The notes under the pieces: model-generated
Seen by the model: only the letters and a program-made list of their open reading frames with translations
The model's database searches: none
What the model was told of the DNA's origin: nothing
In this document: piece after piece, positions 1-64,000 of the stretch
Numbering within the stretch: position 1 is the stretch's first letter
Layout: each line of letters begins with the position of its first letter
Source: Burkholderiales bacterium
GTDB taxonomy: Bacteria > Pseudomonadota > Gammaproteobacteria > Burkholderiales > SG8-39
Direction of reading: 5' to 3'
Assembly (NCBI GenBank): GCA_014860395.1
Contig: JACZJU010000048.1
Location: forward strand, 1 to 64,000
Length of the DNA stretch: 64,000 nt
Made by a program: the position numbers and the translations under genes

Positions 1-1022
1 TGGGCACGCCCGATGCGCCGACGCGCGCGGCAGTGCGCCGCTACCTGAAGGAATTCCTCTCCGATTCACGCGTGGTCGAAATTCCGCGGCCGCTGTGGTG
101 GCTGATTCTGAACGGCGTGATCCTCAATCTTCGGCCGGCCACATCGGCGGCGAAGTATGCGCAGATATGGGAACCCGAAGGATCTCCGCTCATGGTGCAT
201 ACCGAGCGCCAGACTAAGCTCCTGCGCGGTTACCTGGGCGCACAGGGCCGCTCAGATCTGGTCGTTGACTTCGCCATGCGCTACGGCAAGCCTTCGATAC
301 CCTCGGCGCTCGAGCGTCTGAAGCAGCAGCGCTGCGAACGCGTTCTGGTCCTCCCTCTGTATCCCCAATATGCCGCCAGCACCACCGCGACCGCCTTGGA
401 TGCCGTCTCCGATTGCCTTCGGCGCACCCGCAACATTCCCGAACTGCGCATGGTCAAGCACTTTCACGACCACCCTGCCTACATCGCAGCGCTGGCGGAG
501 GGCGTGCGCAAGCACTGGGAGCAACATGGCAGACCGGATAAGCTGCTGATGAGTTTCCACGGACTGCCGCGCTTCACCCTGGACCGCGGCGATCCTTACC
601 ACTGCGAATGCCAGAAGACCGCACGCCTGCTGGCAGAGGCGCTGGGTCTGGCGCCGGAACAATACCAACTCAGCTTCCAGTCGCGCTTTGGCCGCGCCGA
701 GTGGCTCCAGCCCTATACCGCTGCGACGCTGGCGCAATGGGGCAAACAGGGTGTGCGCCGCGTCGATGTGATCTGCCCCGGATTCGTCGCCGATTGCCTG
801 GAGACACTGGAGGAGATCGGCATGGAGGGCAGGGCCGATTTTCTCAAGTCCGGCGGCAAGGAATTCCACGCCGTCCCCTGCCTCAACGAAAGCGACGCCT
901 GGATCCGGGCGCTGGCGCAGATCGCCGATGAGCACCTGCGCGGCTGGGGCGAGCCTGCCCCGGATGCACGAGCGCTCGAGCGCTCGTGCGAGCGCGCAAA
1001 GGCGCTGGGCGCACCGTCCTAG
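1..1022 (+). CDS. hemH: Ferrochelatase, 5' truncated by window start
   Basis: Frame from nt 3 reads [26 protein letters not shown]...[10 protein letters not shown]...LLMSFHGLP, matching ferrochelatase family motifs; the true start lies before nt 1. Confidence 0.95.
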
Positions 1023-1123
1023 AACCGGACAGGCCGCGCGGCCGCGACGCTTCCGCAGCCGCCCCCCGCCCCCTGCGGCGGCCGCGGGCATACTCGCTTT
1101 GGATCACCCAATCGCGCTCCCCA

Positions 1124-1151
1124 CTTGAAATGCCCTGACTTGCCCCCATAT
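1124..1151 (+). promoter_or_regulatory. Sigma-32 (RpoH) type heat-shock promoter upstream of grpE
   Basis: CTTGAAA (1124-1130), 13 nt spacer, CCCCATAT (1144-1151); matches consensus CTTGAAA-N11-16-CCCCATnT. Confidence 0.85.
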
Positions 1152-1184
1152 CTCGAAAGGTTATTGGAAGACTAGAGGCAAGTG

Positions 1185-1748
1185 ATGGCTGATCAAGAAC
1201 CTGATTATTCCGAAGCCGCCGCGGGGTCCGAGAACACCGCCGCGTCTGCAAGTGCTGGGGGGGCCGAAGCGAAGGGAGAAACTGCACCTGATCTGGAGGA
1301 GCAGTTGCGCCTGGCCGAGCAAAAGGCACAGGAACACCTGGACGCCTGGCTGCGCGCCAAGGCCGAAACTGAAAACCTGCGCAAACGCGCCCAAGCCGAC
1401 ATCGCGAGCGCGCACAAGTATGGCGTGGAAAACCTCGCCGAAGCACTGTTGCCTGTGCGCGACAGCCTGGAGGCAGCACTGGCGATCGAAAATATCACCC
1501 TGGAGAGCTTGAAAAGCGGCGTGGAACTGACCCTGAAGCAGCTCAACGCCGTGTTCGAAAAGGCCAGCCTCAGGGAAATCAATCCGGTCAACGAGAAATT
1601 CGACCCGCACAAGCACCAGGCCATGACCATGGTGGAGCACGCGGGTGAGCCCAACCAGGTGGTGGATGTGATGCAGAAGGGCTATCTGCTGCACGACCGG
1701 GTCATCCGCCCGGCCCTGGTGACGGTTTCGAAGGCAAAAGACGCTTGA
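1185..1748 (+). CDS. grpE: Nucleotide exchange factor GrpE
   Basis: ORF with GrpE motifs ([24 protein letters not shown]); directly upstream of dnaK. Confidence 0.95.
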
Positions 1749-1771
1749 AGCACAGCCATTTAACCCCATAT
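1744..1771 (+). promoter_or_regulatory. Sigma-32 type promoter for dnaK
   Basis: CTTGAAG (1744-1750) overlapping the grpE stop, 13 nt spacer, CCCCATAT (1764-1771). Confidence 0.85.
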
Positions 1772-1809
1772 CTCTGATAAGTATTTCATTTTTTACCGAG
1801 GAACACACT

Positions 1810-3735
<1,926 letters not shown>

Positions 3736-3830
3736 GGCGTGAGCAGCAAGGCGATGGGGGTGAGGAATGATAACCTCGCCCCTTTTGCCGTTGCCTCCCA
3801 GCTCCTAACCCATCACTGCTCTCGGAATTT

Positions 3831-4958
3831 ATGGCAAAGCGCGACTACTACGAAATACTGGGCGTCAATCGCGACGCGGACGACAACGCGATCAAGAAAG
3901 CCTATCGCAAGCTCGCAATGAAACACCATCCGGACCGCAATCCGGATGACAAGAGCAAAGGCGCCGATGAGAAGTTCAAGGAGGCGAAGGAAGCCTACGA
4001 GGTGCTCTCCGATGCCGACAAGCGCGCCGCCTACGACCGTTACGGCCATGCGGGCGTTGACCCCTCCGTAGGGGCCGGGGCGCAGGGCGCCGGTTTTTCC
4101 AATTTCGCCGATGCATTCGGCGACATCTTCGGCGACATTTTCGGCCAGGCGCGCGGCGGGCGGTCGAACGTCTACCGCGGCGCCGATCTTCGTTACAACC
4201 TCGAGATCTCGCTGGAGTCAGCGGCGCACGGCACCGAGACCAAGATACGCATTCCGACCATGGATGAATGCACGACCTGCCATGGCTCGGGGGCGAAGCC
4301 GGGAACGCAGCCGAAGATGTGCCCGACCTGCAACGGCCAGGGCCAAGTGCGCATGCAGCAGGGATTCTTCTCCATCCAGCAGGCCTGCCCCAAGTGCCAC
4401 GGAACAGGGAAGGTCATATCCGACCCCTGCCCCACCTGTCAGGGCGCCGGGCGCGTGAAGCAACACAAGACCCTGTCGGTAAAAATACCGGCGGGCGTGG
4501 ACGAAGGCGACCGCATTCGCTTGAGCGGCGAGGGAGAGCACGGTGTTAATGGCGGTCCGCCGGGCGACCTGTACGTGCAGCTGCACCTGAAACCGCATGC
4601 GGTGTTCCAGCGCGATCACGACGACCTGCACTGCGAGATGCCTATCAGCTTCACCGTTGCTGCCCTGGGCGGGGAAATCGAAATCCCGACGCTGTCTGGC
4701 TCTGCCAGAATCAAGATTCCGGCCGAAACCCAGAGCGGCAAGATTTTTCGCCTGCGCGGCAAGGGCATCAAGGGGGTGCGCAGCCATGCCCATGGCGACC
4801 TCATGTGCCATGTGGTGGTCGAGACGCCGGTGCACCTGACGGAGCGGCAAAAGGAACTTTTGCGCGAGCTGGAAACGATCAACGTGACGGATTCCGACCG
4901 CCACAACCCGCGCGCCAAATCCTGGATGGACAAGGTCAAAGAATTCTTTGCGGAATAG
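3831..4958 (+). CDS. dnaJ: Chaperone DnaJ (Hsp40)
   Basis: J-domain HPDRNPD, G-rich region, four CxxCxGxG zinc motifs. Confidence 0.99.
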
Positions 4959-5010
4959 CAAGGAATTCGCGATGCGCGGGACGATACGTCGTGCTGCGGC
5001 GATAGAGCTT

Positions 5011-5191
5011 GCGCGGACGGCGGCCCGTCCGCGCGGATCATCGATTGTGCACGGATGAAAAGCGCATCCGTGCACAATCGATGATCTTGTATAAAAGCCC
5101 CGCAACCGCCTTTGCTTTTATCCATAACCGCGTTTTCTGTACGGATGCGTATTTATCCGTACAGAAAACGCGGTTGGCGCGCGCAGCGCGC
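5011..5191 (+). repeat. Composite palindromic element, copy 1 (order A-B-E-C-D)
   Basis: Hairpin A 5011-5034 (10 bp stem); B 5036-5057/5065-5086 (22 bp perfect); E 5091-5098/5114-5121 (8 bp); C 5126-5146/5155-5175 (21 bp perfect); D 5177-5182/5186-5191 (6 bp). Confidence 0.95.
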
Positions 5192-5228
5192 AAATCCACC
5201 GGTTGAACTAAATAACGCCGGAAAAAAC

Positions 5229-6659
5229 TCAGGCCCGGCGCCAGGTCGTCCCCTGTGGTGTGTCCTCGAGAACGATGCCGCCGGCGAGCAACTCCTCCCT
5301 AATGCGGTCGGCTTCGGCGTAGTTCTTCGCTTTCTTTGCGGCTGCGCGCGCTTCAATCTGCTTGTGTATCTTCTCCTCCATCGGGCCTACCGCGGCTTGC
5401 TGCGCGCTTCCCTGCGCTATCGGCGCACCGGGCGCCGGGGCAACTGTCAGCGTGCGCCCTTGAAGGAATTCTGTCGGATTCCGGCCAAGCAGACCCAGTA
5501 TCCCGCCCAGAGCTTGAAGCGAACCCGCGGCGTTCGCGGACTTCGTTCGATTTACTTCGGCCGCCAGCTCGAACAACACCGCGACGGCCTCCGGCGTATT
5601 GAAATCGTCGTCCATCGCAACACTGAAGCGGCCGGCGTGGTCCTCATTCCAGTCGATCGCCGTCGCCTGCGGCGGAACATTCTTGAGAGCCGTGTACAGG
5701 CGCGTAAGCGCGCCCTTTGCGTCGTCCAGGTGCTTGTCTGAATAGTTCAGCGGACTACGGTAATGCGCGCGCAGAATGAAAAACCGAACCACCTCGGCGT
5801 CGTACTGCTTCAGTACCTCGCGAATGGTGAAGAAGTTGCCGAGCGACTTGGACATCTTCTCGTCGTCGACGCGCACAAACCCATTGTGCATCCAGTAGTT
5901 CACGAAAGCATTGCCGTGCGCGCCCTCCGACTGCGCAATTTCGTTCTCGTGATGGGGGAACTGCAGGTCCTGGCCGCCGCCGTGGATGTCGAAATGCGCG
6001 CCGAGCAGCTTGCACGACATGGCCGAGCACTCGATGTGCCAGCCCGGCCGTCCTTCGCCCCATGGTGACGCCCATGCCGGCTCACCCGCCTTCGCGCGTT
6101 TCCAAAGAACGAAGTCGAGCGGGTCGTGCTTGCTCGGATCGGCTTCCACGCGTTCGCCCGCGCGCAATTCGTCCAGCGTCTTGCCAGAGAGCTTGCCGTA
6201 GCCGGGAAATTTGCGCACGGCGTAATTGACGTCGCCGCTCCCCGCCTGGTAGGCCAGCCCCTTGGCCTGCAGCTTCTTGATCATATCCAGCATACCGTCA
6301 ATATGCTGGGTGGCGCGCGGCTGGTAGTCGGGCTTTTGCACTCCCAGGGCCGCGGCATCCTCGTCCATGTACGCGATGAAGCGCGCGGTGAGTTCGCCAA
6401 TGCTCTCGCCGTTTTCGACGGCGCGGCGGATGATCTTGTCGTCGATGTCGGTAATGTTGCGCACGTAGGTCACGCCAAACCCCGAGGCGCGCAGCCAGCG
6501 CTGCACCATGTCGAACACGACCAATACGCGCGCATGGCCCAGGTGGCAGTAGTCGTAAACGGTCATGCCGCATACGTACATGCGCACCTTGCCCGGCTCG
6601 ATCGGGACAAAATCCTGCTTGCTGCGGGCAAGGGTGTTATATATCTTCAGCATGCGCAA
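5229..6659 (-). CDS. cysS: Cysteinyl-tRNA synthetase
   Basis: [18 protein letters not shown] and KMSKSLGN motifs. Confidence 0.98.
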
Positions 6660-6818
6660 AAAGCGGCCGGAATGCGTTCGGTTGCGCCGCGCATTCGGCG
6701 GGAAGGCGGCGACGCCGCCAAAGCTCCGGCAGGGGCCTTTATCGTCTCTATTGTGGAGGTTAGGGTGTTCTTGTTAGAATGCAAGGCTAACTTTAATGGC
6801 GTCAGAAAGTATATCACA

Positions 6819-7871
6819 ATGCACACCCTCGTTCTCCGCATCGCCTTCGCCTTCAGCCTTGCTTTGGCCGCTGCCGCCGTCCATGCCGACGAGCTGCAGG
6901 ACATCAATCGCATGATGAAGCAGGGCCAGTTGCCGCAGTCCCTGGAACGCGTCGACAAGTACCTCGCCGGCAAGCCGCGCGACGCGCAGGGACGCTTCCT
7001 GAAGGGCCTGATTCTGACGGAGATGAACCGCCCGAACGAGGCAATCCAGGTGTTTCAGAAGCTGTCGGAGGACTACCCCGAATTGCCCGAGCCGTACAAC
7101 AATCTGGCGGTCCTGTACGCCTCGCAGGGCCAGTACGACAAGGCCAGAGCCGCGCTGGAGAGTTCCATACGCACGCATCCCAGCTACGCCACCGCGCACG
7201 AGAACCTGGGAGATATTTACGCCAAGCTCGCCAGCCAGGCTTACGACAAAGCCCTGCAACTCGACTCCTCGAACACAGGCGCCAAAACCAAGCTGGCCAT
7301 GATAGGCGAATTGATCAGCGGCGGGACGCGCAGCCCCCGCACCGCCGCAAGCCCGGAACCAGCCAAGTCGGTGGAGGCCGCCCCGACCAAGGCAACCGAT
7401 TCCGGCAAGACCAGCGTAGTTGCGAGCGCCAAATCGGGCGCGGAGACCAGCGCAACCGAACCTAAGACCGCAAAACCCCAGACTGCGGAGACCAAGGCTA
7501 CCGAGCCCAAAGCCGCCGCAAGTAAGGACGCCGAAACCGACGAACTCATCAAGACCGTGCAGGCCTGGGCCAGTGCCTGGTCGAAGCAAGATGTGCCCGG
7601 CTACCTCGCGCACTATGCCAAGGACTTCAAGACGCCCAAAGGCGAGTCGCGCGGCGACTGGGAAAAACTGCGCAAGCAGCGCGTCAGCGCGCCGAAGAAG
7701 ATCGAAGTCGAGATAAAGTCACCCAAAGTCAGCATTAACGGCGACAACACGGCCACCGTAAGCTTCTACCAGGTCTACCGGTCCAATATAATCAAGGCCT
7801 CGGGAACTAAAACCCTGGACATGGTCAAAAGCAATGACAAGTGGCTAATACGTGAAGAGCGAGTCAACTAA
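6819..7871 (+). CDS. TPR-repeat exported protein with C-terminal NTF2/Cds6-like domain
   Basis: Signal peptide MHTLVLRIAFAFSLALAAAAVHA, TPR repeats, A/T/K/E-rich linker, C-terminal YLAHYAKDF...WLIREERV domain. Confidence 0.85.
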   Translation: MHTLVLRIAFAFSLALAAAAVHADELQDINRMMKQGQLPQSLERVDKYLAGKPRDAQGRFLKGLILTEMNRPNEAIQVFQKLSEDYPELPEPYNNLAVLYASQGQYDKARAALESSIRTHPSYATAHENLGDIYAKLASQAYDKALQLDSSNTGAKTKLAMIGELISGGTRSPRTAASPEPAKSVEAAPTKATDSGKTSVVASAKSGAETSATEPKTAKPQTAETKATEPKAAASKDAETDELIKTVQAWASAWSKQDVPGYLAHYAKDFKTPKGESRGDWEKLRKQRVSAPKKIEVEIKSPKVSINGDNTATVSFYQVYRSNIIKASGTKTLDMVKSNDKWLIREERVN

Positions 7872-7874
7872 TTG

Positions 7875-9068
7875 ATGCAGTTGCGGCGCGGGTTATCGAA
7901 TACATTACTTGCCGGAGCGCTGGGTCTCGCCAGCGCCGTCTTCATTTCACCGCCGTCTGCTCAGGCAGACGAAAGCACTGACGATCAGCTGGGGAAGGTG
8001 TTCGAGGAAATCGAAAGCAACCACCTCGATCTGGCACTCAAGCACGTTGAGGCTTTGCTCCGGGCCAAACCCAATTTTCGCCTGGCCTACCTGATCAAAG
8101 GCGACCTGCTGCTGGCCCGTGGCCGTGCAATCAAGGCCTTCGGCAATGCCCCTCAAGGTACGAGCGCGCGGCTCGACGACCTGCGCGCCGAGGCGCTGGT
8201 CCGCCTGCACGCCTACCGCGACCGACCATCGCAGGACCGGGTGCCGCGCTACCTGATGCAGATGCGCCAAGATCAACGCTACGCCATCGTAGTCGACAAC
8301 AAACGCTCGCGCCTGTACCTTTACCAGAATGAGAACGGCCGGCCGCGCTTCGTCGCCGATTATTACATCAGCATTGGCAAACGCGGCGGGGAGAAAACGC
8401 GCGAAGGCGATGACAAGACGCCAGTAGGCGTGTATCACGTCACGGCCAGCCTGCCGCGGAACAAACTCTCCGATCTATATGGCAGCGGCGCCTTTCCCAT
8501 CAGCTATCCCAACGAATGGGATAAGCGCCACGGCAGGAACGGCCATGGCATTTGGCTGCACGGCACGCCCAGCGATACCTACAGCCGCGCCCCGCGCGCC
8601 AGCAACGGCTGCGTGGTACTGGCCAACGCAGACCTGGACGCATTGTCCAAGAAGCTGCAAATCGGGCTCACGCCGGTGATTATCAGCGAACAGATCGAAT
8701 GGCTTTCGCTGGATGACTGGAATGCCGAGCGCAATGCGCTCAATGCGGAAATCGAGAGCTGGCGCAGCGACTGGGAAAGCCTGGATACCGAACGCTATCT
8801 GACCCACTACTCGAGCAAGTTTTCCGCCGACAATCAGAACTTCTCTGAATGGGGAAGACACAAGCGCCTGGTCAACAGCGGCAAGAGCTGGATCAAGCTG
8901 AAACTGTCCAATTTCAGCATGTTCCGCAATCCCGGCAAGGAGGAACTGGTAGTCGTGACCTTCGACCAGGACTACCGCTCGAACAACTTGATCAACACGA
9001 TGAAGAAACGCCAGTACTGGACCAAAGAAGGCGGCAAATGGCGCATCATCTACGAGGGCGCGGGCTAG
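7875..9068 (+). CDS. L,D-transpeptidase (YkuD/ErfK type) with C-terminal NTF2/Cds6-like domain
   Basis: HGxx...SNGCVVL catalytic motif (GIWLHGTPSDTYSRAPRASNGCVVL); C-terminal domain resembles that of the upstream ORF. Confidence 0.9.
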   Translation: MQLRRGLSNTLLAGALGLASAVFISPPSAQADESTDDQLGKVFEEIESNHLDLALKHVEALLRAKPNFRLAYLIKGDLLLARGRAIKAFGNAPQGTSARLDDLRAEALVRLHAYRDRPSQDRVPRYLMQMRQDQRYAIVVDNKRSRLYLYQNENGRPRFVADYYISIGKRGGEKTREGDDKTPVGVYHVTASLPRNKLSDLYGSGAFPISYPNEWDKRHGRNGHGIWLHGTPSDTYSRAPRASNGCVVLANADLDALSKKLQIGLTPVIISEQIEWLSLDDWNAERNALNAEIESWRSDWESLDTERYLTHYSSKFSADNQNFSEWGRHKRLVNSGKSWIKLKLSNFSMFRNPGKEELVVVTFDQDYRSNNLINTMKKRQYWTKEGGKWRIIYEGAG

Positions 9069-9206
9069 TCGTCCCCGTCCACAGGCCGGTACAAACCAGT
9101 CAGCGCAAAACGCGCAGAAAACCGGACTTGGTCTTTTGTGCCCCCCTTCCGCGTTTGTCGCGGTCGTGACCGCTGTATATCCGAATTGAAAAGAAGGGCT
9201 AGAAAC

Positions 9207-9782
9207 ATGCGCTCGTTTCAGTTTCTGATTTTGGGCATCCTGCTTTGGTCGGCGCAGGCATTTGCCGCCAACCCGCTAGTCGAAATGAAGACCAGCGCCG
9301 GCGCCATACGCATCGAGCTCTATCCCGACAAGGCGCCGAAAACGGTGGCGAACTTCCTGCGATATGTAAAAGACGGCTACTATGACGGCCTGGTCTTTCA
9401 CCGCGTCATCGACGGCTTCATGATCCAGGGCGGCGGCTTTTTTCCGGATCTCAGTGAAAAGAAAGGCGCCCGCCCGCCGATCGAGAACGAGGCCGGCAAC
9501 GGGCTGAAGAACGAGGTCGGCACTGTCGCGATGGCACGCACGCGCGACCCAAATTCGGCCACAGCGCAGTTTTTCATCAATGTCGCCGACAACGCCCCCC
9601 TCAACTTTCGCGACCCCAGCCCAGACGGAATCGGCTACGCCGTTTTTGGCAAGGTGACCCAGGGCATGGAGGTGGTGATGCGCATCGCGCACACGCCTAC
9701 CGGTCCGGGCGGCCCTTTTGCCAAGGACGTGCCGCGGCAGCCGGTCGTCATCCAATCCCTCACCCTCATTAACGACAAATAG
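9207..9782 (+). CDS. ppiA: Periplasmic peptidyl-prolyl cis-trans isomerase (cyclophilin)
   Basis: Signal peptide plus cyclophilin motifs [24 protein letters not shown]. Confidence 0.93.
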
Positions 9783-9792
9783 CGAGCCCATC

Positions 9793-10284
9793 ATGGTCAA
9801 ATTGCACACCAACCACGGCACTATCACCCTCGAACTCAACGCCGCCAAGGCCCCAAAAACGGTGGAGAATTTTCTCGCCTACGTGGCGAGCGGGCATTAC
9901 GACAACACCGTGTTCCATCGCGTAATCGACGGTTTCATGATCCAGGGCGGAGGCTTCGAGCCGGGCATGAAGCAAAAGCCGACGCAGGCACAGATAGAGA
10001 ACGAAGCGGCCAACGGCCTCAAGAACGAGCGCTACACCGTCGCCATGGCGCGAACTTCCGACCCGCACTCAGCCAGCGCCCAGTTTTTCATCAACGTCAA
10101 GGACAACAGCTTCCTCAACCATACCGCGCCGACGCCGCAGGGCTGGGGCTATTGCGTGTTCGGCAAAGTGGTCGAGGGCATGGACGTGGTGGACAAAATC
10201 AAGGCCGTCAAAACCGGCAGCCGCGGCGGTCATCAGGATGTCCCCGCCGAAGATGTGGTAGTGGAACGCGCCGAGGCGGTATGA
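9793..10284 (+). CDS. ppiB: Cytoplasmic peptidyl-prolyl cis-trans isomerase (cyclophilin)
   Basis: Cyclophilin motifs, no signal peptide, adjacent to ppiA. Confidence 0.95.
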
Positions 10285-10384
10285 ACACGGGGACGGCGCG
10301 CAGCATCCAGGGCGCGCGTCCCCGGCAGGCTAGCTAGCTAGCGATCGATTCTATCCGCGTTCTGCGCCCCGCCCGGCGGTCCGC

Positions 10385-11113
10385 TTGAGCACCCTCTTCA
10401 TTTCCGACCTGCACCTTTGCTCCGGCCGCTCACAGAGTAACCGTTGCTTCTTCGGTTTTCTCGAAAGTGAGGCACACAGCGCGGACGCTCTTTACATCCT
10501 CGGCGACCTGTTCGAGTATTGGGTCGGCGACGACGATCTGGACGACCCGTTCAACTCCACTGTGGTCGCCGCCCTCGCCCGCCTGGTCGCAAGCGGAGTC
10601 CCAACTTACCTGATGCATGGCAACCGCGATTTCGTCATCGGCGAGGCGTTTGCGCGTGCCAGCGGGGTCACGCTGCTGCCGGATCCCACTTTGATCGAGC
10701 TGCACGGGCAAGCGGTGCTGCTGATGCACGGCGACACCCTGTGCACCCTCGATCTGGAATACCAGGCGTTCCGGCGCGAAGCGCGCAGCCAGACCTGGAT
10801 CAGCAATCTCCTGCACCAACCCCTCGCGCAACGCAAGGCCGCGGTCGAAGCGCTGCGTCGTAAAAGCGAGCAGGAGAAGCGCGGCAAGCCGGCCGAAATC
10901 ATGGACGTCGCGCCGGCCGAAGTCGAGGCTGTCTTGCGCCGCTACGGCTATCCGCGGCTGATCCACGGCCATACCCACCGTCCCGCCCGCCACGTACACA
11001 GAGTCGACGGCCATGTCTGCGAGCGCTGGGTGCTGGCGGATTGGTATCATGGCGGCAGCTATCTCGTCTGCGACGAATCCGGCTGCCGCGCGGTGCAACT
11101 GAGCGGAACCTAA
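10385..11113 (+). CDS. lpxH: UDP-2,3-diacylglucosamine diphosphatase
   Basis: Metallophosphoesterase motifs ISDLHL, GDLFEYWVGDD, HGNRDF, HGHTHRP. Confidence 0.95.
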   Translation: MSTLFISDLHLCSGRSQSNRCFFGFLESEAHSADALYILGDLFEYWVGDDDLDDPFNSTVVAALARLVASGVPTYLMHGNRDFVIGEAFARASGVTLLPDPTLIELHGQAVLLMHGDTLCTLDLEYQAFRREARSQTWISNLLHQPLAQRKAAVEALRRKSEQEKRGKPAEIMDVAPAEVEAVLRRYGYPRLIHGHTHRPARHVHRVDGHVCERWVLADWYHGGSYLVCDESGCRAVQLSGT

Positions 11114-11141
11114 GAACTCGTTGCATACGGCGAAAGACCTA

Positions 11142-11320
11142 GCGCGCTACGCGCGCCAACCGTGTTTTCTGTACGGATGAAAAGCACATCCGTACAGAAA
11201 ACACGGTTATGAGTTTAAGCTAGGACGGGGTTACCTTTATACGAGATCGCGAAATACGCACGGATACGCTTTTCATCCGTGCGTATTTCGCGATCCGCGC
11301 GGACGGCTTTTCGTCCGCGC
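11142..11320 (-). repeat. Composite palindromic element, copy 2 (reverse orientation D-C-E-B-A)
   Basis: D 11142-11156; C 11158-11179/11187-11208 (22 bp perfect); B 11245-11265/11275-11295 (21 bp perfect); A 11297-11305/11312-11320 (9 bp). Confidence 0.95.
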
Positions 11321-11392
11321 AAAGAAGACTCTGTAACGGACGCGATTCCAGTCGCACGTATGAAAGCCGCGGCGGCTTTCACTGTTACCATT

Positions 11393-12565
11393 TTAGCTTA
11401 GTCCGCGCTCGAGATCGGCTTGAATGTCGCCGAGCGACTCCAGGCCAACAGCGACGCGCAACAACCCCTCGCCTATGCCCGCCGCCTTGCGCGCTTCGGC
11501 GCTGATACGGCCATGGGTGGTCGTGGCAGGATGGGTAATCGTGGTCTTGGTGTCGCCAAGATTGGCGGTGATCGAAATCATGCGCGTCTCATCAACCACC
11601 CGCCACGCCGTCTCCCTCCCCCCCTTGACCTCGAACGACACCACCGCGCCGCCGAGGCGCTGCTGCTTCTTCGCCAGTGCATATTGCGGATGCGAAGGCA
11701 GGCCGGGATAGTACACGCGCTCGATGCCGGTGTGCCGTTCCAGCCACTGCGCCAACTGCAGCGCAGCCTGCGACTGCGCGTCCATGCGTATGCGCAATGT
11801 TTCCAGCCCCTTCAGCAGCACCCAGGCATTGAACGGAGAAAGGCTCGGCCCGGCTGTACGCAAGAAGCCGTAAACGCCGTCCATTACCGCTCCCCGTGGT
11901 CCCACCACCGCTCCGCCCAGCACCCTGCCCTGACCGTCCAGATATTTGGTCGCCGAATGAATCACCAAGTCCGCTCCGAGTTTCAGCGGCTGCTGCAGTG
12001 CCGGTGTACAAAAACAATTGTCCACCGCCAGCAGCGCACCCGCGCTTCTGGCTACCGCCGCCAGCGCCGCGATATCCGCGATCTCGGTAAGCGGGTTGGA
12101 CGGGGTCTCGACAAACAGCAGCTTGGTGTCCGGGCGCAACGCCCCCTCCCAGGCGGCGACACTGGCGCCGGCGACGAAGGTGGTCTCCACGCCGAATTTG
12201 CCCAGGATGTTGGAGAACAGTTGCACCGTAGAGCCGAATACACTGGCCGAGCACAGCACATGGTCGCCCGCCTTGAGCACGGTCATGGCCGTCGCCAGTA
12301 TCGCGGACATGCCCGAGGCAGTGGCAACGCAGGCCTCGGCGCCTTCGAGGGCCGCGAGGCGCTCCTGGAAAGCGCTCACCGTGGGGTTGGTGAAGCGCGA
12401 ATAAATATTGCCTTCCGCGCCGCCGGTGAATCGCGCCGCCGCCTGGGCTGCGTTCTCGAACACAAAACTCGAGGTGAGATACATCGCCTCGGAATGTTCG
12501 CCGAACTGGCTGCGGTGGATGCCGGTGCGCACCGCCAGGGTATCGAATTCGCTTGTGTCTGCCAT
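11393..12565 (-). CDS. metZ: O-succinylhomoserine sulfhydrylase
   Basis: Cys/Met-metabolism PLP family (SATKYLDGQGRVLGG); next to purF-cvpA. Confidence 0.92.
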   Translation of the reverse strand: MADTSEFDTLAVRTGIHRSQFGEHSEAMYLTSSFVFENAAQAAARFTGGAEGNIYSRFTNPTVSAFQERLAALEGAEACVATASGMSAILATAMTVLKAGDHVLCSASVFGSTVQLFSNILGKFGVETTFVAGASVAAWEGALRPDTKLLFVETPSNPLTEIADIAALAAVARSAGALLAVDNCFCTPALQQPLKLGADLVIHSATKYLDGQGRVLGGAVVGPRGAVMDGVYGFLRTAGPSLSPFNAWVLLKGLETLRIRMDAQSQAALQLAQWLERHTGIERVYYPGLPSHPQYALAKKQQRLGGAVVSFEVKGGRETAWRVVDETRMISITANLGDTKTTITHPATTTHGRISAEARKAAGIGEGLLRVAVGLESLGDIQADLERGLS

Positions 12566-12586
12566 GATTCCGCCCGGTCAAAATGC

Positions 12587-12620
12587 AAAAAACCCGCCTA
12601 GCTTTGGCTAAGACGGGTTT
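12587..12620 (-). terminator. Intrinsic terminator between purF and metZ
   Basis: On the minus strand AAACCCGTCTTAGCCAAAGCTAGGCGGGTTTTTTG. Confidence 0.85.
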
Positions 12621-12746
12621 CCCACGCTTTAGCTGTATTTGTTTGCCGGTCGGTGAACCAGGAACCGGCTGCGCCCGCAAGCTATGCTTCAAATCGGCGC
12701 AGCGCTACGTTACTACCGTAGCGCGAAGGTGTCAATCAACACCCTT

Positions 12747-14270
<1,524 letters not shown>

Positions 14271-14274
14271 GGTT

Positions 14275-14763
14275 TCACCTGTAACGGATGCGTTGCGCCA
14301 AATCTTTCGGTAGCGCCGGCCTCGCAGCCAGCACCGCAGTTTCAACCGGGCCGGACAGCGCGGCCTCGCGCCAGAACGACTCCTTCGGCAAGCTGGTCAA
14401 CCCGGCGAACATTACACCGATGAACACAATCACCGCCCCGCGAACGAACCCGAACAAGGCGCCTACGGCGCGGTCGGTAAAACCAAGGCCTGCCGCATGA
14501 AACAGCTTGGCCAGCAGTAAGCCGACCGTTCCAGACAGCAGCAGCACACCGAGAAAAATCACCAGGTAAGCGATGACCACCCTCAGCATATGCGACAAAC
14601 TCGCAGGCAGCCACTGCGCCAGTTCCTGTGCAAACAGCCCCGACAGTATCAGCGCCGCTGCCCATCCCGCCAGCGCGGTGATTTCCCTCACCACCCCACG
14701 AAATAGCGCCAGCAGCATCGACAGACCGACGATGATGACTACGGCATAGTCAAACCATGTCAT
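14275..14763 (-). CDS. cvpA: CvpA family membrane protein
   Basis: Multiple TM segments; adjacent to purF as is typical. Confidence 0.92.
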
Positions 14764-15374
14764 CGGCTTACGACGGCACCGGGCTTGAGTCCCATCTTCT
14801 CCAGCTTGGCACGCGCCTTCTCCGCAGCCTCCTTGCTCGCAAAAGGCCCGGCGCGCACGCGCGTCAGCTCGCCCTTGCTGGTCTTGACCGGCTCAGTATA
14901 TGACTTAACCCCGGCCGCAGAAAGCTTGCTGCGCATCTGCTTTACGTTTGCCTCATCGGCGAATGCGTCGAGGGCCACGACCCAGGCCTGGTCATTAAGT
15001 GCCGCCCTTGCGCGCAACTCTTCGGCCTTGCTTTGCGACTTGGGCGCCTCCTTCGCTGGCGCCGGTTCTGCATTGGCCTCTAGCGTAGCCGCCTTGACCG
15101 CAGCAGGTGGCTCGGCTTTCACCGGCGCAGGCTTGGCTTTTGCCTCAGGGGCAGACGCGGCGGGCATGGCGGGGGCGGGCGAAACGACACCGGATTTGAA
15201 GCCGCTGGATTCCTGGTTGGGGATCTGCACGCTGAGCGGCGGGCCGGCCGGCCCCGGCTCCTTGTCCAGAATGAGCGGCAGTATGATGACGACGAAAGTC
15301 ACCAAGGCGATGGCGCCGACCAGGCGGCGACGGGCTCGCCGTTTCAGCTGCAGGGCTTCTTCGCTTTCGGCCAT
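14760..15374 (-). CDS. SPOR-domain (DedD-like) protein
   Basis: N-terminal cytoplasmic/TM region, Ala/Pro/Lys linker, C-terminal SPOR-like domain (WVVALDAFADEANVKQMRSKL...RVRAGPF). Confidence 0.9.
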   Translation of the reverse strand: MAESEEALQLKRRARRRLVGAIALVTFVVIILPLILDKEPGPAGPPLSVQIPNQESSGFKSGVVSPAPAMPAASAPEAKAKPAPVKAEPPAAVKAATLEANAEPAPAKEAPKSQSKAEELRARAALNDQAWVVALDAFADEANVKQMRSKLSAAGVKSYTEPVKTSKGELTRVRAGPFASKEAAEKARAKLEKMGLKPGAVVSR

Positions 15375-15407
15375 CTACGCCTTTGCATACATTGCTAATT
15401 CAGGGGG

Positions 15408-15487
15408 CCAAGGTGGCAAAGGACGGGCCCCTCCCGCCCTTCATGCTCCGCCAAGCCGCTTCGGCAACGCTGAAACGACCTCTAGCG
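15408..15487. repeat. Probable degenerate copy of short palindromic repeat family II
   Basis: CCCTTCATGCTCCGCCAAGCCGCTTCGGCAACGCTGAAACGACCTCTAGC; about 22/30 identity by eye to the distal half of copy 1. Confidence 0.45.
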
Positions 15488-16753
15488 CTTCCCCCGGGCA
15501 GCGATTACATCCGCCACGGTAAGGAAGGATCCGAACACAAGGATTCTATCATTTTCGGCGGCGCCGCTGCGCGCAGCTGCATAGGCGGTCGCTGGATTTT
15601 CGAACTCGCGCACCGCGTTCACCCCCGCCTGACGCAGCGCCTGCGCCAATTCGGCCGCCTGCGCGCCCCGCGGCGGTGGCAGGCTGCAGACGAACCAACG
15701 GTCTATGTACTTTGCCAGCACGCTCACCACACCGAGTATATCCTTGTCCCGCAGCATGCCGAATACAGCCGAGGTGCCGGAGCAGGGCTCTAGATCCGAC
15801 AGATTTTGCGCGAGCACTGCGGCTGCCTGCGGGTTGTGCCCCACATCGAGCACCAGCGCGGGGTGTCCCGGCAGCAGCTGAAAACGCCCGGGCAATTCCA
15901 CCTCGGCCAAACCCTGGCGCAGTTGGCGCTCGGACACGGGCAGACGCTCGCGCAGCGTGTCCAATGCCGCCAGCGCAGCGCTCGCGTTCTGCAGCTGTAT
16001 CTTGCCGCGTAGCGCTGGGCAGGGCAAGCCGGACTTCCTGCCCGCCGGCCCCCGGAACGACCAGAGTTCGCCCTCGTCCTGGTAGCCGAAATCCTGCCCG
16101 ATGCGCAGCAATCGGGCACCCACCGCCTGCGCCTGTGCCGCTACCGACGGCGGCGCCGCCGGGTCGGCGAGCACGGCCGGTTTTTCGGCGCGGAAGATGC
16201 CTGCTTTTTCATGACCGATGGCTTCGAGCGTGGTGCCGAGGTAATCCATGTGGTCCATGCCGATGCTGGTGATGATGGCGCAATCGGCATCAAAGGCATT
16301 CACCGCGTCCAGGCGCCCGCCCATACCGACCTCAAGCACCAGCACGCCCACGGCGCTGCGCAGAAAGAGATCCACTGCGGCGAGCGTGCCGAATTCGAAA
16401 TAAGTTAGCCGATTATCGCCACTTTGCTCTGTCCTGGCAGCCTCCACCCGCGCGAACGCGGCAGCGAGCGCCGCATCATCGACCTCCCGCCGGGCGATGC
16501 GCACGCGCTCGTTGTAGCGCAGCAGATGTGGCGAAGTGTAGAGGCCGACGCGATAGCCGGCCGCCGTGAGGATCGCCTCCAACATGGCGCAGGTCGAACC
16601 TTTGCCGTTGGTGCCGGCGACCGTGATAACAGGCACCGCAGGCGCGAGACCCATCGCGACGCGCACGCGACCGACCCGCTCCAGCCCGAGGGCGATGGTC
16701 TGCGGATGCTGCCGCTCGATGTAGGCGAGCCAGCCGGCGAGGTCTTTGGGCAA
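15482..16753 (-). CDS. folC: Dihydrofolate synthase / folylpolyglutamate synthase
   Basis: TVAGTNGKGST P-loop; GMGGRLDAVNAF; FolC family. Confidence 0.95.
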   Translation of the reverse strand: MPKDLAGWLAYIERQHPQTIALGLERVGRVRVAMGLAPAVPVITVAGTNGKGSTCAMLEAILTAAGYRVGLYTSPHLLRYNERVRIARREVDDAALAAAFARVEAARTEQSGDNRLTYFEFGTLAAVDLFLRSAVGVLVLEVGMGGRLDAVNAFDADCAIITSIGMDHMDYLGTTLEAIGHEKAGIFRAEKPAVLADPAAPPSVAAQAQAVGARLLRIGQDFGYQDEGELWSFRGPAGRKSGLPCPALRGKIQLQNASAALAALDTLRERLPVSERQLRQGLAEVELPGRFQLLPGHPALVLDVGHNPQAAAVLAQNLSDLEPCSGTSAVFGMLRDKDILGVVSVLAKYIDRWFVCSLPPPRGAQAAELAQALRQAGVNAVREFENPATAYAAARSGAAENDRILVFGSFLTVADVIAARGKR

Positions 16754-16771
16754 ATTGAAACGCCGAGGAAT

Positions 16772-17641
16772 TCAGGCGCTCTCTGGCGCGATGCGCAGCA
16801 ACAGCGTAATCAGCTGCGCCAACCGGTCGCGCATCTGGCGTCGGTCGACGATCATGTCGATAGCGCCTTTTTCCAGCAGGAACTCGGCGCGCTGAAAACC
16901 TTCAGGCAATTTCTCGCGCACGGTCTGTTCGATCACGCGCGGGCCGGCGAATCCGATCAGCGCCTTGGGCTCAGCGATGATTACGTCGCCGAGCATGGCG
17001 AAACTCGCCGACACGCCGCCCATGGTGGGATCCGCAAGCACTGAAATGAAAGGCAGTCTGCGCGCGCTGAGCTGCGTCAGCGCCGCGGTGGTCTTGGCCA
17101 TCTGCATCAGCGAGAGCAGCCCCTCCTGCATGCGTGCGCCGCCGGTGGCGGTGAAACATACGAACGGCAGGTTCTGCTCCACGCACACCTGCACGCCGCG
17201 CACGAAACGCTCGCCCACCACCGAACCCATCGATCCACCCATGAATTCAAACTCGAATACGGCCGCAACCAGGGGAACGGTTTTGATTGCGCCTTGCATC
17301 ACCACCAATGCGTCAGTCTCGCCGGTCTGCCGCTGCGCATCCGCAAGGCGGTCGCCATAGCGCTTGCTGTCCTTGAACTTGAGGCTGTCCACCGGCAACA
17401 CCTCGGCACCTATCTCGAACCGGCCCTCCGGATCGAGCAGCATGTCTATGCGCGCGCGCGCGGAAAGCCGGTTATGGTAATTGCACTTCGGACAGACATT
17501 GAGGTTCTTTTCCAGATCGGTGGCGTACAGCACCGCGTCGCAGGACCCGCATTTGATCCATAGCCCCTCGGGCACGGCGCGCTTGCTCGGGCCGATCGAG
17601 CGCTTGATCTTGGGCGGCAGCAGTTTCTGCAACCAGCTCAT
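16772..17641 (-). CDS. accD: Acetyl-CoA carboxylase carboxyltransferase beta subunit
   Basis: N-terminal zinc ribbon [44 protein letters not shown]. Confidence 0.98.
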
Positions 17642-18438
17642 TTTGCATCCAGCGCTGCGCGTATGCCCTGCAGGAACCGGCTCGCGTACAGCACCTGTTC
17701 GCCCGCCGGAGCAGCTTCCATCTGCTGAATAATGGCACTGCCGATGACCACCGCGTCGGCCAAGGCCGCGACAGCCTTGGCCGTGGCGGCGTCGCGGATA
17801 CCGAACCCTACGCCCACCGGCAGCTTGGTCTCGCGCCGGATCCTAGGAATCTTCTCGGCCACCTCGGTCAGATCGAGGTGCCCTGCCCCGGTAACGCCTT
17901 TCAGCGAAACGTAGTAGAGGTAGCCGCTGGCAAGCCGAGACACCTGCGCAATGCGTGCGTCGCTCGAGGTCGGTGCAAGCAGGAAGATCAGGTCCATGCC
18001 GTGGCTGCGCACGAGACCAGCGAAGGACTCGCACTCCTCCGGCGGATAGTCCACCACCAGTACGCCGTCCACGCCGGCTTGCTGCGCCTCTTCGACGAAG
18101 CGCTCCGCCCCCATCGCCTCAATCGGATTGGCATAGCCCATCAGCACCACCGGCGTAGCCTTATTCGTGGCGCGAAACCCGCGCACGAATCCAAGCACCC
18201 CGTCCAATCCCACGCCGTGACGCAGAGCACGATCGCTGGCACGCTGGACCACCGGGCCATCGGCCATGGGATCGGAGAACGGCACGCCGAGTTCGATTAC
18301 GTCCGCGCCTGCTTCGACCAGCGCATGCATCAGCGGCACCGTCATGCCGGGCTCCGGATCGCCGGCGGTGACGAAGGGGATCAGCGCCTTTCGGTGGCTC
18401 CGGGCAAGTTGCTCGAATGTGGCCTGGATGCGCGACAT
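17638..18438 (-). CDS. trpA: Tryptophan synthase alpha chain
   Basis: [26 protein letters not shown] motifs; start overlaps accD region. Confidence 0.98.
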
Positions 18439-18445
18439 TAGGATT

Positions 18446-19243
18446 TCACAATACAGAAGTAAGACTTGCCGCCGCGCGCTTCACGCGTTGGTTGCCGTTC
18501 ACTGCCTTGGCAACGCGCTTTTCCACAATGGCGAAATAGTCGGGGTTGAGTTCGAAACCGATGAAATTGCGTCCGTGGCGGATCGCCGCCGCCGCCGAAG
18601 TGCCGCTGCCCATGAACGGGTCGAGCACGACGCCGCGCGCCGGGCAGCTCGCCAGCACCATGCGCTCAATGATTTCCAGCGGCTTTTGCGTCGGATGGTC
18701 CTCACGCTCGGCATGTTGGCGATGCAGACGCGACACGCTCCACACGTCCTTGGGGTTATAGCCTTCTTCCAGCCATTTCTTGCCGACGAATATGGAGCGC
18801 GAGCGCGCCTTCTTGGTTTCGGCGTCATAAGGAATGCGCACGGCATCGACATCGAAGTGGTAGTCGCGCGACTTGACGAAAAAGCCGATGTTGTCGTGCA
18901 CCGAGGAAAATTTGCGCGTGCTGCCGCCCATGCTCGGGACCCTGCGGTCCCAGATGATTTCGTTCACCATGGCAAGCCGGGTCTTGAGATAGCTGAAGAC
19001 TTCCGGGCTGTGCTGCCAGGTGAGAAACACGTACAGGCTGCCGTTCGCCTTCAACTTGGGCACAACGGCGTCGATCCAGCGCCGGCTCCAGGCGAGATAC
19101 TCATCCGCGGCCAGACGATCGGAATCGTTGCCGTAGTCCTTGCCCAGGCCATAGGGCGGATCGGCAATAACCAGATCCACGGAGGCGTCGGCAACTTGGC
19201 CAATCCCGGCCACGGCATCCTCGTTGTAGAGCAGCGCGCTCAT
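18446..19243 (-). CDS. Site-specific DNA methyltransferase (N4/N6, DPPY type), no restriction partner
   Basis: [17 protein letters not shown] and [13 protein letters not shown] motifs; located between trpB and trpA. Confidence 0.93.
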
Positions 19244-19254
19244 TCCGATCCCGG

Positions 19255-20440
<1,186 letters not shown>

Positions 20441-20454
<14 letters not shown>

Positions 20455-21064
20455 TCTTTACTCCCGTTACGAAGGCCGCGATCTTCGCGGCGTCCTTGAC
20501 CCCTTTTGCCGCTTCCACGCCACTGGACACGTCCACCGCCCAAGGCCGGGCTTGGCGCACGGCCGCGCCCACGTTGTCCGGCGTAAGCCCGCCCGAGAGT
20601 ATGACGGGTCTGGCCAGATCGCGTGGGATCAACTTCCAGTCGAAAGACTCGCCGGTGCCACCGTATAGCTGGTCATGGTAGGCGTCCAACAGCCAGCCCT
20701 GCGCCTCATGATAGGGCGACAGGTATTGTACCAAATCGGTCTCCGGCCTGACCCGCGCGGCCTTGATGTACGGCAGGCCGAAGCTGCCGCAGAAATCGGG
20801 CGCTTCGTCGCCATGGAACTGCAGCAGGCCGATAGGGCAGCCGCGCAGCACCGACTCGACTTGATCCCGCGTCGGATCGACGAACAGGCCGACCACGGTG
20901 ACGAATGGCGGAACTGCCGCAGTAATCGCGCGCGCCTGATCGAGGCGCACGCATCGCGGACTGCGTGCATAGAACACCAGTCCGATGGCGTCGGCGCCCA
21001 ATTGCGCTGTGGCGCGCGCATCCTCCACCCGCGTGATGCCGCAAATTTTGACTCGTGTCCTCAC
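20441..21064 (-). CDS. trpF: Phosphoribosylanthranilate isomerase
   Basis: VKICGIT start (GTG at 21064, overlapping the truA stop); [19 protein letters not shown]. Confidence 0.96.
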
Positions 21065-21858
21065 ACCAATACCTGCTCCGGAAAAGCAATTCGACTGGAT
21101 TCGAAGGCGGGCAGCCCCCACCCGGGCGCGTATTCCACTCCCGCGAGATACAACCCATCCGGGGAAAACGTCGGTGCCGCCCGACAGCGATCGCGGCCAG
21201 CCAGCACTTCGGCCATCCAGCCCGGAGGATACTTCCGCTTGCCCACGTACACCAGGCAACCGACGATATTGCGCACCATGTGATGCAGAAAGCCGTTGGC
21301 GGTGAATTCGAAACGCAGGTGGGCGCCGCGTTGTTCCAGTGTCCAGGAGCGCAATGTGCGCACCGGGCTCTTCGCCTGGCACTCGCTGGAGCGAAATGCG
21401 CTGAAATCGTGCTCGCCGGCAAGATGGCCCAGCGCCGAGCGCATCGCATCCGCATCCAGCGGCAGATGGAACCAACCCACCCGGCCGTGGTGCAGCGCCG
21501 GCCGCACCGGATGGTTGTAGAGCACATAGCGGTAGGTACGCGACACGGCCGAGTAGCGCGCATGAAAATCGTCGGCCACCGGCGCGGCCCATTGCACCGC
21601 CACAGCTTGCGTCAGCAGCGTGTTGACGCCGCGCACCCATGCCGACTCCGGGCGCACTGCGGCGGTCTCGAAATGCGCCACCTGCGCCAAGGCGTGCACA
21701 CCGGCATCGGTGCGGCCGGCTGCTGCAAGGCGCACGCGCTCGCCGCCAATGGACGCAAGCGCGCGCTCCAGGTGATCCTGGACGGTATCGCCGGAAGGCT
21801 GCGACTGCCAGCCGTGGAAACGGCTGCCGTCGTACTCTATGCCAATTGCGATTTTCAT
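21061..21858 (-). CDS. truA: tRNA pseudouridine(38-40) synthase
   Basis: AAGRTDAGVHA motif; MKIAIGIEYDGSRFHGWQ start. Confidence 0.97.
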   Translation of the reverse strand: MKIAIGIEYDGSRFHGWQSQPSGDTVQDHLERALASIGGERVRLAAAGRTDAGVHALAQVAHFETAAVRPESAWVRGVNTLLTQAVAVQWAAPVADDFHARYSAVSRTYRYVLYNHPVRPALHHGRVGWFHLPLDADAMRSALGHLAGEHDFSAFRSSECQAKSPVRTLRSWTLEQRGAHLRFEFTANGFLHHMVRNIVGCLVYVGKRKYPPGWMAEVLAGRDRCRAAPTFSPDGLYLAGVEYAPGWGLPAFESSRIAFPEQVLV

Positions 21859-21946
21859 GATTCCCGGTTCAATCAGCGCTGGGCTTGAAGCACAATATGC
21901 AGCACCAGCCTTTCGAACAGCTTGCGCCAGGTCACGCGGGTCCATC

Positions 21947-21977
21947 AAAAACAAAACCCCGGGACCAGCCCGGGGTT
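21947..21977 (-). terminator. Intrinsic terminator after fimV
   Basis: Minus strand AACCCCGGGCTGGTCCCGGGGTTTTGTTTTT, 20 nt after the fimV stop. Confidence 0.9.
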
Positions 21978-21996
21978 GACTTATTCTTCCGAAGTG

Positions 21997-24900
21997 TCAG
22001 CCCAGGGCTGCGAGCATGTTTTGCGCTTGCTGCTGCTGGGCCGTGTCGCCTTCCTTCAGCACTTCGTCGAGCAGTTCGCGCGCGCCTTCCATGTCGCCCA
22101 TCTCCTGATAGGCTTTGGCCAGATCGAGCTTGGTTGCCACCTCCTGCCAATGCGCGTCCGGCGATAGAGCCGCCTCGCCCGGCGCGCCGAGATCCAGGCT
22201 GATCGAAGACAGATCCAGTGGTGCCGATGTTGCCTCTTCTTTCTGCTCCGGCAGATTCAGATTGAAGTCGAAATCGACCCCACTCTCACCCGCGGCGGCC
22301 TCTGTGGCAGGAGATTTCGGGACTTCGATCGCCGGAACCTCCGTAGCCTCGGACGCGGGAACACCCTGCGCCTCGGGCGTGGAACCCGCCGGGAGCTCAA
22401 GCGCGGGGGGCTCCGGAGACTCAGGTTCAGGCACCGCCGGGAGTTCAAGGGCGGGCGTCTCAGAGGGCACCTCGGGTACGGCTGCTTCCGGAGTCTCCGA
22501 GGCAGGAGTCTCAGGGGCTTCGAGGGCGCTAGCCTCTGGGGACTCGGGCTCGGCGAAAGCCCTCGAAGGTGCAGACTCTTCCGCAGCATCGGGCAGTTCA
22601 AAATCGAAATCGATGGACGCAGTCGCGTCGGCCGGAGTATCAGCCGCCGCGTTCTCCGAACCGGGCGCGTCCGAGGACCGCTGCTCCGCTTCGGCAGACT
22701 CGGACTTCTTCTCCTCGCCACCGCCCAAGTCCAGATCGAAGCCAAGATCGGCAGCCGCTTCCGGCTCGGCTTCCGCTGCAGGCTCCGACGGTGGGGCATC
22801 AGACTTCTCAGGTTCGCTCAGGCCTAGATCGAAATCCAATCCCGCGGAAACTTCCGTCTCGGCGGCACCTTCCGCTGCAGCCTCCGGCGGCTCGGTCTGC
22901 TCGGGCTCGCCCAAGCCGAGATCAAAATCCAACCCCGGCGAAGATTCCGCCTTCCCGCCCGTCTCGAGCACAATATCCGGAGCGCGCTCTGTCCCGGAAA
23001 CAACTTGTGTATCGATGACAGCATGGGCCTCGGCTTGGCTGCCGCCATAGAGCGGATTTCCCGGGTCAAGCTGAGCACCGAGGGCAGCAGCTTTATCCCA
23101 GTCTGCCCCCGCTCCCCCGGTGGCAGCTTGCAGCTCAGCCGCCACAACCGCAAATGCCTTGGCATCTTTGCGGTTGGCGTAAATCTCCAGCAATTTGGCG
23201 CGTATCGGCTGACGCGACGGATCCTTGGCCAACGCCTCCTTGAGGATCTCCTCGGCCTGCATATCCCGGCCATAAGCCATGTAGACGTCGGCCTCGGCGA
23301 TGGGATCGACTTCCTCGACGTCGCTCGCCGTTGCGGCGCCACTCGGGCCGAATTCGGTCTGACTCTCGCCAGCGCCCGTGTCGATCTTGGCGCCGGCGCC
23401 AAACACGGAGTCGGTTGCCAGGTCAGGCGCAACCATTACGCTGCTTTCCATTTTCTGCAGGCTCTTCTTGCGCCGCCAGGCGTAATAGAAATAGCCGGCG
23501 AACAGGAGCACCAGGAAACCCCCACCGCCGTAAAGGGCCAACTCGTTGCCGAGAATTTCATCGAGCAAGCTCGGTTCTGGCGCAGGCGGCGGCGGAGGCG
23601 GCGCAACCTTGCGTGGTGCCTGGGGTGCCGCAGGCTTAGGCGCAGGAGGAGTGGGCGCCGCCTTTGCTGCCTCTTCGACTTTGGCCGGTTCATCTGCTTT
23701 GGCCGGCTCCGGCGCCTTCTGCGCCTCCACCGGTTTCGCTGGCGCCGGTTCCGGCGCCTTGGCGGGCTCGACCGGTTTAGCCGCGCCGGCCTTGGCTGCC
23801 TGCTGCTGCAACTGCGCGCCGGGGGCGCTTTTGAGTTCTAGCAGTTTCTGCATGTCCTGCAGATTCTTCTCGAGCATCGCGATGCGCTCGTTCGCCTCCT
23901 TGATCTCCTTCTCTTTCGCGAACAAGTCTTCCTGCAACCCTTGCGGGCTGCGCTTGGCACCAGGCTTGCCCGCCTCCTCCGTCTGCGAAAGCTTGAGCTG
24001 GTCCTTGGCCTCCTTGGCCGCCGCCGGCTTGTCTTCTACCCTGGCCGTAATCTTGCCGCTCACGCTTTGGCGACGTTCGTCTGCGCGCTCGGGTGCTGCG
24101 GCCACGGCGGCGCCCAACTTGCGCCGATATTCGTTGAAATCGGCAGCCTGCGCCAGGATCGTTCGCGTAGCCTCTTCCTGATCGACTGAAGCGGCTACCT
24201 CCATGTCGGGAATATTGAGTATCTTTCCGGCACGAATGCGGTTGATGTTGTCGCCGTCGAATTGATCCGCATTACTGCGATACAACGCTATCAGCATTTG
24301 CTGCAAGCTGACACTGTCCGGTCTGTTGGCGTTCGCAATCTTGGTCAGGGTATCGCCGCGCTTCACCTGATAGCTTGCAACGGCCTTCGGTGCTGCCTCC
24401 TTCGGTGCAGCAGCGCTGGGGGCTGCTGCCTTCGGCGCTACCGGCTTCGGTGCTATTGCCTTCGGCGCTGCCGATTCTGGGACGCGGGCGGCGCGTGGCG
24501 CGGCCATGCCGGACGGGCGAGCGTCCGGCAGCGGTTGCTTTGGCATCTCCACAGACTTGATCTCTGGCGCCTCCGTAACCGGCGTAGCCATCGCGGGCGC
24601 GGCCTGCGGCGGCTTGTATTCGGGGGGGTCGAGCAGGAAGGTATATTCGCGCACCAGACGGCCAGTGGCCCAATCGAGCTCGACCATCAGGTCAAGGAAC
24701 GGCTCGTTGATTGGCTGCCCCGAACTTAGGACGACGACATAACGATCTTCGCTGCGCTGTTCGATGCGGAATTTGACCGACAGCAGCGCGCCGCTATACT
24801 CGATGTTGGCTTTTCGAAATACGTCTGCAGGCGGCAGGCGCACGCTAAGATTATCTGCCTCGCCCTTTTGCAAAGCGAGCAGTTCGATCTCGGCCTTCAA

Positions 24901-25017
24901 AGGTTGTCCCAAGGCGGAAAATACAGTCAGCTTACCGAGGCCAGCGGCTGCTGCCAGCGACGGCAGCAACAGTAGTGCCAAAGCCAACGCGCTTGTTCTT
25001 ATGACGGATTTACCCAC
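21997..25017 (-). CDS. fimV: FimV-family peptidoglycan-binding (LysM) protein with acidic low-complexity region
   Basis: Signal peptide, LysM region YQVKRGDTLTKIANANR, TM helix, Glu/Pro/Ala-rich repeats, C-terminal AKAYQEMGDMEGARELLDEVL FimV motif. Confidence 0.93.
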   Translation of the reverse strand: MGKSVIRTSALALALLLLPSLAAAAGLGKLTVFSALGQPLKAEIELLALQKGEADNLSVRLPPADVFRKANIEYSGALLSVKFRIEQRSEDRYVVVLSSGQPINEPFLDLMVELDWATGRLVREYTFLLDPPEYKPPQAAPAMATPVTEAPEIKSVEMPKQPLPDARPSGMAAPRAARVPESAAPKAIAPKPVAPKAAAPSAAAPKEAAPKAVASYQVKRGDTLTKIANANRPDSVSLQQMLIALYRSNADQFDGDNINRIRAGKILNIPDMEVAASVDQEEATRTILAQAADFNEYRRKLGAAVAAAPERADERRQSVSGKITARVEDKPAAAKEAKDQLKLSQTEEAGKPGAKRSPQGLQEDLFAKEKEIKEANERIAMLEKNLQDMQKLLELKSAPGAQLQQQAAKAGAAKPVEPAKAPEPAPAKPVEAQKAPEPAKADEPAKVEEAAKAAPTPPAPKPAAPQAPRKVAPPPPPPAPEPSLLDEILGNELALYGGGGFLVLLFAGYFYYAWRRKKSLQKMESSVMVAPDLATDSVFGAGAKIDTGAGESQTEFGPSGAATASDVEEVDPIAEADVYMAYGRDMQAEEILKEALAKDPSRQPIRAKLLEIYANRKDAKAFAVVAAELQAATGGAGADWDKAAALGAQLDPGNPLYGGSQAEAHAVIDTQVVSGTERAPDIVLETGGKAESSPGLDFDLGLGEPEQTEPPEAAAEGAAETEVSAGLDFDLGLSEPEKSDAPPSEPAAEAEPEAAADLGFDLDLGGGEEKKSESAEAEQRSSDAPGSENAAADTPADATASIDFDFELPDAAEESAPSRAFAEPESPEASALEAPETPASETPEAAVPEVPSETPALELPAVPEPESPEPPALELPAGSTPEAQGVPASEATEVPAIEVPKSPATEAAAGESGVDFDFNLNLPEQKEEATSAPLDLSSISLDLGAPGEAALSPDAHWQEVATKLDLAKAYQEMGDMEGARELLDEVLKEGDTAQQQQAQNMLAALG

Positions 25018-25143
25018 CTTCCACCCCTGCAGACGTTTGTGGATTAACTAAATTAACATCATAGCCTTAGCCTTGCAAGCTAATCTTTCTTGTCATGAAA
25101 GTGCCTCAAGCCGGATATTTTTCAAACAAAAACCCGAACTCGG

Positions 25144-26310
25144 CTAGGCTTTTACCCCTGCCCTGGCGCTCGCCGCCGAGGTTTTCGGCTTCGCAGCAAC
25201 CGCGTCCCTGGCAAGCAGGACACGCAGCATGCGCCGCAAAGGCTCCGCCGCACCCCACAGCAGCTGATCGCCGACCGTAAACGCGGATAGGTACTGTCCA
25301 CCCATGTTTAGCTTACGCAGTCGCCCCACGGGCACGCTCAGGCTGCCGGTCACTCTCGCCGGCGTAAGCTCGCTAATGCTCGCATCACGCCTGTTCGGGA
25401 TCACTTTCACCCAATCGTTGGCCGAGGCAAGTATGGCCTCGATCTCGGTTAACGGCAGATCGCGCGTAAGCTTGATCGTGAGCGCCTGGCTGTGGCAACG
25501 CATGGCGCCGATGCGCACACAAAGTCCGTCGATCGGGATCGGCCGGTCCTCGCGGCCGAGAATCTTGTTGCCCTCGGCCTGGCCTTTCCATTCCTCGCGG
25601 CTCTGGCCGTTATCCATTTCCTTGTCAATCCAGGGAATCAGGCTGCCGGCGAGCGCAACCCCGAAATTCTCCTTGGGTAGCGCATCGCCGCGCAGCGTGT
25701 CGGCCACCCGGCGGTCGATCTCCAGGATGGCGGACGCAGGATCGGCCAGCAACTCAGCGGCCGAAGCGTGAGCTGCACCCATCTGCGCGAGCAGCTCGCG
25801 CATGTTCTGTGCGCCCGCGCCCGAAGCCGCCTGATAGGTCATCGCCGTCATCCATTCGATCAGCCCTTCCTTGAACAGGCCGTGCAAGGCCATCAGCATC
25901 AGACTGACGGTGCAGTTGCCGCCGATGTAGTTCTTCACGCCGCGCGCCAGCGCATCCTCGATCACCTGCATGTTCACCGGATCCAGAATGATGACTGCGT
26001 CGCTTTTCATGCGCAGCGCGGAAGCCGCATCGATCCAGTAGCCATCCCAACCGACGGCACGCAGCTTCGGATAAACCTCATTGGTGTAATCGCCGCCCTG
26101 GCAGGTGACGACCGCATCCATCCGCTTCAAGTCCGCGATGGATGATGCGTCCTTGAGCGGCTCCTTGCTCTCGCCGGGACCTTTGCCACCCACATTGGAG
26201 GTGGTAAAAAACACCGGGTCGATAAGGGCGAAATCGTTTTCCGCGCGCATGCGGTCCATCAGTACCGAACCCACCATGCCGCGCCAGCCGACAAAGCCTA
26301 TTTTTTTCAT
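25144..26310 (-). CDS. asd: Aspartate-semialdehyde dehydrogenase
   Basis: [34 protein letters not shown]. Confidence 0.98.
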
Positions 26311-26426
26311 GACAAGATTCCTGATGTAAATGTTTAGATTGTAGTCGCTAGGGAAAAAACAGCCAGGGGCTAGAAGACAGCGGACATGGGCATGACCTAT
26401 AGCTTCGGAGGCTTCCTCTTCCCTGA

Positions 26427-27491
26427 TTACAGCGCCGCCACCACCGCATCGCCCATTTTCACGGTGCCGACCTTTTCCGCTCCCGGCCGGTGAATATCGG
26501 CAGTACGCAGTCCGCGCTCCAGTACCTTGGCCACAGCGGCCTCGATGCGATTCGCCGCCTGGTCCTGGTTGAAACTGTAGCGCAGCATCATCGCCGCCGA
26601 CAGGATGGTCGCCAGCGGATTCGCCACGTCCTTGCCGGCGATATCGGGCGCCGAGCCGTGGATGGGTTCGTACAGGCCCTTGTTGTTCGCATCGAGCGAC
26701 GCCGAGGGCAGCATGCCGATCGAGCCGGTGAGCATGGACGCCTCGTCCGAAAGAATGTCGCCAAACATGTTGCCTGTGACAATGACGTCGAATTGCTTGG
26801 GGTCGCGCAAGAGCTGCATCGCCGCGTTGTCGACGTACATGTGCGACAGTTCCACACCCGCGTATTCCAGCGCAACTTCGGTCACAACCTCGCGCCACAG
26901 CTGCGACGTCTCGAGTACATTGCACTTGTCCACCGAACACAGTCTCTTCGTGCGTTTCATCGCCGCACGAAAGCCCGCATGGGCGATGCGCCGGATTTCG
27001 GATTCGCTATAGCGCATGGTGTCAAAACCCTCGCGCTCGCCGTTTTCCAGCTTGCGCATGCCACGAGGCTGACCAAAATAGATGTCGCCGGTGAGTTCGC
27101 GCAGAATGAGGATGTCCATCCCCGACACCACCTCCGGCCGCAGGCTGGAAGCTTCAACCAGTTGCGGAAAAACCTTGGCCGGGCGCAGATTGGCGAACAG
27201 GCCCAGTTCCTTGCGCAAGCCCAGAATGGCTTGCTCCGGACGCTTGGCGCGCGGCAACTGGTCGTATTGCCAACCGCCCACGGCGCCGAACAGGATGGCG
27301 TCGGCTTCGCGAGCCAGCTTCAGCGTGGCCGCGGGCAATGGATCACCCGCAACGTCGTAAGCAGCGCCGCCTACCGGCGCCTGCTCGATTTCCAGCTTGA
27401 GGCCGTCTTTGGCCAGCGCGCCCAGCACTTTGATCGCCTGCGCAACGATTTCCGGGCCGATGCCGTCACCGGGGAGTACTGCAATTTTCAT
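26427..27491 (-). CDS. leuB: 3-isopropylmalate dehydrogenase
   Basis: [23 protein letters not shown]. Confidence 0.99.
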
Positions 27492-27517
27492 TATTTCACT
27501 CGGAAGAATATCTAAGA

Positions 27518-28159
27518 TCAGCCGAACAGCCAGGGTTGCTCGGTGCGGCGGCGCGCCTCGAACGCGCGAATCTTGTCAGCGTGGCGCAACGACAATCCTA
27601 TATCGTCAAGGCCGTTCAACAAGCAGTGCTTCCTGTGTGCATCGACGTCGAACGCGATCTGCGTGGCGCCGTCTGGCGTTATCACCATCTGCCGCTCCAG
27701 GTCGATGGTCAGCTTGTAGCCGGGGAAGGCATTCACCTCGTTGAACAGATGGTCGATACGCATCTCGGTGAGCACGATCGGCAGCAAGCCATTCTTGAAG
27801 CAGTTGTTGTAGAAGATATCGGCGAACGAAGGCGCGATGACCGCGCGAAAGCCGTAATCGACCAGTGCCCATGGCGCGTGTTCGCGGCTGGAACCGCAAC
27901 CGAAATTCTTGCGCGCGAGCAGTATGCTCGCCCCCTTGTAGCGCGGCTGGTTCAGCACGAAGTCCGGATTCAGCGGTCGCTTCGTGTTGTCCATGCCAGG
28001 TTCGCCCACGTCCTGATAGCGCCAGGCGTCGAACAGATTGGGGCCGAAGCCCGAGCGTTTGATCGACTTCAGAAACTGCTTCGGGATGATCGCATCGGTG
28101 TCGACGTTAGCGCGGTCGAGCGGCGCCACAATCCCGTTCAATACAGTAAATTTTTCCAT
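27518..28159 (-). CDS. leuD: 3-isopropylmalate dehydratase small subunit
   Basis: [28 protein letters not shown]. Confidence 0.98.
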
Positions 28160-28163
28160 ACGA

Positions 28164-28248
28164 GCCTATTTCAAAATGAGAGGACACGTCCCCTCAAACT
28201 CCCCTAAATTGGGGGCCATTTCGGAAGCTCTGAAATGGCCTCTAAGCT
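28164..28248. repeat. Short palindromic repeat family II, copy 1
   Basis: GCCTATTTCAAAATGAGAGGACACGTCCCCTCAAACTCCCCTAAATTGGGGGCCATTTCGGAAGCTCTGAAATGGCCTCTAAGCT; two hairpins, shares sequence with 31528-31780 and 53057-53165. Confidence 0.9.
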
Positions 28249-28378
28249 ATTTCTTCGCGGCGCGCTCGATCGCCTCGCCGCCCTGCTTCAGATCCTTGCC
28301 CACGCCTTGCATCGTATTGCAGCCGCTCAATACCAGCGCCGCGACCAGCGACAGCAAGACAATACTGCCCTTACGCAT
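28247..28378 (-). CDS. Entericidin-like small lipoprotein
   Basis: 43 aa MRKGSIVLLSLVAALVLSGCNTMQGVGKDLKQGGEAIERAAKK; lipobox LSGC; entericidin core GVGKDLKxGGExI. Confidence 0.88.
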   Translation of the reverse strand: MRKGSIVLLSLVAALVLSGCNTMQGVGKDLKQGGEAIERAAKK

Positions 28379-28389
28379 AACCCTCTCCC

Positions 28390-29796
28390 CTATTTCCAAT
28401 TTCGCACGTCGACAAAATGCCCGGCAATCGCGGCGCCCGCAGCCATTGCGGGGCTGACCAGATGCGTGCGCCCGCCGGCGCCCTGGCGGCCCTCGAAATT
28501 GCGATTCGAGGTCGATGCGCAACGCTCGCCTGCTTCGAGGCGATCGGCGTTCATCGCGAGGCACATGGAGCAACCCGGTTCGCGCCACTGGAAACCGGAC
28601 TCCCGGAACACGCGGTCCAGCCCTTCTTGTTCGGCCTGTGCTTTGACCAAGCCCGATCCCGGCACCACCAGCGCAAGGCGGACGTTGGAGGCGACACGCT
28701 TGCCCCGCACCATCGCCGCCGCAGCGCGCAGGTCCTCGATGCGCGAGTTGGTGCACGAACCGATGAACACCTTGTCCAGGCGTATGTCTTCGATGCGCGT
28801 ATTCGGTTTCAGCCCCATGTAGATCAGCGCGCGCTCCATGCCTTCGCGCCGGGTCGGATCTTTTTCCTTTTCCGGATCGGGTACCCGCCCATCCACCGGC
28901 ACCACCATTTCCGGCGAAGTGCCCCAAGTAACCTGCGGGCTGATGTCGCGCGCGTCCAAGCGCACGACGCGGTCGAATTGCGCGCCGTCGTCGGATGTTA
29001 GCGTGCGCCAGTAGGCCACGGCGCGGTTCCAGTTCTCGCCTGTCGGCGCGAACGTCCGCCCCTTGAGATAGGCAATCGTGACGTCGTCCACCGCCACCAT
29101 GCCGGCGCGGGCGCCGGCCTCGATGGCCATATTGCAAAGCGTCATGCGCCCTTCCATGCTCAGGGCGCGAATGCTGCTGCCCGCAAACTCGATCGCGCTC
29201 GCGGTCCCACCGGCGGTGCCGATTCTGCCGATGATCGCAAGCGCCACATCCTTGGCGGTGACGCCGCGCGCGAGCGGGCCCTCCACCGAGACCAGCATGT
29301 TCTGCATCTTTTTTTGCACCAGGCACTGGGTCGCCAGCACATGCTCCACTTCCGAAGTGCCGATGCCGTGCGCGAGACAGGCGAACGCGCCGTGAGTGCT
29401 GGTATGCGAATCGCCGCACACCACTGTCATGCCGGGCAGCGTCGCGCCCTGCTCCGGACCGATCACATGCACTATGCCCTGACGCCGGTCGAGGAAAGGG
29501 AAATATACCTTGGCGCCAAATTCGCGGATATTCGCGTCTAGCGTTTCGACCTGCAATCGCGATATCGGGTCCTTGATGCCTTCGTTCCAGTCGGTGGTGG
29601 GGGTGTTGTGGTCGGCGGTCGCCACGATGGAATCGATGCGCCAGGGCTTGCGCCCGGCAAGTCGCAGGCCTTCGAATGCCTGCGGGCTGGTGACTTCGTG
29701 CACCAGATGGCGGTCGATATAAAGCAGCGCAGTGCCGTCGTCCTCGGCGTGGACTACGTGGCTCGCCCAAAGCTTGTCGTACAGGGTCTGCGGCAT
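28390..29796 (-). CDS. leuC: 3-isopropylmalate dehydratase large subunit
   Basis: [39 protein letters not shown]. Confidence 0.99.
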
Positions 29797-29916
29797 GATC
29801 TGGAACCGTGTTGAGTAGGATCGAATTATGCCACAGAAAACAGGGGTTTGGAGCGAGCAATGAAGCCAAAAAGGAGCGCGCGGCGGCGCTGGACGTGCCG
29901 AGACGCGAAGTTCAGT

Positions 29917-31059
29917 TCAGATATGCGCAGAGCGCACTTTCCAGTGCAGCAGCGCGTAACCGGCCAGCGCTGCAAACGCTGCGGTGCTGAAGGTCCATGC
30001 CGGGCCTATGCTGTCCCAGCCTAGACCGGAGAGCGCGCTGCCCAACACGCCGCCCGCGCCGAAAGACACCGACAGATAGATCGCCTGCCCGCGCACTTGA
30101 TGCGCGCCCTGAAACCAGCGGTGTATCACCGTGACCGCGGCCGCATGGTAGGCGCCGAAACTCAGTCCGTGCAACACCTGTGCCGCTAACAGGACCGGGG
30201 CGGAATCCACACCCCAGCCGATCATCAGGAAGCGTGCGGCCGCCGCGGCGAAACATACGCGCAGGATTAGCGCGAGCGAATAGCGCCGCATCAGCGCCGG
30301 CATCAGCAGGAACACGATGATTTCAGCGATCACGCCTATGCTCCACATCCAGCCTACCGCCGCCTTGCTGTAGTCCTGCGCTACCAGGTAGATCGAGTAA
30401 AACGCATACAACGGCCCATGCGCAAGGCTCATCAAGAAACAAGCACCGAGCAGTGCCGCCACCTCCGGCCGCCGCAGAATGTTCCACACCGGTCCGGGCT
30501 CTGCGTGCTCGCTGCCGGCAGGCGCGTCCGGCACGACGAGCGCGCATGCCCAGCTCAACGCATAAGTCGCGAGCACCATCCACAACAGGCTCGCCACCGG
30601 CAGCACATCGAGCGCATAACCAACCAGCGTCACCGTGAGGATAAATCCGACCGACCCCCACAAACGGATGGATCCGTAGCTGCTGACCGCCCGACGCAGG
30701 TGCGACAAGGTCAACGACTCGGTGAGCGGCATTGACGCGCTGGTAAAGAAGCCGGTCGCAAGCAGCAAGGCGAACAGCCCCCAGAACGAGTGGACAAAGA
30801 AGAAGCCGGAGAAGCAGGCACCACCCAGCGCCAGCGTGATGACGATGATGCGCGCGCGCCGCCGTGTGCGGTCGGCGACCCAGCCCCAGAAATTCGGCCC
30901 GATCACCCGCGTCAGCGAGCCGAGCGAAAGCAGCACGCCGATCTGTGCCGCAGCCAGCCCCAGAGACGCCAGATACAGGCTGAAATACGGGGCAACGGCG
31001 CCGACATAGGCGAAGTAGGCGAAATAGAAGCCGGAAAGGCGCCAGTATGGAACGGACAT
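29917..31059 (-). CDS. MFS transporter (HcaT/LacY-like MFS_1 family)
   Basis: About 12 TM segments; YWRLSGFYFAYFAYVGAVAPYFSLYL start. Confidence 0.88.
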   Translation of the reverse strand: MSVPYWRLSGFYFAYFAYVGAVAPYFSLYLASLGLAAAQIGVLLSLGSLTRVIGPNFWGWVADRTRRRARIIVITLALGGACFSGFFFVHSFWGLFALLLATGFFTSASMPLTESLTLSHLRRAVSSYGSIRLWGSVGFILTVTLVGYALDVLPVASLLWMVLATYALSWACALVVPDAPAGSEHAEPGPVWNILRRPEVAALLGACFLMSLAHGPLYAFYSIYLVAQDYSKAAVGWMWSIGVIAEIIVFLLMPALMRRYSLALILRVCFAAAAARFLMIGWGVDSAPVLLAAQVLHGLSFGAYHAAAVTVIHRWFQGAHQVRGQAIYLSVSFGAGGVLGSALSGLGWDSIGPAWTFSTAAFAALAGYALLHWKVRSAHI

Positions 31060-31259
31060 CGGCAGCGACTTATGGGTAAAAGGATTCGGATGAAGGTGGC
31101 GCGCGATTGCAGGATAGGCAGGATAGCGTACTTCCCTGCCTCACTCACTCGCCGCCGGCCATCCCTGCCGGCGGTGGGGCGAAATTAGCCCCATCGGCCT
31201 CGCTGATGCACAAACGCGCATCCGTGTACATCATCCATTTGGACGATGCCCTTTCTCGC

Positions 31260-31500
31260 CGCCAACCCCTAGTATGCTGGCTAACGTTGCGCGAGTTGCA
31301 TTGAATCCGTTGCAGCCGGCCCAGGAACGAGCTCCGGGATTTCTCCGCCGAAGCGGGCCGGCGCGGTTTCGAAACGGCAGGGTACTCCTCCCTTCGCCGG
31401 ATTAGAGTCCGCACCTCGGATCGGGTGGCGCGTCCCACGGATGCGCTGCGGCTAGCTCGTTTCTGCCCTTGGGGCCCCTGCGCTGCAGGGGCCTCTTTTT
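31260..31500 (+). ncRNA. Possible structured small RNA ending in an intrinsic terminator
   Basis: Intergenic, no convincing CDS on either strand, several GC-rich hairpin-forming segments, plus-strand terminator at 31473-31498; the family is not recognised and the 5' end is a guess. Confidence 0.35.
31473..31498 (+). terminator. Intrinsic terminator
   Basis: GGCCCCTGC-GCT-GCAGGGGCC followed by TCTTTTTGTT. Confidence 0.88.
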
Positions 31501-31527
31501 GTTCACGCCCGGCGCAGTCGCGGCTAG

Positions 31528-31780
31528 GTATTTACCGCAAAATGAGGGGATACATCCCCTCATACTCCCCTAAGCCGGACAAGCTGGAACCAAGCACAGT
31601 GTCTCCGGCGGGGGAAAAGCCCTTATCCCACGAACAAGGGGGGATGCATCCCCCCTTGTTGATCCCCCCGCGGATGCATCGTCCCGATTTATCGAAATCT
31701 GTGCCATTTCTGTCAACTCTTGACTGATAAGAGACTAAATTAGAGGCCATTTCTTTTGTTCTGAAATGGCCTCTAAGCTT
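31528..31780. repeat. Short palindromic repeat family II, copy 2, split by an inserted segment of about 161 bp
   Basis: Left half ATGAGGGGATACATCCCCTCATACTCCCCTAA (31541-31573); right half TTAGAGGCCATTTCTTTTGTTCTGAAATGGCCTCTAA; CTAA at both junctions (31570-31573 and 31735-31738). Confidence 0.85.
31634..31659. repeat. 26 bp perfect palindrome inside the segment interrupting family II copy 2
   Basis: ACAAGGGGGGATGCATCCCCCCTTGT. Confidence 0.95.
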
Positions 31781-32936
31781 CTTCGGCATCGGGATCGTCT
31801 ACCGACTTCGCCGCGTACTTCGCCGCGATCCTGGAATCCGCTACGCGCGCGGCGATTTTCGGCGTCGGCGTGTTTACATCCGCGTTCTGGGCGCGCTGCC
31901 TGAGCGCGTGGTCGGCCAGCACCAGCGCCAGCATTGCCTCTGCTATCGGCGTGGCGCGGATGCCGACGCAGGGATCGTGGCGGCCGTGGGTCTCTACGGT
32001 CACCGCCTCGCCTTTCTTGTTGATGGAACGGCGCGCGAGGCGAATGCTGGACGTCGGCTTGATCGCAAGGTTCACCAGCAGGTCCTGACCGGTGGAAATG
32101 CCGCCGAGCACGCCGCCGGCGTTGTTCGACAGGAATCCGTCGGGCGTGAGTTCGTCCGAATGCTCGCTGCCTTTTTGTTCGATCGATGCGAAGCCCGCGC
32201 CGATTTCCACGCCCTTCACCGCGTTGATGCCCATCATGGCGTAGGCGATGTCGGCGTCGAGCCGATCGTAGACCGGCTCGCCCCAGCCCACCGGCACGCC
32301 TTCGGCGATGACGGAGATTTTCGCGCCGCAGGAATCCCCCGATTTGCGCAGCGCGTCCATGTAGGCTTCCAGCGCCGGCACCGCAGCCATGTCCGGCACG
32401 AAGAACGGATTCCTGTCGACCGCGCTCCAGTCCGCAAGCGCTATCTTGTTCGGCCCGAGCTGCGACAGATAGCCACGCACAAGGATGCCGTACTTTTCCC
32501 TGAGCCATTTCTTCGCGATGGCGCCCGCCGCGACCCGCACCAGCGTTTCGCGCGCCGAGGCACGCCCGCCCCCCCGATAATCGCGAATGCCGTATTTCTG
32601 CCAATAGGTGTAGTCGGCATGCCCCGGGCGAAAGCTCTCGGCGATATTGCCGTAATCCTTGCTCTTCTGGTCTTCGTTGCGCACCAGCAAACCGATTGCG
32701 GTGCCGGTAGTCCGGCCTTCGAAGACACCGGAGAGTATTTCCACTCGGTCCGCCTCGCGCCGCTGCGTCACATGGCGCGAAGTGCCGGGCTTCCTGCGAT
32801 CGAGTTCCTGCTGGATGTCGGCCTCGGAGAGCTCCATACCGGGCGGGCAACCGTCGACCACGCAACCGTAGGCAGGGCCATGCGACTCGCCAAACGAGGT
32901 GACGCAAAACAGTCTTCCCAGAGTGTTGCCGGACAT
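31773..32936 (-). CDS. aroC: Chorismate synthase
   Basis: [33 protein letters not shown]; full-length family. Confidence 0.99.
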
Positions 32937-33081
32937 TGTCTTCTCTCGCGGAATCGCCGTGTCGAGTTTAACATACCGCCTATTGCGGTCCGGCCGGCCG
33001 CGAGGAAGTCCGCTGAAGAAAATGTTTTGCAGCGGGCCGATTCAACACGGCACGAGGAGAGGGGCTCCTCGTTTTGCGCAG

Positions 33082-33516
33082 CTATGCCGGCGCATCCTTG
33101 ATATACCCCTTGAGCATGCGGTTCTCGAACGCCTGCTCTTCCAGCATCGCCCTGGCCACGTCGTGAAACGAAAGCACGCCTATCAGCGTGTCACCGTCCA
33201 TCACCGGCATATAGCGGATGTGGTGTTCCAGCATGACGCTGCGCAGTTCGTCCACTTCCACCCCCAGCGCAATGGTCCGCGGATTCTTCACCATGACGGC
33301 GTCCACCCGCAGGCCCTGGATAGAACCTTTATTCTTGTGCAAAGCCTGCAAGACTTCGCGAAAGGTGAGCATGCCCACCAGACTCCCCTGACTCATCACC
33401 ACCAGCGAGCCGATGTCCTTCTCCGACATGATGCTGACCCCGTCGCTCACCATCTCGTCCGGGGCGGTAGTGATCAGCAGATTGCCTTTTATTCTGAGTA
33501 TTTCCCGTAGTTGCAT
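33082..33516 (-). CDS. CBS-domain pair protein
   Basis: Two CBS motifs (SLVVMSQGSLVGMLTFREVL; HIRYMPVMDGDTLIGVLSFHDV). Confidence 0.93.
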   Translation of the reverse strand: MQLREILRIKGNLLITTAPDEMVSDGVSIMSEKDIGSLVVMSQGSLVGMLTFREVLQALHKNKGSIQGLRVDAVMVKNPRTIALGVEVDELRSVMLEHHIRYMPVMDGDTLIGVLSFHDVARAMLEEQAFENRMLKGYIKDAPA

Positions 33517-33621
33517 GGCGTCCTCCTCCACAAAGGGCGGATCCCAGTTTAGCAGGGCGTCGAAAAAAAGGGGGGCTCGCCCGCATTCCCTTCGCGTTCG
33601 CCGGTGCCTGTCCCGAACGGG

Positions 33622-34515
33622 TTATTTCGCCGGCCGGTTTACCAGCGCGATACCCGCACCGACGAGCAGCGCCGCGGCGAGGAACACTGCGCTCAGCGGC
33701 TCTGACAGCAGGACCACGCCGAAGGCGACGCCGAACAGAGGCGTGAGAAACGAAAATACCGCCAGCCTGCCGGCAAGATAGCGCGTCAGCAGCCAGAACC
33801 AGGCGAGGTAGCTGGCGAAGGCGACGATTACGCTTTGGTAGGCGAGACTCGCCACGACCTTGGGCGTGAGCGCGATGATTCCGGGTTCGCCCGCGAGCAG
33901 CGACGCGAGCGGCAGGGCCAGCGCCGAGATACCTAGCTGGTAGAACAGCGTCTTGGTGGCGCTGGCCGAAGTGAGCCGCGTCGAGCGGATCACCACCGTG
34001 GTCGCCGCCCAAAGCGCCGCTGCGATGGCGCCAAACGCATCGCCGATCAAGGTCGAGCCCTTGGCGGTGCTGAAACCATCGGCGAACGCGAGCGCCACGC
34101 CCAGGAACGCCAGCATCACGCCGGTCCACTGCCACGCGTTCAGGCGCTCGCCGGGCACAAACCACTGCAGCCCGAGCGCGGTGAGGCAGGGCGCGAGGTA
34201 GACGAACACCACCATGCGCGACGCTGCAGTGTGGGCAAGGCCGGCGTAAATGAATACGAATTCCGCGGCGAACAGCGCTCCTGCCGCCATGCCAGCGGCG
34301 AGCGTGCCATCGCGCCGGAACAGCGGGATGCCGCGCAGTTGCGCCCAGGCGAGCAGCAGCGCCGTGGCGATGATCGAGCGCAACCCGGCCTGCATGATGG
34401 GCGAAATGCCGGCCGCGGCGACTTTGATTGTGATCTGGTTGAAGCCCCAGCACATGCACAGCACGATCATCATCGACACGGCCAGCGCGTCTGCGGGTCT
34501 GCGCTCGGACGACAC
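33622..34515 (-). CDS. EamA/DMT-family transporter
   Basis: About 10 TM segments, EamA repeats. Confidence 0.9.
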   Translation of the reverse strand: MSSERRPADALAVSMMIVLCMCWGFNQITIKVAAAGISPIMQAGLRSIIATALLLAWAQLRGIPLFRRDGTLAAGMAAGALFAAEFVFIYAGLAHTAASRMVVFVYLAPCLTALGLQWFVPGERLNAWQWTGVMLAFLGVALAFADGFSTAKGSTLIGDAFGAIAAALWAATTVVIRSTRLTSASATKTLFYQLGISALALPLASLLAGEPGIIALTPKVVASLAYQSVIVAFASYLAWFWLLTRYLAGRLAVFSFLTPLFGVAFGVVLLSEPLSAVFLAAALLVGAGIALVNRPAK

Positions 34516-34558
34516 TAGCTGTTTCCTTGGGCGGGCGAAATTCGCGTTGTACGCCGGG

Positions 34559-35368
34559 TTATTTCAGGCCGAGCTGCACCTCGATCGGCTGGGCGGGATA
34601 GTGGAAGGGGATCGGCCCGTCCGGCTCGGCGTGCACGAACTGATGCACTACCGGATTGTCGGAGGCAAGCATCTCCTCCGGCGTACCTTCGCCAACCACC
34701 ACGCCGTCGGCGATGACGTACAGGTAGTCGACCAGCTTGAGCGACTCGCTGACGTCGTAGGTAACGATGATCGAAGTGGTGCCCAGCGCATCGTTCAGCC
34801 TGCGGATCAGGTCGGCAATGACGTTGAGAGAAATCGGATCCAGGCCTGCGAATGGCTCGTCGTACATTGCCAGCATAGGATCGTGCACGATGGCGCGAGC
34901 GAGCGCGACGCGGCGCGCCATGCCGCCGGAGAGCTCGCTCGGCATAAGATTCCTCGCGCCGCGCAGCCCAACCACGTGCAGCTTCATCAGGATCAGGGAG
35001 CGAATCAGTTCCTCCGGCAGGTCGGCGTTTTCGCGCAGCGGAAAGGCGATGTTTTCGTACACTGACAAATCGGTGAAAAGCCCGCCCGCCTGGAACATCA
35101 TGCCCATCTTGCGCCGCAGCTGGTACAGGCTGTCCGTATCGAGTTCGTGCACCACCTGGCCGTCGAAGCTGACCGAACCTTGGGCCGGCTTCTCCTGCCC
35201 CCCGATCAGCCGCAGCAGGGTCGACTTGCCGCAGCCGCTCGCCCCCAGAATGGCGACCACCTTGCCGCGCGGTATCTTGAGGTTGAGTCCCTTGAGGACT
35301 TCGCGTTCGCCGTAATTGAACTTGACGTCGGTGATCTCGACCAAATTATCTGTGGAGGGAGGCATCAA
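34559..35368 (-). CDS. ABC transporter ATP-binding protein, MlaF-like
   Basis: Walker A GASGCGKST, signature LSGGMARR, Walker B MLAMYDEPFAGLDP typical of MlaF. Confidence 0.88.
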   Translation of the reverse strand: MMPPSTDNLVEITDVKFNYGEREVLKGLNLKIPRGKVVAILGASGCGKSTLLRLIGGQEKPAQGSVSFDGQVVHELDTDSLYQLRRKMGMMFQAGGLFTDLSVYENIAFPLRENADLPEELIRSLILMKLHVVGLRGARNLMPSELSGGMARRVALARAIVHDPMLAMYDEPFAGLDPISLNVIADLIRRLNDALGTTSIIVTYDVSESLKLVDYLYVIADGVVVGEGTPEEMLASDNPVVHQFVHAEPDGPIPFHYPAQPIEVQLGLK

Positions 35369-35502
35369 TTGGCTGCTTGGTTAAAGGGCTTTGCGCGATT
35401 TTACACGGCTTCCCGCAGGGACGAGGCGTGAACGAGGCCGCGGGTCGCCAGGCCGCGCCCCCAGGCGCCCACATCGCGTATAGTTTGACTTGGAAACGGG
35501 AG

Positions 35503-36069
35503 ATGCATATGGATAGGCGCAACTGGCTCAGAATCTTGGCATTGACGCCCCTGGCGGGGCTGGGCGGGTCGTGGCTGGCGCGGCCGGCCTTGGCAAAAGG
35601 AGGAATATCCGTGGAAGAGCTGCAGAAGAACTGGAAATCGCTGCTCGCCGATGGCGCCGACATCGCCAGCAGCAATGCGCCACTCGTACTCTCGGACGCG
35701 GAATGGAAAAAACGCCTCTCTCCCGCGGCCTACGACGTGTTGCGGCACGAAGGCACCGAGCCCCCCGGCTCAAGCCCGCTCGACCAGGAGAAGCGCCCCG
35801 GCGTGTTCGTGTGCGCGGGTTGCCGCCTGCCGCTGTTCACCTCGGCGATGAAATTCGACAGCGGCACCGGCTGGCCCAGCTTTTTCACCACCATACCGGG
35901 CGCCTTCGGCACCAGCCGCGATTTCAAGCTCATTTTCCCGCGCACCGAATACCACTGCGCGCGCTGCGGCGGACACCATGGCCACATATTCGAAGACGGG
36001 CCGAAACCGACCGGACTGCGCTACTGCAACAATGGTGTCGCGCTGGCTTTCATCCCCAAGAGCGGCTAG
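35503..36069 (+). CDS. msrB: Peptide-methionine (R)-S-oxide reductase with putative Tat signal
   Basis: MHMDRRNWLRILALTPLAGLGG leader; GVFVCAGC...FDSGTGWPSF...RYCNNGVAL. Confidence 0.93.
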   Translation: MHMDRRNWLRILALTPLAGLGGSWLARPALAKGGISVEELQKNWKSLLADGADIASSNAPLVLSDAEWKKRLSPAAYDVLRHEGTEPPGSSPLDQEKRPGVFVCAGCRLPLFTSAMKFDSGTGWPSFFTTIPGAFGTSRDFKLIFPRTEYHCARCGGHHGHIFEDGPKPTGLRYCNNGVALAFIPKSG

Positions 36070-36138
36070 GGTTCGCCGTAGGGCGCGCTGCCCGCCGGTC
36101 TTACAGCAGACCAGGACAGCACCTCGTACAATGGGTGC

Positions 36139-37173
36139 ATGTATACGAACAAGAGCGGAACGCCCTACGCAGGGCTCACGCCGGATTGCGTGCTCGATGC
36201 GCTGGACAGCGTCGGATTGCGCGGCGACGGGCGCCTGCTCGGCCTCAACAGCTACGAAAACCGCGTCTATCAAATCTGGCTGGAGGAAGGGCCGGATTTG
36301 ACATCGGGTCCGGGCCCTGCATCCGTGGTCGTGGCCAAGTTCTACCGCCCGGAGCGCTGGACCGATGAGCAGATCGCCGAGGAGCACGAGTTCGTGCAGG
36401 AACTCGCCGAACGCGAACTCCCGGTCGTCGCCCCGCTTGCTCCCGGCGGCAGGACGCTGCACCACTTCGGCGGCTACCGCTTCGCGGTGTATCCCAAGCG
36501 CGGCGGCCGCGCACCTGAGCTGGAAGACCGCGACACCTTGGAATGGATGGGCCGTTTCATCGGCCGCATCCACGCAGTCGGCGCGTTGCGGCCTTTCCTT
36601 GTACGCCCGGTGCTGAACCTTGCGAGCTTCGGCGTCGAGCCGCGCGACTACCTCCTCGCCCATGGCTTCATTCCGCCCGATCTGGCGGCAGCCTGGACCA
36701 GCGTGGTGGCGCAGGCACTGGAAGGCGTGAGCCGCTGTTACGAGCGCGCAGGCGCGGTGCAAAACCTCAGGCTGCACGGCGACTGCCACGCCGGCAATGT
36801 GCTCTGGAGCGACAGCAGGGAGGCTCACGGCCCGCATTTCGTCGACTTCGACGACGCGCGCATGGGACCGGCAGTGCAGGACCTGTGGATGCTGCTCTCG
36901 GGCGAACGTTCAGCCATGATGCGCCAGCTGGCCGACCTGCTAGCCGGCTACGAGGATTTCCACGAATTCGATGCGCGCGAACTGCACCTGGTGGAGGCGC
37001 TGCGTACGCTACGCCTCGTCCACTATTCGGCCTGGATCGCGCGCCGCTGGGACGACCCCGCCTTCCCCGCCGCCTTCCCCTGGTTCAACACGCAGCGTTA
37101 CTGGCAGGATCGGATTCTGGAGCTGCGTGAGCAGATCGCGCTCATGGACGAGCCGCCGCTGTGGCAGGCGTGA
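36139..37173 (+). CDS. srkA: Stress response serine/threonine kinase SrkA (YihE) family
   Basis: NSYENRVYQI, LHGDCHAGNVLW, FVDFDDARMGPAVQDLWML. Confidence 0.92.
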   Translation: MYTNKSGTPYAGLTPDCVLDALDSVGLRGDGRLLGLNSYENRVYQIWLEEGPDLTSGPGPASVVVAKFYRPERWTDEQIAEEHEFVQELAERELPVVAPLAPGGRTLHHFGGYRFAVYPKRGGRAPELEDRDTLEWMGRFIGRIHAVGALRPFLVRPVLNLASFGVEPRDYLLAHGFIPPDLAAAWTSVVAQALEGVSRCYERAGAVQNLRLHGDCHAGNVLWSDSREAHGPHFVDFDDARMGPAVQDLWMLLSGERSAMMRQLADLLAGYEDFHEFDARELHLVEALRTLRLVHYSAWIARRWDDPAFPAAFPWFNTQRYWQDRILELREQIALMDEPPLWQA

Positions 37174-37233
37174 GGGCGCATGCGGGTTATCCCATGTGGA
37201 AACATGCCCGGACGCGGGGCGCTGACAGAACTT

Positions 37234-37413
37234 GCGCGGACGGCGGCCCGTCCGCGCGGATCGTCGATTGAGCACGGTTGAAAACCACATCCGTGCTCAA
37301 TCGACGATCATGGATAAGACCCCAAAGCTTTATTCCCTTCATCCAGAACCCTGTTTTTCGGACGGATGTGCTTTTGATCCGTCCGAAAAACAGGGTTGGC
37401 GCGCGAAGCGCGC
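37234..37413 (+). repeat. Composite palindromic element, copy 3
   Basis: A 37234-37257; B 37259-37277/37291-37309 (19 bp) plus a near-loop mismatch; C 37347-37367/37377-37397 (21 bp perfect); D 37399-37413. Confidence 0.95.
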
Positions 37414-37474
37414 AATAGCCGCGCACCGACGTTGGCGGAAATAGCGCGATGCCCGGACGGGCGACAGTGATCTT

Positions 37475-39571
37475 CTAGAACTTGTACCTCACCGACAGCC
37501 TGACTACGTTTACGTGATACTGCGGCGCCTGCAGGCCCAGCGTCAATACGTTCGGGATGGTGGCGGGGGCGACGCCGTCTAGCATCCAGTCCTTGCTGTC
37601 GTAGCGTTCATACCAATAGCCGGCCTGCAGCGACATGTTTTCCTTCATGCGATACGTGGCGTAGAGCTTCAGGCTGTCGAGATTGGCGGAGATGCCCGGG
37701 AACGCCGGATTCGACGCACCCGTGTAGACACTGATTTCGCTGCGCGAGCGCGTAATGCCGTAATCGGCGCCGATGTCGAGCTTGTCCGGGATCGCTGCGT
37801 GCTTCACACCCAGGCCGTAGGTGTCAATCGTATCTTTGCTGTCGGCAGACCAATCCGGGACCGAGTAGGTCTGGCTGCCGGCCTGTTTGGACTTGATCTC
37901 CTGGCGGTTCGCGAAAACGTGCATGCTGGTCCGCTCCGTCAGAACCATAGACACATCGCCATTCAGGTTCAGATCCTTGCCGCTGGTCAGGCCGATGGTC
38001 GAATCCTTGTATTTGTCCTCGGACGAATCGAATCCCAGCCCGAGATTGACGTTTTCCGCAAGGGCAATGTCGGCACGCAGTCCAACGGTTTCGCGCGTGC
38101 GGTTCGCCATATTGAATCTTCTCAGCAGCGGGTTCTCCGCAGGGGTGATCTCCGGGTTCCACTGGATGGAACCCTGGTTCCTGCGCTCGCCATGCGCGAA
38201 CTTGAACGTCAGGTCGATCTTGTCCGTAATGCGCGAACTGAGCTTGCCCCAGGCCGTATCCTCGCGGGTCTTCTCGATCTCCTGATAAGTGCGCTCATGC
38301 GCATCGAAATCCGCGCCGATCGAGCCCCGCAGCCGCGCCGAGGCCCGGTAATCGGCGCTTAGCTTCAATTTGTCCTGCTTGAAGCTGTAGGGCTGGTTGG
38401 TTCTGGGCAAGCCGACGAACATATCGGTCGCCACCGAAGGGTAGGCCGCCTGCGGTGTCTGATTGTCGCGATCGTTATGCAAGTATGCCGCGTTGAGGCG
38501 CAGCCGGTCGGTCACCGCGGAGCTCAGTTTCAGGTTCGCGTCCAGCGTGTTTGCGCGGGCGTTGAGCGACGCCCCCGGCAGGCCCGCGACAACCAGCGTG
38601 GCATTCTGCGTGGACGCGAGGAAGCTGTCGTTCTGCGTCATGCGGCCGAAAGCGATGTCGGCGCTGCCGCGCGTCTTGTCGCTGAACTGGTATCCCGCCG
38701 AGGCCGAGACCTGGTGAAACTGGTTGTCCGGCGGCAACGCGAGTTGGCCCAGCGTCTCGCCGTTGATCGCCGTATACGGATCCTGCCAGGTCAGCGCGTG
38801 ATTGTCGTTGCGGAATTTCGATCCGTAATACGCGAGTTTCAGCTGAAACTTCTTGCCGGCGTACGAGGCCGATGCGTCCACCTGGTCGGTAACGTAATCC
38901 ACCGGCTCGACTAACTGTGCCGTGTTGACGAAGAACGCGCCGCCGGTGCGCAGTATGTTGCCCTCTTTGGTATCGTGGCGAAAGTTCACCGCGTATTCCC
39001 ACTCCTTGCTGCGGTTCCAGGAAGCGCCCACGCCAAGCTGATTCCTTTGCGTGTACAGATCGACCTGCTGCAGCGTTCCAGCCACGGGCATTGCGTCCGT
39101 CGTCGCCGCGGGGAAGCCGGCCGGCAGGCTCAGCGACGCGCCGCCGCTCCCGCCGAAAGGCGTCAGCGCTCCGTCCCAGATACGATGCGGCGTCTCGTCG
39201 TACTTGAGGCGCAGCTTGTAGGTCCCCTGCTTTCCGCCTTCGACATTCAGGCCGCGCGAGTCCAGCCCGAGATCGGACGCATCGAGATTCCAGTAGGTCC
39301 CGTCTTCGCCGCGCGAGCGCACCGCGGCGTCGCCGATAGCGAAACCGCCTTTTTCGTAGAGCCCGTTGTATTGACCGAATTCGGCTGAGTTGTCCGAGAC
39401 CGAACCGGCACCCACTTCCAGCGTGCCGCTGACCCCGGTCTCGAATTTGCAGGACTCGCATTTCCACTTCGAGGTATCGACGGCTGCGGGTCCGGCGCCG
39501 TCCGCCGCCGTCGCGGTCGCAGACAATGCCGACAGCATGCCGAGCAGAAGCAGTTGATTCGAAGTCTTCAT
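37475..39571 (-). CDS. MtrB/PioB-family decahaem-associated outer membrane beta-barrel
   Basis: 698 aa, signal peptide, N-terminal CxxC (KWKCESCKF), alternating beta-strand pattern, C-terminal RLSVRYKF; adjacent to an MtrA-type cytochrome. Confidence 0.92.
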   Translation of the reverse strand: MKTSNQLLLLGMLSALSATATAADGAGPAAVDTSKWKCESCKFETGVSGTLEVGAGSVSDNSAEFGQYNGLYEKGGFAIGDAAVRSRGEDGTYWNLDASDLGLDSRGLNVEGGKQGTYKLRLKYDETPHRIWDGALTPFGGSGGASLSLPAGFPAATTDAMPVAGTLQQVDLYTQRNQLGVGASWNRSKEWEYAVNFRHDTKEGNILRTGGAFFVNTAQLVEPVDYVTDQVDASASYAGKKFQLKLAYYGSKFRNDNHALTWQDPYTAINGETLGQLALPPDNQFHQVSASAGYQFSDKTRGSADIAFGRMTQNDSFLASTQNATLVVAGLPGASLNARANTLDANLKLSSAVTDRLRLNAAYLHNDRDNQTPQAAYPSVATDMFVGLPRTNQPYSFKQDKLKLSADYRASARLRGSIGADFDAHERTYQEIEKTREDTAWGKLSSRITDKIDLTFKFAHGERRNQGSIQWNPEITPAENPLLRRFNMANRTRETVGLRADIALAENVNLGLGFDSSEDKYKDSTIGLTSGKDLNLNGDVSMVLTERTSMHVFANRQEIKSKQAGSQTYSVPDWSADSKDTIDTYGLGVKHAAIPDKLDIGADYGITRSRSEISVYTGASNPAFPGISANLDSLKLYATYRMKENMSLQAGYWYERYDSKDWMLDGVAPATIPNVLTLGLQAPQYHVNVVRLSVRYKF

Positions 39572-39657
39572 GTTTTGGTCCTGTATTGGTTCCGGCGCAA
39601 TGTGCTACATGCATCGGCCGGCACTGAAACTTCCTTTTCGATCTTTCTCATCCCCGG

Positions 39658-40656
39658 CTAGCGCATCAGCTTGGCGCCAGACGGGTGGTTCGAGCCGTGA
39701 ATCTGCGAATGGCAGTTCAGGCAACTACCCGCAAGCAGGAAGGCCTCCCCGCCGGCGCCGCCGCCCGGCAATCCGTCCGGAGTGCGCGCCACCGAAGGAT
39801 GGCCCGCCACCGAATGGCATTGCTGGCACAAGAGCGGCGGCATCTTCTTCAACCTTGCCGGATTGACCGACCCGTGCGGGTGGTGGCACAAGGTGCAGTC
39901 CTCGGCCACCGGCGCATGCTCCCACAGGAACGGTCCGCGCTTTTCTGCGTGGCAGGTGTAGCAGGTCTGATTCACCGTCGGCTTGATCAGCATGCCGCTG
40001 CTGGTCGACCCATGCGGGCTGTGGCAGTCGCTGCACGCCATCTTGCCGAAGCGCACCGGGTGCGTGGACGGCTTGGAGAAGTCCGCGCGCTCCTTCCTGT
40101 GGCACTTGTAGCAAACCTCCGGCTGCGTGGCCGTCGCCAGAACCGGGTCGCGTTCGGCATGGATTTTGTGGCAATCGCTGCACGCCACATTGTTGGCATC
40201 GTGCGTGCTCGCATGCCAGCCGATGCGCGCATTGTTCTCGTGACACGCCAGGCAGAACTTGTTGCGCTGCTGCGGGGTCAGGAACGAGCTGGACTTGAAG
40301 CTGTTGATGCCGTCCGGGCCGCCGCCGTTGTCGGCGTGCTTTTTTCCGGGACCGTGGCAGGCCTCGCATTGCAGGTTTCCCGGCGCAAAGGGCGCGCGCT
40401 TGTCCGCGCGGTTGGCGTGCTTGGTCTTGAAAATCGCGAACACTGGATAGCCGCCGCCTTCGACGTGGCACATCAGGCAGGTGTCCGCGCCTGTTTCGGT
40501 GTATTCCGTTCCCAGGCTGGGCGGGGGCGGCGGCGGCTCGGCAGCCTTGGCAGGTTCCGCGTCGGCTGCGGCAGCGCTGAACGAAACGCCCGACAACAGA
40601 AGCAGCGCGGCGAATAATGTTTTCTTGATAGTCATCGTTGTCTGTCCGTTAGCCAT
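39658..40656 (-). CDS. MtrA/DmsE-type periplasmic decahaem c-type cytochrome
   Basis: 332 aa from MANGQTTMTIKKTLFAALLLLSG; ten CxxCH motifs counted; next to the MtrB-like gene. Confidence 0.93.
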   Translation of the reverse strand: MANGQTTMTIKKTLFAALLLLSGVSFSAAAADAEPAKAAEPPPPPPSLGTEYTETGADTCLMCHVEGGGYPVFAIFKTKHANRADKRAPFAPGNLQCEACHGPGKKHADNGGGPDGINSFKSSSFLTPQQRNKFCLACHENNARIGWHASTHDANNVACSDCHKIHAERDPVLATATQPEVCYKCHRKERADFSKPSTHPVRFGKMACSDCHSPHGSTSSGMLIKPTVNQTCYTCHAEKRGPFLWEHAPVAEDCTLCHHPHGSVNPARLKKMPPLLCQQCHSVAGHPSVARTPDGLPGGGAGGEAFLLAGSCLNCHSQIHGSNHPSGAKLMR

Positions 40657-40700
40657 GGTTCTTGTTGATCCCTGATACCCGCGCGCATCAGCCCTGGCGC

Positions 40701-43067
40701 TTACTTCACGCCGTGCACCGTCTTGACATCCAGCACCTTGCCGGCCCCGTGGCAGAAAGCGCAAGCCTCCGGCACGGCTGCCGCGATTGCCGCCTGCGTC
40801 ACAGAGAATTTCCCGGCGGGAAAGGTATCCTGCATATGCAGCTTCACCGATGCGCTGTCGTGGCAGGACGAGCACACCGCCGCGGTCGGCGAGATTCTGA
40901 GGTTGTCCGCGGGATCGGTCGCCGAGGCGCCGGTTCCGATCGTGGTCCCGAGAATGCCGTTGGCTGTCGGCGCGCTCCAAGTCCCCGTCAGCTGGTAGGA
41001 GGTGCCGGCATGGCAGGCCGAGCAGTCATTCAATTTTCCGGGGAAAACCACGGCGCTGAAATCGTTCACGCTGCCGCCGAAGCCATACACCGTGATCCCG
41101 GTCGTGCGGAATCCGCCCTTGTCCGCCTGTCCCGCATGGATGGCATGGATCATCGTCTTGAAGTCGATCGATTCTTCCAGCTTGCCGTCGGCGCCGCCGG
41201 TGAGCGCGCCGGGAGCACCCGGACGCCGGCTCGCATCGGTCGCGTCCGGATTGTGGCAAACCACGCAGACACCGGGTTCGTCGGTGCGGTTGTTGCCGTG
41301 CAAGCTCAGCACGTCATGGCAGACGTTGCACTTGGCCACGTCGACCACCGTCCGTCTCGCAACGACGGTGCCGGTAATCGCGGCATCCTTGAACGCGCTC
41401 TTGACCTTCAGCCGGTCGGTAAACGTCCCCGCGGTGGTGACGTCTCCGGCGGGATGCCCATCGATCGTGACCCGCAGCGTGCCCGTTTGGGCGGTAGGGA
41501 TGGCGACCGTCGAAGTGACGGTGTAAGTGCCGTCCCCGACCGCCACCGAATTCGCCAGGGCGTCGATGCTGACCGGCTGGCCGAAGCTTGCGCCGCTGCC
41601 CTCATTGCCTAAATCGAGCTTCCCGTTTTCGTTCCAGCCGATGCTGACGGCCAGCCTGCTGCTGCCGTCCGCCGTTTGCGTGAAGTGCGGGTCGGTCTTG
41701 ATGTCGTAGGGTGCATCCGCGTTGGTCGGGTCGGTGACGGAGAAGGTAACGACCGGCTTCGCCCCCGCCGTCGTGGGCGTGACGCTGAGGACGCTGTACT
41801 TGAACTTGGCGGAGGCCGCTTTGAACCTTTCCGGGAAGTTGTGCGCGAGGGCAATATCCTTATTGTCAGGAAACTTCCCTGCCGCATGGCACACCACGCA
41901 GGCGCTGCTGTCGGTCATGACGCCGCCCGAATGCGGCTTCGTCTGATACGGCTTGGCCGGATCGGAGCTTGCGCCGAAATACACGTCGTCGTGGCAGGCG
42001 CCGCAGGCATCCATGTTCGGCTGGGTCTTCCAGTTGTCGCCCTGGGCGGTGGCGTTCGACGCGCCCGGCGTGCCGTCGTGGCACTTGCTGCAGTTGCGCA
42101 CATCCTGCGGGAAGGCAGCATTGGAAAAATCGGTGCCGTTGACCACGTAGGGCGTGCCCGCAAGCACGCTGGGCAACGCGGCGCCGTCATGAATCTTGTG
42201 GATCATCACCTTGAAATCCACAGTCGTGTTGGGCGTCCCGGCGACCCAGGACCCCGGGTTGTGGCAGGTGACGCATAACTTGGTGTCGACGCGCGTGCCA
42301 TGCGCCTCGAGTTCGTTGTGGCAGGCGTTGCACTTGGCCGTGGCGACGATATCGCGTTTGCTTGCGACCGCGCCGCCCCCCGGCACAAAATCATACACGC
42401 CGGCTGCCTTGGGATACGCGTTGTTGCCCTGCTGAATCGTGACGCGATGGGTCAAGCCGGGCTGATAGCTGATATCGAGCGCTTTGCCGTTTGCGTCGGT
42501 ACACGGCGCCGGGCAGGAATTCGCGGCGGGATTCGTGATGTCGGTGGCAAACGTATAGGTGTAGCTGCCGTCGCCGTGATTCGACAGCGAGCCGAAAGCG
42601 TAGCCGGTAGCCGAGCGCTCCTGGCTACCCTGCACCGCCCCGCTCCTGGCCCGGTTGATATAGTTCTGCCAGGCGCTGGGAGCGCCGTTCGACCCCGGCG
42701 AGAGCTTGGCGATGTTGAAGCGCAGGTCCGCGGCAACAAGGCCCGACATGCCGGCGCCGGCCTGGTTGGTGACGGTGAAGTTCACCACCGGCGGGCTGTT
42801 GATGGTCACCGACGTGATGTTCACGTTCAGCGCGCTGGAGGCGGCCAGTGCTGCCGCACCAGCGGCAAGTCCGTCCGTCGCTCCGCCCGTTCCCGCGCCA
42901 GCCGAACCGCCACTGGATCCGCCACCGCAACCGGCCAATGCCAACACCAGCATGCCGGCCGCCAAACCCTGAATGAAGTTCCCGGTTCTCCGGATGGACC
43001 AGACCTTCGGCCTCCCACCTTGAAGTGCAAGGCCGGTCCAGCGAAACGACAATCGATGCTCGGTCAT
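40701..43067 (-). CDS. OmcA/MtrC-family decahaem outer-surface lipoprotein cytochrome (1)
   Basis: Lipobox LALAGC, ten CxxCH motifs, C-terminus CAFCHGAGKVLDVKTVHGVK. Confidence 0.92.
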   Translation of the reverse strand: MTEHRLSFRWTGLALQGGRPKVWSIRRTGNFIQGLAAGMLVLALAGCGGGSSGGSAGAGTGGATDGLAAGAAALAASSALNVNITSVTINSPPVVNFTVTNQAGAGMSGLVAADLRFNIAKLSPGSNGAPSAWQNYINRARSGAVQGSQERSATGYAFGSLSNHGDGSYTYTFATDITNPAANSCPAPCTDANGKALDISYQPGLTHRVTIQQGNNAYPKAAGVYDFVPGGGAVASKRDIVATAKCNACHNELEAHGTRVDTKLCVTCHNPGSWVAGTPNTTVDFKVMIHKIHDGAALPSVLAGTPYVVNGTDFSNAAFPQDVRNCSKCHDGTPGASNATAQGDNWKTQPNMDACGACHDDVYFGASSDPAKPYQTKPHSGGVMTDSSACVVCHAAGKFPDNKDIALAHNFPERFKAASAKFKYSVLSVTPTTAGAKPVVTFSVTDPTNADAPYDIKTDPHFTQTADGSSRLAVSIGWNENGKLDLGNEGSGASFGQPVSIDALANSVAVGDGTYTVTSTVAIPTAQTGTLRVTIDGHPAGDVTTAGTFTDRLKVKSAFKDAAITGTVVARRTVVDVAKCNVCHDVLSLHGNNRTDEPGVCVVCHNPDATDASRRPGAPGALTGGADGKLEESIDFKTMIHAIHAGQADKGGFRTTGITVYGFGGSVNDFSAVVFPGKLNDCSACHAGTSYQLTGTWSAPTANGILGTTIGTGASATDPADNLRISPTAAVCSSCHDSASVKLHMQDTFPAGKFSVTQAAIAAAVPEACAFCHGAGKVLDVKTVHGVK

Positions 43068-43231
43068 GATTACCCTTTGTTGGAGGACACATCGCTCCTC
43101 CGCTCGAACAACCCCGAAAAAGCACGGAGCGTTACGAAATTCACAGCGGCTACGCGACGTTGAAACCCGTTCCGAATCCTAATTCAGATCGGTTCATGTT
43201 GCAAATGCAAACCACCGTGTTTCCAGCCTTG

Positions 43232-43645
43232 TCATCGACTGGCGCCCGCCTTTTTCAGCTTCTCCAGTTTGGCCGCGCTGGCCGCATTCTGCTTCGCGAT
43301 CACGCGTGATTTGAGCGCGTCGTAGCTCCCCGGCGACACGATGTTTTCAGTCAGCAGATCGGCCTTGCTGAGGTAAGGCCGGCCGGCGATGATCTTGTCG
43401 GCGTCCGCGTCCTTGATGCCCGGCAGCTTCTTCAGTTCTGCCTTGCCGGCGCTGTTGATATCGACGGGCTTGGCCCGTGCTTTGGCTTTGTTTGCCTTGG
43501 CGGCTTTGTCGTTGGACGCTTTGCCTTTGCTGATTGCTTTCGTTTCTGCGCCCGGTCCGGTCGTACTATCGGCTGCAAAGGAGGGGCTGGCGCACAGCAG
43601 CAGTGCTGCGGCTATGAATGCGGATGAGATGATGCTGCGTTGCAT
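43232..43645 (-). CDS. Exported ComEA-like helix-hairpin-helix protein
   Basis: Signal peptide MQRSIISSAFIAAALLLCASPSFAA; VDINSAGKAELKKLPGIKDADADKII HhH motif. Confidence 0.88.
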   Translation of the reverse strand: MQRSIISSAFIAAALLLCASPSFAADSTTGPGAETKAISKGKASNDKAAKANKAKARAKPVDINSAGKAELKKLPGIKDADADKIIAGRPYLSKADLLTENIVSPGSYDALKSRVIAKQNAASAAKLEKLKKAGASR

Positions 43646-43728
43646 AAAGAATCTCCGGGAATTGATTAGATGACAATCCTGTAGCAAACATGACCGGCGT
43701 GCCCGATATTCCGGACGCGCATAACATG

Positions 43729-43763
43729 AAAAAAAGACCCGGAAGCGTTGCCGCCTCCGGGTC
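43729..43763 (-). terminator. Intrinsic terminator after OmcA/MtrC-like gene 2
   Basis: Minus strand GACCCGGAGGCGGCAACGCTTCCGGGTCTTTTTTT. Confidence 0.92.
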
Positions 43764-43836
43764 ATCTTTTGCTTCAGTTGCCGGTGCTCGGAAAACCGTG
43801 CCCCGGCTTGCTTACCGTGACCAAACCTCGGTCACG

Positions 43837-46269
43837 CTATTTCGCGTGCTGGACCTTGATATCCACCAGCTTGCCGGAACCATGGCAGAACAGGCAGTTC
43901 TCAGTCTTCAACATCGCCGTCGAGCGAGCCTCGTAAATCGAACCGCCGCCGTCCTGGCTCATGTGCGTCTGCGCGGTGCTGCTGTCGTGGCAGGAGAAGC
44001 ATGCCGCCGCGATCGGCGAGTTCACCAGGTTCGTGGCCGCAGCCGGCGTGGTAGGCGTCCAGCTGGCCCCATAGGCGGTACCCGCTGTCTGCGCGATGTA
44101 CGGCGATGTGTCGAAGGTCGCAGTCACAGTCGTGCCCTCGGCCACAGTCCTGTACAAGCGATTGGGCACCGCAGCCGCATTGTCGGTCCCGCTGAAGTCA
44201 TACGAGCCAGCCACGTGACAGGTTTCGCAGTTCTTCAAGATCCCCGGGTATGCAACCATGGAGTAGTTGTAAGCCGCAGACGACGCAGTCCAAGTGAACG
44301 GCACGGTGCGCTTGCTCGCGCCGTGGATGCCGTGAATGAACGCGCTCGAATCCCAGGACCAACCGCTGTTCGTGCCGGCATTGGGGTTGTGGCAGAACGC
44401 ACAAATTGTTGCGTCGTTCCTGGCACCGCCGTGGAAGTTCGGGTCGACCCCAAGCTGATCGTGGCACTTGCTGCACTTGGCGGTTTCCACGATAGCGCGA
44501 CGGCCCGTATAGCCGGTCGCCACCTTGGTGACTATCGGCGTCGAAAGGCCCAGGCCAGCCGGATACGCAGCCAGGTTCATCTGCGTGAAAGAGTAACCCA
44601 CGAACGCCGTGACCATCGACGCGTTGTCAGGAATCGTTGTCGTATGGGTCACAGAGTAATAGCCGTCAGCGTCAGGGCCAGTCAATCCGCCCGTTCTCCA
44701 AGGACCAGTGGTCGAATTCAAAGTCACACCGCTGGCGCTACCACCGGCGTTGTTGAAGTCGGCGGGAGCGGTGATGCCGTCCTGCGGCTGTGAATAGGCC
44801 AGGTAGATGCGCGGGCCGTCATTGAAGTCGGTGATCATCTGGGTCGCGCCCGTCGTGAACGGGTTAAGCGTCACCACAGCCCCGTCTTTCAGGATTCTGA
44901 ACACGACAGTGGCTTTCTTCGCTCCGGAAGCACCGGCCACCGTGACATCTTTGATTTCATAGCTGAACTTGGCTGCGCCCGCGGGCAGGTTGCTCTGTGA
45001 CGTTTCGCCGCTTGCGACCGCGACGTGAACGGTTGGGATATTCGTCGCGGTGTGGCAGATATGGCAGGCGCTGTCATCCGTCTGAATGCCGCCTACGTGG
45101 CCGTAGGTCGACTCCGTGATGCCACCGGCTTCCGCATCGGCGATGGTCAGGCCTTTGCCGGTAGCAAAATTAATGCCGGCATGGCAGGAGCCGCAAGCGG
45201 CGCGGCTGGGAACGCTCTTCCAGTTGTCGGCCTGCGCTGCCTTGGTGTTGTCGTGGCACTTGGTGCAATTGGCAAGCGACTGCGGGAAACCGACTTCGGC
45301 GTAGTCGTTCTCGCCATCTCGGTAGCCCCAGATGGTGTAGTCCGTGCCGAACCATGATTTCAGGTGTTCTCCGGCATGGATCTTGTGCACCATGATGCGG
45401 AAGTCGAGGACGTTGCCGCTGTTCGCGTCGGTGGTGCCGGCGTTGTGGCACAGCACGCAGTACTGCGTATCGATGCGCCCGCCGCCGTGCAGCGCCAGTT
45501 TCTCGTGGCACTCGTTGCAGGACGTGATGTCGACCACCTTGTGGTCCAGGCTGGTGTCGGTGACCGCCACGGCTTTGCCGTCGGTGCCGATGGTGAAGTC
45601 GAAATAGGGATTGGCCAACACCGTGGCGCCAGCGGCGTTCGTATAGCTCAGCTGGATCGCGACGCGATGCGTTTTCGTCGGGTCATACCCCGTGGCCGCG
45701 GTGATGTCGGTGCTGAATGTGTACGTGTAGTAACCGGCGTCGTTATAGACCAGAGAGCCCTCGGCCTCCGTGTCGGTCGTGGCCTGCGTGGCGGTTGCCA
45801 GAGCGGGCGTGCCGCCGGGGCCTACGCCAGCCGTGGCCGTTTCGGTGCGTGTGGTGTAGCTCACCCATTGGTCGGGAGTTCCGCTGGTCCCCTTGTCAAG
45901 CCTGGCGATGATGAAAGCCACGTTGCTCAAGGTCAGGTCTTTCTTTACCGCGCCGTCGGAAATCACGGTGAAATTGACTTTGGGCGGGCTGTTGACGGTC
46001 ACCGGCGCAATGCCGGCGTCCTGTACGACGGCGAATGCAGCGGTCGGTGTGGTTCCAGTGTCATTGGCGGCAACTGCAGCGGCCGCTGTGATTGCCGCAG
46101 CGGCAGTGGCGGGAGTACCGCCGCCAGTGGCAGGCGGCGGCGTCGTGGTGGTATCACTGCTGCTACTTCCGCCGCATCCGGCCAAGCCGAGCGCGAGCAA
46201 GCCCGCCGCGGCAAAATTGACCCAGCGATACGAAGTGCGGGTCTTACTTAACAGATTTGAGTACTTCAC
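43837..46269 (-). CDS. OmcA/MtrC-family decahaem outer-surface lipoprotein cytochrome (2)
   Basis: GTG start VKYSNLLSKTRTSYRW, lipobox LGLAGC, ten CxxCH motifs, C-terminus CLFCHGSGKLVDIKVQHAK. Confidence 0.92.
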   Translation of the reverse strand: MKYSNLLSKTRTSYRWVNFAAAGLLALGLAGCGGSSSSDTTTTPPPATGGGTPATAAAAITAAAAVAANDTGTTPTAAFAVVQDAGIAPVTVNSPPKVNFTVISDGAVKKDLTLSNVAFIIARLDKGTSGTPDQWVSYTTRTETATAGVGPGGTPALATATQATTDTEAEGSLVYNDAGYYTYTFSTDITAATGYDPTKTHRVAIQLSYTNAAGATVLANPYFDFTIGTDGKAVAVTDTSLDHKVVDITSCNECHEKLALHGGGRIDTQYCVLCHNAGTTDANSGNVLDFRIMVHKIHAGEHLKSWFGTDYTIWGYRDGENDYAEVGFPQSLANCTKCHDNTKAAQADNWKSVPSRAACGSCHAGINFATGKGLTIADAEAGGITESTYGHVGGIQTDDSACHICHTATNIPTVHVAVASGETSQSNLPAGAAKFSYEIKDVTVAGASGAKKATVVFRILKDGAVVTLNPFTTGATQMITDFNDGPRIYLAYSQPQDGITAPADFNNAGGSASGVTLNSTTGPWRTGGLTGPDADGYYSVTHTTTIPDNASMVTAFVGYSFTQMNLAAYPAGLGLSTPIVTKVATGYTGRRAIVETAKCSKCHDQLGVDPNFHGGARNDATICAFCHNPNAGTNSGWSWDSSAFIHGIHGASKRTVPFTWTASSAAYNYSMVAYPGILKNCETCHVAGSYDFSGTDNAAAVPNRLYRTVAEGTTVTATFDTSPYIAQTAGTAYGASWTPTTPAAATNLVNSPIAAACFSCHDSSTAQTHMSQDGGGSIYEARSTAMLKTENCLFCHGSGKLVDIKVQHAK

Positions 46270-46404
46270 TCTGGCCCCCTTTTCTTGCGAGTTAGCGTTA
46301 TACGGCGATCGATCCAGATTCAGCGTGAATACGGGCCCCAACACTAATGGCCTGCGCACTCATCCCGAAGTGTACGGAAATTACTCCCTTAAATAAAGGT
46401 CTAT

Positions 46405-46418
46405 TTGATCTAGATCAA
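46405..46418. promoter_or_regulatory. FNR/ANR-type box upstream of cytochrome 2
   Basis: TTGATCTAGATCAA, perfect match to TTGAT-N4-ATCAA, 136 bp upstream of the start. Confidence 0.8.
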
Positions 46419-46557
46419 AAGGAACCATTGAACCTTATTTCCGCCTCGCGATCCCCCGATCTTAGGATTACTCCTACGCATTGCGCGATCGAAGTTGCTG
46501 ATGGCGCCCCTGCTGGAAACCGGCGCCGGACTGGCCACGGCATGCCGAGCCTGCACG

Positions 46558-46590
46558 AAAAAAACCCGGAAGCGTCGCCGCTACCGGGTT
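46558..46590 (-). terminator. Intrinsic terminator in the cytochrome 3/cytochrome 2 intergenic region
   Basis: Minus strand AACCCGGTAGCGGCGACGCTTCCGGGTTTTTTTC. Confidence 0.9.
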
Positions 46591-46712
46591 GTTAGGAGAA
46601 GCAGGGCGCCGCCAATGGCAACCTCCTTCAGGTTCGCCGATCATCTCTCCCTGGGCGACAGCCGCTTCCCGCCAAATACTCGTCTACACCAAATCTCTTA
46701 CACCCCAAAAGA

Positions 46713-46740
46713 ATAAGGCGAGCCGATCGGCTCGCCTTAT
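46713..46740. terminator. 28 bp perfect palindrome, probable terminator
   Basis: ATAAGGCGAGCCGATCGGCTCGCCTTAT; on the minus strand followed by TCTTTTGGGG. Confidence 0.75.
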
Positions 46741-46774
46741 CCCCAAGGAATCATGGGACCAAACTTCTGAAACA

Positions 46775-46803
46775 AGCGAGGCGGGCCTAGGGCCCGCCTC
46801 GCT
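46775..46803 (-). terminator. Stem-loop directly 3' of cytochrome 3
   Basis: AGCGAGGCGGGCC-TAG-GGCCCGCCTCGCT, 13 bp perfect stem. Confidence 0.75.
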
Positions 46804-46810
46804 CCTTTCC

Positions 46811-49279
46811 CTACTTGAAGACTGCCATCACCTTCGCAACCGTGGCATCCCAAAGAGTATCTACGTTCTCCAGGAGATAACCATTCTGCTTCCAATGCTG
46901 GAACAGTGTTACCAGCCCACCCGCATCGTCAGCAATGATCTTGCTGCTACGGTGGCACGCTCCGCACGCTGTTGCAGCAGGGCCGGTGACATACGAAGGT
47001 ACGGTACCGATGTTCCTGGTCTTGCCCGTCAGCGAATCAGACGCCGACAACAGACCCGGCAAGGACTTGGACTGGTCCGATACTCCATACATACCCGACA
47101 CATGGCAGGATTCGCAGTCTGTCGTTCCCGCACCACCCGCGCCAAACCTCGGGAATTCGGTGCCGGTGTGATGCGTGTATTCCATCGCTTCGAACGTGTC
47201 GGCGAAATTGATGTCACCGATGTCGAAGTACTGGAACGTGTGGATCGCATGCACATAGGAGTCGATCGAGCGCGACTGCATTTCCAGATGCGAGCCGCCA
47301 GAGGACTTCACGTGGCAGAGCCTGCAGACCTTGATGTTACCGCCCCTGTCTCCGGAATGGAAAGTGGTCGCAAGCTGGTCGTGGCAGGTGTTGCAGCCCT
47401 TGGTCGCCGCATAACCAGACGAGGTCGTTACGGCAGTCCCCGCCACGTTCACGATATCGCTGAAGTAGGTAACAAAAGCGTTCGTGGTCAGATCAAAGGT
47501 CTTGGAAGGCGCGTCGAGCCCAACGGTGTCGCCGTTGGCATCCTTCAGCGCAGGCATAACAGCGATCTCCGCGCGCTTGATCGTTTTGTCGGTAATCATG
47601 TCCGCCCACGCCGACAGGTCCGCCGTCACTTCCCAGCTGCCGCCCGCGGCCGAAACCGTCGTGAAACGCGGATTGGTAGCTCCAACGACATATTCCAGCA
47701 GCCTGTTGCCGTCGGCATCCCGACCGTGCGCCTGCACGATGAAGTCCTTCGTGTTGTAGCCATACAGGCCGACCATGACGGTAGGCGTGATGCTGCTTGC
47801 CGTAAGGCTTCCCACCGTACCGGTCGCGCTGAACTTGACGTCGAGCACGTTGGTGGTGGCATCGAACGTTGCGCTGTCGATGGTTACCGGGAAGCTGGTG
47901 GAATACCTGACGCCAGCACTGGTATAGATCTTCGGATCATAGCCGCCGGTGTGTATCGTCTTGAACGAGGGAGCAGTCGCACCGTCATGACACAGGGTGC
48001 AATTCGCCGCAGTCAAAGTTGCCGCGTCCGTGACATAGCTGCTGTGGTTGTATGCAGCCGCTTTCATCTTGTCTGTTATGCCATTGAACGCGTGGCAGCT
48101 AATGCAGGTTTCTCCTCTGAAATTAGCAGACTTGAATATCCCCGTGGTTTCGTCCATCTTGCCTGCATGACAGGCTACGCAGTTTCTCATCGACTGCGGA
48201 TAGGCGAATTCCATGGCGTGCGACATATGCACGTCGTTCATCAGCCTGGCTTTATAGCCATATTTGGTGTCTTCCGCGGCCGTAGTGGCGCCGCCATCGT
48301 TTACCGCGACAGCGCGATCGCGCAGAGCCTGGCCCGCGGCGGTCGTCGGATCGGCGTCTTTTGCTTCCTTCAAGAGCTGCCAGAATTCATGGCCGCCGGT
48401 ACGGGCGTCAGAGTGACAGCCTTTGCAGACATAGAACTGCTGCGTGGTGTTCGCGGCAGCGCCCGGCGTCAGGTCGTTGACCGTGCCGTAGATGTAGGCA
48501 TGCTTGAGGTAAGGTTGGGTGTGGCAGCTTTCGCAGCCCGAGACATTCGCGGCGGAGGTGTAAGGCGCCGTCGCAGCACCCATTTGCGGGCCTAGTCTGA
48601 GGACGGCCGCAAACGGGTACTTGCCTTTGTTCATGTGTTTCGCGGAGATCGTTTCGACTATCTCGTCCACGCCATACAGCTGGATGATGCCATTCGCGGT
48701 AGCGATGCTGGCGTTTGCGGCTATGTCTGCCGCGGCGGTAAACGTCTTTTTCATCGTGCAGACGCCGGCCCCGACATAGGTCTTGGTACCTGCCAAACTC
48801 AGATAGCTGGGTTCCACTGCCGCTTGAAACCTGCTTGCAGTAGCGTCATAAGCTGCCCAGTAGCTCCCGAGCGAGTCGGCTGCGGTGCAATCGAATGCTG
48901 CGCCACTCTTGGTCATGGTGAATGTCAGCGTGCTCGTGTCATTTGCCGTCGTGGTCGTGCTTACGGCGTACGACAAAGCCGTGACTTTGATGACGCCGTT
49001 TTGATAGAGCTCATTATAGCTTTCCTGGTGTCCCGGGCCTGAACGGGCGGTCGCCGCGGCCAAGGTGCCGGTATGGCACAGCGCGCAAGTCTCACCACCC
49101 GTTGCGGCGGCCAGCGCTACAGCTTCTGCCGTAGGCGGCGTCACAATAGCGGTAGACGCGGCTGGAACAGCAGGCGTGCCACTGTCGCTGCTACTGCTGC
49201 TTCCGCCGCAAGCGCCCAGCGTGCCGAGCATCAGCGCGGCAGCGCCCCATCTAAACAATGTGGGTATCGTCATTTTCAT
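46811..49279 (-). CDS. OmcA/MtrC-like decahaem lipoprotein cytochrome (3), divergent
   Basis: SD GGGGAGCAATAT-ATG; lipobox LGTLGAC; ten CxxCH motifs; C-terminus differs from the other two. Confidence 0.88.
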   Translation of the reverse strand: MKMTIPTLFRWGAAALMLGTLGACGGSSSSSDSGTPAVPAASTAIVTPPTAEAVALAAATGGETCALCHTGTLAAATARSGPGHQESYNELYQNGVIKVTALSYAVSTTTTANDTSTLTFTMTKSGAAFDCTAADSLGSYWAAYDATASRFQAAVEPSYLSLAGTKTYVGAGVCTMKKTFTAAADIAANASIATANGIIQLYGVDEIVETISAKHMNKGKYPFAAVLRLGPQMGAATAPYTSAANVSGCESCHTQPYLKHAYIYGTVNDLTPGAAANTTQQFYVCKGCHSDARTGGHEFWQLLKEAKDADPTTAAGQALRDRAVAVNDGGATTAAEDTKYGYKARLMNDVHMSHAMEFAYPQSMRNCVACHAGKMDETTGIFKSANFRGETCISCHAFNGITDKMKAAAYNHSSYVTDAATLTAANCTLCHDGATAPSFKTIHTGGYDPKIYTSAGVRYSTSFPVTIDSATFDATTNVLDVKFSATGTVGSLTASSITPTVMVGLYGYNTKDFIVQAHGRDADGNRLLEYVVGATNPRFTTVSAAGGSWEVTADLSAWADMITDKTIKRAEIAVMPALKDANGDTVGLDAPSKTFDLTTNAFVTYFSDIVNVAGTAVTTSSGYAATKGCNTCHDQLATTFHSGDRGGNIKVCRLCHVKSSGGSHLEMQSRSIDSYVHAIHTFQYFDIGDINFADTFEAMEYTHHTGTEFPRFGAGGAGTTDCESCHVSGMYGVSDQSKSLPGLLSASDSLTGKTRNIGTVPSYVTGPAATACGACHRSSKIIADDAGGLVTLFQHWKQNGYLLENVDTLWDATVAKVMAVFK

Positions 49280-49477
49280 ATATTGCTCCCCAGTTTTGAA
49301 AACCACCAACACGACTTCGAAATAAACCATGCGACCGGCAATGTTCCTCGTTATTTCCCTTTTTGCCTTGCCATTCAGTCGGTCTTGACGTCACGCCCGC
49401 GCCTGCCTATCTGCGCCTGAATACCGCTGGACGGACAACTTCCTTTCCGAAGGGTACCTATCGCAGCCAATAGCTTT

Positions 49478-49491
49478 TTGATCTATATCAA
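49478..49491. promoter_or_regulatory. FNR/ANR-type box upstream of cytochrome 3
   Basis: TTGATCTATATCAA, perfect match to TTGAT-N4-ATCAA, about 200 bp upstream of the start. Confidence 0.8.
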
Positions 49492-49708
49492 AGCCCCATT
49501 GATTCGCGTGGAACCATAGTCTTGCCAAATGGTCGCATATGCAATGTATGTTGTCCATGCCTGCGCGCGCGCCGGCACCGGCCATAGTGCATCGAAGGCG
49601 TTGCACATGGACCGGCCCAGTCTGCCGTTGAGCTGGTCCCCGGTCCGGAAATAGCGGGATCTGAATCCTCAAGCTGCTGCCCACCACCGAGAAATGGAGC
49701 CCGCCGGT

Positions 49709-50005
49709 TCAGGACTCCTTCGATTCGAGCGCGATCTGCCGGCGCAATTCGCGATAGCGCGCGTCGGGAGCCTCGCCGAACAGCGGATCGGCGCCGGGCG
49801 GGACCGCCGCCATGATCTCTTCCCAGTCCTGCGGCGTGAGCAGTTGTTCGGCGCGCGGCACGATATCGCGGTCTTCCAGCGCAAGGTGGCGGCGGTAGTA
49901 CACGAGGTAGGTCGCGGCCGCGGCTTCCACTTTGGCGCGCTCCACCACGACATCGTCGACCACCAGTTGGAGGTACTTGAGCAGTTTTAGCGTGAACACC
50001 CGCAT
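49709..50005 (-). pseudogene. N-terminally truncated hemerythrin-like ORF (partial duplicate of 50787-51341)
   Basis: 278 nt collinear with 50787-51064, 27 mismatches and no gaps by hand alignment; SD AGGAGG precedes MRVFTLKLLKYLQLVVDD. Confidence 0.75.
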
Positions 50006-50089
50006 GATATCCTCCTGCCCTGGGGAAAGACCGCTTACCGGAAAATCCCAAATAGCGCATGCGCAGCATAAATTGCCCAGGAAACAGCC

Positions 50090-50398
50090 ATGACAAACCT
50101 TATCGACCAGCATCGCGATGAAGTCGCCGCCCTGTGTCGACGCGCCGGCGCACGGCGGCTGGACGCCTTCGGCTCTGCTATCCGCGCCGACTTCAATCCG
50201 CAGGCTAGCGATCTGGATTTCCTGGTCGAATTCGACGACGTGCCGCCCGCCGTCTACGCAAAGGCCTATTTCGCGCTGAAGGAGGGGTTGGAATCGCTGT
50301 TCGGCCGACCCGTGGACCTTGTGACCGGGAGCAGCCTAGCCAACCCCTATTTCCGGGAACGGATCCTTGCAGAACGTCAGAACGTCTATGCACGCTGA
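50090..50398 (+). CDS. MNT-type nucleotidyltransferase (MntA-like antitoxin)
   Basis: DAFGSAIRADFNPQASDLDFLVEF minimal nucleotidyltransferase motif; overlaps the HEPN gene. Confidence 0.9.
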   Translation: MTNLIDQHRDEVAALCRRAGARRLDAFGSAIRADFNPQASDLDFLVEFDDVPPAVYAKAYFALKEGLESLFGRPVDLVTGSSLANPYFRERILAERQNVYAR

Positions 50399-50729
50399 CG
50401 CACGCAAACTGCTTTGGGATGCGCGGCACGCCGCCGAGCGCATCGAACGCTTCACCGCGGGCAAGACCTTCGCAGAACATGATGCGGACGAGTATTTGCG
50501 ATCCGCGGTCGAACGCCAGTTTGAGATCGTCGGCGAGTCAATGAACCAACTGCGACGCATCGATCCCGACTCCGCAACCGCGGTTCCCGAACTTACTCGT
50601 GTCATTGCGTTCCGCAATATCCTGGTTCACGGCTACGCCAATGTGGACAACCGTCTGGTGTGGGGCGTAGTCGAAACCGATCTTCCGTCCCTGCGCGCCA
50701 CGCTGGACCGTCTGCTAGAGAAACAGTAA
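50388..50729 (+). CDS. HEPN-domain RNase-like protein (HepT-like toxin)
   Basis: RNILVHGY (RX4HXY) motif; start overlaps the MNT stop. Confidence 0.9.
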   Translation: MHADARKLLWDARHAAERIERFTAGKTFAEHDADEYLRSAVERQFEIVGESMNQLRRIDPDSATAVPELTRVIAFRNILVHGYANVDNRLVWGVVETDLPSLRATLDRLLEKQ

Positions 50730-50786
50730 CCGGGCACGAGGGGTTCGCCACCTCGCCCACTCTACGTTGGTCCAGCGCGCACCGTA

Positions 50787-51341
50787 TCAGACTTCCTTCG
50801 ATTCGAGCGCGATCTGCCGGCGCAATTCGCGATAGCGCTCGTCGGAGTCCTCGCCGAACAGCGGATCGGCACCGTGCGGGACCGCCGCCATGACCTCCTC
50901 CCAATCCTGGGGCGTCAGCAGCTGTTCCGCGCGCGGCACGATATCCCGGTCTTCCAACGCAAGGTGACGGCGGTAATACACCAGGTAGGTCGCAGCCGCG
51001 GCCTCCACTTTGGCGCGCTCGACCACGACATCGTCGACAACCTGTTGGAGGTATTTGAGCAGTTCGGTGCCGGCAGCGGCGATCACCCGATGCTCCTGCA
51101 GCAACTGCTCGATCATGGGTTTCACCTGCGGGTCGCGTTGGGCCATGCGGGCAAATGCCACGTCCTCGCGCGCGTGGTGATAACGATCCGGGAAATAGCG
51201 CAGATAACTGACAAGATCCAGCATCAGCTCGAAGTTTGGCTGGTCGTCGGCATGGAACGCGGCTACCTGCCGCTCCAGCAGATCGAGCAGCCGGGCAAAA
51301 TGCCTGTGCTCGGTGTGCCACAGGGCGATCGAATCAGACAT
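50787..51341 (-). CDS. Hemerythrin HHE-domain protein
   Basis: MSDSIALWHTEHRHFARLLDLL...DRYHHAREDVAFARM...EHRVI...YRRHLALEDRDIVP. Confidence 0.9.
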   Translation of the reverse strand: MSDSIALWHTEHRHFARLLDLLERQVAAFHADDQPNFELMLDLVSYLRYFPDRYHHAREDVAFARMAQRDPQVKPMIEQLLQEHRVIAAAGTELLKYLQQVVDDVVVERAKVEAAAATYLVYYRRHLALEDRDIVPRAEQLLTPQDWEEVMAAVPHGADPLFGEDSDERYRELRRQIALESKEV

Positions 51342-51381
51342 GCAGCCTCCCAGGGGATATCAGTGCGAGCATGCGGTTTGA

Positions 51382-51822
51382 CTAGCGAACGCCGGAACCC
51401 GCCCCACCGCTGCCGCTGCTGCTGCCACCACCACCACCACTGCTTCGACCGCCACCGCGACCGCCGCTGCGGCCGATATTCCTGCGGCCGCGGTTGCGCG
51501 GGGGATTGTGCGATTTTTCCGGCCGCGGCAACTGCTGCCCCCGCGGCCGTGCACTCCTGGTCATCGCACCTTGGCCTTTGCCGCCGGCCATGGATTGCAC
51601 CCGCTTGATACCGTTCGCCACAGCTTCGACATTGATGGCGTGGATCGTGTCAGGTCCATGCAGCTGCAGGGCTTCTTTTTCCTGCGCCAGCAAAGCCTGC
51701 AATTTGCCCAGCGCCTCGCTGCATGCCACTGCGAGACCCGACTCCTGTTCGGTACCCTGTCGATGCATCTCGATAGCGGCGATGGCGTCGGTCACCTCGT
51801 CGCTTGCCATTCGTGTGCTCAT
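51382..51822 (-). CDS. Uncharacterised protein with Arg/Gly/Ser-rich C-terminal tail
   Basis: Intact ORF; tail RNRGRRNIGRSGGRGGGRSSGGGGGSSSGSGGAGSGVR; no family recognised. Confidence 0.6.
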   Translation of the reverse strand: MSTRMASDEVTDAIAAIEMHRQGTEQESGLAVACSEALGKLQALLAQEKEALQLHGPDTIHAINVEAVANGIKRVQSMAGGKGQGAMTRSARPRGQQLPRPEKSHNPPRNRGRRNIGRSGGRGGGRSSGGGGGSSSGSGGAGSGVR

Positions 51823-52074
51823 GCCAATAGCTCTCCGTATTTTCCCTTGGGATCGCGCTCAAACGCTGCGGTGGCACCAGGTGCCTGTATGCGGCGCGCG
51901 GCTTGCGCCGCGCCCTGTGCGGCGCCGTGCCGCTTCAGGACTCCGCTCTAGGCGCACACTTCGGCGCGCCTACGCCAGCTTCGTGGGGCGGGTCTGGGGC
52001 AGTGCCGCTCAGCGGCGGCGTAGTCCCCAGCCACGGATCATACTATAAACTCCCCGCGGCTCGCGCCGCTGCAT

Positions 52075-52088
52075 TTGATCAAGGTCAA
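52075..52088. promoter_or_regulatory. Near-consensus FNR-type box
   Basis: TTGATCAAGGTCAA (9/10), 253 bp upstream of the 51382-51822 ORF. Confidence 0.45.
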
Positions 52089-52141
52089 GCTTGGTGCGAA
52101 CAGCGCGCTCCTGCAATCCGGTCCCGGCAACGGATCCGGTC

Positions 52142-52855
52142 CTAAACCGAAATAACCAGCTTCTGGTAAAGGCCGCCGTAGTAGGTCTCCTTGCGTATCT
52201 GCGCCGGTTTGATGCTTTCAGGCAACCATTGCGCGATTTCATGCTGCCAGAGATCGAGGGCGTAGGGCTCGAGCACGCGCAGAACCGGGCGAAACAGATA
52301 GCGCAAGGGGTGCAGACGGCGCGGCAGGTGATAATCCACCAGCACCAGCTTGCCGCCGGGCTTGACCACGCGCAAGGCTTCGCCCAGGGTCTGCCTGCGC
52401 GCCGCAGCCGGCTGCTCGTGCAGCAGAAAGAAGAGAATCGCCTGGTCATAGCTCGCGTCCTCGAAACCAAGCGCGGTCGAATCGTGCTGATGCAGCGTCA
52501 CCGGCGCCGCGGCCGGGAGCTTTTCGCGCAGATTGCGCAACTGGATCGGCAGCACGTCGACGACGTCGAGCGAGCCGCCCGGCGCGACGCGCGCGGCAAG
52601 GTGCTCGGAGAAATTACCGTAGACGCAGGCGACCTGCAGCGTGCGCCCCGGAACTTCGCGCCCGAGTTCGGCGAGCGCGGCGTCGCGCAGGCGCGCGAAG
52701 TTGCCCCATAGAATCAGATTGACCAGCCACTGCCGCTCGAAGAAGCTGACGGCGTTCGGATGGACATAGGCCCACCAGTAAGTATCCTGCAGATAGCTCG
52801 GGATGGCCTGCGGCCGCGACAGTTCCAAAGTCTCTTGCTCGCCTTTGTGGCTCAT
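52142..52855 (-). CDS. rquA: RquA-type rhodoquinone biosynthesis methyltransferase-like protein
   Basis: SYLQDTYWWAYVHPNAVSFFERQWLVNLILWGNFARLRDAALAELG...LQVACVYGNFSEHLA...DVVDVLPIQLRNLR...KETYYGGLYQKLVI, motifs I associate with RquA. Confidence 0.85.
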   Translation of the reverse strand: MSHKGEQETLELSRPQAIPSYLQDTYWWAYVHPNAVSFFERQWLVNLILWGNFARLRDAALAELGREVPGRTLQVACVYGNFSEHLAARVAPGGSLDVVDVLPIQLRNLREKLPAAAPVTLHQHDSTALGFEDASYDQAILFFLLHEQPAAARRQTLGEALRVVKPGGKLVLVDYHLPRRLHPLRYLFRPVLRVLEPYALDLWQHEIAQWLPESIKPAQIRKETYYGGLYQKLVISV

Positions 52856-53012
52856 GCGTCTGTTCTCGCTGTTGCTGTTGCCACCCGCGGGCGGAGGATA
52901 AAGACCGTTGCGTCTGACCGTGCGCGCTGCGACTGGCGCAAACACCGCGGCGGCTTGGCTCTGCCCGCAGACCGCAATATGCCATATTCGGCAGCGGCGC
53001 GGTGGCAAAGGC

Positions 53013-53026
53013 TTGATATTGCTCAA
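53013..53026. promoter_or_regulatory. Near-consensus FNR-type box upstream of rquA
   Basis: TTGATATTGCTCAA (9/10), 158 bp upstream of the rquA start. Confidence 0.5.
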
Positions 53027-53056
53027 CCGGAGTTCATCCCTTCGGAGTAACTTGGA

Positions 53057-53165
53057 GCCTATTTCAAAACGAGGGGATATCCCCTGCGGGGACTTCTTTC
53101 AGGGCGCCTCCTCTCATACTCCCCTAAACCAGGGGCCATTTCGTTAATTCTGAAATGGCCTCCTA
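53057..53165. repeat. Short palindromic repeat family II, copy 3
   Basis: GCCTATTTCAAAACGAGGGGATATCCCCTG...CTCATACTCCCCTAAACCAGGGGCCATTTCGTTAATTCTGAAATGGCCTCCTAG. Confidence 0.88.
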
Positions 53166-53196
53166 GTCGACGCGTACTCTTCTTCAGGGAATAGCC

Positions 53197-54822
53197 TTGA
53201 ACCCAGCCCGCGATCAGGATTCGACGCACGCAGCCGGCACCGGCGCCGCAGGCCTGGACCGTCTGATCGCGGCGCTGCGCCAGCCGGGGCGCTATGCGCA
53301 CGCGGTCGGGCGCGTCGAACTGATGCAGACACACATCTCCTGCGTACTGCTCGCCGGCGACTACGCCTACAAGATCAAGAAACCGGTGAACCTCGGCTTT
53401 CTGGATTTCAGCACGCTCGCCGCGCGCAAGCACTATTGCGAAGAAGAACTGCGGCTCAACCACCGCACCGCGCCGGCGCTGTATCTCGACGTGCTCGCCA
53501 TCGGCGGCAGCGAGTCGGCGCCGGTGATCGGCGGCGGCGGACCGGCGATCGAGTATGCGCTGCGCATGCGGCGCTTCGAACAGGACGATCTGCTCGACCG
53601 CATGGCGCGCCGCGGCGCGCTCACGCCGCTGCACATCGATGCGCTCGCGCACCGCCTCGCAGCGTTTCATGCCGAAATCGAGCGCGCTGGTGCAGAGCAA
53701 GCGTACGGAAGCCCGGAGCGCGTACTCGCACCGGCTCTACAGAACTTCGAGCAGATGCTGCCTCTGCTCAGTGCGAAAGCGGATATCGCGCAACTCGCGC
53801 GTCTGCGCGACTGGACTGCGCGCGAGCATGCCGCGCTTGCCCCGGTGTTCGCCGCGCGCAAGCGCGACGGCCGGGTGCGCGAATGCCACGGCGACCTGCA
53901 CTTGGGCAACATCGCGCTGATCGAGGGCGTGCCCACGCCATTCGATGCCATCGAGTTCAATCCGGACTTTCGCTGGATCGACGTGATGAACGAAATCGCC
54001 TTTCTGGTGATGGACCTGGCCGATCACGGCCTGCCGCGGCTCGCGTTTCGCTTCCTCAACGCGTATCTGGAAATTACCGGCGACTACGCCGGCCTGCGTG
54101 TGCTGCGCTTCTACCTCGTCTATCGCGCCCTGGTGCGCGCCAAGGTGTCGTGCATGCGCGCGCACCAGACGGGCGTGGCGGCGCACGAAAAAAGCGAGGT
54201 GGAGCGCGAATACCGGCGGCATCTTCATCTGGCGGAGCGGCTGTCCGCCCCGGCGCACGCGGCCATGCTGATCATGCACGGCTTGTCGGGGTCGGGCAAG
54301 ACCACCATCGCGCAAGGTTTGCTCGAAGCGCTCGGCGCGGTGCGCCTGCGCTCGGACGTGGAGCGAAAGCGCCTGTTCGGCGTGGCGGCCGAGGCGCGCT
54401 CCGGCTCGGGGATGGATGCGGGCCTGTACACGCCCGCCGCAAATGAGCATACCTATGCACGACTGGACGAACTCGCGCGCGATGTGATTGCGGCTGGATA
54501 CCCGGTCATCGTCGACGCAGCCTTCCTCAGACGCGACGAGCGCCAGCGCTTTGCAGCACTGGCGCGCGACGCGCGCGCGAGCTTTCTTATTGCCGCGTGC
54601 ACCGCCTCCCCCGCCACGCTGCGCGCGCGCGTGGCCGCGCGCGAACGCGAGGCGCGCGACGCCTCCGAAGCCGGGCTCGCGGTGCTCGAACGCCAATTCG
54701 CGAGCGCGGAACCGCTGGGCGAGGACGAGGCCGCGCACACGATGACGCTTAGCGCTGAGCACGGCGCTGCCGCACCCGAAGCGGCGGTCCTGGCGCGGCG
54801 CCTGGCTCTGGAGCCGGCCTGA
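53197..54822 (+). CDS. Bifunctional aminoglycoside phosphotransferase-like / AAA ATP-binding (kinase) protein
   Basis: APH-like N-terminal half (ECHGDLHLGNIALIE) and P-loop C-terminal half (IMHGLSGSGKTTIAQGL). Confidence 0.88.
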   Translation: MNPARDQDSTHAAGTGAAGLDRLIAALRQPGRYAHAVGRVELMQTHISCVLLAGDYAYKIKKPVNLGFLDFSTLAARKHYCEEELRLNHRTAPALYLDVLAIGGSESAPVIGGGGPAIEYALRMRRFEQDDLLDRMARRGALTPLHIDALAHRLAAFHAEIERAGAEQAYGSPERVLAPALQNFEQMLPLLSAKADIAQLARLRDWTAREHAALAPVFAARKRDGRVRECHGDLHLGNIALIEGVPTPFDAIEFNPDFRWIDVMNEIAFLVMDLADHGLPRLAFRFLNAYLEITGDYAGLRVLRFYLVYRALVRAKVSCMRAHQTGVAAHEKSEVEREYRRHLHLAERLSAPAHAAMLIMHGLSGSGKTTIAQGLLEALGAVRLRSDVERKRLFGVAAEARSGSGMDAGLYTPAANEHTYARLDELARDVIAAGYPVIVDAAFLRRDERQRFAALARDARASFLIAACTASPATLRARVAAREREARDASEAGLAVLERQFASAEPLGEDEAAHTMTLSAEHGAAAPEAAVLARRLALEPA

Positions 54823-54943
54823 ACATGCGCCTGTTTCATGACGCCGTCTGCGTCAACGATTATGTTTTTTGCGCGCGTTCGATTGACACCGCAAGCTTCA
54901 GTGCGCTTCAATGCGCGCTTACTCCAATTCCTCGCAAGGCAAC

Positions 54944-56026
54944 ATGACGACCTCCCCCTTTCTTACGCTGCACGAGCTGGTCAAGAAAGCGCGGCAGAAA
55001 CTCAATCACGACAACTGGGACTACATCGTCGGCGGCACCGAGACCGAGACCACGGTCAGGCGCAACCGCCTCGCCCTCGATTCGATCGCGTTCCAGCCGC
55101 GGGTGCTGCGCGACGTCAGCCGTATCGATGCCTCGACCGAGTTTCTCGGGCACTCGCTGCGCCTGCCCGTTTTCCTTGCGCCGGTCGGAGGACTGGAGCA
55201 TTTCGCCGCCGAAGCCGGCGCCGCGGCCGCCAAAGCGGCGGCGCAATTCGGTATTTCCCACATGCTGAGCTCGGTTTGCGAACCGGGCCTGGAAGCCGTG
55301 GCGCAGGCGGCGCCCGACGCCCTGCGCATCTATCAGCTGTATGTGCATGGCGACGCGGACTGGGTCGACGCCATGGCCGCGCGCGCCATCGCTGCGGGCT
55401 ATGACGCGTTCTGCCTCACGGTGGATTCGGCCTACTACAGCAGGCGCGAACGCGACCTGGCGAAGCGCAACATCCGCCGCGACAACGTGCCGGGCAGGGA
55501 ATTCCAGGCGCGTTTTACCTGGAGCGACGTGGCCAGGCTCAAATCCAAATTCGCGATTCCGCTGATCCTGAAAGGGATAGCGACAAAGGAAGACGCGGTG
55601 CTGGCGCTGGAGCATGGTGTCGACATGATCTATGTCTCAAACCACGGCGGGCGCCAGCTCGACCACTGCCGCGGAACCATGGAGGTGCTGCCGGAAATTG
55701 TCGCCGCGGTCGGCGGCCGTGCACCCATCATGATCGACGGCGGATTCAATCGCGGCGCGGACATTGTCAAGGCCATCGCCGCCGGCGCCAGCCTGGTCGG
55801 CATCGGCCGCATGCAATGCATAGGCCTGGCCGCGGGCGGCGAGGCCGGCCTCACGCGCCTGCTCGAAATCCTGGAACAGGAGATCCGGCTTTGCCTGGGT
55901 TTGCTTGGTGTCAACACATGGGCGGAACTCGACCCGTCGTATCTGCATCCTGCGCACCCGGTCGGCACGGGCGGGACGCTCGATGCATTCCCGCTGCTCG
56001 CGCTCGACGAGAAGTCTTTCTACTGA
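54944..56026 (+). CDS. FMN-dependent alpha-hydroxy-acid dehydrogenase/oxidase
   Basis: YIVGGTETETTVRRNR; LILKGIATKEDA; VSNHGGRQLDH. Confidence 0.93.
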   Translation: MTTSPFLTLHELVKKARQKLNHDNWDYIVGGTETETTVRRNRLALDSIAFQPRVLRDVSRIDASTEFLGHSLRLPVFLAPVGGLEHFAAEAGAAAAKAAAQFGISHMLSSVCEPGLEAVAQAAPDALRIYQLYVHGDADWVDAMAARAIAAGYDAFCLTVDSAYYSRRERDLAKRNIRRDNVPGREFQARFTWSDVARLKSKFAIPLILKGIATKEDAVLALEHGVDMIYVSNHGGRQLDHCRGTMEVLPEIVAAVGGRAPIMIDGGFNRGADIVKAIAAGASLVGIGRMQCIGLAAGGEAGLTRLLEILEQEIRLCLGLLGVNTWAELDPSYLHPAHPVGTGGTLDAFPLLALDEKSFY

Positions 56027-56060
56027 ACTCCCGCATTATCCAACCGGAAAAAGGCACCCT

Positions 56061-56933
56061 ATGCGACGGACTGAACGACGCGAGCGTTTCCGCTCGATAC
56101 TAGAAGGCAAGGTCTGCATACATCCGGCTTCGGTGTTCGATCCGGTTTCGGCGCGCATCGCCGAAGACCTCGGCTTCGAGCTCGGCATGTTCGCCGGATC
56201 GATAGCCTCGCTCACGGTGCTCGGCGCCCCCGACCTGACACTGATCACGCTCACCGAATTCGCCGAACAGGCGCAGCGCATCTGCCGCGCCGGCGCCCTG
56301 CCGCTGCTGGTGGACGCGGACCACGGCTACGGCAATGCGCTCAACGTCATGCGCACGGTGGAAGAACTGGAGACCGCGGGCATCGCAGGCCTCACCATCG
56401 AAGACACCGCCCTCCCCCAGGGTTTCGGTGCGGGCGCCGCGGCGAAACTGATTTCCGTGGAAGAAGGCGTGGGCAAAATGAAGGCCGCGGTCGCGGCCAG
56501 GCGCGATCCGGGTCTGGCGATCGTCGGGCGCACCAGCGCCGTGGCGCTCACCAGCCTTGAAGACGCACTGGCCAGGGCCAGGGCCTACGCAGCGACGGGC
56601 GTCGATGCGCTGTTCTTCCTCGGCGTGCGCACGCGCGCGCAGCTCGATGCGATTGCGGCCGAGTGTAAATTGCCCATCGTGCTCGGCGGCGTCGGCGCCG
56701 ACGTCAACGATCGCGACTATCTTGGCGCCAAGGGCGTGCGCATCTGCCTGCAGGGGCACCAGCCATTCATGGCAGCAGTGGCAGCAGTCCATGCGACGAT
56801 GAAAGCGCTGCGCGAAGGCACACCGCCGGCCAAGCTTGCAAATATCGCGTCGGCGCAACTGATGCAGCAACTGAGCCGCGACGCCGATTACGCGCGCTGG
56901 AGCGAAGACTTTCTCGGCGCCCCCAAGAACTGA
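56061..56933 (+). CDS. Isocitrate lyase/PEP mutase superfamily protein (oxaloacetate decarboxylase-like)
   Basis: PASVFDPVSARIAEDLGFELGMFAGS; LLVDADHGYGNALNVMRTVEELE. Confidence 0.88.
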   Translation: MRRTERRERFRSILEGKVCIHPASVFDPVSARIAEDLGFELGMFAGSIASLTVLGAPDLTLITLTEFAEQAQRICRAGALPLLVDADHGYGNALNVMRTVEELETAGIAGLTIEDTALPQGFGAGAAAKLISVEEGVGKMKAAVAARRDPGLAIVGRTSAVALTSLEDALARARAYAATGVDALFFLGVRTRAQLDAIAAECKLPIVLGGVGADVNDRDYLGAKGVRICLQGHQPFMAAVAAVHATMKALREGTPPAKLANIASAQLMQQLSRDADYARWSEDFLGAPKN

Positions 56934-56980
56934 CCTGCCGGACGTGGCGCGCGGATTTCGAAAACTAAGGAGTCATACAC

Positions 56981-57778
56981 ATGGACCTACCCAGTTACCA
57001 AACCCTCAAGACCGAGACGCCCGAGCCGCATGTGCTGCTGGTGACGCTAAACCGGCCCGAGGTCGCGAATGCGTTCAATACCGAGATGGGCCGCGAATTT
57101 CTCGACCTGTGGACGCGCCTGACCGAGGACGCGGGCGAAGTGCGCTGCGTCGTGCTCACCGGCGCCGGCGACAAGATATTTTGCGCCGGTGCCGACCTGA
57201 AGGAGCGCAACGGCATGACGCGCGAGCAATGGCAGCGCCAGCACGAACTGTTCGAGCGCCATTATTGGGCCTTGACCGACCTGCCCGTGCCTATCATCGC
57301 CGCGGTCAACGGCCACGCGTATGCCGGCGGCTTCGAAGCCGTGCTCTCCTGCGATTTCGCCTACGCCGTGAAGACCGCGCGCTTCGCGCTGACCGAAGTG
57401 ACCCTGGGCATCATGCCCGGCGCCGGCGGCACGCAGAACCTGCCGCGCGCGGTGGGCGAGCGCCGCGCCAAGGAAATCATCATGACCGGGCGCCCGTTTT
57501 CCGCGCAGCAGGCGCTCGACTGGGGCGTGGTCAACGAAATATGCGAGCCGGGCGAACTCCTGCCGCGCGCGCTGGAGACCGCGCGCACCATCGCCGGCAA
57601 CGCGCCCCTGTCCATCCGCCAGGTGAAGAAATCGGTGCGCTACGGCATGCAGATGGAGCTGAAGACCGCCTACCGCTTCGAGGTCGAGGCCTACAACCAC
57701 CTGGTGGAAACCGAGGATCGCTACGAAGGCATCAAGGCGTTCAACGAAAAGCGCAAGCCCGTGTTCAAAGGAAAGTAG
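56981..57778 (+). CDS. Enoyl-CoA hydratase/isomerase family protein
   Basis: Crotonase motifs CAGADLKER, AAVNGHAYAGGFE, PGAGGTQNLPR. Confidence 0.93.
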   Translation: MDLPSYQTLKTETPEPHVLLVTLNRPEVANAFNTEMGREFLDLWTRLTEDAGEVRCVVLTGAGDKIFCAGADLKERNGMTREQWQRQHELFERHYWALTDLPVPIIAAVNGHAYAGGFEAVLSCDFAYAVKTARFALTEVTLGIMPGAGGTQNLPRAVGERRAKEIIMTGRPFSAQQALDWGVVNEICEPGELLPRALETARTIAGNAPLSIRQVKKSVRYGMQMELKTAYRFEVEAYNHLVETEDRYEGIKAFNEKRKPVFKGK

Positions 57779-57819
57779 CTTGATCCGGGCAACCGCGTGC
57801 AAACAGCGCGCCCGCGGGC

Positions 57820-59931
57820 TCAGCCGCGCGAGAACGCGGAGAAATCCTCAGCCGCAACCGGACTGCCGGCGAGATAGCCCTGGAATTCGTCGCAGCCGTG
57901 CTCGCGCAGGAATTCAAGCTGTTCCTGCCGTTCCACGCCTTCGGCCAGCGGCGTCAGCTTGAGCGTTTTCGCGAGATTGATAATGGCGACGGCGATGGCG
58001 CGCTCATCGGCATCGGTGCCCAGATCGTCGATGAATGACCGGTCGATCTTGAGTTTGTCGATCGGATAGCGTTTCAGGTAGCCTAGCGACGAATAGCCCG
58101 TGCCGAAATCGTCGATGGTGATCCTGACGCCGAGCGCGCGCAGCCCGGCGAGCGCATTGCCGACGATATCCTTGTCCATCAACAGGCTCTCGGTGAGTTC
58201 GAGATCTAGGTAGCGGCCTTCGAGCCCGGTATCGTCCAGCACCCGTTTCACCGCGGCCACCAGATCGCCGCGGCGGAACTGGACCGCGGACACGTTTACG
58301 GAAATTGGCAGCGCGGCATGGCCCGCGTCCTGCCACGCCTTGTTCTGGCGGCAGGCTTCGCGCAGGACATACTGGCCAATCTCGTCGATGAGACCGCGCG
58401 TCTCGGCGAATTCGATGAATTCGGATGGATCGATCAGGCCGCGCTCGGGATGGCGCCAGCGCACCAGTGCCTCGATGCCGGCCAGGCGCAGGTCGCTGAC
58501 GCGCAGTTGCGGCTGATAAAAAACCACGAATTCCCCGCGCTGTACCGCCTGGCGCAGCCGCGACTCCCGCGCCAGGGTCGCGGCGCCCTCGTCCGAAAGC
58601 CCAGCGGTGTAGAAGCGGCTGTGGCCGCGGCCGTGATCCTTGGCGCTGTACATCGCCGCGTCGGCATTGCGGATCAGATCGTCCGCATTGTCGCCGTCGC
58701 GCGGGAACACGCTGATGCCGATGCTGGCGTTGGCGCAAAGCTCGCGGCCTTCGAGTTCGATCGGGGCGGAGATGACCTGCAGCAGCTTTTCCGCGACTTT
58801 GGCCGCATCCTCGGACGCGGCGAAATCGGCGAGGATCACCAGAAACTCATCGCCGCCGAGGCGCGACACCATGTCCGCCTCGCGCAGCACCTCCTTGATG
58901 CGCCCGGCCACCTGCTTGAGCAGTACGTCGCCCACGTGATGGCCGAGCGAATCGTTGACGGTCTTGAAATTATCCAGGTCGATGAACATGATCGCCACCA
59001 GCGTGCCATGGCGGCGCGCCAGCGCGAGTATCGTGGTCAGGCGCTCGGTCAGGTAGGCGCGGTTGGGCAGGCCGGTGAGCATGTCATGGTGGGCCAGGTA
59101 CTGGATGCGCGCCTCGGCGTGCCGGCGCGCGGTGATGTCGCGCAGCGCGCCCAGCCGGTGCGCCTCGCCCCGCAGGACTATCGTCTTGCCCACCAATTCC
59201 ACTGCGATCCTGTGGCCGTTCTTGTGCACCACCTCGGCCTCGAATGTATCCTCGCGCCCCTCGCGCATGTAATCGCTCATCGTCTGGTGCCACTCGCCCG
59301 GGACGAACTCCCACAGCGCGTGCCCTATTACCTCCTCGCGCTTGTAGCCGCCGATCGCGAGCAGCGCGTCGTTGACGTCGGTGAGGATGCCGTCCTTGTG
59401 GAAGAAAATGCCTTCGTTGGTGGCAGCGGCGAACTTGCGCATGCGCTCTTCGCTGTCGCGGATCTCCTGCTCGGCGCGATGGTGCCGGGTGATGTCGGTG
59501 ATCAGGACGAACGCGCCCAGCATCTGCGAGCGCTCGTCGAAATGCGGAATCAGGTGGACCTCGACGATGCGCTGCTCGCCGTTGGGAAGCATCAGCGGAC
59601 GGGTGTACTCGACCTTCTCCCCCTTCAACACGCGCTCGACCTGCGGCTCGATGATGTGCCAGGCCTCTTCGCCGATGGCTTCGCGCACGGTCTTGCCGAT
59701 GATGGAATCCACAGTCCACCCGTTCGCTTCGGCATACGCTTTGTTGGCGAACACGCAACGCAGGGTCTGGGGCTCGTAATACGCGATCAGCGCCGGCACG
59801 CTGTCGGCGACCAGTCGCAGCAGGGTGTCCTCGCCGTACCTTCCGGCATCGTCCGGCGCAACCGCGCTCATGGCGCCAAGCGCAGGGTCCGTTTCGGTGT
59901 CGCCGAAATGGACCCTGATTTTGGGGAGCAT
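57820..59931 (-). CDS. PAS-GGDEF-EAL cyclic-di-GMP signalling protein
   Basis: PAS domains; GGDEF motif RLGGDEFLVIL; EAL motif GIEALVRWRHPERG. Confidence 0.97.
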   Translation of the reverse strand: MLPKIRVHFGDTETDPALGAMSAVAPDDAGRYGEDTLLRLVADSVPALIAYYEPQTLRCVFANKAYAEANGWTVDSIIGKTVREAIGEEAWHIIEPQVERVLKGEKVEYTRPLMLPNGEQRIVEVHLIPHFDERSQMLGAFVLITDITRHHRAEQEIRDSEERMRKFAAATNEGIFFHKDGILTDVNDALLAIGGYKREEVIGHALWEFVPGEWHQTMSDYMREGREDTFEAEVVHKNGHRIAVELVGKTIVLRGEAHRLGALRDITARRHAEARIQYLAHHDMLTGLPNRAYLTERLTTILALARRHGTLVAIMFIDLDNFKTVNDSLGHHVGDVLLKQVAGRIKEVLREADMVSRLGGDEFLVILADFAASEDAAKVAEKLLQVISAPIELEGRELCANASIGISVFPRDGDNADDLIRNADAAMYSAKDHGRGHSRFYTAGLSDEGAATLARESRLRQAVQRGEFVVFYQPQLRVSDLRLAGIEALVRWRHPERGLIDPSEFIEFAETRGLIDEIGQYVLREACRQNKAWQDAGHAALPISVNVSAVQFRRGDLVAAVKRVLDDTGLEGRYLDLELTESLLMDKDIVGNALAGLRALGVRITIDDFGTGYSSLGYLKRYPIDKLKIDRSFIDDLGTDADERAIAVAIINLAKTLKLTPLAEGVERQEQLEFLREHGCDEFQGYLAGSPVAAEDFSAFSRG

Positions 59932-59965
59932 GAGGGGAGAGGTCCCCGCATCTTGAAATTAACGC

Positions 59966-60742
59966 TCACAGCCAGGGTTTCAACCAGCCCAGCCCGGCAC
60001 TGGTGCCGGCTTTGGGCCGGTACTCGCAGCCGACCCAGCCGGCATAGCCCAACTCATCCATCAGCCGGAACAGGTAAGGATAGTTGATCTCGCCCAGGTC
60101 GGGCTCATGGCGTTCGGGCACGCCCGCGATCTGGATATGGCCGACGCCGGCGATGTACTTGCGAAGCTTCACCGCGAGATCGCCCTCTACGATCTGGCAG
60201 TGATAGAAATCCATCTGCACCTTGAGATTGGGTGCGCCGACTTCGGCGCAGACGGCGTGCGCTTCGTCCTGACGGTTGAGGAAGAAACCCGGAATATCGC
60301 GCGTGTTGATCGGCTCGATCACGACGGTGACGCCGGCCGAGGCGGCCTCCTTCGCCGCAAAGGCCAGGTTGTGCACGTACGTCTCACGGTGGCGCGCACG
60401 GTCCTCGCCCGGGCGGATCAGGCCGGCCATCATGTGCACGCGCTCGTTGCCGAGCACGCGCGCATACTCAAGCGCAGTCTCAACACTTTTCTTGAACTCG
60501 CCTTCGCGCCCGGGCAGCGACGCGAGACCGCGCTCGCCCGCATCCCAGTTGCCCGGTGGCCCGTTGAACAGCGCCTGCGTGAGGCCGCTCCCGGTAAGGC
60601 GCGCGCGGAGGTCCGCCGCCGGGTAAGCATAGGGAAACAGGAATTCGACCCCCTTGAAGCCGTCCTTCGCGGCGGCGCCGAAGCGATCGAGGAAATCGTG
60701 CTCCTGGTACATCATCGACAGGTTGGCGGCGAATCTTGGCAT
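59966..60742 (-). CDS. Hydroxypyruvate isomerase / 2-oxo-tetronate isomerase family
   Basis: [51 protein letters not shown]. Confidence 0.92.
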
Positions 60743-60776
60743 GGTATGGTTCCCGATAGTCTGGCTGGCAATCGTT

Positions 60777-61412
60777 TCAGCCGGCAGGATAGCGGCGGCG
60801 GATGTCGGCGACCTGTTCCGGCGTGAGCGGACGCGGGCGCTGCCCCTGCAGCAACAAGTACAGGCGCGCCGTGGCCTCGAGCTCCTCCACCGCATCGGCG
60901 GCGGCCGCGAGGCTGGTGCCCGCGACCACGGGGCCGTGGTTGGCGAGCAGCATCGCATGGTGCTTTCCGGCGAAACCACGCACCGCCTGCGCCAGCTGCA
61001 TATCGCCCGGCGCGAAATACGGCACCAGCGGCAGGCTGCCTATACGCATCAGGTAATAGGCGGTAAGCGGCGGCAGCACGTCGGCCGGGTCAACGTCCTG
61101 CAACACCGACACCGCTACCGAATGGGTGGAATGCAGGTGGACAACCGCCTGGTTGCGCGCGCGCTCCTGGTACATCGCTAGGTGCAGAAAGTTTTCTTTT
61201 GAGGGCTGCTCGCCCGAGACCAGTTTTCCCTGCCAGTCGAGTTTCGACAGGCGCGCCGGATCGAGCTTGCCCAGGCTGGATCCGGTGGGCGTGAGCAGCC
61301 AGCCGCCCTCGCAGCGCGCGCTGATGTTGCCGGTGCTGCCGTGCGTGAGGCCGCGCTCGAAAATGGAGCGGCCGAGTTCACAGATCTGTTCGCGTAGCGC
61401 GCTTTCGTTCAT
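60777..61412 (-). CDS. otnC: 3-oxo-tetronate 4-phosphate decarboxylase (class II aldolase family)
   Basis: [38 protein letters not shown]; next to OtnK/LtnD. Confidence 0.9.
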
Positions 61413-61464
61413 ACCAACTCCAGATACTGCGAATTGATACTGCCGCATGCCAAGAGAAACCTTT

Positions 61465-61646
61465 GCGCGCTGCGCGCGCCAACCGTGTTTTTGGTACGGA
61501 TAGAAACCATCCGTACCAAAAACACGGTTATGGATAAAAACGAAGGCGGCTTGGGGTGATTTTTATCCAAGATCGTTGATTGTGTGTGGACGTGCTTTTC
61601 ATCCGCACACAATCGACGATCCGCGCGGACGCGGCGCCGTCCGCGC
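61465..61646 (-). repeat. Composite palindromic element, copy 4 (reverse orientation)
   Basis: D 61465-61479; C 61481-61501/61509-61529 (21 bp perfect); E 61532-61540/61560-61568 (9 bp); B 61571-61591/61601-61621 (three imperfect positions); A 61623-61631/61638-61646. Confidence 0.95.
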
Positions 61647-61722
61647 AAGTGCCAACGATCCTTCGCCGCCACATCGCAACGTCGCAATAACGGGAGACAT
61701 CGATTTAAGTCGCCAAGCATCA

Positions 61723-62988
61723 TCATGCATCAAGCTGCGCAAGGGACTTCGCAAAGAAATCGCGGCTGCCGAAGTTGCCCGACTTGAGCGCGAGCAGGAT
61801 AGGATGCGCCCCCTGCGTCGCCGTCCAGGGCACGCCGGGATCGATCTGCGGCCCGATCTTCAAGGCGACGATATCGAGCGCCTGCACCACCGCGCCCGCG
61901 GTCTCGCCGCCCGCCACCACCAGTCGCGTGACGCCGCGCTCTATCAGGCCCCGCGCAATGCGCGCAAGCGCCTCTTCGACCATGGCGCCGGCCTCGGCCA
62001 CGCCCAGCTTGGCCTGCACGGATTTCACGTCTTCCGGTGCGGCCGTGGCGTAGAACAGCACCGGGCCCGATGCGAGCACGGATGCGGCCTGCTGCAGCGC
62101 ACTTGCGGCGACGTCGTTGCCGCGGGCGATTTCGAACGGGTCGATGCGGATCGCCGGGCGGCCGGACTCGACCCAGTGCGCGACCTGGCCATTGGTGGCC
62201 TGGGAGCACGAGCCCGAGATCACCGCGGCGAGCCCCGGCACTTGCGGCAATGCGGCCGCGTCCGCTCGCTGCGGCAACAGGCCGGCGCTGCGGAAGTTCT
62301 GCGGCAGACCGATGGCGACGCCGGAGCCGGCGGTAATCAGCGGATGCTCGGCGCAGGCAGCGGCGATCGCATGCAGGTCGGCATCGGTAATCGCATCGAC
62401 CACGGCAAGGCGCACGCCCTCGGCGGCCAGCGCAGCGAAGCGCGCGCGTATCGCCGCCTCGCCTGCGGCCACGGCGGACCAGGCCACGAGGCCGACCTTG
62501 CTGCGCGACTGCGCCTGCAGCACACGCACCAGGTTGGCGTCGGTCATCGGCGTGAGCGGATGATGGCGCATGCCGGACTCCGACAGCGGCACCTCGCCCA
62601 CGAACAGGTTGCCCAGGTAGATGGTGCGCGCATTGGTCGGGAATGCTGGACAGGCTATGGCGATTTTTGCGTCCAGCGCATCCATCAGCGCTTCCGCCAC
62701 CGGCCCGATATTGCCCTGCGGCGTCGAGTCGAACGTCGAACAGTATTTGAAATAGAACTGGCGGCAGCCTGAGCGTTTGAGCCATTCGAGCGCGGCGAGC
62801 GACTGCGCCACCGCTTCGTTCGCGGCGATGGTGCGCGACTTCAGCGCGACCACCACGGCATCGAACTCCCCGTCCAGCGGCGCCGCAGGCACGCCTATGG
62901 TCTGCAGCGTGCGCATGCCGCTGCGCACCAGGTTGTTGGCGAGGTCGGTGGCGCCGGTGAAATCGTCGGCGATGCAGCCTAGCAGCAT
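61723..62988 (-). CDS. otnK: 3-oxo-tetronate kinase (DUF1537 family)
   Basis: LLGCIADDFTGATDLANNLVRSGMRTLQ; VVAGGETAGAVVQAL. Confidence 0.93.
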   Translation of the reverse strand: MLLGCIADDFTGATDLANNLVRSGMRTLQTIGVPAAPLDGEFDAVVVALKSRTIAANEAVAQSLAALEWLKRSGCRQFYFKYCSTFDSTPQGNIGPVAEALMDALDAKIAIACPAFPTNARTIYLGNLFVGEVPLSESGMRHHPLTPMTDANLVRVLQAQSRSKVGLVAWSAVAAGEAAIRARFAALAAEGVRLAVVDAITDADLHAIAAACAEHPLITAGSGVAIGLPQNFRSAGLLPQRADAAALPQVPGLAAVISGSCSQATNGQVAHWVESGRPAIRIDPFEIARGNDVAASALQQAASVLASGPVLFYATAAPEDVKSVQAKLGVAEAGAMVEEALARIARGLIERGVTRLVVAGGETAGAVVQALDIVALKIGPQIDPGVPWTATQGAHPILLALKSGNFGSRDFFAKSLAQLDA

Positions 62989-62991
62989 GGT

Positions 62992-63885
62992 TCAGGCTTT
63001 CTTGGTTGGCAATTGGATGCCTGGATAGTTCTTGATCACCGCGGAATCGTCCTCGCCGCCGCGCCCAGCGGCTGCGGCAGCGAGAAATACCTGGTGCGCA
63101 GTCGCAGTGAGCGGCAGCGGAAATGTCGACTTCTTCGCCGTGTCCAGAACGATGCCCAGGTCCTTGACGAAGATATTCACCGCCGACAGCGGCGTGTAAT
63201 CCCCGGCCAGGATGTGTGGCACCCGATTCTGGAACATCCACGACGAGCCGGCGCTGTTCGATATCACTTCATACAGCACCGCCGGGTCGGCGCCTGCGCG
63301 TATGCCCATGGCCATGGCTTCGGCCGCTGCGGCGATGTGCACGCCGGCCAGCAGCTGGTTGATCATCTTCACCTTGGAGCCGGCGCCGGGCGCATCGCCC
63401 AGCCGATACACTTTCTGCGCGATCGCGTTGAACACGTCCTCGACCTTGGCGAAATTTTCCGGCGCGCCCGCGCCCATGACGGTCATCTGCCCGCTGGCCG
63501 CCTTGGCCGCCCCCCCGGATACGGGCGCATCGATCATGCCCAGTCCCATCACCGCGAGCCGGGCCGCGAGCGATTCGGCAAACTCGGGGGCGACTGTGGC
63601 GCTGGCAATCACCACCGATCCGGCGCGCATCGCGCCGGCTGCGCCTTGCTCGCCCAGCAGGACCGCCTCGGTCTGCTGCGCGTTTACCACCAGCGTCAAC
63701 ACCACCTCGCAAGCCGCGCCCAGTTCCGAAGGCGTGGCGCAGGCGATGCCGCCTTCCGCGGCAAAGGCGTCGAGCACCTCGCGCCGCACATCGCAGGCGT
63801 GGGTGCGAAAACCCGCGCGCAACAGCGACCGGGCGACGCCCAAACCCATCGCACCCAGGCCGATGACTCCGACATTCTTGGTCAT
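62992..63885 (-). CDS. ltnD: NAD-dependent L-threonate dehydrogenase (3-hydroxyisobutyrate dehydrogenase family)
   Basis: VGVIGLGAMGLGVARSLL; DAPVSGG; KMINQLLAGVHIA; next to otnK. Confidence 0.9.
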   Translation of the reverse strand: MTKNVGVIGLGAMGLGVARSLLRAGFRTHACDVRREVLDAFAAEGGIACATPSELGAACEVVLTLVVNAQQTEAVLLGEQGAAGAMRAGSVVIASATVAPEFAESLAARLAVMGLGMIDAPVSGGAAKAASGQMTVMGAGAPENFAKVEDVFNAIAQKVYRLGDAPGAGSKVKMINQLLAGVHIAAAAEAMAMGIRAGADPAVLYEVISNSAGSSWMFQNRVPHILAGDYTPLSAVNIFVKDLGIVLDTAKKSTFPLPLTATAHQVFLAAAAAGRGGEDDSAVIKNYPGIQLPTKKA

Positions 63886-63959
63886 GCTGTTTCCTTCCAT
63901 TCTATGACCTGGCGATCTGATCTGTATTGCGCGCTCTACCTCCGCGGGCTTGTGCTGTT

Positions 63960-64000
63960 GCGCGGACGAGAAACTGTCCGCGCGGATCGTCAATTGCGCG
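63960..64000 (+). repeat. Composite palindromic element, copy 5, truncated by window end
   Basis: A stem GCGCGGAC (63960-63967)/GTCCGCGC (63976-63983) followed by GATCGTCAATTGCGCG, the start of hairpin B. Confidence 0.85.

Follow-up and report, generated by a model that had tools for sequence, protein, structure and literature searches.

A composite hairpin repeat of about 185 bases, found in five copies (four full and one at the edge) in a 64-kb stretch of DNA, was identified as a real and apparently undescribed repeat family that is likely mobile. The stretch, hereafter the window, is C93:1-64000 of a metagenome assembly of 4.42 Mb in 336 contigs. The reading that we favour, with somewhat better than even confidence, is that of a non-autonomous palindromic repeat family working like the REPIN/BIME elements, by the mechanism proposed below.

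An earlier note on this DNA had listed four full copies and one partial copy, and all five were found, with conserved edges 2 bp beyond those it gave (Table 1). The ends of the copies are sharply conserved (TTGCGCGG...GCGCGCAA), and the four full copies, aligned in one orientation, measured 183–186 nt with a mean per-column identity of 86%. The anatomy described there (A, B, spacer, C, D) was borne out by fold and alignment. Its claim of the same hairpin order in every copy holds only after reverse-complementing; on the plus strand copies 2 and 4 read D-C-spacer-B-A. The unit is an inverted pair, in which a short GC hairpin A with the 22-bp B and the 21-bp C with a short D lie on either side of the AT-rich spacer. 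A+B and C+D are two inverted units with a common stem top, CGGAT...ATCCG, so that the proposed large inverted repeat of smaller ones takes the form of an inverted pair of two-hairpin units.

Table 1. Copies of the composite repeat in the window, parts of copy 1, and two empty sites (bp positions in the window)
Feature	Position	Strand	Context or structure
Copy 1, full A-B-spacer-C-D	5009-5193	+	dnaJ (ends 4958, +) / cysS (ends 5229, -), convergent gene ends
Hairpin A of copy 1	5011-5034	+	GCGCGGACG...CGTCCGCGC, 9-10 bp; 99% of cells paired
Hairpin B of copy 1	5036-5086	+	22-bp stem, 7-nt loop, GATC...GATC; both-side changes at 17/22 pairs
AT-rich spacer of copy 1	5087-5125	+	weak own stem TATAAAAGC / GCTTTTATC (helix 3, 76% of cells paired)
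Hairpin C of copy 1	5126-5175	+	21-bp stem, AACC...GGTT; both-side changes at 15/21 pairs
Hairpin D of copy 1	5177-5191	+	GCGCGC...GCGCGC, 6 bp
Copy 2, full, inverted	11140-11322	-	convergent gene ends
Copy 3, full	37232-37415	+	convergent: APH-type kinase gene / MtrB/PioB gene
Copy 4, full, inverted	61463-61648	-	tandem genes: sugar-kinase-like gene, then class II aldolase gene
Copy 5, cut by window edge	63958-64000	+	runs on to contig position 64139
Empty site X	16746-16771		filled in G010, G011, G014 (degenerate) and G016; empty here and in G012, G019 and G021
Empty site Y	9069-9195		filled in G010 and G011 (orthologous); three fully compensated stem changes

Folded as DNA, copy 1 reached -81.8 kcal/mol, against -35.5 ± 3.5 kcal/mol for dinucleotide shuffles (z -13.2, 0/200), and the RNA fold of copy 3 gave z -11.9 against dinucleotide shuffles. 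In a mechanical hairpin scan, every stem of at least 16 bp in the 64 kb was a B or C hairpin of the composite repeat. The stem claimed for the spacer is real and weaker than the hairpins, with pairing in 76% of cells and both-side changes at 5/9 pairs. Weak outer extensions flank some copies. The intergenic DNA of the window holds another repeat, CCTCTCATACTCCCCTAAACCAGGGGCCATTTCGTTAATTCTGAAATGGCCTCTAA, which is unrelated to the first and has a hairpin of 14 bp, at 28181-28245, 31555-31576, 31712-31776 and 53101-53162; it also occurs at the copy-2 site in congener G013 (L205) and adjoins a composite element at C132:32656.

A covariance model built from the four copies gave at least 146 matches in the genome, both strands counted and at most 150 candidates scored. 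A pattern joining hairpin A to the B foot had 62 matches genome-wide, against 0 for a control pattern, and with copies beyond the window the repeat came through the whole-genome scan that the earlier note had set as a check. The flanks of the pattern matches were taken, and 73 D and 67 A hairpins were chained into 66 loci, 31 of them solitary A-B-spacer-C-D units and the others arrays, e.g. D-A, D-A-D or D-A-D-A. Across these loci the D-to-A linker was mostly 54–62 nt (mode 58) and the A-to-D gap mostly 126–136; the array period was about 243 bp, the orientation was head to tail throughout, and arrays began and finished in either phase. Sampled copies of the genome diverged by 21% on average and by 10% in the closest pair, and no pair more than 90% identical was found among them; the copies are old and near-identical pairs are lacking. 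The head-to-tail arrays with a constant 58-nt linker, the weak outer extensions and this extreme copy diversity were absent from the earlier note. No gene-carrying version was found among the 66 loci. A pair of elements on C169, considered as an autonomous gene-carrying version, was rejected, as it flanks a replication/ribosomal gene cluster.

With the covariance model, the repeat was detected in 15/15 genomes of the genus, with counts that are mostly lower bounds. Family-wide, matches were patchy (25/100 genomes, 7/26 genera), and among 400 genomes of the order, with few candidates scored per genome, the own family alone matched. The A-hairpin pattern gave 108 and 84 matches in two genomes of the genus and at most 8 elsewhere, about the control level. 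Collections of phages, plasmids and viral contigs held no match. Divergent relatives in genera g2 and g9 retain the layout of short and long hairpins with different stem sequences, and the long stems keep CGGAT...ATCCG at their top across genera. The g14 matches, all on one short contig, are probably mis-binned, and the g17 match is a different long-hairpin sequence. Canonical elements were seen on a 3.4-kb contig (G053:C39, L267), probably mis-binned, of a genome of another genus that is otherwise without them. In another genus of the family a different very long hairpin family, CTCCTGTTTTTCGAAGGGGTCGC... and CTCCGGCTCTTGCACGGGTC..., was observed with short hairpins beside it (L161, G056:C143).

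The comparison of filled and empty sites in relatives, as proposed in the earlier note, showed differences at copies 1 and 2 and at both X and Y. Copy 1 has an orthologous copy in MERK01000166.1 (L043), and its site is empty in three other relatives (L044–L046). The intergenic gap at copy 2 measures 279 bp here against 26–66 bp in 11/12 congeners; in the twelfth, a gap of 138 bp holds another repeat. The extra length at copy 2 is about 240 bp, nearer the array period than 185. At the dnaJ-cysS site the phase is A-B-spacer-C-D in this genome and G010, and C-D-linker-A-B in G019 and G017, a difference that would fit half-unit loss or gain via direct-repeat recombination. Besides copy 1, four of the tested G010 elements match an element at the same place here, and most are without counterpart among the element loci of this genome (G000). 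From the filled and empty sites, together with the G010 elements lacking a counterpart, it follows that the set of sites turns over between species, yet single insertions can be common to several species. Presence and absence could partly reflect loss. The compared empty sites, which are highly diverged, yielded neither a target-site duplication nor an exact junction.

Copy 1 and its orthologue share 94% identity, against about 86% in the flanking genes. The idea that elements are generally more conserved than their flanking genes was rejected, with means of 81% and 87%, respectively, over four pairs, two of these being arrays or pairs in which the matching of units is uncertain. Just 3' of dnaJ, two different betaproteobacteria (L042 and L049) have a third repeat-like motif in common, CCTTGCGGCGgAGGCTGAC...GCGGCCGTAGCCACA.

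Pairing is preserved in the stems while their sequence changes. Over 52 elements and 67 stem pairs, standard pairing was present in 95% of cells. Both-side changes were found at 39/67 pairs, compared with 17.4 in shuffles (0/500 as high) and 13–19 in slid structures, and compensatory cells numbered 229 against 64.5 in shuffles. Because related sequences inflate shuffle tests, the comparison of copies at the same site matters: among 294 pairs from same-site copies, 28 double changes were compensated, where the per-site rate predicts about 2, with some sites being arrays of uncertain unit orthology. Were one transcript strand under selection, G·U would be expected to outnumber A·C, and the overall data do not show this, the single-sided half-changes being 38 G·T and 33 A·C (p 0.64). 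In hairpin C alone, 14 half-changes were G·T and 4 A·C (p 0.03). Insertion orientation in tandem gene contexts was the same in 10 cases and opposite in 13. Since G·T and A·C half-changes are about equal and orientation is unbiased, pairing seems to be kept mainly at the DNA level and not in one transcript. The cause at that level may be selection for hairpin or cruciform recognition, or template switching in the palindrome; both fit the data equally.

The repeat is placed at the 3' ends of genes. In contexts taken from a simple home-made gene caller, 31 of the 56 classifiable loci were convergent, 23 tandem and 2 divergent, against 5, 41 and 4 among 50 gene pairs of the window (Fisher p 6e-7). 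Copy 1 was moved manually into the convergent class because cysS lies on the minus strand. All but two loci (54/56) are downstream of at least one gene. None is clearly inside a gene; at the locus on C149 the overlap with a called gene exceeds 60 bp. An intrinsic terminator was rejected, with consensus matches few, mostly to sub-hairpins, and none at copy 3. The window also contains, at 37475-49330, an MtrB/PioB outer-membrane porin gene and an adjoining stretch of related direct repeats, whose translations, judged by eye, appear rich in CXXCH haem motifs; this is a possible extracellular electron transfer cluster.

Three Y1 transposase genes were found in the genome: one of IS200 type, broken, on C130, and two that are RAYT-like, on C23 and C126 (NF047646, E 2e-18 and 3e-14, both under the curated cut-off). 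Y1 genes were present in 12/15 congeners. The search for RAYT/Y1 linkage suggested in the earlier note was negative. No composite repeat adjoins the three genes of this genome, and across the 15 congeners and 9 relatives none comes closer than about 300 bp to a Y1 gene. By model or hairpin search in the own genus and relatives, 0 of about 40 Y1 loci were flanked by the repeat, with one chance neighbour in L173, and a RAYT partner by linkage was rejected. In one congener, G012, with a completeness of 89%, at least 26 copies were counted and no Y1 gene was matched. The positive control was a RAYT-like gene (L186, G021:C357) flanked by 24-25-bp hairpins, TCGCGAGCAAGCTCGCTCCTACGAT..., at 1363-1416 and 1970-2025, which we take to be REP-like; its presence in G021 reflects either horizontal transfer or a mis-binned contig. 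The RAYT-like proteins of the genome carry NHVH and YIELNP motifs, which match those of RAYT subclass 2.1, a subclass with no associated REP reported (PMC6006769). These motifs make the C23 and C126 proteins candidate mobilisers, as a lead only. An identical 35-nt hairpin, CCAGCTTGAAGTCGCAATTTGCGACATCAAGCTGG, was observed 5' of a RAYT-like gene in two species (L011 826-860, G000:C126; L193 1052-1086, G023:C351), where it sits inside an upstream open frame.

In the mechanism that we propose, the hairpins would extrude from single-stranded DNA, e.g. at the replication fork, and whole units would occasionally be moved by a structure-recognising enzyme (a single-strand nuclease or transposase) whose gene lies elsewhere. 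Units would then be copied or lost locally through direct-repeat recombination. Pairing would persist because the hairpins are required by the enzyme, or because one arm is rewritten from the other by template switching inside the palindrome, and the purging of harmful insertions in genes and promoters would leave those at convergent gene ends. The suggestion in the earlier note of a non-autonomous repeat agrees with the high copy number, the lack of a gene and the filled and empty sites; its mobility is put no higher than likely, as there is no linked transposase, no target duplication or junction and no GTAG or CGTC tag, and the copies are old and diverse. The repeat may even represent a novel type of DNA moved through its hairpins, with a fixed hairpin pair (short GC plus 22 bp) as the unit of recognition in place of a tagged single REP and with a single-strand nuclease as the mover, the RAYT-like Y1 proteins of the genome being one candidate; this we consider unlikely.

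Several features would also be expected of an RNA element acting in cis at the 3' ends of mRNAs, with 21-22-bp hairpins that block exonucleases or serve as RNase III sites, as in Neisseria NEMIS/Correia, with selection for pairing in the transcript. The placement of nearly all loci downstream of a gene, the very stable RNA folds, the strong covariation and the lean of hairpin C towards G-U agree with such an element, for which the established RNase III processing of Correia transcripts is a precedent (PMC10969869). We nevertheless judge it rather unlikely, as G-U-type half-changes are not favoured over A-C overall, there is no orientation bias relative to transcription, and close relatives lack the repeat at the same genes. 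The symmetry of half-changes at the DNA level, the enrichment between convergent genes and the conservation of the CGGAT...ATCCG stem tops across genera are in turn consistent with a host DNA-level element at convergent gene ends (a cruciform, gyrase, IHF or nucleoid site, like BIMEs as supercoil sinks) of which mobility is incidental. Its patchiness in the family and high turnover between congeners, which manage without the repeat at the same sites, make this explanation decidedly unlikely.

Two other mobile readings fared worse still. That the repeat is a true REPIN, mobilised in trans by one of the RAYT-like Y1 transposases of the genome, is improbable: such genes are there (C23 and C126, with Y1 genes in most congeners) and the inverted doublet is that of REPINs (PMC3116915), but the Y1 loci are without flanking copies although the scan found REP-like hairpins at L186, the feet have no GTAG/GTGG, the stems reach 21-22 bp, and G012 maintains its copies with no Y1 match. 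A MITE of a DDE-type insertion sequence, with its terminal inverted repeats in the outer extensions, is very improbable. The extensions of some solitary copies, and of the orthologous copies at site X, resemble a degenerate inverted repeat (GGCGACTTGAAT... / ...ATTCAAGACGCC), and the insertion of about 240 bp at copy 2 would agree with a MITE; the similarity of the extensions is, however, barely above background, a scan for the putative terminal repeat with two mismatches allowed gave 306 matches against 163 in the control and indicated no parent element, and no target duplication was seen.

On the preferred reading of a REPIN/BIME-like, non-autonomous repeat, a palindromic repeat family is added whose stems are twice as long as usual and which lacks both a guide tag and a linked transposase. 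Since dozens of copies occupy sites that are empty in neighbouring species, it becomes testable how palindromic repeats without a tag spread and what keeps their arms complementary. That G·T and A·C half-changes are equally frequent bears on whether covariation of this kind is a sign of functional RNA, and RNA-discovery pipelines should take warning, as they would rate these hairpins as strong RNA candidates. In these metagenome assemblies the repeat also causes contigs to break.

Compared with known repeat kinds, the window had 0 Rfam matches at the gathering threshold, the sub-threshold matches being generic long hairpins, and no published description was found in the open-access literature. 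The view of the earlier note that no named family fits is upheld by Rfam and by the GTAG and CGTC definitions, and for Correia/NEMIS and ERIC it extends as far as a comparison via Rfam. attC sites have R/L core sites with extrahelical bases beside an integron integrase, unlike the perfectly paired stems here. MITE-type traits are the ends TTGCGCG/CGCGCAA and the weak outer inverted extensions, the empty sites compared being too diverged to show duplication. Correia/NEMIS and ERIC-type MITEs are likewise transcribable, intergenic, non-coding palindromes, of 100-250 bp (PMC10969869), but they are single terminal-inverted-repeat hairpins, whereas four hairpins in fixed order are present here. The BRE repeat is also betaproteobacterial and intergenic and forms variable-number tandem arrays; at about 90 bp, and mainly in Alcaligenaceae and Comamonadaceae, it is set apart by its description (PMC3110155). 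TIRYT repeats, which are long self-complementary TIR families around RAYT-like genes, share the long, sometimes double-palindromic form in dimers and clusters (PMC3733652); they flank their own transposase genes, which the composite repeat does not, and the GGGGWSAS motif described for some of these families was not seen here.

CGTC REPs have an 8-9-bp stem, a terminal CGTC and a CCA tail, and rarely cluster (PMC3733652). The composite repeat resembles them in its head-to-head dimers, structured spacers and lack of a dedicated transposase gene (PMC3733652), and differs in that the alignment shows neither terminal CGTC nor CCA tail and that clusters are common. GTAG REPs are defined by a GT[AG]G tetranucleotide 0-2 nt 5' of the hairpin foot (PMC6006769). 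On both strands of the alignment and flanks this tag is absent, the feet of A, B, C and D reading CTT, CGCG, CAT and GGTT or their opposite-strand equivalents. Unlike REPIN/BIME, the repeat has two-hairpin units with perfect stems of 21-22 bp, against 5-13 bp in GTAG REPs, flanks no RAYT gene, and has genome copies that differ by at least 10%. It shares with REPINs the inverted doublet of palindromic units around a spacer able to pair, in intergenic DNA (PMC3116915, PMC2817692, PMC3733652), and with BIMEs the alternating palindromic units, the few linkers of constant length and the arrays seen among the 66 loci. REPIN/BIME-like too are its convergent or tandem placement at gene 3' ends, its compensatory changes, its species-specific families and its tandem clusters that take in flanking sequence.
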